Origin: Nitrospirota bacterium
GTDB taxonomy: Bacteria; Nitrospirota; 9FT-COMBO-42-15; HDB-SIOI813
Length of the DNA stretch: 38,133 nt
Assembly: GCA_016217665.1 (NCBI GenBank)
Contig: JACRHF010000057.1
Coordinates: 1 to 38,133, forward strand
Reading direction: 5' to 3'
Shown here: piece after piece, positions 1 to 38,133 of the stretch
Numbering within the stretch: the first letter of the stretch is position 1
Layout: each line of letters starts with the position of its first letter
Translations under genes and position numbers: made by a program
Notes under the pieces: generated by a model
The model's database searches: none
Seen by the model: the letters and a program-made list of their open reading frames with translations, nothing else
Told to the model about the DNA's origin: nothing

Positions 1-1
1 C

Positions 2-2263
2 AGTGATATTATCCTGACAAACACCTTTGGTTCAAGTCGTCTCCGCCTTGCCGAGTATGGTGCGGAGAATAAGTTAAAAGAGATTAACGAGGAAGCCGTC
101 AAAATAGCACGGAAGGCTGCCGGGAATAAGGCATTTGTAGCCGGAGATATCGGACCTTGCGGGGCAACCGTCTTTCCGATAGGGGAGCTGTCCTTTGAGG
201 AGGCGGTGGATCTGTTTTCTGAGCAGGCAGAGGCATTGGCAGGCGCTGGATGCGATCTGATTGTCGCAGAGACGATGTATGATCTGGTGGAGATACGGGC
301 TGCTGTTGTCGCTGCGAAGAAAGCGGCAAAGGGGATTCCCATCGCTGCGTTAATGACCTTTACTCAGGATGGACTGACAGACACGGGGACTGATCCAGAG
401 ACAGCGGCGGTGGTCTTGGAGGGGTTGGGGGTTGATATCATTGGTGTAAACTGTTCCACCGGGCCTGCAGAAATGGTAGGGGTTGTAAAAAAGATAGCCG
501 CCTCAACAGATGCATTTATCTGTGCAGAGCCCAATGCAGGTCTTCCAACCAATATAGGGGGTAGAACTGTATTTCCTGCCTCTGCGCAGGAGGTGGCTTC
601 CTATGCAGAACAGTTTGCAGATGCAGGAGTGAACATTTTAGGAGGATGTTGCGGAACGACTCCTGAGTATATCCACCTTCTGGCCCAAAGGATAAAAGGA
701 AAGAGGCCGCATTCAAGGAAGCATTCAAAAGGGCTTAAGCTAACCAGCAGGTCAAAGACCGTTTATGTGGGAGAGGGATTCCCCTTTCTGAAAATAGGAG
801 AAAAGATTAATCCTACCGGCCGGAAGGTGTTTGCTGAGACGATAAAGGAAGGCCGTATGGACATGGTCATCACTGAGGCCCGGGGACAGTATGAGGCCGG
901 GGGAATGGCACTGGATGTCAACGTCGGTGTCCCCATGACCGATGAACCCGGAAACATGGGACGTGCCATAGAGTCTGTTCAGACAGTGATGGATATACCT
1001 CTTGTCATAGATAGTTCCATTGTGGAGGCCATAGAGGCGGGGCTTAAGGTATATGCAGGCAAGGCCCTTGTCAACAGCGTTAATGCAGAATCTGAACGGA
1101 TGGAAAGACTGTTTCCTATTATAAAAAGATACGGGGCTTCTGTAATAGCCCTCCTTGCCGGACATGATATCCCGGAGAAGGCTGTGGAACGGTTGAAGAT
1201 TGCAGAATATATTCTCAAACAGGCCCTATCGCATGGGATACGACAGGAAAATATTATATTCGACTGCTTAGCCCTTACGGTATCAGCGGCTCAGGAGGCG
1301 TCAACCCAGACCCTTGAGACCATCCGGCTGATAAAGCAGGAACTGGGTTGTCCTACGATATTAGGTGTCAGTAATGTCTCCTTTGGTCTCCCAAACCGAA
1401 AGGTGATACATAATACGTTTTTGGGTATGGCAATCGGATATGGATTGGATGCCGCCATTGTTAATCCCTATGATTTGGAGATGCATCAGGCAGTAGCTGC
1501 GGCAAGCTTATTTGCAGGCAGAGATATGGGTTGCCGCAAATATATCGTGCTACAGGAGGCTTCTAAAGAAAGAGGGGAAGAAGAGAAGGGACAAAAGGGG
1601 GGGGCGGCCAAAAATGAGTTGAGTACGGGAAATAAAATATTTAATGCGATTGTTGAAGGCGACAGAGACGGGGTAGAGCTCCTTGTTAAAAAAGGCATTG
1701 AGGAAGGTATGGACCCGGGAGATGTCTTCCTTAATATTATGACCCCGGCTATCAGACATCTTGGAGATCTCTTTGCTGCGCGAAAAAAGTTTATCCCCCA
1801 TTTAGTGGCCTCTGCAGAGACGATGAAGAGGGGGGTGGATGTCTTAATTCCTTATCTGGAGGCAAAGGGGGCCTTTGAGAAGAAAGGTACTATCATTATG
1901 GCCACTGTAAAAGGAGACATCCATGACCTTGGAAAGAATATCTGCTGCATGATGTTGAAGAATTTTGGGTTTGAGGTGATAGACCTCGGGAAAAATGTTC
2001 CCTGTGAGGATATCCTAAGCGCTGCCAGGAAGTACCACGCTGATATTATCGGACTCTCAGCATTGATGACGACAACAATGATGCAAATGAAGGTCGTTAG
2101 AGATGCCATTGAAGAGCAGGGTCTTTCCTGTAAGGTCATGATAGGAGGGGCGGTTACTACTCAGAGGTTTGCTGAGGAGATAGGGGCAGACGGTTATGCG
2201 AAAGATGTGGGCGACGTTGTTCATGTCACTGAGAAATTGCTGCAGAGGCATCCTGCCGCCTGA
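2..2263 (+). CDS. metH: Cobalamin-dependent methionine synthase core, 5' truncated
   Basis: The reading frame is open from base 2, so the true start lies before the window. The enzyme moves a methyl group from methyl-tetrahydrofolate through cobalamin to homocysteine in the cytoplasm. The visible protein begins in the homocysteine methyltransferase barrel (TNTFGSSRLRLAEYG, GDIGPCG). Its zinc-ligand cysteines lie in NCSTGP (about nt 452) and GGCCGTT (about nt 647). The pterin-binding barrel follows (IGEKINPTGRKVF, ALDVNVGVP, LVIDSS), then a helical cap and the B12-binding domain with DIHDLGKN (DxHxxG, about nt 1917) and GGAVTT. It stops right after the B12 domain, so the SAM-binding reactivation domain of E. 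coli MetH is absent, as in many short bacterial MetH proteins. A charged low-complexity linker with a run of eight G (nt 1597-1604) joins the pterin and B12 parts. Identification is firm. Confidence 0.95.
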   Translation, partial: SDIILTNTFGSSRLRLAEYGAENKLKEINEEAVKIARKAAGNKAFVAGDIGPCGATVFPIGELSFEEAVDLFSEQAEALAGAGCDLIVAETMYDLVEIRAAVVAAKKAAKGIPIAALMTFTQDGLTDTGTDPETAAVVLEGLGVDIIGVNCSTGPAEMVGVVKKIAASTDAFICAEPNAGLPTNIGGRTVFPASAQEVASYAEQFADAGVNILGGCCGTTPEYIHLLAQRIKGKRPHSRKHSKGLKLTSRSKTVYVGEGFPFLKIGEKINPTGRKVFAETIKEGRMDMVITEARGQYEAGGMALDVNVGVPMTDEPGNMGRAIESVQTVMDIPLVIDSSIVEAIEAGLKVYAGKALVNSVNAESERMERLFPIIKRYGASVIALLAGHDIPEKAVERLKIAEYILKQALSHGIRQENIIFDCLALTVSAAQEASTQTLETIRLIKQELGCPTILGVSNVSFGLPNRKVIHNTFLGMAIGYGLDAAIVNPYDLEMHQAVAAASLFAGRDMGCRKYIVLQEASKERGEEEKGQKGGAAKNELSTGNKIFNAIVEGDRDGVELLVKKGIEEGMDPGDVFLNIMTPAIRHLGDLFAARKKFIPHLVASAETMKRGVDVLIPYLEAKGAFEKKGTIIMATVKGDIHDLGKNICCMMLKNFGFEVIDLGKNVPCEDILSAARKYHADIIGLSALMTTTMMQMKVVRDAIEEQGLSCKVMIGGAVTTQRFAEEIGADGYAKDVGDVVHVTEKLLQRHPAA

Positions 2264-2275
2264 GGTAAAGGTTTC

Positions 2276-2305
2276 TTGACGGCGGGATAAGCTGCATGCT
2301 ATATT
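2276..2305 (+). promoter_or_regulatory. Probable sigma70-type promoter for the tlpA-like gene
   Basis: TTGACG at 2276-2281 and TATATT at 2300-2305 are separated by 18 bp, just after the metH stop. Transcription would begin near 2312. That leaves almost no leader before the ATG at 2319 but a normal short leader before the ATG at 2346. Called by eye from consensus only. Confidence 0.45.
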
Positions 2306-2318
2306 CCAGACAGATGAG

Positions 2319-2942
2319 ATGTTGTTCTTACCGCTGAGATGGTCAATGAGATTAGTCCGTGCAAGTAGAATCTATTGGATCAAATACGTTGTTATCAATT
2401 TGGTTATATTCCTGGGTGTCATCCTCATCCTGAAGAATTCTTCCGCAGAGGGCAGAAATGAGACCTTAAGCTTAGGGGTGCAGGAATATGCCACTCCCAT
2501 AGAGGCGATAGATTTTACACTAAAGGATCTGGATAATAAGAGGATTAGTTTAAGAAACTACAAGGGGAAGATCGTTATGCTTAATTTTTGGGCAACGTGG
2601 TGTGCACCCTGCCGTTTGGAAATGCCTTCTATGGAAAAGCTGTACCGGCAATTTAAAGATAAGGGGTTTGTTGTCCTGGCTGTGGCCGCCGGAGAGAAGG
2701 CAGACGATGTCACTGCCTTTGTTAAGGAATATCATATTACATTCTCTACCCTTTTGGATACTGATCAGGGAGTAGCAGAGGGATATAAGGTGTGGGCCCT
2801 TCCGACTACCTATTTCATCAATGCAGAAGGTAAGATCATAGGAAGGGTTAATGGCAGCAGGGACTGGAGTGCCAAAGAGGCAACTCAGTATATTTCGTCC
2901 ATCTTGCAAAAGACCTCTCTGTCGCAACTGAAGAGGCACTAA
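2319..2942 (+). CDS. Membrane-anchored TlpA/ResA-like thiol-disulfide oxidoreductase
   Basis: This is a thioredoxin-fold protein with an N-terminal signal anchor (hydrophobic segment about residues 22-38), so the catalytic domain should face the periplasm. The active site is WCAPC (C95, C98), preceded by LNFWATW, and the cis-proline loop reads ALPTTYF. Proteins of this TlpA/ResA class reduce disulfides, for example in apocytochrome c or copper-site cysteines. It is a second copy, because another TlpA-like protein is encoded at 23229-23828 beside the cytochrome c assembly genes. The start is uncertain: ATG 2319 gives 207 residues. ATG 2346 (MRLVRASRIYW) sits better with the promoter and puts the positive charges directly before the membrane segment. 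It is followed closely by the Met-rich protein gene. Confidence 0.85.
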   Translation: MLFLPLRWSMRLVRASRIYWIKYVVINLVIFLGVILILKNSSAEGRNETLSLGVQEYATPIEAIDFTLKDLDNKRISLRNYKGKIVMLNFWATWCAPCRLEMPSMEKLYRQFKDKGFVVLAVAAGEKADDVTAFVKEYHITFSTLLDTDQGVAEGYKVWALPTTYFINAEGKIIGRVNGSRDWSAKEATQYISSILQKTSLSQLKRH

Positions 2943-2968
2943 TAAACCATTTACAAAGGAGGTAAACC

Positions 2969-3592
2969 ATGTGGCAAAAGAGATTTATATTTTTCATTCT
3001 GGTTGTTGTGTCTGTGTTGGGCGGGAGTCGTATGGTGATAGGAGATACAGGAGGTCATTATGCATCCTATAGGCATATGATGGATGAAGATATGAAGGAA
3101 GAGATGGGAGAAGGATCGTGTATGAAAGGGCCTGGCATGAAGATGCCCAAGATGGGTGGGCCGATGATGAAGAAGGGTATGGATATGGGGATGGGGATGC
3201 CTATGATGTCCCCGTGGATATACGTAAAGGAAAGGCTTAATCTCACGGAAGAACAAACCAATAAATTCGGGAAGATTTACTCTGCCTATCGGAAAGAAGT
3301 ATTGAAGAATAGGGCTGATATTGAGATCGCAGAGATAGAGCTTGGAGAATTGCTGAAAACGAAAGAGGCTGATGAAAAGACCATAGAGGAGAGTGCGAAT
3401 AATTTGGAGTCGTTAAGATCTCACCTGAACATATCCAGGGTCCGGGCGCTTATAAAGACAAGAGAATTTTTATCAGATGAGCAGTATGAAGACCTGGCAA
3501 GTTTCATCCTTGGATGGATGGGGCATTCCCAGATGAGAGGGGCATGTCATCATGAAGGGATGAGTGAGGGCGAGATAATGGGATGCCAGTAG
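2969..3592 (+). CDS. Methionine-rich Spy/CpxP-like periplasmic protein
   Basis: A 207-residue protein with an N-terminal signal peptide (about residues 1-25). A Met/Gly/Lys-rich stretch follows (about residues 45-75, with repeated MGMGM and PMM patterns), then a helical region carrying two LTxxQ-type motifs, LTEEQTNKF and LSDEQYEDL. The tail has His and Cys (CHHEGM, GCQ). LTxxQ helical repeats mark the Spy/CpxP/CnrX group of periplasmic chaperone or metal-sensing proteins. The Met, His and Cys clusters suggest binding of a soft metal such as copper, which is inference. A strong ribosome site (AAAGGAGG, about 2954-2961) precedes ATG 2969. It lies between a TlpA-like thioredoxin and a UbiB-like kinase, and only 9 bp separate it from the latter, so co-transcription is likely. 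Confidence 0.7.
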   Translation: MWQKRFIFFILVVVSVLGGSRMVIGDTGGHYASYRHMMDEDMKEEMGEGSCMKGPGMKMPKMGGPMMKKGMDMGMGMPMMSPWIYVKERLNLTEEQTNKFGKIYSAYRKEVLKNRADIEIAEIELGELLKTKEADEKTIEESANNLESLRSHLNISRVRALIKTREFLSDEQYEDLASFILGWMGHSQMRGACHHEGMSEGEIMGCQ

Positions 3593-3601
3593 GCAGAAAC
3601 G

Positions 3602-5278
3602 ATGCCATTTTACCATGTCAGACAGACCTATAGGGATTTGCAGCGTGTCCGCCAGATTCTGAACACCCTCATCAAGCATGGTTTTGGTTATGTGGTGGAG
3701 AGGCTAAACCTCCAGGGTTATATCCCGTTAGGTCAGCGACTGTTTAGAATCCCTAAACGCGAGGCGGTCCCCAGAAATGTTGCTGAACAGTTCAAGCTCG
3801 TTTTTGAAGAGCTTGGCCCTACCTTTATAAAATTCGGGCAAATATTAAGTCTAAGAAGGGATATTCTGTCTGAGGAGTTCGTTAAAGAGTTAGAGAAGCT
3901 TCAGGACAATGTCCCACCCTTTCCTGTGGAACATTCCAGACAGGAAATCCTGTCTCAGTTTGGCAAGCCAGTCGAAAATCTTTTTGCCTCATTCGATGAA
4001 AAGCCTCTTGCCGCGGCATCTATCGGACAGGTTCATAGGGCACAATTACTTGATGGGAGAAATGTGGTCGTCAAGATACAGAGGCCGGGTATTAAACAAA
4101 TTGTAGAGACCGACCTCAATATATTGATGAATTTGGCAAAGTTGTTGGAGAGATATATGCCGGAGGCCAGGCTGTACGACCCTGTCGGCATGGTAGAGGA
4201 ATTTGCGAAATCTATCCGCCGGGAATTAGACTTTCGTATTGAAGGGAGAAGCGCAGACAAATTCAGGGAGTTATTTAAAGGGTCCAGGACCATATTTGTG
4301 CCGGAAGTGATATGGGACCTCAGCGGGCCGCGTGTCCTGACTATAGAGTATAAAGTGGGAAAGAAGGTTACAGAGGTGGTTGGAGATATACAATACCGGC
4401 ATGATCTGGCAAAACGATTTAACGAGTCTTATTTGATACAGATTTTTGAACATGGCTTTTTTCATGCGGACCCTCATCCGGGCAATATATTTTTCCTCGG
4501 CGACGGACGGATCTGTTTTCACGACTTCGGCATTATGGGGCACATGGATGACGAGATGGTGGACCATTTGTCAAACCTCTTTCTAGCCTTTATGGATAAG
4601 GACGCTGCCAGGATGATAGATGTCTATCTTGAGGTGGGCATCATTACAGGTGATGTTGATATGAGATCCCTTAAACGGGATATTGGTGATTTCCTGGAGA
4701 GATATTATGGTATTCCTTTAAAGGAATTCTCCTTTGCTGAGTTCATGGAGGGGCTTATAGCGATAGGAAGACGTCATCAGATAAAGGCCCCTACCGAACT
4801 GCTCTTGTTTGGGAAGACGTTCATGACGGTGGAGTCTGTCGTGAGGGTTTTGGATCCTGATTTTAATCTTGTAGAAAATATAAGGCCATATACGCAGGTC
4901 TTGCTGAGGAAGAGACTCTTTGAGCCCTCCAGGATTTACAGGGATATCATGAAGGGCGGCATGGAGATCAATAATATCCTCCGGAATCTCCCCCATGATC
5001 TCCGCAATATTTTAAGACGCCTTAAAGAAGGCCGCATCGAGTTGGATGTGAAGCATGATAAACTTGAAGATTTAGAACTGCACATCGATAAAGCCAGTAA
5101 CAGATTGTCTTTCAGCCTCATCATCGCTGCTATTATCGTCGGTTCCTCTATCATCATGCAGACCCAGATGGGACCTCTCATATTAGGGTTCCCCGTCATG
5201 GGGGTCATCGGTTACCTTGTGGCCGGGTTCTTAGGGCTGTGGCTTGTCTGGGCCATTTTAAGGTCAGGGCGGTTGTGA
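3602..5278 (+). CDS. UbiB/AarF (ABC1) atypical kinase family protein
   Basis: A 558-residue ABC1/UbiB-family protein. The family signature KxGQ is seen as FIKFGQIL (about residue 76). The nucleotide loop is AAASIGQVHRA (about 137) with the lysine in VVVKIQRPG. The catalytic HADPHPGN (about 288) and metal-binding HDFGIMG (about 307) are intact. Two hydrophobic segments at the C-terminus (about residues 500-555) anchor it in the membrane, as in UbiB/COQ8. Members support quinone or other isoprenoid-lipid metabolism, probably as ATPases. The exact substrate cannot be told here, and no other ubiquinone or menaquinone genes are adjacent. The gene ends convergently with purC, the two coding regions overlapping by 15 bp. 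Confidence 0.9.
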   Translation: MPFYHVRQTYRDLQRVRQILNTLIKHGFGYVVERLNLQGYIPLGQRLFRIPKREAVPRNVAEQFKLVFEELGPTFIKFGQILSLRRDILSEEFVKELEKLQDNVPPFPVEHSRQEILSQFGKPVENLFASFDEKPLAAASIGQVHRAQLLDGRNVVVKIQRPGIKQIVETDLNILMNLAKLLERYMPEARLYDPVGMVEEFAKSIRRELDFRIEGRSADKFRELFKGSRTIFVPEVIWDLSGPRVLTIEYKVGKKVTEVVGDIQYRHDLAKRFNESYLIQIFEHGFFHADPHPGNIFFLGDGRICFHDFGIMGHMDDEMVDHLSNLFLAFMDKDAARMIDVYLEVGIITGDVDMRSLKRDIGDFLERYYGIPLKEFSFAEFMEGLIAIGRRHQIKAPTELLLFGKTFMTVESVVRVLDPDFNLVENIRPYTQVLLRKRLFEPSRIYRDIMKGGMEINNILRNLPHDLRNILRRLKEGRIELDVKHDKLEDLELHIDKASNRLSFSLIIAAIIVGSSIIMQTQMGPLILGFPVMGVIGYLVAGFLGLWLVWAILRSGRL

Positions 5279-6163
5279 GGTTGAGTCATTTGTAAGGATG
5301 TTCATTATTTCCTGATAACGTGCGGCCGCTTTTTGTACAATATCGTCAGGAAGCACTGGTCCGGGAGGGCGTTGATCCCACTGGAGGGTCAGGAGATAAT
5401 CCCGGATTATCTGCTTATCATAGCTGTCCTGGCTTTTTCCTGGTTGATAGGTCTTAACGGACCAGAAACGGGATGAGTCCGGAGTAAGTATTTCATCTAT
5501 TAATATAAGCTTATTATCAAGCAGGCCAAATTCAAACTTTGTATCAGCAATAATGATCCCCTTCTTTTCCGCCATGGCCTGTGCCTTTTGATAGATATGA
5601 ATGCTGGTGTCTCTTAACCTTCCTGCTAATTCATTCCCAACGATCCTGCCTGCTTCTTCAAAGGATATGTTGATGTCATGCCCTTCTTCGGCCTTGGTAC
5701 TCGGGGTGAATATGGGTTTTGGAAGTTTCGCAGACTCGTCGAGGTTAGCAGGCAGTTTTATCCCGCATACTGTACCGTTTTTCTTATATTCTTTCCAACC
5801 TGAGCCGGACAAATAGCCTCTGACAATACATTCCACAGGAAGCGGTTTTGCCTTTTTTACGAGCATACTTCTCCCGGCAAGCATAGCCCTGCTGGATTGA
5901 CATATAGGAGGGAACTCTTCGGTCCTTGCACTGACAAGGTGGTTGGGTATTATCTCTTCCATCTGTTTGAACCAGTAAAGGGATATCTGGGTCAGTATCC
6001 TTCCCTTGCCAGGAATGCCATTGGGCAGGACCACGTCAAAGGCGGACACACGGTCCGAGGCGACGAGTAAAAGATAATCTCCAAGGTCGAAGATATCACG
6101 AACCTTGCCGCTCCTGATAGGCTTTATGCCGGGAAGTTCTACCTGTAGTACTACCTTTTCTAT
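5264..6163 (-). CDS. purC: SAICAR synthase, non-canonical or missing start codon
   Basis: Phosphoribosylaminoimidazole-succinocarboxamide synthase, the ATP-dependent step that joins aspartate to CAIR in purine synthesis. The long type of about 300 residues is recognised by SGKVRDIFDLGDYLLLVASD, SAFDVVLPNGIPGKGR, VECIVRGYLSGSGWKEY and ADTKFEFG. The frame must begin upstream of the GTG at 6049, because starting there would delete the SGKVRD nucleotide loop. Upstream, the frame runs back to a TGA stop without any ATG, GTG or TTG. Conserved sequence begins near the ATA codon at 6163-6161 (I-EKVVLQVELPGIKP). I place the start there provisionally. The repeat at 6174-6222 sits immediately upstream and may have replaced the original start region. 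It lies downstream of sat on the same strand. Confidence 0.85.
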   Translation of the reverse strand: MEKVVLQVELPGIKPIRSGKVRDIFDLGDYLLLVASDRVSAFDVVLPNGIPGKGRILTQISLYWFKQMEEIIPNHLVSARTEEFPPICQSSRAMLAGRSMLVKKAKPLPVECIVRGYLSGSGWKEYKKNGTVCGIKLPANLDESAKLPKPIFTPSTKAEEGHDINISFEEAGRIVGNELAGRLRDTSIHIYQKAQAMAEKKGIIIADTKFEFGLLDNKLILIDEILTPDSSRFWSVKTYQPGKSQDSYDKQIIRDYLLTLQWDQRPPGPVLPDDIVQKAAARYQEIMNILTNDSTSQPP

Positions 6164-6173
6164 GACAACCCCC

Positions 6174-6222
6174 GATCAAATCCCCCTTTATCCCCCTTTT
6201 CTAAAGGGGGGGAGGGGGGATT
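6174..6222. repeat. C-run/G-run palindromic repeat, copy A
   Basis: A short dispersed repeat. AAATCCCCC and a second C-run ending in CTTTT are followed by CTAAAGGGGG, another G-run and ATT, able to fold into a strong hairpin. It fills the gap between the sat stop and the purC 5' end. Four related copies or groups lie at 8903-8938, 17514-17552, 23857-23936 and 32351-32385. Confidence 0.85.
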
Positions 6223-6242
6223 ATACTATCCACTTTTCCCTA

Positions 6243-7406
6243 TTATTCCTTCTTTGCTGACATGGTCTCTATGAGGATCTTTGCTACTTCCGGCCTTGAG
6301 AATTCTGGCGGCGGAGTGATACCACTTCTCAGCATCTCCCGGACCTTTGTCCCTGAGAGGGCGACATGTTCGACTGAATCATGAGGACAAGTTTTATAGG
6401 ATGCCATACTCGTACAGCGTTTGCAATAGAAGGTGTGGTCAAAGAACATAGGGGTGATGCCAAGTTCGCCATCTTCAAACTCGTCAAAGATATAGTGGGC
6501 ATCAAAGGTCCCATAATAATTGCCGACGCCTGCATGGTCTCTTCCAACGATGAAATGGGTACACCCGTAGTTCTTTCTTGCGATAGCATGGAATATGGCC
6601 TCCCTTGGGCCGGCATACCGCATGGCTGCAGGAAAGACAGCAAGCATGGTCCTGTCTTTCGGATAGTAATTTTCAAACAGCGCTTCATAACAGCGCATCC
6701 TGACTTCAGCAGGGACATCATCCCCCTTTGTAGCGCCGACCAGGGGATGAACCATGAGCCCATCTACAATCTCAAGTGCTGATTTTTGTATGTACTCATG
6801 GGCACGGTGTATAGGATTTCTTGTCTGAAATCCCACGACCCTTTTCCATCCCTTTTCCTGAAAGACCTTTCTGGTATCCGCCGGGTCAAGGCGATACTGC
6901 AGGAAATCCTGATGCCTGGGTCTCTGGAAAAGGGCGATCTTACCGCCTACAAGCACCGGTCCCGAATCATAGACATACTTCACGCCAGGGTGCTCGGCGC
7001 TATCGGTCTTGTACACCTCGATAGCCTCCTTTTCCTTGTCGTGAGGATAAATATCTTCCACAGTTATCAAGGCCAGAGGATGTCCTTTCTCATCCATTAG
7101 GGCCACTTCATCTTTAAGCGCAAGACCATCGGCTACCTCTTGGTCAACCGAAAGCGTGATGGGGATGGACCAGGGCAGGCCGTTGGTAAGACGCATCGTG
7201 TCTATCACTGAATGATAGTCATCCCTGCACATAAATCCTTCCAGAGGACTTAAGGCCCCTATGGCAATCATCTCAATATCAGAGACTTCCCTCTGTGACA
7301 AAGGGATCTTTTTTAACTCCCTGGCCTTTAACTCTGCCATCTCTCTGTCTTTTCCACGTAGTATGCGGTTAATCAATTTACCGCCATGCGGTATGGAATG
7401 CAGCAT
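6243..7406 (-). CDS. sat: Sulfate adenylyltransferase (ATP sulfurylase)
   Basis: Makes adenosine 5'-phosphosulfate (APS) and pyrophosphate from sulfate and ATP, or runs in reverse. The 387-residue protein is the single-chain Sat type, not CysDN. The nucleotide motif [11 protein letters not shown] spans residues 194-204 and [12 protein letters not shown] starts at 288. C328, C331, C340 and H342 match the zinc site known in several bacterial and archaeal Sat proteins. No APS kinase domain is attached, so the product would be APS, not PAPS. A clear ribosome site (AAGGAGGAGG) lies upstream of ATG 7406. It follows the siroheme reductase by 44 bp in an operon with aprBA, which gives a complete sulfate-to-APS-to-sulfite-to-sulfide set. 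Confidence 0.95.
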
Positions 7407-7450
7407 TTGTAATACCTCCTCCTTGTTAATTCATTTTAGGGTTCTATGAT

Positions 7451-9817
7451 TCAAGCCTTTTCTATCACTATCCTGTAATGCTTGTCCTCTATCTTTTCTT
7501 CTTCGAGTATCTTATGACCTTCGTTCAAGACGCTCCTCGGCACATTCTGGTAGGGTTCCCCATCATCAATGATGATTTGCAGTACCTGGCCGGCATCCAT
7601 CTCCTCTAATTTCAACTTTGTTTTTACAAAGTTATAAGGGCATGCCACCCCTTTTAAGTCTAACTGGGCATCAATCTTCCTTTCCATGGGTCGTTTTACC
7701 TCCTTCTTTGATTCTTCTTCCCGTTGCCGGAATTTAAAGTTCTTGTCAATCTGACTATAGGCCTCCTGAGACTCTCTTGCCAGAATCTTTGCGAGGGATA
7801 TCTTTTCTTTAATCTTTTCCTTTGATGCAGGTTTTCCATAATCAGTAAACAGGGGCTCAACGCTACCGGATACAATGCATTTGTCAATGATCTTATCCTG
7901 AAACTCCCTGAGGAGTTCCGCCTCTACCTCGGTATCAATCCCAAAGGGGACCAACATTCCCTTAGAGATGGAGATGATGGCCCGCTCAACCCACTTCAGG
8001 GCTTCATCAACCTGCCCTGCATCAAAGAAGAGCGCAGCCTCGGCCGCCTCCCGGCTGCCGGAGATAAGGCAATCTTCTATCAAATCGACCACGCCACCGG
8101 CACACTCCCCGGCCCCGAGTTTTACCACAAAGTCCTTTTCAGAGCCCCAATCGTAATAGTTGTCAGGAGACTCTGCAAAAGATGGGATGGAGGTATGTGC
8201 CCCTAAAAAGTCCTGTATGTAATCTAATCCAGCCCGGTCAACATACTGGTAAAACGGTTCTCCCGGCAGGCGCTCTTTCTGATACAGAGAGACAAGTCCT
8301 GACACTGCCTCCGGGATGTTCTTTGCTGGGAGTTTTATATTAGAGTCTCCGATGACGGCACGATTATTCCCGATACCCCCGCGAAGGTGCAACTGATAGT
8401 GCGGCACAAGGCGGCCGTCTATCTTTTTGGCAACGCCATGGAAACCGATGTCGGCGATATGATGATGACCGCAGGAGTTCGGGCATCCGCTCACCTTTAT
8501 CCTCACATCCTCAACTTCAGCATCCTCCCGTGCCGCGAGCCTTCTTCCAATTGCAAAGGCCAATTGTCTTGATGATGTTAAGCCAAGGTTGCATGTCTCC
8601 GCACCCGGGCAACTCTGGATGTCTATCATCCTTCCGGCCCCTGCCAGGGCCAATCCCTCTTCTTTTAAGGCCAGATACAGGCTGTGCAGATCTTCATCCC
8701 GCACCCATTTCATGATGAAGTTTTGTTGCTGCGTTACCTTTAGGCGTCCATGGGCATATTTTGTTGTGATATCTGCCAGTCTTCGCATCTGTGCTGTAGT
8801 AATATCCCCCATCACTAACCGCACATTTACGGTATGATAGCCATCCTGCTTCTGCCGAAGGACATTGGTGCTATGCCATCTATAAAAAGAGGGGTCTCCA
8901 TTACCCGTACCCCCCTTTTTTAAAGGGGGGGTACGGGGATTCTCAAGGTTGTCCCCGGAGGGCAGGGTAAAAGACCAGGTCCTCGATGTCTTGAGGATCT
9001 GGAACTCGTTTAAAATCCTTTGCTTAAGTTCTTCAAACCCGATCTTTTCCAGCAGGAATTTCATCCTGGCCCTGCTCCTGTTTTTCCTTTCCCCATATTG
9101 GTCAAATACCCGTAATATGGCCTCAGATAAGGGTATCAGGTCCTCTGCCGGCACAAATTCATCCAGAACCTGGGCTATCTTGGGATGAGGCCCCAGGCCG
9201 CCTGCAATATAAATCCGGAAGCCGGCCTTCTCAGTCCCATTGACCTCCCTTTTTACGGCGATGGCTCCTATATCATTGATGGGCGCCATCGCACAGTCTT
9301 TAGAGCATCCGGAAAAGGCGATCTTAAATTTCCGTGGAAGGCTCTGGCAGACCGGATTTCTCAAAAAATAGGAGGTGGTCAATGTGGCATAGGGAGCGAC
9401 ATCGAACACCTCATCAGGACAAGTGCCTGCTAAATAACATCCGGTCACATTCCTGACCGTATTCCCGCAGGCCTCTCTTGTCGTCAGTCCCACCTCGGCC
9501 AGGAGTCTCATGACCGTGGGCACATTTTCTAACTTCACATAGTGGAATTGTATGTCCTGGCGAGAAGAGGTATGGGCTATTCCATTTGAGAATCTATCTC
9601 CGATATCTGCCAATCTTTTCAGCTGTTCAGAGTTCAGAGTGCCCTGGGGTACCTTGACCCGTACCATAAAATCTTCTTTTTGACGCTGGCCATAGATCCC
9701 CTGCTGGAGTCTGAATCTCTTAAATTTCTCTTCTGGAATTTCATTACGCCTCAGGCGGCCGATCTCGGCCTCAAAGGCATCTATTTCTTCAAGTACAAAA
9801 GATGGTATATTCATCAT
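7451..9817 (-). CDS. Two-repeat siroheme sulfite (or nitrite) reductase fused to a TusA-like domain
   Basis: A 788-residue hemoprotein with two ferredoxin-like/siroheme half-repeats (about 45-270 and 310-530), a helical region (about 560-700) and a C-terminal TusA-like domain (about 715-788, Cys726 in GVACPYNF). The catalytic half has the usual siroheme-[4Fe-4S] cysteines, C403-x5-C409 and C445-x3-C449. The substrate-side basic residues of the N-half appear conserved: R86 (SSRQDIQ), R122 (NTVRNV), K163 and K165 (PRKFK). Unusually, the N-half also carries a full set, C127-x5-C133 and C171-x3-C175. A palindromic repeat is translated in frame as about residues 295-309 between the halves. Sulfite reduction is inferred from the sat and aprBA neighbours; nitrite as substrate cannot be excluded. 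ATG 9817 has an AGGAGT ribosome site. Confidence 0.88.
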   Translation of the reverse strand: MMNIPSFVLEEIDAFEAEIGRLRRNEIPEEKFKRFRLQQGIYGQRQKEDFMVRVKVPQGTLNSEQLKRLADIGDRFSNGIAHTSSRQDIQFHYVKLENVPTVMRLLAEVGLTTREACGNTVRNVTGCYLAGTCPDEVFDVAPYATLTTSYFLRNPVCQSLPRKFKIAFSGCSKDCAMAPINDIGAIAVKREVNGTEKAGFRIYIAGGLGPHPKIAQVLDEFVPAEDLIPLSEAILRVFDQYGERKNRSRARMKFLLEKIGFEELKQRILNEFQILKTSRTWSFTLPSGDNLENPRTPPLKKGGTGNGDPSFYRWHSTNVLRQKQDGYHTVNVRLVMGDITTAQMRRLADITTKYAHGRLKVTQQQNFIMKWVRDEDLHSLYLALKEEGLALAGAGRMIDIQSCPGAETCNLGLTSSRQLAFAIGRRLAAREDAEVEDVRIKVSGCPNSCGHHHIADIGFHGVAKKIDGRLVPHYQLHLRGGIGNNRAVIGDSNIKLPAKNIPEAVSGLVSLYQKERLPGEPFYQYVDRAGLDYIQDFLGAHTSIPSFAESPDNYYDWGSEKDFVVKLGAGECAGGVVDLIEDCLISGSREAAEAALFFDAGQVDEALKWVERAIISISKGMLVPFGIDTEVEAELLREFQDKIIDKCIVSGSVEPLFTDYGKPASKEKIKEKISLAKILARESQEAYSQIDKNFKFRQREEESKKEVKRPMERKIDAQLDLKGVACPYNFVKTKLKLEEMDAGQVLQIIIDDGEPYQNVPRSVLNEGHKILEEEKIEDKHYRIVIEKA
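8903..8938. repeat. C-run/G-run palindromic repeat, copy B, translated in frame
   Basis: A near-perfect palindrome (ACCCGTACCCCCC, a T-run, then AAAGGGGGGGTACGGGG) inside the siroheme reductase gene. It keeps the frame and encodes roughly RTPPLKKGGTGNG, a basic, flexible stretch in the linker between the two half-repeats. The core matches the intergenic copies elsewhere in the window, and no stop codon is created. Confidence 0.85.
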
Positions 9818-9838
9818 GTTACTCCTGAGTTGGTCCTT

Positions 9839-10222
9839 CTAAATCGAGAAGTCTACTGGGGCCACTCCTTCTACCTTTTCATCCAGCTCTACCGGGAGTA
9901 TCTTTGTCCTTATGGTAAATTTATCAATGTCACCTTTGGTGTCTATCAGCTCCCATGTTATAAAATCTCTGGTATCATGGATGTGCGGCAATAGCCTTGC
10001 TGTATGAAATCCCAACTGATAGGAGAGCCTGAATTCTATGGCCTCCTGTGGACATACCTTCACGCAGGGGAGGCAGTCCCAGCATTCTGCCGGGTCCCTC
10101 ATGAGAATCTTGCCGGTCTTTGAGTCTTTCATTAAAAGATCCCCCGGACACATCCTTATGCAGGGTGGATTGTTCGATCCGTGGCATCCATTACATTTGT
10201 CGGCATGTATAATTACTGGCAT
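9839..10222 (-). CDS. aprB: Adenylylsulfate (APS) reductase beta subunit
   Basis: Electron-transfer subunit with two [4Fe-4S] clusters that feeds electrons to the FAD in AprA. The N-terminal ferredoxin part shows C10, C13, C21, C25 (CNGC, then CIRMCP) and C47, C50, C53, C57 (CWDCLPCVKVCP). This is the AprB pattern, with an insertion before the third cysteine. At 127 residues it is shorter than dissimilatory AprB proteins as I remember them (about 150 or more), mainly at the C-terminal tail that wraps around AprA. It has a strong ribosome site (CTAAGGAGG). It sits 45 bp after aprA and 21 bp before the siroheme reductase, in one operon. Confidence 0.92.
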   Translation of the reverse strand: MPVIIHADKCNGCHGSNNPPCIRMCPGDLLMKDSKTGKILMRDPAECWDCLPCVKVCPQEAIEFRLSYQLGFHTARLLPHIHDTRDFITWELIDTKGDIDKFTIRTKILPVELDEKVEGVAPVDFSI

Positions 10223-10267
10223 TGTTAGTCCTCCTTAGATGATATAGGGTTGACCCCTTACTATTTT

Positions 10268-11986
10268 TTACCTTGGCTTATACCTGTCTCCGGGCACTAT
10301 CTGTACATAGGGTCTCGTGAGCATTTCAATATTCCCTGTGTCAGGGTCTCTTCTGGAGTTTACAAAATTGAGCCACTTCTCATCATCCCTCTCCGTATAA
10401 TCAGTCCGGGTACAGTATCCCGGCCATCGGGTCTCCTTCCGGTATAACATATGTTCCACAAGGGTTTGAGCGACGTAAACCCTGTCTATCACCTCATGGG
10501 CCTTCATGAGTTCATGAAGGTCTTCTGCAATAATATGCTTAAATTGATCCGGCAGGGTAGCAAGACGTCTCCGGGCTACCAGGAGTCTCTCTTCGTTTAT
10601 TTCGTAATAGGTGGCCGCGCCGCCTGCATATTCTTCCATGATTTTCTGGAGTCTGACCTCCATGTCGTAAGCTTTTATGCCATCTTTCTTGTTGGTAAAG
10701 CTAAGAAGTGGAGCAAAGGCCCTGTCCTGTTCTTTATGCACAAGGCTGGCCGGTATCTCAGTAAAATCATTTTTCTGTGCATACTCACCAGCCTGTTTTG
10801 CCGCTATGACCCCTTCTGCCCAGCAGCCGCTGACAAACTTATAGGGCGCGCCTCCTGCGACATCCCCTGCAGCATATAGGCCCTCCAGGGTCGTTTTCCG
10901 GTTGACATCTACCCAATAACCCGACTGCGTATGACCGCCCACAATGTAAGGCTCAGTAGTCTGGACCTCAACAGGTTCCTTTGAGGGGTCTATTTCATTG
11001 GCTGCCCAATAGAGGACCATCGAAGGATACATATCCAGGAATGCCGATTTGAGGTCTCTTGCCTGCTGAGACGTAATGTGCCGTGTATCCAGGTATACAG
11101 GACCGCGTCCCTCCTTTATCTCCTGGAGGGGTCCATGTGACCGGTATGGCGTCGGGGCGCCGTCGCCGCCGATATGGGCGTACTTGGTCGCCATGAATTT
11201 TTCTCCCTTTGAATTGATCTGAGGGGCCCCCACACCCAGGGCTATGGTTCCGGTTGGGGCGATCGTATCTTTGACCCGCAGGCCGATATAGCGCATCTCG
11301 AAACTGGTCATTTCAGCGCCTGCCCGTATGCCCATGGCATATCCTGCCCCCGTGTTGTAGGGGCAATACCAGGTCTTATGCTGTGCATCATGGGCATTGT
11401 TTGGTTTATAGACACCGGCGGCACCGCCCGTTGCAATAATGGTTGCCTTGGCCTTTACCACAAACATATTTCCGTTTCTGACGCTGAATCCAACAGCACC
11501 CACAACCCTTCCATCCACAACCAGATAGTTAGAGGCGACAACCCAGTTTAAGACCTTTGTTCCCGCATTCTTTGCGGCCTTTGCAATGATGGGTTTTAGA
11601 GATTCGCCATTGATCTTTATATTCCACCGGCCCCGCGGGATATAGTTCCCTTTTTCATCGCACAGAATAGGAAGTCCCCACTTTTCAACCTTCTTGACAC
11701 AGTATTCGAATAATTCTGACATGCTCAGGACAAGGTCCTCCCGGATCAGGCCGCAGGAATCGAATCTGACATATTTGACAAAGCTCTCAGGGGTCTCTCC
11801 GGGGTTCAGGTACGCATTTATTGCATTCATACCGCCTGCCAAACAGCCGCTCCTGTCAATGTGGGCCTTTTCCATTATAGTGACGCTGAGATTTGGAAAC
11901 CGCTCCCGTACCTCAACGGCCGCCAAACACCCGGCGGTCCCGCCTCCAATGATAAGAATGTCTGTCTCGATAATATTCTGCTCCAT
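10268..11986 (-). CDS. aprA: Adenylylsulfate (APS) reductase alpha subunit
   Basis: Flavoprotein that reduces APS to sulfite and AMP, or the reverse. The 572-residue chain has the FAD-binding GGGTAG at residues 14-19, a fumarate-reductase-type fold (ATGGAAGVYKPN at about 185) and the flavin C-terminal motif YAAGDVAGGAPYKFVSG (from 371). It is clearly shorter than canonical sulfate-reducer AprA (about 650). At residues 350-358 it reads GGHTQSGYW, where I recall GSHSGCCG in Desulfovibrio-type enzymes. Both points put it in a divergent clade like those found with assimilatory gene sets. The neighbours are the Rrf2 regulator 30 bp upstream and aprB downstream. No qmoABC or aprM membrane genes are nearby. 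The ribosome site AAAGGAGGGG precedes ATG 11986. Confidence 0.93.
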   Translation of the reverse strand: MEQNIIETDILIIGGGTAGCLAAVEVRERFPNLSVTIMEKAHIDRSGCLAGGMNAINAYLNPGETPESFVKYVRFDSCGLIREDLVLSMSELFEYCVKKVEKWGLPILCDEKGNYIPRGRWNIKINGESLKPIIAKAAKNAGTKVLNWVVASNYLVVDGRVVGAVGFSVRNGNMFVVKAKATIIATGGAAGVYKPNNAHDAQHKTWYCPYNTGAGYAMGIRAGAEMTSFEMRYIGLRVKDTIAPTGTIALGVGAPQINSKGEKFMATKYAHIGGDGAPTPYRSHGPLQEIKEGRGPVYLDTRHITSQQARDLKSAFLDMYPSMVLYWAANEIDPSKEPVEVQTTEPYIVGGHTQSGYWVDVNRKTTLEGLYAAGDVAGGAPYKFVSGCWAEGVIAAKQAGEYAQKNDFTEIPASLVHKEQDRAFAPLLSFTNKKDGIKAYDMEVRLQKIMEEYAGGAATYYEINEERLLVARRRLATLPDQFKHIIAEDLHELMKAHEVIDRVYVAQTLVEHMLYRKETRWPGYCTRTDYTERDDEKWLNFVNSRRDPDTGNIEMLTRPYVQIVPGDRYKPR

Positions 11987-12016
11987 AGGTATGACCCCTC
12001 CTTTATAATAATCAGA

Positions 12017-12460
12017 TTAGATATGATACATTACGGTACGTTCCTGATCTCTTTTCCTCTTGCACATATCCTCGATACTTACTGTGCTTAGTACATTCGA
12101 AATAGCCTTACGAACCTCCTCCCATACCCCCTTTATGATATATCCGTTCATTTGAAGATGTCTATACTCCGGCATTCCGGCGGGATGATCCATAGGGGTA
12201 ATAGGTCCTTCGATCGCTTCGACTATCTGGGCTATGTTAATGGTCTTTGGGTCTCGTGATAAAACGTAACCGCCCTGTGCGCCCCGAATGCTTTCCACAA
12301 GGCCGGCCTTTTTCAGGGAGGCCATCACCTGCTCTAAGAACCTCACCGGGATAGTCTGCCTCCTGGCAATGGCCCGGACATGCACCGGGCCTTTATCGGT
12401 GTTAAGGGCCATATCTAATACGGCAGTGATTGCATACTCGCTTTTAACGGAAAACCGCAT
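12017..12460 (-). CDS. Rrf2-family transcriptional regulator (CymR/IscR-like)
   Basis: A 147-residue Rrf2 protein with an N-terminal winged helix (MRFSVKSEYAITAVLDMA, then IPVRFLEQVMASLKKAGLV and SIRGAQGGYVLSRDP) and a dimerisation helix at the C-terminus. The three cysteines that hold the Fe-S cluster in IscR are missing; the only cysteine is near residue 131 (DMCKRK). It therefore resembles CymR-type cysteine-metabolism regulators rather than an Fe-S sensor. It is the first gene of the aprA-aprB-sir-sat operon, which suggests local control of sulfate reduction and autoregulation through the palindromes in its own promoter. The sensed signal cannot be read from the sequence. Confidence 0.88.
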   Translation of the reverse strand: MRFSVKSEYAITAVLDMALNTDKGPVHVRAIARRQTIPVRFLEQVMASLKKAGLVESIRGAQGGYVLSRDPKTINIAQIVEAIEGPITPMDHPAGMPEYRHLQMNGYIIKGVWEEVRKAISNVLSTVSIEDMCKRKRDQERTVMYHI

Positions 12461-12471
12461 ATTTCATATCC

Positions 12472-12523
12472 TACTATTCCGATAGGAATTATGAAATTAT
12501 ACCAGTAATCTATTCCTTGTCAA
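12472..12523 (-). promoter_or_regulatory. Promoter and proximal operator of the rrf2-apr-sir-sat operon
   Basis: On the minus strand, TTGACA (12518-12523) and TATAAT (12496-12501) lie 16 bp apart, both matching the consensus exactly. The start of transcription should fall near 12489. A palindrome ATTCC-N4-GGAAT at 12476-12489 covers the first transcribed bases, a good place for an Rrf2 repressor to block initiation. The extended 13-mer at 12472-12484 recurs inverted at 12538-12550. Confidence 0.75.
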
Positions 12524-12537
12524 GAGAAATTTTGCGA

Positions 12538-12550
12538 TATCCGAATAGTA
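12538..12550. promoter_or_regulatory. Distal copy of the putative Rrf2 operator
   Basis: Read on the minus strand this is TACTATTCGGATA, one mismatch from TACTATTCCGATA at 12472-12484 on the plus strand. It lies about 15 bp upstream of the rrf2 -35 box and 45 bp before the GTG of the divergent GGDEF/HD-GYP gene, so it could influence both. Confidence 0.5.
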
Positions 12551-12594
12551 TCTTTGCGTTTAGAATCAAAAAAATAGAAAGGATATACAGATAA

Positions 12595-14853
12595 GTGGGT
12601 AATTTGGGGTTTGGGAAAAAAAAGACGGTTCTACTGCTCAGGTGGCTGGTTATCATTATTACATCCTATCTTTTGCTCTTTTCCAGGGGAGCGGTTTCCC
12701 TACTGAGTCCCCAGGCTTTTATCATATATGCCCTCCTGCTGTCTAATCTGGTCCTGACCGGCATCCCTGAGCCTGTTTTTTCCAAGAAATGGTTTGACTA
12801 CCTGTTTGTCCTGCTGGATACCGTCTCCGTGTCTGTTGCTATTTATATGACAGGTGATTCTTCGTCAGAATTTTATTTGGTCTACTTTCTTGTTATTATC
12901 GCTACGACCTTTAGCTCTGACCTGCGGACGATCATCCGTAATACAGCGATCGTAAGTATTGTCTATACCATCATGCTGCTTCAAAGCAGGGACATCGAGA
13001 CCGTCATCTATAATGAAGGGATTATGCTGAGACCCCCCTTCTTATTTGTCATGTCCCTTTTCTATGGATATTTGGCCGAACAGACAAGGGTTCACTCTAA
13101 CAAAAATGTAGACCTTGAGACAGAAAAGAGAAAGTTAGAGATCTTGTTAGAGATAACTAAGAGCGTCTCTTCAACACTGGATATAAAGGAGGTCTTACGG
13201 ATAATCGTTGCCAAGGTGGCAGGTTATATCCAGGCGGACCGATGTTCTATCATCCTTACGGATAGTCAGCAAAAACAGGGTTACGTTGTCGCATCTCAGG
13301 ATGCCCCTGATCTCGACCGTCTGCAGATAGACCTGGAGAAGTATCCGGAGATCTATAAGGCCCTCGACAGCAAGCAGGTCGTTGTTGTCAATGATATAAC
13401 GGTTGACCCCCTGATGACCGATGTGCGGGACCTCCTGAACCAGATCAATATAAAATCGCTCTTAGTAATACCCATTGCCTATCAGGAGGAGATTATAGGG
13501 ACCCTGTTCTTGAAGGTCAGAAGGAAGACTCATGAGTTTACACCGGAGGAGATAAAATTCTGCCAGGTTGTTGCGAATACCTCGGCAAATGCCTTGAAGA
13601 ATGCCCAGTTGTATGAACAGATCCGGTTGCAGGCGAAGACAGACGGCCTTACAACACTCCTCAATCACAGATCTTTCCTTGAAAGCTATCAGGAAGAGGT
13701 GATGCGGGCAAACAGGACCCAAAAGCCTTTCTCCATTGTAATGATAGACGTGGATAACTTCAAATCCATCAATGATTCCTATGGGCATCAGCATGGGGAC
13801 AAAATACTCTCTGAATTGGCCCAATGTCTGAAGGATAATACGAGGGGGATAGATGTCGTTGCACGTTATGGGGGGGATGAGTTTATATGCCTCCTGCCGG
13901 AGGCAGCCAATGATCAGGGCCTGTTAGTGGCAAACAGGATCATGAAAAAGATGAGAGAGCGTTTTAAAGAAGGGGGTGTCGGCATCAGCATAGGTCTGGC
14001 TACCTATTTTTATCACACCGATGATTCGGCTATGCTCTTACGGCTTGCGGACCAGGCTATGTATCTTGCAAAGTATAAAGGCGGGGACCAGATATTTGCC
14101 TTTGATCATAGTGACACCCAGGATCTGAGGTCTTGGAATAAAAAGGTCTTTGAGACCTTCTTTGTGATGAAAACCCTGAGCCGGTTTGATGATGGCCGTG
14201 AGGTGGCAGCGGATTTAACAGAACAATTAAGAAAGATGCTCTCCGCCGACTCTTCTCCGCAATCGCTCTATGAGGTTGTGACATCCCTGAGCAGCGCCTT
14301 AGATGCCCGGGATCATTATACGAATGGCCACTCAGAGCGGGTGATTGAATATGCAAAACAGATTGCCACTGAATTGGGGATGCCGATGCAGCACCAGGAA
14401 GAGCTTGTATACCTCTGCCTGCTTCATGATATTGGAAAGATCGGGATCCCGGATCATATCCTCAACAAGCCCGGCAAACTTACCAAGGAAGAATTTGAGA
14501 TCATGAAGCGGCATGCAGAGATTGGAGAGAGGATTATCTCTCCCCTTGAGGCCCTGAAGAATTTAAAACCCCTGATCCGTCACCATCAGGAGTATTATGA
14601 TGGAAAAGGATATCCCGACAGCCTGAGCGGTGAGGCCATCCCGATTGCCTGCCGTATCTTGTCCGTGGTGGATACGTTTGATGCGATGACTACCAACAGA
14701 CCGTACCGGAAGGCCCTCCCCATAGAGGCGGCGATGGCTGAGCTCAGAAGATGCGCAGGCTCGCAGTTTGATCCCGCGGTCGTCGATATATTTATCACGA
14801 TCCTTGACAAAGAAGGCGTGGGTCTCAAAGCAAACACCTCTAATAGTCTATAG
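12595..14853 (+). CDS. Membrane GAF-GGDEF-HD-GYP cyclic-di-GMP protein
   Basis: A 752-residue signalling protein. About five hydrophobic segments (residues 10-160) form a membrane sensor domain. A GAF domain follows (about 190-335), then a GGDEF domain (about 345-505) and a C-terminal HD-GYP phosphodiesterase domain (about 555-745). The cyclase signature RYGGDEF (GGDEF at about 425) is intact, as is the inhibitory site RGID exactly five residues upstream. The phosphodiesterase motifs LLHDIGKIGIPDH (about 608) and HHQEYYDGKGYP (about 665) are also intact. The protein could thus both make and break cyclic-di-GMP, with the balance set by the sensor domains. The start is GTG 12595, since an in-frame TAA directly precedes it and AGAAAGGA lies upstream. 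It is divergent from rrf2. Confidence 0.92.
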   Translation: MGNLGFGKKKTVLLLRWLVIIITSYLLLFSRGAVSLLSPQAFIIYALLLSNLVLTGIPEPVFSKKWFDYLFVLLDTVSVSVAIYMTGDSSSEFYLVYFLVIIATTFSSDLRTIIRNTAIVSIVYTIMLLQSRDIETVIYNEGIMLRPPFLFVMSLFYGYLAEQTRVHSNKNVDLETEKRKLEILLEITKSVSSTLDIKEVLRIIVAKVAGYIQADRCSIILTDSQQKQGYVVASQDAPDLDRLQIDLEKYPEIYKALDSKQVVVVNDITVDPLMTDVRDLLNQINIKSLLVIPIAYQEEIIGTLFLKVRRKTHEFTPEEIKFCQVVANTSANALKNAQLYEQIRLQAKTDGLTTLLNHRSFLESYQEEVMRANRTQKPFSIVMIDVDNFKSINDSYGHQHGDKILSELAQCLKDNTRGIDVVARYGGDEFICLLPEAANDQGLLVANRIMKKMRERFKEGGVGISIGLATYFYHTDDSAMLLRLADQAMYLAKYKGGDQIFAFDHSDTQDLRSWNKKVFETFFVMKTLSRFDDGREVAADLTEQLRKMLSADSSPQSLYEVVTSLSSALDARDHYTNGHSERVIEYAKQIATELGMPMQHQEELVYLCLLHDIGKIGIPDHILNKPGKLTKEEFEIMKRHAEIGERIISPLEALKNLKPLIRHHQEYYDGKGYPDSLSGEAIPIACRILSVVDTFDAMTTNRPYRKALPIEAAMAELRRCAGSQFDPAVVDIFITILDKEGVGLKANTSNSL

Positions 14854-14881
14854 GCGGGACATTCCTGTCCCGCTCTCTTTC
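14854..14881 (+). terminator. Rho-independent terminator after the GGDEF/HD-GYP gene
   Basis: GCGGGAC, loop ATTCCT, GTCCCGC, then TCTCTTT, starting one base after the TAG stop. The perfect 7-bp GC-rich stem with a pyrimidine/T-rich tail fits an intrinsic terminator. The remaining 130 bp to the convergent GH57 gene show no further feature. Confidence 0.75.
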
Positions 14882-15012
14882 AAAAGAATATTTCAAAATC
14901 TTGGGATGGTATCCTTCGGATAAGCGAGCTTTTCCAGTTCCGCCTATCGCTTTCAGAAGAAGCTTATTGCAATGCGACGTTAAGAGGGACAATCAATGAA
15001 GATAGAAAAGTA

Positions 15013-17199
15013 TTATATCCCTCGCAGGGTGAGGGTTATCTGTACACTCCACTCCCTGCCTTCTTCGAGATTAAATCTCCAGTGGGGGATGAGGACGGAG
15101 CTCTGGTATTCCCTCTCGAATCCGCTCTCGGATTGGGAGATGGTCTCGACAGGGTATCGCCAGAGGGTGCATTTCTCAGAGAAGGAGAGGCCTATATCTA
15201 TAGAGATGAGCTGATTCCTGATCCCGATAGCCGAGACATCCCTGATCTCTCCCCTGCTTCTCTGGCAGGTGTCTTCAAGGGGGGTACCTTTCATATAATA
15301 TTGGCAGAGATTGGAGTTTCCATCCAGCATGGCAAAGTTGAACTCCGGACCGAACCAGAGTTCAATGGTATCACCTCCTACATTTTTTACCGTATAGCTG
15401 AATTCCAGTTTAGGACTCCCACTCTCGATCTTGATCTTTTTCACAATACTAATCCTGTTTCCATAAACAGGACTTTCACCCTGGAGGGTGATCACCTTTC
15501 CACCTTTGATCTCTTTGATGGAAGAGGTGTAGGGTATCCATGGGAATCCGCCGAGGTCTTCGTATCTGTTCTGTATGACGGCATCCAGGGTGGTCCCGCT
15601 CCCGAACAGATGGTCTATCAACATTCCCCTCCGATAGGTATCATAATGGAGATAGAGGTGGAGATTATCCTCTTTGGATTTCACGATGTCATGGATGGAG
15701 TGCACCCCCTCACCGCTATGTCCCCTGTTATTATCCGTAAAGATTTTTTTATGATAGACCTCGGGTCTTCTCGCAAGGGTGTTCAGGAGATTTGAAAATG
15801 AGGGTCTATGGTCAAGTTCTGTCAGCATTCCCCCTTTATGGGTATCAACCACAAAGGATATCTCCTGCGTCGTGACCACCAGCTCTTCACTTCCGTCGCA
15901 GTCGAAATCCACGGATTCCAGTTCTATCCAGTTCTTGCCCTTGTGCCGTGCATCATCTGCTATCTGTTCTGCCTTTATGAGATGCCGGTATACCGCTGCC
16001 CTGAGATGTCCCAGGTAGAGCCCTCCGAATACCCCATGCCAGTAGGGACAATTCACCTGACCTCGCCATAATTCTATAAATGCCTCGTAGATATTCTGCG
16101 GAAGGCCCTGGCCCTTCCTGGCAACACTCTCTCCAATATAGGCCGGGGTTAAGGTTTGATCTTGACCGTCAAGAAGCCGCACTACCTTATTGCTGACGCG
16201 AAGCATCTTCTTGTGCATATTATTTGCCTCTGGATATTTCTCAAGAAAATTCCTCCAGAAGCCTCCGCGCAGAAAGGGGATGTAACGTCTGTCGTTACCG
16301 CTATTGCGCACCTCATTCAAGACCTCTTCAAAGAGGTTGCCGCTCTCTGTCGGGAGAGACCACTCCATCATCTCCCGGTAGGATGCCGTCGGTATATACA
16401 CCCGCCCGTGGGGCCGGACATCCTTAAAGACGCCGCTTAAGGTCGTGATGTTAATCCATGAGGACTCATGGGTTAATGTCTCAAAGAAGCGTTCGAGCCA
16501 CCTCTGGTTATAGACCCAATTGTATGTCTCCGGCCAGAGACCAAACTTCTCTCCGTCATCACCGTAGACCAGTACCCGGTCCCCTTCTTCGGTGGCAAGG
16601 TCTCTGAGGTACTCTATGGTTTCGTGAGGTTCTCTGAAAGGGATTGTATATCTGAGTCTCTCACTGGATGGGAACAGGTAGACCACCTTTCCTTCATCTT
16701 CCGTGGAATAGTAGCCGTAGAGCTGGTGTTCCAGGAGGCCGGCATAGCGGAAGTGGGTATCATCCACGACTAAATATTTGATGCCTGCATCGTGCAGGAT
16801 GCTTGGAAGATGTGGTTCCCATATCCGCTCAGTAAGCCACATCCCCTCAGCCTTTGTATAAAATTTGTCCCTGATATATTCCGTCAGCATGCTGATCTGT
16901 CCTATACTATCCCTCCGGGGGATCACGCATAAGATGGGCTCGTAGAACCCTCCGGTCATCATCTCAACCTGGCCTCTTTCTACCAGCCCCGCGACCCTTT
17001 TCAGCAGCTCTGGCCTGTTGTTCTCGATCCATTCGAAGAGGCTGCCAGAGTAGTGGAGCGTTACCCGTATTTGTGGAAACCTCTCCAGGACATCAATAAA
17101 AGGCCGATAGCTCTTTTCATAGGCCTCCTTAAAGACATGGTCAAAGTTGTCCACCGGTTGATGGAAATGTAACGCCATGGCCAGGTTTATCTTCTTCAC
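15013..17199 (-). CDS. GH57 glycoside hydrolase (4-alpha-glucanotransferase/alpha-amylase type)
   Basis: A 728-residue GH57 enzyme acting on alpha-1,4-glucans such as glycogen or maltodextrins. The five family motifs are present: HFHQP (11-15), GGFYEP (83-88), WLTERIWEP with the nucleophile Glu124, YGDDGEKFGLWP with the acid/base Asp at 214/215, and SYREMMEWSLP. These positions parallel E123 and D214 of the Thermococcus litoralis glucanotransferase. The C-terminal half matches the beta-sandwich domains that follow the barrel in that subfamily. No signal peptide is seen, so it acts in the cytoplasm. The start is GTG 17199 with GGGAG upstream. It ends a directon with glgA, pfk and acylphosphatase, consistent with glycogen turnover. 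Transferase versus hydrolase activity cannot be decided. Confidence 0.92.
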   Translation of the reverse strand: MKKINLAMALHFHQPVDNFDHVFKEAYEKSYRPFIDVLERFPQIRVTLHYSGSLFEWIENNRPELLKRVAGLVERGQVEMMTGGFYEPILCVIPRRDSIGQISMLTEYIRDKFYTKAEGMWLTERIWEPHLPSILHDAGIKYLVVDDTHFRYAGLLEHQLYGYYSTEDEGKVVYLFPSSERLRYTIPFREPHETIEYLRDLATEEGDRVLVYGDDGEKFGLWPETYNWVYNQRWLERFFETLTHESSWINITTLSGVFKDVRPHGRVYIPTASYREMMEWSLPTESGNLFEEVLNEVRNSGNDRRYIPFLRGGFWRNFLEKYPEANNMHKKMLRVSNKVVRLLDGQDQTLTPAYIGESVARKGQGLPQNIYEAFIELWRGQVNCPYWHGVFGGLYLGHLRAAVYRHLIKAEQIADDARHKGKNWIELESVDFDCDGSEELVVTTQEISFVVDTHKGGMLTELDHRPSFSNLLNTLARRPEVYHKKIFTDNNRGHSGEGVHSIHDIVKSKEDNLHLYLHYDTYRRGMLIDHLFGSGTTLDAVIQNRYEDLGGFPWIPYTSSIKEIKGGKVITLQGESPVYGNRISIVKKIKIESGSPKLEFSYTVKNVGGDTIELWFGPEFNFAMLDGNSNLCQYYMKGTPLEDTCQRSRGEIRDVSAIGIRNQLISIDIGLSFSEKCTLWRYPVETISQSESGFEREYQSSVLIPHWRFNLEEGREWSVQITLTLRGI

Positions 17200-17223
17200 A
17201 GAATTTCTCCCGATTCTTATGAC

Positions 17224-17499
17224 CTATCTCCTGACCTCAAATATAAAAAATTCTCCATTATAAGGTTCATAATGGATCTCTACAGATTCAACGTTCGCTG
17301 CCGGGGGGCCTGAGTGACACCATTGGACCAGCTTCTTGATAGCCTCATCTTCTCCTTCAGCGACCACTTCCACCCGGCTGTCTCGCAGGTTTTTTACAAA
17401 ACCGGTCACTCCGGCGGAGTGGGCTGTTTGCCTTGCTGAGTCTCTGAAGAAGACCCCCTGGACCCTCCCGCTGATGTAAAGATGCACCCGGGTTTTCAT
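17224..17499 (-). CDS. acyP: Acylphosphatase
   Basis: A 91-residue protein of typical acylphosphatase length, hydrolysing carboxyl-phosphate bonds such as those of acyl phosphates. Both signature blocks are present: GRVQGVFFRDSA with the phosphate-binding Arg19, and GFVKNLRDSRVEVVAEG with the catalytic Asn37. It lies between pfk and the GH57 gene in the same orientation. A palindromic repeat separates it from pfk. Confidence 0.93.
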   Translation of the reverse strand: MKTRVHLYISGRVQGVFFRDSARQTAHSAGVTGFVKNLRDSRVEVVAEGEDEAIKKLVQWCHSGPPAANVESVEIHYEPYNGEFFIFEVRR

Positions 17500-17513
17500 T
17501 TAAAGATCCTTGC

Positions 17514-17552
17514 TCAAATCCCCCCTTGCCCCCCTTTTCTAAAGGGGGGATT
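17514..17552. repeat. C-run/G-run palindromic repeat, copy C
   Basis: AAATCCCCCC, TTG, a second C-run with TTTT, then CTAAAGGGGGGATT. It is the same element as at 6174-6222 and occupies most of the space between pfk and the acylphosphatase gene. Confidence 0.85.
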
Positions 17553-17562
17553 GCCGCCTTTC

Positions 17563-18591
17563 TCACCCAAAGAACGTGCTGGCTATCTCGTATATATCCA
17601 TGTCTATGGTCTTTGATCTTTTTATACCCTCCTCTAAGCTTACAGCGACTATCTGATTTCCTCTGAGGGCAACCATCTTGCCAAAATCCTTTTTCTGGAT
17701 GAGTTCGACTGCTGCGATTCCGTAACGGGTAGCCAGTATTCTATCAAAGGCCGTAGGGCTCCCACCGCGCTGAAGATGACCCAAGACCACATCCCTGCAC
17801 TCATAGCCGGTCTTCTTCTCGATCTCTTCACACAGGAATTTACCAATACCTCCGAGCATGGCATGACCGAAGGCATCTTTCCTGATATCTTTCGTGATTA
17901 TCTTTTCAGCCTCTGCCAGGACAGCCCCCTCAGCGACCACAATGATGCTGAATGTCTTGCCGACACTGTGTCTCCTCTTGATACTGCTGCACACCTCATC
18001 GATGGTAAAAGGTTTCTCAGGGACAAGGATATAATCTGCCCCCCCGGCAAGGCCGCCATAGGTCGCGATCCAGCCGGCATGCCTCCCCATGACCTCGACC
18101 ACGAGGACCCTGTGGTGGGATTCTGCGGTGCTGTGCAGGTTGTCGAGTGCGTTCATGACAATGTTGACAGCGGAGTCAAAGCCAAATGTGAAATCCGTGG
18201 CAGAGAGGTCATTATCGATGGTCTTGGGGATCCCTATGGTATTCACTCCTTTGCCGTATAATTTGTAGGCGACGCCGAGGGTGTCATCCCCGCCGATGGC
18301 CACCAGGGCATCCAGTCCTATGCGGTGTATGTTTTCGATCACCTTCTGCGGGCCGTCTGCGGTTGCAAAGGGGTTTGTCCTGGATGTGCCCAGGATAGTG
18401 CCGCCTAAGTGCAGTATCCCTGAGGCCGTCTCTGAACTCAGATTTTTATAGTTAAGCTCTATGAGGCCCTTCCATCCATCCCGGATCCCGATTACCTCAT
18501 AACCTGATTTTACTGATTTTTTCACCACGGCCCTGATAGCCGGATTAAGACCAGGGCAGTCCCCCCCACCTGTCAGAATTCCAATCTTCAT
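17563..18591 (-). CDS. 6-phosphofructokinase, residues of the PPi-dependent type
   Basis: Phosphorylates fructose 6-phosphate in glycolysis. The 342-residue protein has the N-terminal GILTGGGDCPGLNPAIR and the catalytic PKTIDND (Asp126, Asp128). Two diagnostic positions differ from ATP-using PfkA. The loop reads GGDDT (residues 100-104), with Asp where E. coli has Gly104, and Lys123 precedes TIDND where ATP enzymes have Gly. Both substitutions are known hallmarks of pyrophosphate-dependent or mixed-type PFKs. The reaction would then be reversible and could also serve gluconeogenesis. It lies between glgA and the acylphosphatase/GH57 genes. Phosphoryl-donor use is inferred, not proven. Confidence 0.92.
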   Translation of the reverse strand: MKIGILTGGGDCPGLNPAIRAVVKKSVKSGYEVIGIRDGWKGLIELNYKNLSSETASGILHLGGTILGTSRTNPFATADGPQKVIENIHRIGLDALVAIGGDDTLGVAYKLYGKGVNTIGIPKTIDNDLSATDFTFGFDSAVNIVMNALDNLHSTAESHHRVLVVEVMGRHAGWIATYGGLAGGADYILVPEKPFTIDEVCSSIKRRHSVGKTFSIIVVAEGAVLAEAEKIITKDIRKDAFGHAMLGGIGKFLCEEIEKKTGYECRDVVLGHLQRGGSPTAFDRILATRYGIAAVELIQKKDFGKMVALRGNQIVAVSLEEGIKRSKTIDMDIYEIASTFFG

Positions 18592-18614
18592 GGAAAGCCT
18601 CCTTTTATTAAATA

Positions 18615-18691
18615 GGGTTCAAGGGGTCGAGGATTCAAGTGGTCAAGTGAAATCTATTCGACCCCTCGAACCCTTGAATCCTGGACCCCTT
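18615..18691. repeat. Imperfect inverted repeat overlapping the glgA 3' end
   Basis: Arms 18621-18639 and 18673-18691 are complementary at 18 of 19 positions. An alternative pairing of 18615-18630 with 18658-18673 matches 15 of 16. The right arm lies inside the glgA coding region and encodes its last 14 or so residues. The left arm lies in the glgA-pfk gap. Confidence 0.7.
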
Positions 18692-20175
18692 ACTAATACC
18701 TTCTTATATAACTTGACATAGGCATTCGCGGATCGTTCCCACGAAAAGTCAGATTTCATTCCATTGACCATTAATTTTTTCCACTCCTTATTGTCCTTGT
18801 AAACAGAGAGTGCCAGGAGGGTCGCCTTTAACAGATCCTCTGCGGTGTAATGGCGGAACAGAAAACCCGTGGCCTTCTCATTGATAATATTGGATGGCGT
18901 ATAATCCGTGATGGTATCGGCAAGCCCCCCGGTCCTATGGGCTATTGGCACAGTGCCGTACCTGAAGCTATAGAGTTGACTCAGGCCGCAGGGTTCGTAT
19001 TTAGACGGAATCAGAAAGATGTCTGATCCGGCCTCTATCTTGTGTGCCAGTGTATTATCAAAGAAGAGATTGACCGATATCTTTGCCGGGTATCTTGCGG
19101 CAAACCGTTTCAAGCTGTCTTGATACTTGGGTTTTCCTGTCCCCAGGATAACCACCTGTATCTCCAATTGCATAAGCTCATCCATGATCTCAAGCAGGAT
19201 GTCAAACCCTTTTTGATCATCCAGTCTGGATATCATGCCAATGAGTGGGACATCTCCTATCGGCAGGCCGCAATTCTTCTGGAGGTCTCTCTTGCATCCC
19301 TTTTTCCTGGAGAGAGATCTGAGACTGTACCTGGGAACGATATGCGTATCTTTTGAGGGGTCCCATTCGGTATAATCAACTCCATTCAGGATGCCATAGA
19401 GGTCATTCCTCCGTTCTCTGAGCACCCCATCCAGGCCATAGCCCTCTTCCTCGGCCTGGATCTCCCGGCTGTAGGCAGGGCTTACCGTATTGATAATATC
19501 AGAGAAGACAATACCCCCCTTGAGCAGATTTATTTCTCCGAAATATTCAAGCCCATTGATATCGAACAGGGTCCATTTGAGGCCGGTAAGGGGGAATTTA
19601 TCCCCGGTAAATAACCCCTGATAGCCCAGGTTGTGGATGGTGAGGAGGGTACCGGTATCTTTATAAAAGTCTCTGAGGTCCTTGTCCTCCTGTGCAAGGG
19701 TCTTTAAATAAACCGGAACAAGCGCTGTCTGCCAGTCATTGCAATGGATGACATCCGGCCGCCACCCCAACTCTTTGATCGAGCGGAGCACTGCCATGGA
19801 GAAAAAGGAGAATCGCTCAAGATTGTCTTTATAGTCTTTCCCATCCTCCTGATAGATCCCCTTCCGGTTAAAATATTTATCGTTGGAGACGAAATAGACA
19901 GGGACATCGCTGTGGGGTAATCTCCCCTCATAGAGTTCACTCGCTTCGTTCCTCTCACCTATTCTCACGGTGACTGAGTCTGTCACCTTCTTCAGCTCTG
20001 CAGAGATATCGGATACACAGGCATACCTGGGTGCAATCACCCTGACCTTGCAGCCAATCTCTGCGAGGGCCTTAGGCAGACTGCCTGCGACATCTCCGAG
20101 CCCCCCTGTCTTAGAGAAGGGGGTTACCTCCGAAGAACAGAATAGTATGTTCAGCTTCTTATGCATAGAGTTCAA
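18643..20175 (-). CDS. glgA: Glycogen (starch) synthase, ADP-glucose type
   Basis: A GT5-family glycogen synthase that adds glucose from ADP-glucose to alpha-1,4-glucan. It is recognised by the N-terminal KTGGLGDVAGSLPKAL with the KxGGL nucleotide-sugar motif, HNLGYQGLF, GVDYTEWDP and the C-terminal EPCGLSQLYSFRYGTVPI. The start is TTG 20175, which overlaps the stop of the upstream protease gene (TTGA), or ATG 20166, which begins MHKKLNILFCSSE. The second is biochemically more likely; both are short of strong ribosome sites, consistent with translational coupling. The last residues (GPGFKGSRGRIDFT) are encoded by an inverted repeat and look like an acquired tail. It is grouped with pfk and GH57. 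Confidence 0.93.
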   Translation of the reverse strand: MNSMHKKLNILFCSSEVTPFSKTGGLGDVAGSLPKALAEIGCKVRVIAPRYACVSDISAELKKVTDSVTVRIGERNEASELYEGRLPHSDVPVYFVSNDKYFNRKGIYQEDGKDYKDNLERFSFFSMAVLRSIKELGWRPDVIHCNDWQTALVPVYLKTLAQEDKDLRDFYKDTGTLLTIHNLGYQGLFTGDKFPLTGLKWTLFDINGLEYFGEINLLKGGIVFSDIINTVSPAYSREIQAEEEGYGLDGVLRERRNDLYGILNGVDYTEWDPSKDTHIVPRYSLRSLSRKKGCKRDLQKNCGLPIGDVPLIGMISRLDDQKGFDILLEIMDELMQLEIQVVILGTGKPKYQDSLKRFAARYPAKISVNLFFDNTLAHKIEAGSDIFLIPSKYEPCGLSQLYSFRYGTVPIAHRTGGLADTITDYTPSNIINEKATGFLFRHYTAEDLLKATLLALSVYKDNKEWKKLMVNGMKSDFSWERSANAYVKLYKKVLVRGPGFKGSRGRIDFT

Positions 20176-21299
20176 GTGTTACTCAGATCCGTTTTCAACT
20201 TCAACATCTGCATAATGTTGCGCTGGCTGATGATCCCAACCACCTTCCCGTCTTCCGTAACCACAAGGCGGCCGCGCTGACTCTCCACCATCCTGTTCAA
20301 TGCCTCAATGGCGTCGCTCCCGGGTGAGATCGTAAAGTCGGACAGATCCGTACCCATTATATCTTTAACCGATTTATAAGGCCACTCCTCTTTCTTAACA
20401 TCCTTAATATCATGCAGCGATACAATGCCCACGAGCCTATCCTCCAGGACCACCGGAAAGCTGTTAAATCGGTAACGGAAGAAAAAGTCATTGACGATCC
20501 GGTCGAGGGCGATATCTTCATTGACAACGATGACGGGCGTTGTCATCACATCGCGGACCTTTACGGAGGATAAGGCGCGATGCAGCAGTGTCTGCCGGTA
20601 TCCTTCGTCTGCCGCCTGCTGCAGGAATACGCCGATGAATATGAGCCACAGTCCGCCGATAAATGCCCCCTGAAGGAGATCCCACAGCCCAATGATCATC
20701 AGAAATAGGGCGAACCCCTTGCCTATACGGCTTGTAACCAGGGTTGCCTTATTGATGTTCCCGGTTCTCTCCCAGATAATAGCCCTGAGGATTCTCCCCC
20801 CGTCCAACGGGAAGCCCGGGATGAGATTAAATATGGCAAGGATCATATTTGTACTTGCCAGGAAATATGCGATTACCATCAGAGGGGAGGCCGGCATCCC
20901 CTGGTCCTGGAAGTAGATGATGCCCCAGAATGCCCCCGATAAAAGCAGGCTTAATGCAGGTCCTGCCGCGGCGATCTTCATCTCACCCCTGGGGGTCCGT
21001 GACTCGCCGAGCATGTGGGCAATGCCGCCGAATACGAACAGGGTGATGCTCTTGATCGTGATCCCCTGTCTCTGGGCAACATAGGAGTGTGCCAGCTCAT
21101 GCATCAGGATGGAGGTAAAAAGGATAAAGGCGGTTACAAAGGCCATCCCCCACTGGGCCAGTGGGGAGTAGTAGGGTCCCATCTGTGGGAAATAATTCAT
21201 CGCAAGGGTTGAGACAACGAGGGAGAACACAATAAACCAGGTGTAGTTGATATAGATGGGTATCCTTAGGACTGTGATCAGTTTAAAGCCGTTAGCCAT
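20172..21299 (-). CDS. Site-2 protease (M50) with two CBS domains
   Basis: An integral membrane zinc metalloprotease of the M50 family, SpoIVFB/Rip3-like type with C-terminal CBS domains. With the start at ATG 21299, the zinc motif HELAH is at residues 67-71 and the third ligand region, IPGFPLDGGR, around 166. Five or six transmembrane segments fill residues 10-220. The CBS pair (VRDVMTTPVIVV and VKDIMGTDLSDF) occupies about 240-370 and probably senses adenine nucleotides. A TTG at 21341 would extend it by 14 residues into the upstream gene. ATG 21299 is preferred because it begins the conserved membrane core 7 nt after the upstream stop. The substrate, perhaps an anti-sigma factor, is unknown and not encoded nearby. 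Confidence 0.9.
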   Translation of the reverse strand: MANGFKLITVLRIPIYINYTWFIVFSLVVSTLAMNYFPQMGPYYSPLAQWGMAFVTAFILFTSILMHELAHSYVAQRQGITIKSITLFVFGGIAHMLGESRTPRGEMKIAAAGPALSLLLSGAFWGIIYFQDQGMPASPLMVIAYFLASTNMILAIFNLIPGFPLDGGRILRAIIWERTGNINKATLVTSRIGKGFALFLMIIGLWDLLQGAFIGGLWLIFIGVFLQQAADEGYRQTLLHRALSSVKVRDVMTTPVIVVNEDIALDRIVNDFFFRYRFNSFPVVLEDRLVGIVSLHDIKDVKKEEWPYKSVKDIMGTDLSDFTISPGSDAIEALNRMVESQRGRLVVTEDGKVVGIISQRNIMQMLKLKTDLSNT

Positions 21300-21306
21300 A
21301 TGGGTG

Positions 21307-22476
21307 TTATCTAAAGAGTTGTAGGATACTGCTCTTGACAACAGACTTTATCAAAGAGCCGGCAATCGCCTTAAGCTCTTTCAGAAAGATTGTGTACCTG
21401 CTGTCACCTCTGAGGACATTGTAGTATTTTTCTGCAAGCTCGGGCCTCTCAGCCAGGGTATCATACCATATCACCGGAAAGGTGTACACAACCTGCGAGA
21501 TCTTCCGGGCGGCCTTAAATTCAGGATATAATTCATGGGCGAGCAGTTTATCATACTGGGATAAATCAGAGCCGCCCGTATGGATTGCCTCAGAGACTAC
21601 TGTTGATGCGATCTGGGCGCTCCTGACGGCATAGTAGATCCCTTCTCCAAAAAAGGGGTCCACGAGATTTCCTGCATCTCCGGCAAGGATAATCCCGCCT
21701 TTGGTAAGAGGCTGCGGGGTCCTGAACAGTGGGATCGGATGGCCTTTGTGGTCAATCTTGTCAACTCCGTGGAGAGAGGGCACCCCCTTTATAAACTTAT
21801 CAAAGTCCCTCCTGGGTTGTTTCACAACCCCCTTAAATCCTGCAATGCCTGCCGACAGGCACCCCCTTTTGGGAAATACCCATGCGTATCCGGAAGGGAT
21901 GGCGCCAAAGTCAATATGGACATAATGATTATGGTCGTCAACCACCTGCTGGTCTACGGATATCTCCGCCTCGAGAGAAGCGGCCACAGAACGCGTCACC
22001 TGCGGGTGCAGGGATCGCTGGACAACCCCATTAGCCCCATCTGCCCCTACGATATATCTGCAGTGAAAGGTCTGGTCCCCCGCAGACACTTCATATCCCC
22101 ATTTGGCAGCAGAGATGCCTTTAACCGGGGTTCCATCGATAAATGCCGCTCCGGCCTTTGTCGCCTCTGATATCAGGAGAGAATCGAATCTGTCCCGCAT
22201 GACCATATAGGCAACGGGTCTGTCCGAGAGGATGGAGAGCCCATTTTTTCCCTGATAACTAAAATGGACCCCCATAACAGTGGTCTCTATGACCTCTTTA
22301 ATGCTGAACTTGAGGACCCTGTCTATCTTAAGGGAGAGGCCTCCACCGCATGGTTTATACCGGGGGAATCTCTCTTTTTCAAGGATAAGGACATTGATCC
22401 CTGAAGTGGCAAGTTCGTACGCGGCTGTTGCCCCGGCAGGTCCTCCACCCACAACGATGACATCATAGGTTGGCAA
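21307..22476 (-). CDS. Geranylgeranyl reductase-family FAD flavoprotein
   Basis: A 389-residue flavoprotein with the Rossmann motif VVVGGGPAGATAAYELA at the N-terminus, the family signature PRYKPCGGGL (about residues 39-48) and the second FAD motif GGIILAGDAGNLVDPFFGEG in the C-terminal half. Family members reduce double bonds in isoprenoid chains (chlorophyll, archaeal lipids, menaquinone). Bacterial members outside phototrophs are often of unknown substrate. Menaquinone side-chain reduction is one possibility. It is 10 bp from ccdA upstream and just ahead of the site-2 protease, so it is co-transcribed with the cytochrome c assembly genes. Confidence 0.88.
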   Translation of the reverse strand: MPTYDVIVVGGGPAGATAAYELATSGINVLILEKERFPRYKPCGGGLSLKIDRVLKFSIKEVIETTVMGVHFSYQGKNGLSILSDRPVAYMVMRDRFDSLLISEATKAGAAFIDGTPVKGISAAKWGYEVSAGDQTFHCRYIVGADGANGVVQRSLHPQVTRSVAASLEAEISVDQQVVDDHNHYVHIDFGAIPSGYAWVFPKRGCLSAGIAGFKGVVKQPRRDFDKFIKGVPSLHGVDKIDHKGHPIPLFRTPQPLTKGGIILAGDAGNLVDPFFGEGIYYAVRSAQIASTVVSEAIHTGGSDLSQYDKLLAHELYPEFKAARKISQVVYTFPVIWYDTLAERPELAEKYYNVLRGDSRYTIFLKELKAIAGSLIKSVVKSSILQLFR

Positions 22477-22486
22477 TGGTTTCCCC

Positions 22487-23227
22487 TCACAGTTCTATAC
22501 TCCACCCGATGCCATGTTGCTGAAACCATGCTGTGAGGAGGGTGAAGGAGTTTGTGAATATCATTACCCCTACGATGATGAGAAAGACACCGCTGACGAT
22601 CGTGATCCATCGCATATACCTTGCGATGACCTTAAAGGTGGATATAAATGTATTGATCGCGAGGGCGGAGATAAAGAGCGGCAGGCCCAGCCCGAGGGAA
22701 TAGACCGCGAGAAGTCCCATCCCCTTGGCCACGGACCCTGTCGTGCTGGCATAGAGGAGTATGGAGCCCAATATAGGACCGACGCAGGGCGTCCATCCCG
22801 CGGCAAATGCCATCCCAATGACAAATGACCCTAAGTAACCCCCAGGCCTATTTTCCAGATGGATCTTCTTTTCAGATGAGAGAAAGTTCAGTTTAAGCAC
22901 CCCCATGATATAAAGACCAAATAAGACGATCAGGATTCCTCCTATCTTCTGGATCACCTCCTGGTAGGTCAGCAGAAGTTTTCCTATGTAGGTCGCTGAG
23001 GCGCCGAAGAGGACAAAGATGAATGTAAAACCGGCAATAAAGGTGAGCGAATTGACGATGGTAATGAACCTGACCCGCGCCCTGTCCTTATTCGAGGTGA
23101 TGTCCTCAAAGGTAAGGCCTGTGATGTAGGTGACGTACGAGGGGACCAGCGGGAGGACACAGGGGGAGATGAAAGAGAGCAGTCCCGCTGCAAAGGTCAA
23201 AAATATCGAAAGTTGAGCAGACTCCAT
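22487..23227 (-). CDS. ccdA: CcdA-type thiol-disulfide electron carrier (cytochrome c biogenesis)
   Basis: A 246-residue polytopic membrane protein of the CcdA/DsbD-beta family with six predicted helices. It carries electrons from cytoplasmic thioredoxin across the membrane to periplasmic TlpA/ResA-type proteins. The two essential cysteines are in ISPCVLPLVPSY (C23) and GWTPCVGPILGS (C148), each in its conserved proline-rich setting. GGAGG lies just before ATG 23227, and only one base separates it from the stop of the tlpA/resA gene. This matches a functional pair that supplies reduced apocytochrome c to ResB-CcsA. Confidence 0.93.
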   Translation of the reverse strand: MESAQLSIFLTFAAGLLSFISPCVLPLVPSYVTYITGLTFEDITSNKDRARVRFITIVNSLTFIAGFTFIFVLFGASATYIGKLLLTYQEVIQKIGGILIVLFGLYIMGVLKLNFLSSEKKIHLENRPGGYLGSFVIGMAFAAGWTPCVGPILGSILLYASTTGSVAKGMGLLAVYSLGLGLPLFISALAINTFISTFKVIARYMRWITIVSGVFLIIVGVMIFTNSFTLLTAWFQQHGIGWSIEL

Positions 23228-23228
23228 T

Positions 23229-23828
23229 CTAACCTCCTTTTGCCTCTGTTTCCGGTTTGATATCGAGCAGTTTGAAAATAGTCTGGACTGCGCCGACGGT
23301 CTCCCAATTCCGGGGGCCTATGACCTTCTCCGCAAGCCTTCCTTCCTGGTCAATGATATAAGTCTCCGGTACACCGGTAAGCTTATATTTACCGTCCGTT
23401 TTTCCCCAGGGGTCAAGAAGGACAGGGAATTTAAGACCCATGCTGTTCACAAAAGGACCTATATTCTTTTGAGTGGTCACCCGGTCCATGCTGATCGCCA
23501 GCATCTCAAAGGGGGCATCTTTTTCTTTAAGATAGGAGTAAAGGATCTGCATGGAGGGCATCTCGTCTTTACAGCTCTTGCACCAGGTGGCCCAGAAATT
23601 TACAAAGACCACCTTGCCCCGCAGGGAAGAGAGCGAGTACTCCTTCCCGTTCATATCCGTGAGTGTAAAGTCAGGGGCGTATGCGCCTACAACGACCGGC
23701 TCATATTTACTGCTGTTGCGCCACACGATCCCTACGATCCCGATTAAGATAACGAGGGCGATGAGGATAGCGCTGAACCGGCTGCCGCTCCTGTTTTTTT
23801 TTCCTTCCTCTAAGGTATCTTCATTCAT
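23229..23828 (-). CDS. ResA/CcsX-like thioredoxin for cytochrome c maturation
   Basis: A 199-residue membrane-anchored thioredoxin-fold protein. An N-terminal signal anchor lies at about residues 19-36. The active site WCKSC has C83 and C86 (counted from ATG 23828), followed by DEMPSMQILYSYL, and the cis-proline loop is TGVPETYIID. It keeps apocytochrome c heme-binding cysteines reduced before heme ligation. The position between ccsA and ccdA supports this role. A TTG six codons upstream (23846) is possible, but ATG 23828 is preferred because sequence before it belongs to repeat-like DNA. Confidence 0.9.
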   Translation of the reverse strand: MNEDTLEEGKKNRSGSRFSAILIALVILIGIVGIVWRNSSKYEPVVVGAYAPDFTLTDMNGKEYSLSSLRGKVVFVNFWATWCKSCKDEMPSMQILYSYLKEKDAPFEMLAISMDRVTTQKNIGPFVNSMGLKFPVLLDPWGKTDGKYKLTGVPETYIIDQEGRLAEKVIGPRNWETVGAVQTIFKLLDIKPETEAKGG

Positions 23829-23856
23829 CCGAAAATCCCCGACCAAATCCGCCTTA

Positions 23857-23936
23857 GATCAAATCCCCCCTCCCCCCCTTTTCTAAAGGGGGGGAACTAA
23901 TTTCCCCCTTTGAAAAAGGGGGATTAAGGGGGATTT
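23857..23936. repeat. C-run/G-run palindromic repeats, two units (copy D)
   Basis: Two related units stand side by side. One is AAATCCCCCC followed by a C-run, TTTTCTAAA and a G-run (23857-23895). The other runs TTTCCCCC, TTTGAAAAA, GGGGGATTAAGGGGGATTT (23900-23936). Together they fill nearly the whole gap between ccsA and the resA-like gene. Confidence 0.85.
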
Positions 23937-23946
23937 AGCCACCGGC

Positions 23947-24780
23947 CTATGCATAGGCATGCAGCCCCGGCAGCACGAAACTGACCCCCCAGTAAAGGAA
24001 TATGACGGCAAGAAACCCGATGATAGAAAAGTAGGCCGTCTTCCTGCCGCGCCAGCCCCGTACCAGCCTTCCATGGAAATAACCCGCATAGATAAACCAC
24101 ACAATCAGGGACCAGGTCTCTTTCGGGTCCCAGCTCCAGTATCCCCCCCAGGCATAATTGGCCCAGATGGCCCCCAGGATAATCCCGAGTGTGACAAAAG
24201 GGAATCCTATCGCGATAAACTTATAATTCAGGTCATCCAGGAGCTCCGAATTGGGGAATCTGTCAAAGAAGGATGGTTTGACCCGATGTTCTGCGCGTTC
24301 TTTCAGCAGATAGAGGATGCCGATCCCAAAGGCGATTGCAAAACTTGCATAGCCGACAAATGTTGTGATTACATGGAGTATCAACCAGTTACTCTGCAAG
24401 GCCGGTATCAGTGGCTCTATCGCCTGATATCTATAGGGTAACATGGCTGCTGCACCCATCGCAAGGAAGGCGAGAGTGACAATAACAGCCCCCACGACCC
24501 TCAACTTGTTGGAATACTTCAGCTCGATGGCGATATAACCCATAACCACTAACCAGGATAACAGGACCATGGTCTCATACAGATTTGCATAGGGGGCCCT
24601 CCCTGTTTCAATGGTCCTGACAATCAGGGTTGCTGTATTCACAAGCCAGCCGATGATGGTCAGGGCAAATGCCAAATGGCCGATCCCCTCTTTCTTCAGT
24701 GCCATGTAGAATATATAGCAGCAGGCTGCGGCTAAATAAACCCACAACAGGATATCCGAGAGAAAAAATGAGTTGAACAT
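23947..24780 (-). CDS. ccsA: Cytochrome c heme lyase component CcsA/ResC
   Basis: A 277-residue membrane protein of System II cytochrome c assembly, which moves heme to the outside and, with ResB, attaches it to CXXCH motifs. It has eight or so hydrophobic helices. The tryptophan-rich WWD heme-handling motif is at residues 206-228 (WANYAWGGYWSWDPKETW). Candidate heme-ligand histidines are H136 and H236. It lies 24 bp downstream of resB in the same orientation. The gene carries no unusual features apart from the repeat pair after its stop. Confidence 0.94.
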   Translation of the reverse strand: MFNSFFLSDILLWVYLAAACCYIFYMALKKEGIGHLAFALTIIGWLVNTATLIVRTIETGRAPYANLYETMVLLSWLVVMGYIAIELKYSNKLRVVGAVIVTLAFLAMGAAAMLPYRYQAIEPLIPALQSNWLILHVITTFVGYASFAIAFGIGILYLLKERAEHRVKPSFFDRFPNSELLDDLNYKFIAIGFPFVTLGIILGAIWANYAWGGYWSWDPKETWSLIVWFIYAGYFHGRLVRGWRGRKTAYFSIIGFLAVIFLYWGVSFVLPGLHAYA

Positions 24781-24804
24781 AAGTTGCTACCTCCTGTCTT
24801 AATC

Positions 24805-26199
24805 TTAGAAAGACTCTAAGATCCCTTTCATCTCCTTCTCAAAACCAAATGCATCTTTATTGGCAAGACCCCCAAGGTATATGATGGCGCTCTTCTCCGA
24901 TGGCTCGATCCTGATCCACAGTCTTCTGTGGAAGATGAAAAAAGATATGAACAGACCTGCCATCAGAAAAGCACTTCCGACCCATACTAAATTGACACCA
25001 GGGTCTTTCGCCATCTGCAGACCTGAGTACTGCGGGGCCCGGTAGTCAGCTAACACAAAATCATATTTGGACTTGTCTATCGGAAACATGCCTTGCAACT
25101 TTGGATCATAAAACAGCCAGGGTGTTGCTATGGTCTGTCCCCCTTCCACGATCTCAAGTTGAATGGCCGGGTTTTCATGCTCAGGAGACTGGGCGTATAC
25201 CTGCTTTGTCTTGGGATCATAGGCAAAATGGGATACAAAATTGGTTATCGTCAATCGTAAGTCAGCCCCCTTTATCTCCTTCGCCTTCCTGAAGTCCAGG
25301 ACCTCTTCAGTCACCACCTTTCCGCTCTTTTTATCTGTGATGCGGATCAGTGCCTTATCAATCCGGTCCCATGCCATTCCGTAACTGCTCTGGTAGAACC
25401 AGACCCCTTTATATTGCAGGGGGTCATTCACCTGAATGGTCTTTGTCATGACCTTCTTCTCTTTATCTATTATAGACAGTTTGCTGAAATAATCCTTAAC
25501 CCCGCCCTTTTCATTATAATCTATCCAGAATTTATCCAGTACTAAGTAAAAATCTCCCTGGGGGATATAGAGAGGGGTCCCTTCATAAACAGGATAGAAG
25601 GTCCTGTACCCTATTGCACTGCTGATCACCGTGCCCGAGAGGATGATAAAGATGCTGATATGTGTCAGTGTAGAACCCAGCCTCCCGATCCTCCCTTTGG
25701 CGGCAAAGATGGAGATCCCCTTGGGGCCATTTTCCATCCAGAGTTTGTATTGATGCCCTTTTAGAATGGCTAAGGTCTTATGTTTAGCCTCTTCAGCGGT
25801 CCCCTGGAATTTAATGACAGTACTGTTTTTGAAGTTCTGGACCAGGTTATGGGTAAAATCACAGTCTACAACATAATAGGCCCTCCATATGGTGGGGAGC
25901 CTCTTTGAGAGACAAACTGCAAGATTAATCGCCAGGAGGGCCAGGAGCAGTGTAAACCACCAGCTATGATAGACATTGGGAAGGCTGAGGAGATTAATCC
26001 AGTAATACCACTTCTCCCCGTACCGTGTTATGTATTCCTGCGGGTCGAGTCCCTGCTCTATAATGGTTCCCGAGATAGAGCCGGCTGCTAACAGGAAAAA
26101 GACTACGACCGCTAACTTTACAGAGCTTAGAAAGTCATAGACTTTTTGGAAGACACCCCTCGGTTTGGATTCCGCTTCTGTCTGTACTACTGTCTCCAC
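24805..26199 (-). CDS. resB: ResB/Ccs1-type cytochrome c assembly protein
   Basis: A 464-residue ResB-family membrane protein. Three N-terminal transmembrane segments lie at about residues 25-45, 75-95 and 170-195. A large periplasmic domain with the typical FKNSTVIKF, GSTLTHISIFIILSG and KGVWFYQSSYG segments follows, then a final helix near residue 410. It partners CcsA in heme export and ligation. The start is GTG 26199 because an in-frame TAG lies directly before it; no strong ribosome site is visible. It heads the long minus-strand directon of cytochrome c and carbohydrate genes. Confidence 0.92.
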   Translation of the reverse strand: METVVQTEAESKPRGVFQKVYDFLSSVKLAVVVFFLLAAGSISGTIIEQGLDPQEYITRYGEKWYYWINLLSLPNVYHSWWFTLLLALLAINLAVCLSKRLPTIWRAYYVVDCDFTHNLVQNFKNSTVIKFQGTAEEAKHKTLAILKGHQYKLWMENGPKGISIFAAKGRIGRLGSTLTHISIFIILSGTVISSAIGYRTFYPVYEGTPLYIPQGDFYLVLDKFWIDYNEKGGVKDYFSKLSIIDKEKKVMTKTIQVNDPLQYKGVWFYQSSYGMAWDRIDKALIRITDKKSGKVVTEEVLDFRKAKEIKGADLRLTITNFVSHFAYDPKTKQVYAQSPEHENPAIQLEIVEGGQTIATPWLFYDPKLQGMFPIDKSKYDFVLADYRAPQYSGLQMAKDPGVNLVWVGSAFLMAGLFISFFIFHRRLWIRIEPSEKSAIIYLGGLANKDAFGFEKEMKGILESF

Positions 26200-26320
26200 C
26201 TATTTATAGTTACCTGGCACCTTTCAATCTGAGATCCCTTTCAACCATCCCTGAACACAATGGAAACAGATACGTGCATCTCCCTCTGCGTTAGCCTGTG
26301 GCTGAAATTGCAGTAGGTCC

Positions 26321-26350
26321 AGCATAAACCATGCCGGGTATTCTTGTCAA
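26321..26350 (-). promoter_or_regulatory. Probable promoter of the resB directon
   Basis: On the minus strand, TTGACA (26345-26350) and TATGCT (26321-26326) are 18 bp apart. This gives a leader of about 115 nt before resB, in which I see no recognisable riboswitch. Confidence 0.5.
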
Positions 26351-26435
26351 GGCAGGCCGTCAGGCTTGTCGGGCTTTATTGACTCCCTCTTGCCGAATCT
26401 GTTACCCTACAAACAAGGTGTGGAGGGCTTGAGCC

Positions 26436-27443
26436 GTGAAGATAGACCGCAATCGTGTCATGGGCATCATCCTCATCATCGTTTCGGTCCTCAGCTTATA
26501 TGGTGTCCATTTAGTATTCCGGCCTTTCTATCAGTCTATGCTCTGGGCCTTGATCATAGGGGTTACCTTCTGGCCCATCTATGGTTGGGTGCGCGGCCTT
26601 GCGGGTAGGCGGTCTTCTGTAAGCTCCCTGATTGTTGTCACAGGGGTCATCCTCTTTTTCCTTGTCCCGGCAATACTGGTTATCAGGTCCCTGGTTCACC
26701 AGGTTGCCTATGCCTATGAGGCCATACAACCGCTGATGCCTGAGATTATAGAGAAGGCAGGACACTATCTCCCTTTTAAGGATGTGGCCATCCAGGAATC
26801 CATCACTGAAGGCCTCAGGGAGTCCAGAAAGGCCATCGTGGGTTATCTGAGTTCAGCCACCGGAAATATCCTCTCTATCTTGTTTCAGTTGGCAGTGACT
26901 GTTCTTCTCCTCTTTTTTATCTTCCGTGATGGTGAGGGCCTGCTTGAGAAAATAAAGGGGGCCTCTCTGATACCGGACCGGGATATGGATATCTTTATAA
27001 AGGAGACAGGCGAGGTCATCCGGGCTGTCATCTATGGGGTTATTATCACGGCGATGATTCAGGGGCTATTGGGAGGGATAGGATTCTGGCTAACCGGACT
27101 CCCGGCGCCGGTCCTGTTTGGGACCCTCATGTTTATCCTGGCGATTGTTCCTTTTGGCGGGACCCCGCTGATATGGCTTCCTGCCGCCCTCTGGTTAATA
27201 TACAGCGGGAGGACAGGGAAGGGGATTTTCCTGATGGCGTGGGGCGTGCTCGTGATCAGCATGATCGATAATTTCTTAAGGCCCTACTTCATCAGTAAAC
27301 GGTTGGGCTTTCATGTCATCCTGACGTTTATAGGGATCGTTGGCGGCATGATGGCCTTTGGATTTATCGGGATATTCCTAGGGCCCCTTTTATTGGCCAT
27401 CTCTCTCAGGCTATTTGAGATGTATCTTAAGGTGGAGACATAG
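26436..27443 (+). CDS. AI-2E family (PF01594) membrane permease
   Basis: A 335-residue polytopic protein of the AI-2E/PerM family with about eight hydrophobic segments and the family-typical C-terminal blocks [20 protein letters not shown] and [18 protein letters not shown]. Family functions vary (autoinducer-2 export, Na+/H+ antiport, or unknown), so no substrate is assigned. The start is GTG 26436 with GGAGGG about 8 nt upstream. The stop is one base from the next gene's ATG (TAGGATG), so translation is probably coupled to the DUF255 gene. Confidence 0.88.
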
Positions 27444-27444
27444 G

Positions 27445-29505
27445 ATGGAATATCAATATACGAACCGGCTGATCCATGAGACCAGCCCTTATCTCCTTCA
27501 ACATGCCCACAATCCGGTGGAGTGGTATCCGTGGGGGGATGAGGCCTTCAGAAAGGCGGGGGAGGAGGACAAACCAATACTCCTGAGCATAGGGTATTCT
27601 GCCTGTCACTGGTGCCATGTCATGGAGGAAGAGTCTTTTGAGAATGAAGAGATTGCCGCTGTCATGAACCTGAATTTTATCAATATAAAGGTGGACCGGG
27701 AAGAGAGGCCTGATATAGATGATGTCTATCAGTATGCTGTACAGCTCTTTGGCGGGAACGGAGGGTGGCCCCTGACGATCTTCCTGACCCCTGAAGGGAA
27801 GCCCTTCTTTGGCGGGACCTACTTCCCTCCGCAGGAAAGGCATGGCCTTAAAGGTCTCCCGGAGGTCCTCCTCACTGTCGCCGGCGCCTATCATGACAGG
27901 AGAAGGGAGATAGAGGCAACCACCTCAGAGGTCATAGGTATCCTGAACAGACTCGCTGACAGAGTCCCGTCAGGGAAAGAGATGAACCCCGGGGACATTG
28001 ATAATGCGGCGTCGCGGCTCCTCAGGCATTATGATCCCTCTCACGGCGGTTTCGGTACAGCGCCCAAGTTTCCAAACACGACCCAGTTGTCCCTTCTCCT
28101 TAGATACTATCAGCGGACCGGCGATCCCCTTGCCCTGCAGACCGTAAAAGATACCCTCCGTTATATGGCGGGAGGTGGGATATACGACCAGTTAGGCGGA
28201 GGATTCCACCGCTATGCCATTGATGAGCGATGGCTCATCCCGCATTTTGAGAAGATGCTCTATGATAATGCCCTATTGTCCCGGATCTATCTTGATGCCT
28301 ATAAGATTACCAGGGAACCCTTTTATAAAGAGATTGCAGAGGAGATCTTAAGGTACCTCCTGCGTGAGATGTGCCATCCTGATGGCGGATTCTATTCCTC
28401 TCAGGACGCGGACAGTGAGGGGGCAGAGGGTAAGTTCTTTCTATGGTCTCAGGAAGAGATGCAATCCATCCTCGGTGAGGATGCCGAGGTGGTCTGCCGG
28501 TTCTATGGCATTACTGAAGAAGGAAGTTTTGAGGGGAGGAATGTCCTTCATGCAGACCGTGGGTTAAAGGCCCTCTCCCATGAGTTTGGGCTTCCGGAAG
28601 AGGATATCCGGAATATCCTGAAGAGGGGAAAAGAACAATTATTCCTTTCACGGGAGCAGAGGGTTAAGCCCTTTCGGGACACCAAGATTATCACGGGATG
28701 GAATGGGCTTGTCATTTCTGCGTTGATAGAGGCCTACCAGACGACCGGAGGGGGGCTGTATCTTGATGCCGCAAGGAGGACACTCGCCTTTGTGAGAGAT
28801 CGTCTGTTTAGAGATGGGGTGCTTTTTCATGTGTGGAAGGATGGAACGGTCAAGGTGAACGGAGACCTCACTGACTATGTCTTCATGACTGCGGCGGCCC
28901 TGGATATGTTTGAGGCCACCTTTGATGAGGGGTATCTGTTATGGGCAGAGGGGCTGACGGAATCCTTGACAGACCTTTTCCGGGACAGTGAACAGAACGG
29001 CTTCTATCATACAGCAGGGGGGGCTGAAATCCTTTTTTACAGGTTAAAGACCGGGAATGACCAGTCGCTTCCATCCGGGAATGCCGTGGCATCCACAAAT
29101 CTCCTCAGACTCTCCGCCTACAGGGATCACAGCCGGTATCGGACCATGGCCGAACAACTGATCCGCCTGTTTTATGACGATGCCATAGAGGCCCCGTTCA
29201 ATTATCCGAGCCTCCTCTCGTCTGCATATTCCTGCGCCGCGGGGATGAAGGAGATTACAATCGTTGGGAACCGGAATAGTGATGAGTTAAAAGAGTGGCT
29301 AATGCGGCTTGGAGAGATGTATCTGCCTGACAAGGTGGTCTATTTAGTCGATGATGCCCAAAAGGGGGATAGTATCCCCTCCTTTGCGAGAGACAAGAGG
29401 AGGAAGGATGACAAAATTACTGTCTATATATGCCGGAACTTTACCTGCTCTAAGCCGCTCACGAAATGGCAGGATATAGAAGGAGTTCTTTTGCACGCTG
29501 ATTAG
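27445..29505 (+). CDS. DUF255/YyaL (SPATA20-like) thioredoxin-domain protein
   Basis: A 686-residue protein with an N-terminal thioredoxin-like domain and a C-terminal alpha/alpha-barrel like that of N-acylglucosamine 2-epimerases and glycosidases. The N-terminus [31 protein letters not shown] is family-typical in its HNPVxWYPWG part. The redox-like motif [10 protein letters not shown] has C54 and C57. FGGTYFPP and [10 protein letters not shown] follow. The cellular function of the family is not established. ATG 27445 is preferred over an upstream in-frame ATG at 27415, which would overlap the AI-2E gene and add non-conserved residues. Confidence 0.92.
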
Positions 29506-29556
29506 GCATATTGTTGACTTTATGAGGATTTTTGTGCCCAGATGTTTATTTTCCTA

Positions 29557-29586
29557 TTGCAAAAAATATCTTATGCATGCTATAAA
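29557..29586 (+). promoter_or_regulatory. Probable promoter of the porin and PstS-like genes
   Basis: TTGCAA (29557-29562) and TATAAA (29581-29586) with an 18-bp spacer give a leader of about 85 nt that ends in the strong ribosome site AAGGAGGAGG before ATG 29680. Confidence 0.45.
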
Positions 29587-29679
29587 GAAGCCGATGTAAT
29601 GTTCTGCCAGCAAGTACCGCATCTCTGAGAAAGTTCCATAAAACAATCTTTCAGTAAATCTTAAGGAGGAGGGGTCATT

Positions 29680-30741
29680 ATGAAGAAGAGGGTTATGGGT
29701 GGATTAATTTTGCTGATCTCAATCTTGCTCTTAAATGGGCAGAGTAGTCATGCCTTTGAACTCAATGGATTTACCGATGTCTCCTTCAACAAGAGTACAA
29801 AAGATAGGGTAGGCGAGTCCCGGAATGGGAATTTTGCCTTTGGTACGCTGGACCTCTATCTCGCCCAGACCATGGACGACATTGATATCCTGGTAGAGCT
29901 GGTGGTGGAGGAGGGGGATGTGCTCGATTTAGAGAGGGTCTCCCTGGGATACACCTTCAGTGATGCCCTGAGGCTTCGGATTGGGAGATTCCACACCCCG
30001 CTCGGCTTCTGGAATACGGCCTATCACCATGGGGTCCAGCTTCAGCCGACCATTGAGCGGCCGGAATTTCTCAAGTTTGAGGATGAGGGGGGTATCCTGC
30101 CTGTCCATGTTGTCGGGGTCTATGCCTCCGGCAAGGTTGGTACGCCAGTCGGGGTGTTGGAATATGGCGCCATGTTAGGCAACGGGCCGAAGATTACAAA
30201 TGAAGGAGGACGGAATGTACTCGATCCCAATAATATCTCAGACAACAATCCCGGCAAGGCCATAGCCTTTAATGCGGCCTTATCTCCTGCAGCCGTGGGG
30301 GGTCTTAAAGTCGGCGTATCCGGGCATATTGCAGAGGTAAGAAGTGATAGCGCAGTATTAACTCCTGTAGAAGTAGATCAAACCATACTCAGCGCAGATG
30401 TGGTCTACACTATCGCCAATGTGGATATCGCCGGTGAGTACTTTTCTATCAAGGATAAGGATCCCAGTACAGATAAAGATTATACCAACAGTGCATACTA
30501 TGGCCTGATTACTTATACGTATAAGGAAAAATGGATTCCGTATCTGATGTATGAAAATAAGGCCATTAAAGAGGCCGACCCTTATCTCATTTCTCTTGGT
30601 TCTTTGGATACAGAAGAGACCACAGCCGGACTTCGCTACAATATCAATTACAGGAGTTCTTTGAAGGGCGAATATAGAAAAATCACGGATGGTGGTGTCG
30701 AATGGAATGAATATGCAGCCCAATGGGCCCTTGCATTCTAA
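29680..30741 (+). CDS. Outer-membrane beta-barrel porin-like protein
   Basis: A 353-residue exported protein. It has a clear signal peptide ending in SSHA, then alternating beta-strand patterns throughout (for example LRLRIGRFHTPLGFWNTAYHHG) and a C-terminal phenylalanine (QWALAF), the usual outer-membrane insertion signal. The motif RIGRFHTPLGFW is typical of OprP/Phor-like and DcaP-like porins. The gene directly precedes a short PstS-like protein gene, an arrangement often seen for phosphate-related outer-membrane/periplasm pairs. Phosphate as substrate is inferred only. Confidence 0.8.
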   Translation: MKKRVMGGLILLISILLLNGQSSHAFELNGFTDVSFNKSTKDRVGESRNGNFAFGTLDLYLAQTMDDIDILVELVVEEGDVLDLERVSLGYTFSDALRLRIGRFHTPLGFWNTAYHHGVQLQPTIERPEFLKFEDEGGILPVHVVGVYASGKVGTPVGVLEYGAMLGNGPKITNEGGRNVLDPNNISDNNPGKAIAFNAALSPAAVGGLKVGVSGHIAEVRSDSAVLTPVEVDQTILSADVVYTIANVDIAGEYFSIKDKDPSTDKDYTNSAYYGLITYTYKEKWIPYLMYENKAIKEADPYLISLGSLDTEETTAGLRYNINYRSSLKGEYRKITDGGVEWNEYAAQWALAF

Positions 30742-30788
30742 TGAATCTAAGATAAAAAAATTTGAGATGTTAAATAGGAGGTAGAGAT

Positions 30789-31235
30789 ATGAACAATAGG
30801 GTGAGATGGGGGGTAGCGGTTGGGTTTATGGTGTTACTGCTGTGGGGTAATGCCTATGCCATAGCCAGGGAACTCGCTATCGTCTCTAATAAAGATTTTC
30901 CATTAAATACCATCACTGTCGCAAAGGTGAAAGAGATTTATCTTGGTGAAAAGCTGACCGAGGGGAGTGTTAAATTAAAACCTATGGAGCACAATGACGA
31001 GGTGTTAAAAAAGAGATTTATAGAGAAGGTTATGGGGAGTTCGATAGATGGGTACAAGGCGTACTGGATCAAGAAATTCTTCCAGGAAGGGATTATACCC
31101 CCCACGAACAAGGCCTCTTCTGCAGATGTACTCCAGGCGGTTGCTCAGACCAGCGGAGGTATAGGTTATGTGTGGGCAGATGAGGTTAAGGATGATGGCG
31201 TTAAGGTGCTGCTGAAGGTAGAAGTGGGAAATTAA
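30789..31235 (+). CDS. Short PstS-like (phosphate-type) periplasmic binding-domain protein
   Basis: A 148-residue exported protein with a signal peptide (about residues 1-25). Its domain resembles the C-terminal part of PstS-like proteins (FPLNTITVAKVKEIYLGE, AYWIKKFFQEG, GGIGYVWADEV). It is too short for a full two-lobed binding protein. These small PBP-like proteins commonly accompany porins, and their ligand is not known with certainty. GGAGG precedes ATG 30789. The MITE-like element at 31237 begins right after the stop. Confidence 0.78.
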   Translation: MNNRVRWGVAVGFMVLLLWGNAYAIARELAIVSNKDFPLNTITVAKVKEIYLGEKLTEGSVKLKPMEHNDEVLKKRFIEKVMGSSIDGYKAYWIKKFFQEGIIPPTNKASSADVLQAVAQTSGGIGYVWADEVKDDGVKVLLKVEVGN

Positions 31236-31236
31236 G

Positions 31237-31430
31237 GATGACGGCTTCGTAAAAAAGTCTCGACAGCGGACGGCTTTGTAAAAAGTCCATATGCAAGGCG
31301 CGCAAATCCTGAGGAGTGAGGCGTACATTTTCAGGTACGCCTCAATGACGAAGGATGCAGCGCAACGCCGCACGACCCATTGCATTTACTTCGCAGCAAT
31401 GGGTAACCGCTTTTTACAAAGCCGTCAAGG
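31237..31430. mobile_element. MITE-like element with terminal inverted repeats
   Basis: Perfect 17-bp inverted ends lie at 31269-31285 and 31410-31426, bounding 158 bp. A degenerate extra copy of the left end is at 31237-31259. Inside are two hairpins: 31317-31326 with 31335-31344 (10 bp) and 31376-31383 with 31396-31403 (8 bp). No transposase is encoded. It resembles dispersed non-autonomous elements, and its right end supplies the stop codon of the radical SAM gene. Confidence 0.75.
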
Positions 31431-32303
31431 ATAGGTCTCTGAAGGGAGAGACGCAATCTCCTGAACCTTCCCGGCAATAAAGTTTAGTTCATCCTCAGAG
31501 AGCGGGGTGACATCATCCTCAGCAGGTGGTCTTGCAGCAGTATATATCTGGACAAGCCTTACCCGGCCTCCACGCACTGTCAGTCTTTTAAGTAATTGGC
31601 AATAGTGCTCTATCTCCTCTCCCTGCGGAGGCTGGTTGTTGATCCTGTTAAAACAACTCTGGATGACAATAGGGTGTCTCTGCGCTGTAGCGATTAAATT
31701 GCGGACGATATCGCCAAAGGGGATACGGGTCCGTGAGGTCCTCCTGTAGCAGGCATCACTCCCTGCATCGAGCTTTGCCCAGACCTCTCCATTGTTCTGA
31801 TACAGGATATCGAGTGCATCCTGGACCTTTGGGCGGTTGAGGCCGGAGGCATTGGTTATCAAGACGACCTTTATATCCCCGTAACACCCCTCCCTGACCT
31901 TCAATATTTCTTCAATCACCTTGTAGAAGCAGGGGACCATGGTCGGCTCGCCGTCTCCCGATATGGCTATATCCGATAGATGTCTTAGTTTAGCGGGTAT
32001 CTTGTCAAAGGGGGGGAGAGAAAAGATCCTTCCTGTCTTAACGAGGTCTAAGGTCTCTTTTAACTCACGGGAGATCCGGGGGATGTCGCCAGGAAAAGGG
32101 GACAGATTTATTTTCCCGTCAAGGGAAAATAAATCTGTCCCCTTTTCCTGGTTCCTCTCCACCTGACAGTAGATGCAATTAAAATTACAAACCTTATCCG
32201 GATTAAGATTGATGCCTACGGAGATTCCCTTAGATCGTCTTGAGAGGACAGGATAGACATATCTATTCTCCTGAAATGAGCGGCTATGCTGTGTGTAAGG
32301 CAT
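31425..32303 (-). CDS. Radical SAM protein (COG0731/wyosine-like) with an in-frame palindromic insert
   Basis: A 292-residue radical SAM enzyme. The [4Fe-4S]-SAM motif CNFNCIYC has C39, C43 and C46. SGDGEPTM is the glycine-rich SAM-binding stretch and VLITNASG a later strand. The overall pattern fits the COG0731 group, related to the tRNA wyosine enzyme TYW1 but without a flavodoxin domain. The reaction is unknown. Residues 52-72, six positions after the last cluster cysteine, are encoded by a 63-bp perfect palindrome and are probably extra to the fold. ATG 32303 is preferred. An upstream in-frame TTG at 32339 overlaps the -35 box of the apparent promoter, which would make this transcript nearly leaderless. 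Confidence 0.87.
   Translation of the reverse strand: MPYTQHSRSFQENRYVYPVLSRRSKGISVGINLNPDKVCNFNCIYCQVERNQEKGTDLFSLDGKINLSPFPGDIPRISRELKETLDLVKTGRIFSLPPFDKIPAKLRHLSDIAISGDGEPTMVPCFYKVIEEILKVREGCYGDIKVVLITNASGLNRPKVQDALDILYQNNGEVWAKLDAGSDACYRRTSRTRIPFGDIVRNLIATAQRHPIVIQSCFNRINNQPPQGEEIEHYCQLLKRLTVRGGRVRLVQIYTAARPPAEDDVTPLSEDELNFIAGKVQEIASLPSETYP
32089..32151. repeat. 63-bp perfect palindrome inside the radical SAM gene
   Basis: Arms 32089-32117 and 32123-32151 are perfectly complementary over 29 bp around a 5-base loop (GTCAA). The length is exactly 21 codons. The core reads GGGGACAGATTTATTTTCCC on the plus strand. It is translated without a stop as QEKGTDLFSLDGKINLSPFPG on the minus strand, in two joined blocks. 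It resembles dispersed REP-like sequences seen intergenically in many bacteria. Confidence 0.95.
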
Positions 32304-32309
32304 GACATC

Positions 32310-32339
32310 AGAATAGCCCGTAGGGCCTCGATGTGTCAA
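32310..32339 (-). promoter_or_regulatory. Probable promoter of the radical SAM gene
   Basis: TTGACA (32334-32339) and TATTCT (32310-32315) are 18 bp apart on the minus strand. The expected start falls at or next to ATG 32303, suggesting a leaderless mRNA. Confidence 0.45.
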
Positions 32340-32350
32340 GCCGTCGCAGA

Positions 32351-32385
32351 GCCCCCCCTTTATTAAAGGGGGGGAAGGGGGGATT
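32351..32385. repeat. C-run/G-run palindromic repeat, copy E
   Basis: A C-run, TTTATTAAA, then two G-runs and GGATT. It is the same family as at 6174-6222, placed between the radical SAM gene and the nrdJ stop. Confidence 0.8.
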
Positions 32386-32403
32386 AATCCCCTGGGAATT
32401 CCC

Positions 32404-34683
32404 CTAATAACACTTAGAATGCCCGCAGAAGTGGCACTTCTCGCAACCTTCGGAGAACTCCATCTCGCACCCGCAGTCAGGGCATGCCGCTCCTATCCGC
32501 CTGTCATATTCCACATGAATATTTTCAGCGGCCTCCTTAGTGTCATCCTGGGATTTTCTCACCATGTACTCCATGAGAGAGCTTGCAATGGCATCGGCGC
32601 AGGAGTGTACCGTATCCTTCCCAAGCCCGTATGGCTTATTACACCGGATCCCGATTAGTTGCCGGATGACAGATTGGGGCGCCACACCGCTTCGGAAGGC
32701 GAGGGATACAAGCCTGCCGATGGCCTCATTTTGTGAGCCCTCGCAGCCTCCTGCCTTGCCCATATTGCAGAAGACCTCGAAAGGCCCTCCTTTTTCATCT
32801 TCATTGATAGTGACATAGAGGTCACCGCAGGAGGTCTTCATCCGGGTCGTGACCCCGGCGGTCATCTTTGGCCTTGGTCTTGGATGAATAATCTGGGGGA
32901 CTGTTGTCTCTCTCTTCTCTTCTGCTTTGCTGTCTGCTGTTTTAGCACTGCTCCCAACATTCATCACCTGCTCTGAACGGCTGCCGTCTCTGTAGACAGT
33001 AATCCCTTTACACCCGAGCTTATAGGCAAGGAGATATGCCTGTTTAACGTCTTCTCCTGTGGCCTCTTTATGAAGGTTGATGGTCTTTGATACGGCGCTG
33101 TCTGTGTATTCCTGGAATGCCGCCTGCATACGGACATGCCACTCCGGAGAGACATCATGGGCTGTTGCAAATACGGTCTGCCACTTTGCCGGCACTTCGT
33201 CCAACCCCCGCACAGAGCCATGATTGGCGACGATCCTGTCCGCCAGATTACTGCTCCAGAAACCCTCAGTCTTTGCCACATCCACAAAGGCCTCTAACAT
33301 ATAGGGGAGGTGTTCACCGCCCATCACATTCTTATACCAGATGAGACTGAACTCCGGTTCACAACCCCCGGAGGTGTCCGCGATCATGCTTAATGTCCCT
33401 GTCGGCGCCACCGTGGTAATATAGGCATTCCGGAGTCTCTTCCCCTCCCTCTGATAGACAGAGCCCTCCCAGTTAGGGAATACACCGCGCTGCTGGGCCA
33501 GTTTCTCAGATTCGCTATGACCTATCGCCCGGATAAATCTCATGACACTCCGGGCCGTCTCTATCCCGTCGGTGGAATCATAGGGGACGCCCAGCTTAAA
33601 GAGCATCCGTGCAAAACCCATGACTCCGAGTCCTATCTTTCTATTCCCTTTCGTGACCTCCTCGATCTGCGGGATGGGATAATGATTCATGTCAATGACG
33701 TTATCGAGGAAGTGAACAGAGGTGCGTACGGTACGTTCGAGTTTGTTCCAGTCAATAGTCCACTTTCCGGCATTCAGGCTGACATGGGACTCCAGGTTTA
33801 TGCTACCCAAATTACAGGATTCATAGGGAATGAGCGGTTGTTCTCCGCAGGGATTCGTGGCCTCGATACCGCCGACATGCGGCGTAGGATTGGTCCTGTT
33901 CGTGGTATCAATGAAGAACAGACCTGGCTCGCCGTTCCTCCATGCATTCGCAGCGATCTTGTTAAAGATCTCTGCCGCAGAGATCTTTAACAAGGCCTGG
34001 CCTGTCCTGGGGTTCAGCAGCTCATAGGACTCCCCCTTTTCCAGGGCCTCCATAAACCGGTCCGTAACAGCCACGCTGATGTTGAAGTTCGTGATATCAT
34101 TCTCGTTGGACTTGCAATCGATGAATTCCAGGATATCCGGGTGATCTACGCGAAGGATCCCCATGTTGGCCCCACGTCTTGTCCCCCCCTGTTTTACAGC
34201 CTCTGTGGCATGATTAAAGACCTTCATAAAGGAGACAGGACCCGAGGCCACGCCGCCAGTAGTCCGCACCACATCGTTTTGGGGTCTCAGCCTTGAGAAG
34301 GAAAACCCTGTCCCGCCGCCGGACTTGTGGATGATAGCCGCCTGCTTGACCGATTCGAATATCCCGTCCATGGAGTCCTCAATAGGCAGGACAAAACAGG
34401 CAGAGAGTTGCTGCAGCTCCCTCCCTGCATTCATCAGGGTAGGGGAATTCGGGAGGAGTTCCTTCCGCATCATCAGGTTATAGAATTCTTCCTCAGTCTT
34501 TTTAACGTCGGCATTAGGGTTATAGAGAAGGTCTGCCTCTGCGATATTACGTGCCACCCTCCTGAACATGTCCGTAGGGGTCTCTGTGACCTGTCCCTTG
34601 TCATTCTTGGCCAGGTAGCGCTTCTCTAAGACCTTGATCGCATTCTGAGAAAATAATGAATCTGTAACCTCTTTGGTTGGCAT
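32404..34683 (-). CDS. nrdJ: Adenosylcobalamin-dependent (class II) ribonucleotide reductase
   Basis: A 759-residue vitamin B12-dependent reductase that makes deoxynucleotides without oxygen. Recognisable parts are NSPTLMNAG and LSACFVLPI (first active cysteine), SGGGTGFSFSRLRP, TRRGANMG, the catalytic NPCGEQPLIPYESCNLGSI, and VAPTGTLSMIAD. Near the C-terminus, TSCGDLYVTINEDEKG begins the extra domain, and the end is a zinc-ribbon-like cluster (CPDCG, CEKCHFCGHSKC) with the redox tail. The ribosome site GAGGAGGG precedes ATG 34683. A promoter, triple repeat and DnaA-box-like cluster lie upstream. I see no cobalamin riboswitch. A 16-bp perfect inverted repeat lies within the coding region at 33958-33994. 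Confidence 0.95.
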   Translation of the reverse strand: MPTKEVTDSLFSQNAIKVLEKRYLAKNDKGQVTETPTDMFRRVARNIAEADLLYNPNADVKKTEEEFYNLMMRKELLPNSPTLMNAGRELQQLSACFVLPIEDSMDGIFESVKQAAIIHKSGGGTGFSFSRLRPQNDVVRTTGGVASGPVSFMKVFNHATEAVKQGGTRRGANMGILRVDHPDILEFIDCKSNENDITNFNISVAVTDRFMEALEKGESYELLNPRTGQALLKISAAEIFNKIAANAWRNGEPGLFFIDTTNRTNPTPHVGGIEATNPCGEQPLIPYESCNLGSINLESHVSLNAGKWTIDWNKLERTVRTSVHFLDNVIDMNHYPIPQIEEVTKGNRKIGLGVMGFARMLFKLGVPYDSTDGIETARSVMRFIRAIGHSESEKLAQQRGVFPNWEGSVYQREGKRLRNAYITTVAPTGTLSMIADTSGGCEPEFSLIWYKNVMGGEHLPYMLEAFVDVAKTEGFWSSNLADRIVANHGSVRGLDEVPAKWQTVFATAHDVSPEWHVRMQAAFQEYTDSAVSKTINLHKEATGEDVKQAYLLAYKLGCKGITVYRDGSRSEQVMNVGSSAKTADSKAEEKRETTVPQIIHPRPRPKMTAGVTTRMKTSCGDLYVTINEDEKGGPFEVFCNMGKAGGCEGSQNEAIGRLVSLAFRSGVAPQSVIRQLIGIRCNKPYGLGKDTVHSCADAIASSLMEYMVRKSQDDTKEAAENIHVEYDRRIGAACPDCGCEMEFSEGCEKCHFCGHSKCY
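33958..33994. repeat. Perfect 16-bp inverted repeat inside nrdJ
   Basis: Arms 33958-33973 and 33979-33994 are perfectly complementary around GCCGC. The codons read about LLKISAAEIFNK on the minus strand, which looks like normal NrdJ sequence, so this may be constrained coding DNA with a strong hairpin and not an insertion. Confidence 0.8.
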
Positions 34684-34705
34684 AGATACCCTCCTCTTCT
34701 TATTG

Positions 34706-34738
34706 ATTAAAGCAGTTTATTAAAGCATTATTAAAGCA
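34706..34738. repeat. Triple ATTAAAGCA repeat in the nrdJ leader
   Basis: Identical 9-mers at 34706-34714, 34719-34727 and 34730-34738, in the untranslated leader of nrdJ (TGCTTTAAT in the transcript sense). They could be binding sites for a regulator or an RNA element. They do not match the NrdR box as I know it. Confidence 0.7.
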
Positions 34739-34778
34739 GTTTGAGCTCACGGATAAGCGAAGCAAATGAAGTGAGCAG

Positions 34779-34807
34779 AGTGTATATCAGGGAAACTTCC
34801 TTGTCAA
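34779..34807 (-). promoter_or_regulatory. Probable nrdJ promoter
   Basis: TTGACA (34802-34807) with TACACT (34779-34784, spacer 17) or TATACA (34781-34786, spacer 15) on the minus strand. The 20 bp around the -35 box (34797-34816) are identical to those of the rrf2 operon promoter at 12513-12532. Confidence 0.6.
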
Positions 34808-34843
34808 GAGAAATTTCTATATGTTGTGATTTTATTTTAGGGT

Positions 34844-34898
34844 CTATCCACCATTTTGTGGATTTGTTGAGGAAAAGGTGTGGATAGGTTGTGGAAAA
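34844..34898. promoter_or_regulatory. Cluster of four DnaA-box-like 9-mers
   Basis: CTATCCACC (34844-34852, plus strand), and on the minus strand AAATCCACA (34857-34865), CTATCCACA (34879-34887) and TTTTCCACA (34890-34898). Compared with TTATCCACA they carry two, two, one and one mismatches. The cluster is 37-91 bp upstream of the nrdJ -35 box and directly after sucD. Confidence 0.5.
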
Positions 34899-34914
34899 AG
34901 GCGGCTTCTACCGC
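34895..34914 (-). terminator. Weak intrinsic terminator at the sucD end
   Basis: On the minus strand GCGG, loop TAGAAG (holding the sucD stop), CCGC, then CTTTTT. The stem is only 4 bp, so this is a tentative call. Confidence 0.35.
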
Positions 34915-35783
34915 TTCTTTAGGGCCTCGGCGACAGTCTGCCCAATGAGGGCTGGATTACGCACCACATGGATGCCAGCCTTTTCCATCGCGGCCATTTT
35001 TTCGGATGCCGTGCCCTTGCCTCCGGAAATAATGGCGCCTGCATGGCCCATCCTTCTTCCGGGCGGCGCTGTAATCCCGGCAATAAAGCCGACAACAGGC
35101 TTTGAGAGGTTGGACTTGATATAATCGGCAGCACGCTCCTCGGCATCTCCCCCGATCTCGCCGATCATGACAATGGCGTCGGTCTCTCTGTCCTTTTCAA
35201 ACATCTCCAGGAGGTCAATAAAGTTTGTCCCGTTGACAGGGTCTCCGCCGATGCCGATACACGTAGACTGTCCAAGACCGGCCTTTGTGACCTGCCAGAC
35301 CGCCTCATAGGTGAGGGTTCCACTCCTCGATATTACGCCGACCCGACCTTTTTTATGGATAAAGCCTGGCATGATCCCGATCTTGCACTCCTCAGGGGTG
35401 ATGATCCCGGGGCAGTTAGGTCCGATGAGCCTGCTCTTCTTTCCTGCCATGAACCTTTTGGCCTGGACCATATCCATCACAGGGATCCCCTCGGTAATGC
35501 AAACAATCAGGGGGATCTCTGCCTCTGCGGATTCCATGATGGCGTCTGCGGCAAATGGCGGGGGGACAAAGATCATCGAGACATTGGGCCTTGCTGCATC
35601 CACCGCCTCCCGGACTGTATTGAATACAGGGACACCCTCAAACTCAGTCCCGCCCTTGCCGGGTGTGACCCCGGCCACGATATTGGTCCCATACTCCATA
35701 CAGGCACTGGTATGGAACGAACCCTCCTTACCCGTGATCCCCTGTACCATCAACCTTGTGGATTTATTAACGAGAATACTCAT
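34908..35783 (-). CDS. sucD: Succinyl-CoA synthetase (ADP-forming) alpha subunit
   Basis: A 291-residue alpha subunit that binds CoA and carries the phosphohistidine. It interconverts succinyl-CoA and succinate with ATP/GTP in the TCA cycle, in either direction. The CoA-binding [12 protein letters not shown], the [20 protein letters not shown] block and the active-site [14 protein letters not shown] are intact. It lies 36 bp after sucC and is probably co-transcribed with it. The length is normal for the family. Confidence 0.96.
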
Positions 35784-35819
35784 CCGGATACCCTTTCCCG
35801 ATTTAGCAGTTTCTGTTCA

Positions 35820-36986
35820 CTATTTACCATTCACCAACTTCACAACCTTCTGCGCCCCTTCCCAGATATCCGAGGCGACTTGAAGATTCAGTCCTGATCC
35901 CTTCAGCATCTCAAGACCCTCCTTGGCGTTTGTCCCTTCAAGACGAACCACAAGCGGGACCCTGATCTCGACCTCTTTTGCCGCATCAATGATACCGCCG
36001 GCAATCCTCTCACAGCGCACAATGCCGCCGAATATGTTGACAAAGACTCCCTTTACGTTTTTGTCTGCCAGGAGGATCTGGAAGGCGTGCTTCACCGTCT
36101 CTTTGGAGGCACCGCCCCCCACGTCTAAGAAATTGGCAGGCTCACTCCCCGCCAGTTTGACCACATCCATCGTGGCCATTGCAAGGCCGGCCCCGTTGAC
36201 CATACATCCGATATTGCCATTGAGTTTTACATAGTTCAGCCCATGCTTTGATGCCTCAATCTCAAGCTCCTCTTCCTCGTCGAGATCCCGCAGGGCCTTG
36301 ATGTCTTCATTCCTGAAGAGCGCGTTGTCGTCAAAGCTCATCTTGGCATCGAGGGCGATGAGTCTTTTATCCTTGGTGATGACGAGGGGATTTATTTCAA
36401 TCAGCGAGGCCCCCTTCTGGGTCAGGAGCTTGTAGAGGTTTCCGGCCATCGCAATGAACTGTTTGGCAATCTCCGGTTCAAGTCCGAGCCGGAACGCCAT
36501 ATTCCTGCCGTTGAACGGCTGAAAACCTACAGAGGGATCAATATACTCTTTGATCACCTTTTCCGGCGTCCTTTCTGCAACCTCTTCGATCTCCATACCC
36601 CCTTCAAGGCTTGTGATAAAGACAGGACGGCTATAGGTGCGGTCAATTAAGATGCTCAGGTAGAGCTCTTTTCCGATATCAACCCCCTCTTCAAGGAGGA
36701 TCTTCCGGACGCACCTCCCTTCCGGACCTGTCTGGTGGGTGACAAGGGTCTTTCCCAAAAGTTCCTTTGCAAACCTTGCGACATCCTTTTTCTCTCTTGC
36801 AAGTTTTACCCCGCCGGCCTTCCCCCTGCCGCCTGCATGAATCTGTGCCTTCACAACGACCACATTAGAATGGATCTCTTTTGCATATTGTTCTGCCTCA
36901 TCCACAGAATAGACAGCCTTTCCCTGCGGAACCGGAATGTTGTACTGGGCAAACAGCTTCTTTCCCTGAAATTCATGGATATTCAT
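35820..36986 (-). CDS. sucC: Succinyl-CoA synthetase (ADP-forming) beta subunit
   Basis: A 388-residue beta subunit with the ATP-grasp domain. It is recognised by the N-terminal MNIHEFQGKKLFAQYNIPVP, AQIHAGGRGKAGGVKLA and the C-terminal GGIVRCERIAGGI with VVRLEGTNAKEGLE. It supplies nucleotide binding and the succinate/phosphate site. ATG 36986 is chosen over an in-frame ATG at 37055, because the extra 23 residues are not conserved and GAGAGGAG lies just before 36986. The promoter at 37046-37074 also falls within that extension, which supports the shorter form. Confidence 0.96.
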   Translation of the reverse strand: MNIHEFQGKKLFAQYNIPVPQGKAVYSVDEAEQYAKEIHSNVVVVKAQIHAGGRGKAGGVKLAREKKDVARFAKELLGKTLVTHQTGPEGRCVRKILLEEGVDIGKELYLSILIDRTYSRPVFITSLEGGMEIEEVAERTPEKVIKEYIDPSVGFQPFNGRNMAFRLGLEPEIAKQFIAMAGNLYKLLTQKGASLIEINPLVITKDKRLIALDAKMSFDDNALFRNEDIKALRDLDEEEELEIEASKHGLNYVKLNGNIGCMVNGAGLAMATMDVVKLAGSEPANFLDVGGGASKETVKHAFQILLADKNVKGVFVNIFGGIVRCERIAGGIIDAAKEVEIRVPLVVRLEGTNAKEGLEMLKGSGLNLQVASDIWEGAQKVVKLVNGK

Positions 36987-37045
36987 CTCAAGACTCCTCT
37001 CAATCTCAACCGTACGGCTGTATGGCGGCCTTAAAACAGGGCCAG

Positions 37046-37074
37046 ATATTATCATTCCTCCTGCAATAAATCAA
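37046..37074 (-). promoter_or_regulatory. Probable sucCD promoter
   Basis: TTGATT (37069-37074) and TAATAT (37046-37051) with a 17-bp spacer on the minus strand. Transcription would start near 37039, about 53 nt before the sucC ATG. Confidence 0.55.
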
Positions 37075-37098
37075 CAGAAAAAATGGGGGGAGTAATGC

Positions 37099-37324
37099 CT
37101 CGGTGAAAGGTGGGGTTGTAGTCCCTGAGCGACTTGCCGAGAGCAGTTGGCACCTGACTTTTTAAAAATTGGGGCGAGCAGGCGGAGCCGTAGTTGCCCA
37201 ATTTATTGGGCTTCCAGGTAACGAAGCCTGATAAATCAGGCAACTACAGCCTGCGAGTCCTTAGACAGGTCAACTGCGAAGGCCAGGAGCGAAGGGACTA
37301 CGACCCCACCCACCATTGACCGAG
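37099..37324. mobile_element. 226-bp foldback (MITE-like) element or structured RNA
   Basis: Most of the sucC-carbonic anhydrase gap. The ends form long imperfect inverted arms. The best block pairs 37112-37125 with 37293-37306 and includes TGGGGTTGTAGTCCCT against AGGGACTACGACCCCA; outer CTCGGT pairs with ACCGAG. Inside, 37190-37198 pairs with 37239-37247, enclosing two tight hairpins at 37197-37210 and 37227-37240. No credible protein is encoded. Confidence 0.65.
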
Positions 37325-37352
37325 AGATTACGGGGGAATCTGCTCTTATCGC

Positions 37353-37382
37353 TTGACACCCGCATCACTTCTCTATTATAAA
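37353..37382 (+). promoter_or_regulatory. Probable promoter of the carbonic anhydrase gene
   Basis: TTGACA (37353-37358) followed by TATAAA (37377-37382, spacer 18) or TTATAA (spacer 17), with the strong ribosome site AAAGGAGGAAGAGGG shortly before ATG 37441. Confidence 0.6.
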
Positions 37383-37440
37383 TAAAGACACTTGAAAACC
37401 AACACTTTACACCAACACTTCATAAAGGAGGAAGAGGGAA

Positions 37441-38133
37441 TGAAACGTTTTGGAAAAGTTGTACTCGCTGTAAGCCTTGCATCCAATCTCTTTTTTGTGG
37501 GGATTATTCTGATGGGATTCTCAGGCCCGAATGTCCTGACCTCATTCAATGAGGATGTCAATGAACCGGCGATTCCCAAGTCGTCATTCGTCCATCAATT
37601 AGCGTCTGTTATTGGAGATGTGAAGATAGGAGAGAGGGTCTATGTGGCTCCGGCAGCATCCATCAGGGGGGATGAGGGACAGCCTATTTATATTGGGAAT
37701 GAGACGAATGTGCAGGATGGGGTCGTGATCCATGGTCTTGAGACGATGGAGGATGGCAAGGCCGTAGAGAAGAATCAGGTTGATGTTGGCGGCAAAAAAT
37801 ATTCAGTATATATCGGTGATCGCGTATCTATGGCCCATCAGTCTCAGGTCCATGGCCCGGCGCTGGTCGGCAATGATGTGTTTGTGGGGATGCAGGCCCT
37901 TGTCTTTAAGGCCACAGTAGGGGATGGCACAGTCCTCGAACCAGGGGCAAAGGTGGTCGGGGTAAAGATTGCCTCAGGGAGATACGTCCCGACAGGGAGT
38001 GTCATTACAAAGCAGGCCGATGCCGATGCCCTTCCCACGATTACAGATACCTATCCATTTAAGGATTTAAATAAGGCCGTGGTCCATGTCAATACACAGT
38101 TCGCTGATGGCTATAACGGAAAGAAGCCCGCAC
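37441..38133 (+). CDS. Exported Cam-type gamma carbonic anhydrase, 3' truncated
   Basis: Interconverts CO2 and bicarbonate. The visible 231 residues start with a signal peptide or anchor (about 8-28), then a left-handed beta-helix of hexapeptide repeats. The metal-ligand histidines appear in DGVVIHG and AHQSQVHG, matching H81, H117 and H122 of Methanosarcina thermophila Cam. The SIRGDEG arginine/aspartate motif and the NVQDG motif are also present. An acidic loop LETMEDGKAVEKN holds the Glu that is the proton shuttle (E84) in Cam and is missing from the shorter CamH group. The window ends before the stop codon. The exported location suggests capture or conversion of inorganic carbon outside the cytoplasm. 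Confidence 0.92.

Follow-up and report, generated by a model that had tools for sequence, protein, structure and literature searches.

A probable miniature TIRYT/RAYT-type palindrome read in frame in a radical SAM gene of a groundwater Nitrospirota bacterium

The stretch of DNA analysed here (the window; 38,133 nucleotides) carries a radical SAM gene whose open reading frame runs on the minus strand from 31425 to 32339 (304 aa, with an in-frame TTG at 32339) and whose product gives a weak but real match to the Pfam radical SAM profile (27.8 bits). Within this gene lies a 63-bp inverted repeat whose arms are 100% complementary (Table 1). An earlier note on this DNA described it as a perfect palindrome of 21 codons without a stop, beginning six residues past the last cysteine of the cluster motif, and both statements hold: the palindrome occupies residues 52-72 counted from the internal ATG, or 64-84 from the TTG. 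The encoded peptide follows CQVERN directly and in frame. As read from the sequence, only one of the three forward frames of the palindrome is open, and the palindrome stands one base out of register with the codons (..AAC CAG GAA .. CCT GGC..).

Table 1. Positions of the palindrome, its parts, its host gene and the arm-bracketed transposase unit (window coordinates, except for the last row, which lies on contig C15)
Feature	Position	Strand	Remarks
Host radical SAM gene	31425..32303	-	Counted from internal ATG; C-x3-C-x2-C cluster motif
Perfect palindrome	32089..32151		29-bp arms (32089-32117 and 32123-32151), 5-nt loop; peptide in frame QEKGTDLFSLDGKINLSPFPG
Outer flank	32089..32093		Copy-specific CCAGG, mirror of CCTGG opposite
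Left family arm	32094..32115	+	AAAAGGGGACAGATTTATTTTC
Spacer	32116..32124		Copy-specific CCGTCAAGG, paired CC/GG and loop GTCAA; GGCTCAGCC in the G003 copy
Right family arm	32125..32146	-	Left arm inverted
Mirror flank	32147..32151		CCTGG
C15 transposase unit	7045-7963		Gene 7058-7750 (minus strand); inverted arms at 7045 and 7946

The palindrome had been judged improbable by chance, and about 3e-12 such repeats are indeed expected in random sequence of the same composition; its RNA strand has a folding energy of -63.4 kcal/mol (z = -8.6). An origin by chance or codon constraint is ruled out by the existence of a genome-wide repeat family. An artefact of this one assembly is also rejected, at the level of assembled sequence, as other assemblies agree: another assembly from within the genus (G001) has the same insert up to its contig end, which falls inside the hairpin, and a genome of another genus (G003) has a sister palindrome in the same loop of the protein.

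A genome search for the arm, run with the 18-nt half-site GGGGACAGATTTATTTTC, gave 54 matches in the 1.71-Mb genome (reversed control, 0), mostly intergenic and some in ORFs. These half-sites make up about 30 palindromes and also some unpaired arms, in part where a contig ends. The arm common to all copies reads AAA(A)GGGGACAGATTTATTTTC, while the spacer is copy-specific, ranges from 6 to about 90 bp and in some copies contains another repeat. Among the 28 palindromes tested, 20 lie at most 25 bp from the 3' end of an ORF encoding 150 aa or more; three copies are certain to lie within genes (radical SAM, anmK and a signal peptide), and most of the others hug stop codons. Both exact arms also occur as a palindrome in 60 stretches of GTDB genomes from several phyla (Pseudomonas, Ectothiorhodospira and other gammaproteobacteria, Nitrospirae, Deltaproteobacteria, Aerophobetes, Latescibacterota and SAR324). 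The Pseudomonas palindromes share a fixed spacer, TACAAACT, and whole palindromes thus also move as units. By BLASTN, a Pseudomonas-type palindrome had no counterpart in the genomes or plasmids of E. coli, and a literature search for the 18-mer half-site found nothing.

The family is associated with a Y1 transposase. Three Y1_Tnp matches are present in the genome, and one of the proteins, on contig C15 (HVH at 60, YIELN at 121), is encoded between two inverted arms, with the stop codon of its gene falling within an arm. Y1_Tnp was its sole Pfam match at E ≤ 0.001, and the C-terminal HTH of class 2.1 was not detected with the Pfam profiles. Arms of the same sequence adjoin four genes (L189, L197, L219 and L269) whose transposases are 49-54% identical to the C15 protein, the first three being all the palindrome loci with a transposase in this range; three of the hosts are gammaproteobacterial (one gene being on a P. 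aeruginosa plasmid) and one belongs to Latescibacterota, whereas two genes for divergent transposases (28% and 31% identity) have no such arms beside them. The plasmid, NZ_CP116719.1 (L269), has such a transposase gene in three places (best identity 54%), and both transposase genes in the stretch read lie between the same arms; they are found there among small genes, one of them of endonuclease type. No close copy of the C15 transposase (E ≤ 1e-40) was found in G001 or G003. Among 296 Nitrospirota genomes, transposases further removed from the C15 protein frequently terminate in GTCCC-type sequences of other kinds (aaccGTCCCC, GGGATGTGTCCC), which suggests sister repeat types.

The loop that follows the CxxxCxxC motif of the radical SAM enzyme varies in length and sequence, and the insert is absent from relatives G002, G004, G005, G007 and G009. 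The interval from CQVDR to DI measures nine residues in five family genomes vs. 22 in the window protein, so that the insert has replaced about 8 native residues. Thus, of the clean gap predicted for close homologues, the absence of the insert stood but the pure addition did not. The broader proposal of a REP-like element tolerated as peptide agrees with the dispersed family, the copy in an ORF and the close relatives without it. In G006, the radical SAM gene (L042) has two CCCCCTTT-type units in frame (TPPSPPFNKGG..PPLTKGGKGG) that occupy the loop of the palindrome, and this unrelated repeat marks the loop as a repeated target. A PDB search with the radical SAM alignment returned spurious helical matches only.

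Other genes have taken up the element as well. In anmK on contig C81 (Pfam AnmK), the palindrome brings a net gain of ten residues and relatives have none, while the anmK of G003 has a shorter sister-type palindrome (AATGGGGACAGATTT/AAATCTATCCCCATT) at exactly the same place. In radical SAM and anmK the net gain falls about 8 codons short of the length of the element, so native sequence was replaced in both. A gene on contig C19 has two arms around an apparent signal-peptide hydrophobic core (MKKMKGKGDRFIF-LVFLAIMLTG-WKINLSPFPAHA), an arm pair common to G001 and absent from G003 and G005, with overall length similar. Different palindromes in the same protein loops of relatives make it directly testable which loops accept mobile peptides. 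Outside this genome, a DnaE2-like polymerase of another bacterium (L221) contains a copy, the only one in other genomes that clearly falls inside a known domain; the long ORFs that cover palindromes elsewhere mostly have no family match, or none that spans the insert, and are regarded as doubtful.

The window and its relatives hold several further repeats. A second palindromic repeat, CCCCCTTT..AAAGGGGG, occurs at 156 places in the genome (control, 1); in the window it is found at 8904-8937 and also at 6192, 17530, 23874, 23904 and 32354, and in the linker of a sulfite/nitrite-reductase-like protein it is translated in frame to PRTPPLKKGG, at a site where relatives carry other sequence of similar or greater length. 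Close to its N-terminus, the C81 anmK protein (L090) contains another stretch that resembles a repeat, SCHPELGSGSQNQEILKQVQNDN; this is probably a third dispersed repeat that is translated into peptide. An imperfect inverted repeat with GGGTTCAAGG/GGGTCGA motifs lies at 18614-18691, and G001 has a similar stretch past a stop codon that in the window genome is followed by a TIR palindrome. Inverted GACGGCTTCGTAAAAA/TTTTTACAAAGCCGTC repeats lie between two genes at 31239-31427, and the motif recurs in an intergenic stretch of G001. At 37109-37310, also intergenic, nested imperfect inverted repeats comprise a pair of 30-bp arms, separated by 142 bp, that enclose a 28-bp hairpin.

Taken together, the radical SAM palindrome is very probably a miniature, non-autonomous copy of TIRYT/RAYT type absorbed in a tolerant loop. 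The full unit would be a Y1 (HUH) transposase gene between the arms, and the miniature copy two inverted 22-bp arms placed back to back around a short spacer. Copies would have dispersed across the genome, with the Y1 transposase probably acting on them as single-stranded DNA, and those that survive would be mostly the ones just past stop codons; the C15 transposase may have moved the palindrome seen here. The window copy would have landed in the variable loop after the radical SAM CxxxCxxC motif, replacing about 8 native residues, and may have been kept because its frame is open and the loop tolerates a change of length. The gene is under selection: outside the insert, comparison with G001 gives dN 0.038 and dS 0.182 (dN/dS ~0.2), and as G001 shares the insert, purifying selection on the gene persisted after insertion. 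The radical SAM protein with its insert presumably works.

The flanks of the copies may bear on how the second arm arose. At positions 4-7 outward from the core, the flanks differ from copy to copy, yet left and right are complementary within a copy. The next four bases beyond the A-run form mirrored pairs in 27, 27, 26 and 21 of the genome's own 30 copies, against permutation means of 21.4, 14.0, 15.3 and 11.3 (p ≤ 0.0012), and the mirroring was repeated in 63 copies from other taxa. Four transposase-bearing units show the conserved 3-4 pairs only and no further mirroring, a difference which hints at formation of the second arm on the spot through hairpin-templated copying. These mirrored, copy-specific flanks are a concrete signature for how perfect palindromes arise and stay perfect. 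One tentative possibility, which would refine the explanation by TIRYT/RAYT miniature copies and does not exclude it, is that one arm arrives and template switching at a hairpin copies the arm and its flank inversely over host DNA. Such completion would give perfect symmetry, mirrored flanks and host-derived spacers, and would cost the host about one arm length of its own sequence. Besides the comparison of copies and units, it is consistent with the C19 gene, where the spacer aligns with what in relatives is the signal-peptide core, and the right arm stands in place of other sequence and is no addition. It also agrees with an orthologous site (C60/C67) where both flanks have changed together (ACAT/ATGT vs. 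AGAT/ATCT). However, the comparison covers four transposase units and one clean two-sided change, the fixed Pseudomonas spacer speaks for whole palindromes moving too, and insertion into pre-existing small palindromes would also mirror the flanks. Between template switching and a choice of small palindromes as targets, both the transposase units and the C19 gene speak for template switching, in small numbers. A somewhat more doubtful extension is that the coding palindromes are themselves built on site, a single arm landing and hairpin-templated copying mirroring about one arm length plus a few flank bases over the host DNA. If true, one mobile end sequence would suffice to make a perfect palindrome out of host codons, and no second insertion would be needed (cf. 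the signal-peptide core on C19).

It is unlikely, though arguable, that the radical SAM palindrome was inherited from the common ancestor of this genome (G000), G001 and G003 and its DNA actively kept. The G003 palindrome shares gene, loop, reading frame and 45-bp core-to-core length with that of the window; it is the only exact full palindrome in its genome, and the surrounding gene order is preserved on its contig (C97). However, the genes are 70% identical outside the insert, with 85 of 199 same-residue codons changed, and identical 22-nt arms despite such diverged flanking DNA cannot be explained by plain inheritance and drift. Furthermore, spacer and outer flank differ and the exact junctions lie 2-3 codons apart, G005 is without the insert at equal distance, and G006 has independently acquired its unrelated repeat in the loop. 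The identical arms can be explained by the use of a single permissive loop more than once, or by a renewal of the element at a later time. At C75/C4, a different sister palindrome occupies an orthologous intergenic site. Presence and absence at orthologous sites were seen for the radical SAM loop and for C3:7524 vs. G001 (intergenic, direction unproven); the latter has a 9-bp direct repeat around the element, the sole such case, and a consistent target-site duplication across copies was not established. The G001 'empty' sites at C9 and C86:18871 were rejected as clean insertion sites on account of arm remnants kept there; the 'empty' sites of G001 being partly deletion remnants, no clean empty site of proven direction was obtained. 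That the peptide was selected for a function beside the cluster is very improbable, for although two species of the same genus retain it and the rest of the gene has dN/dS ~0.2, the loop is variable, five family members do without the insert, another genus has an unrelated repeat there, and the G001 insert, identical as far as its contig reaches, indicates no protein-level evolution of its own.

Known systems resemble the TIRYT/RAYT-type copy proposed here to different degrees. Miniature inverted-repeat transposable elements (MITEs) are likewise short, non-autonomous inverted repeats that match the ends of a transposase-bearing unit, but the enzyme here is HUH/Y1 and not DDE, and the window family is without a consistent target duplication. 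The Rickettsia palindromic elements (RPEs) put forward in the earlier note are about 150 bp long, and nearly half of the first set lie in ORFs (PMC10969869). Like them, the present palindrome is read in frame within an otherwise ordinary protein, as in radical SAM, anmK and the signal-peptide protein. Unlike them, the window family measures 45-65 bp, is unrelated in sequence and has few in-gene copies; the CGTC-tagged end given for R. conorii RPEs (PMC3733652) does not occur at the ends of the copies. The comparison therefore stands for the reading as peptide, whereas the in-gene copies are a minority and TIRYT terminal inverted repeats are nearer kin. REP/BIME/REPIN sequences with their RAYT are also small palindromes past stop codons, with a Y1 gene bracketed by inverted copies and occasional in-frame ORF copies. 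However, the window family is a long perfect palindrome of two whole arms, and classical REP is rejected, the GTAG/GTGG foot being absent and the hairpin foot consisting of A-rich and copy-specific bases. The closest likeness is to TIRtron/TIRYT, where a Y1 transposase is flanked by GGGGWSAS inverted repeats and gene-less dimers are also dispersed. Every exact arm contains GGGGACAG, which fits the GGGGWSAS consensus as stated by Di Nocera et al. (2013; PMC3733652), a Y1/HUH gene lies between inverted repeats at C15 and beside such arms at four other loci, and the nearest subclass is probably 2.1 of Quentin et al. (2018; PMC6006769). The window element is thus a protein-coding member of the TIRYT-repeat kind from a groundwater Nitrospirota bacterium, and what it adds to this class of transposase-linked inverted repeats, which is widespread but has been little studied and whose arms recur unchanged in several phyla, is the in-frame protein-coding copies, which, like the copy-specific mirrored flanks, are not described in the portions of the TIRtron/TIRYT sources used.
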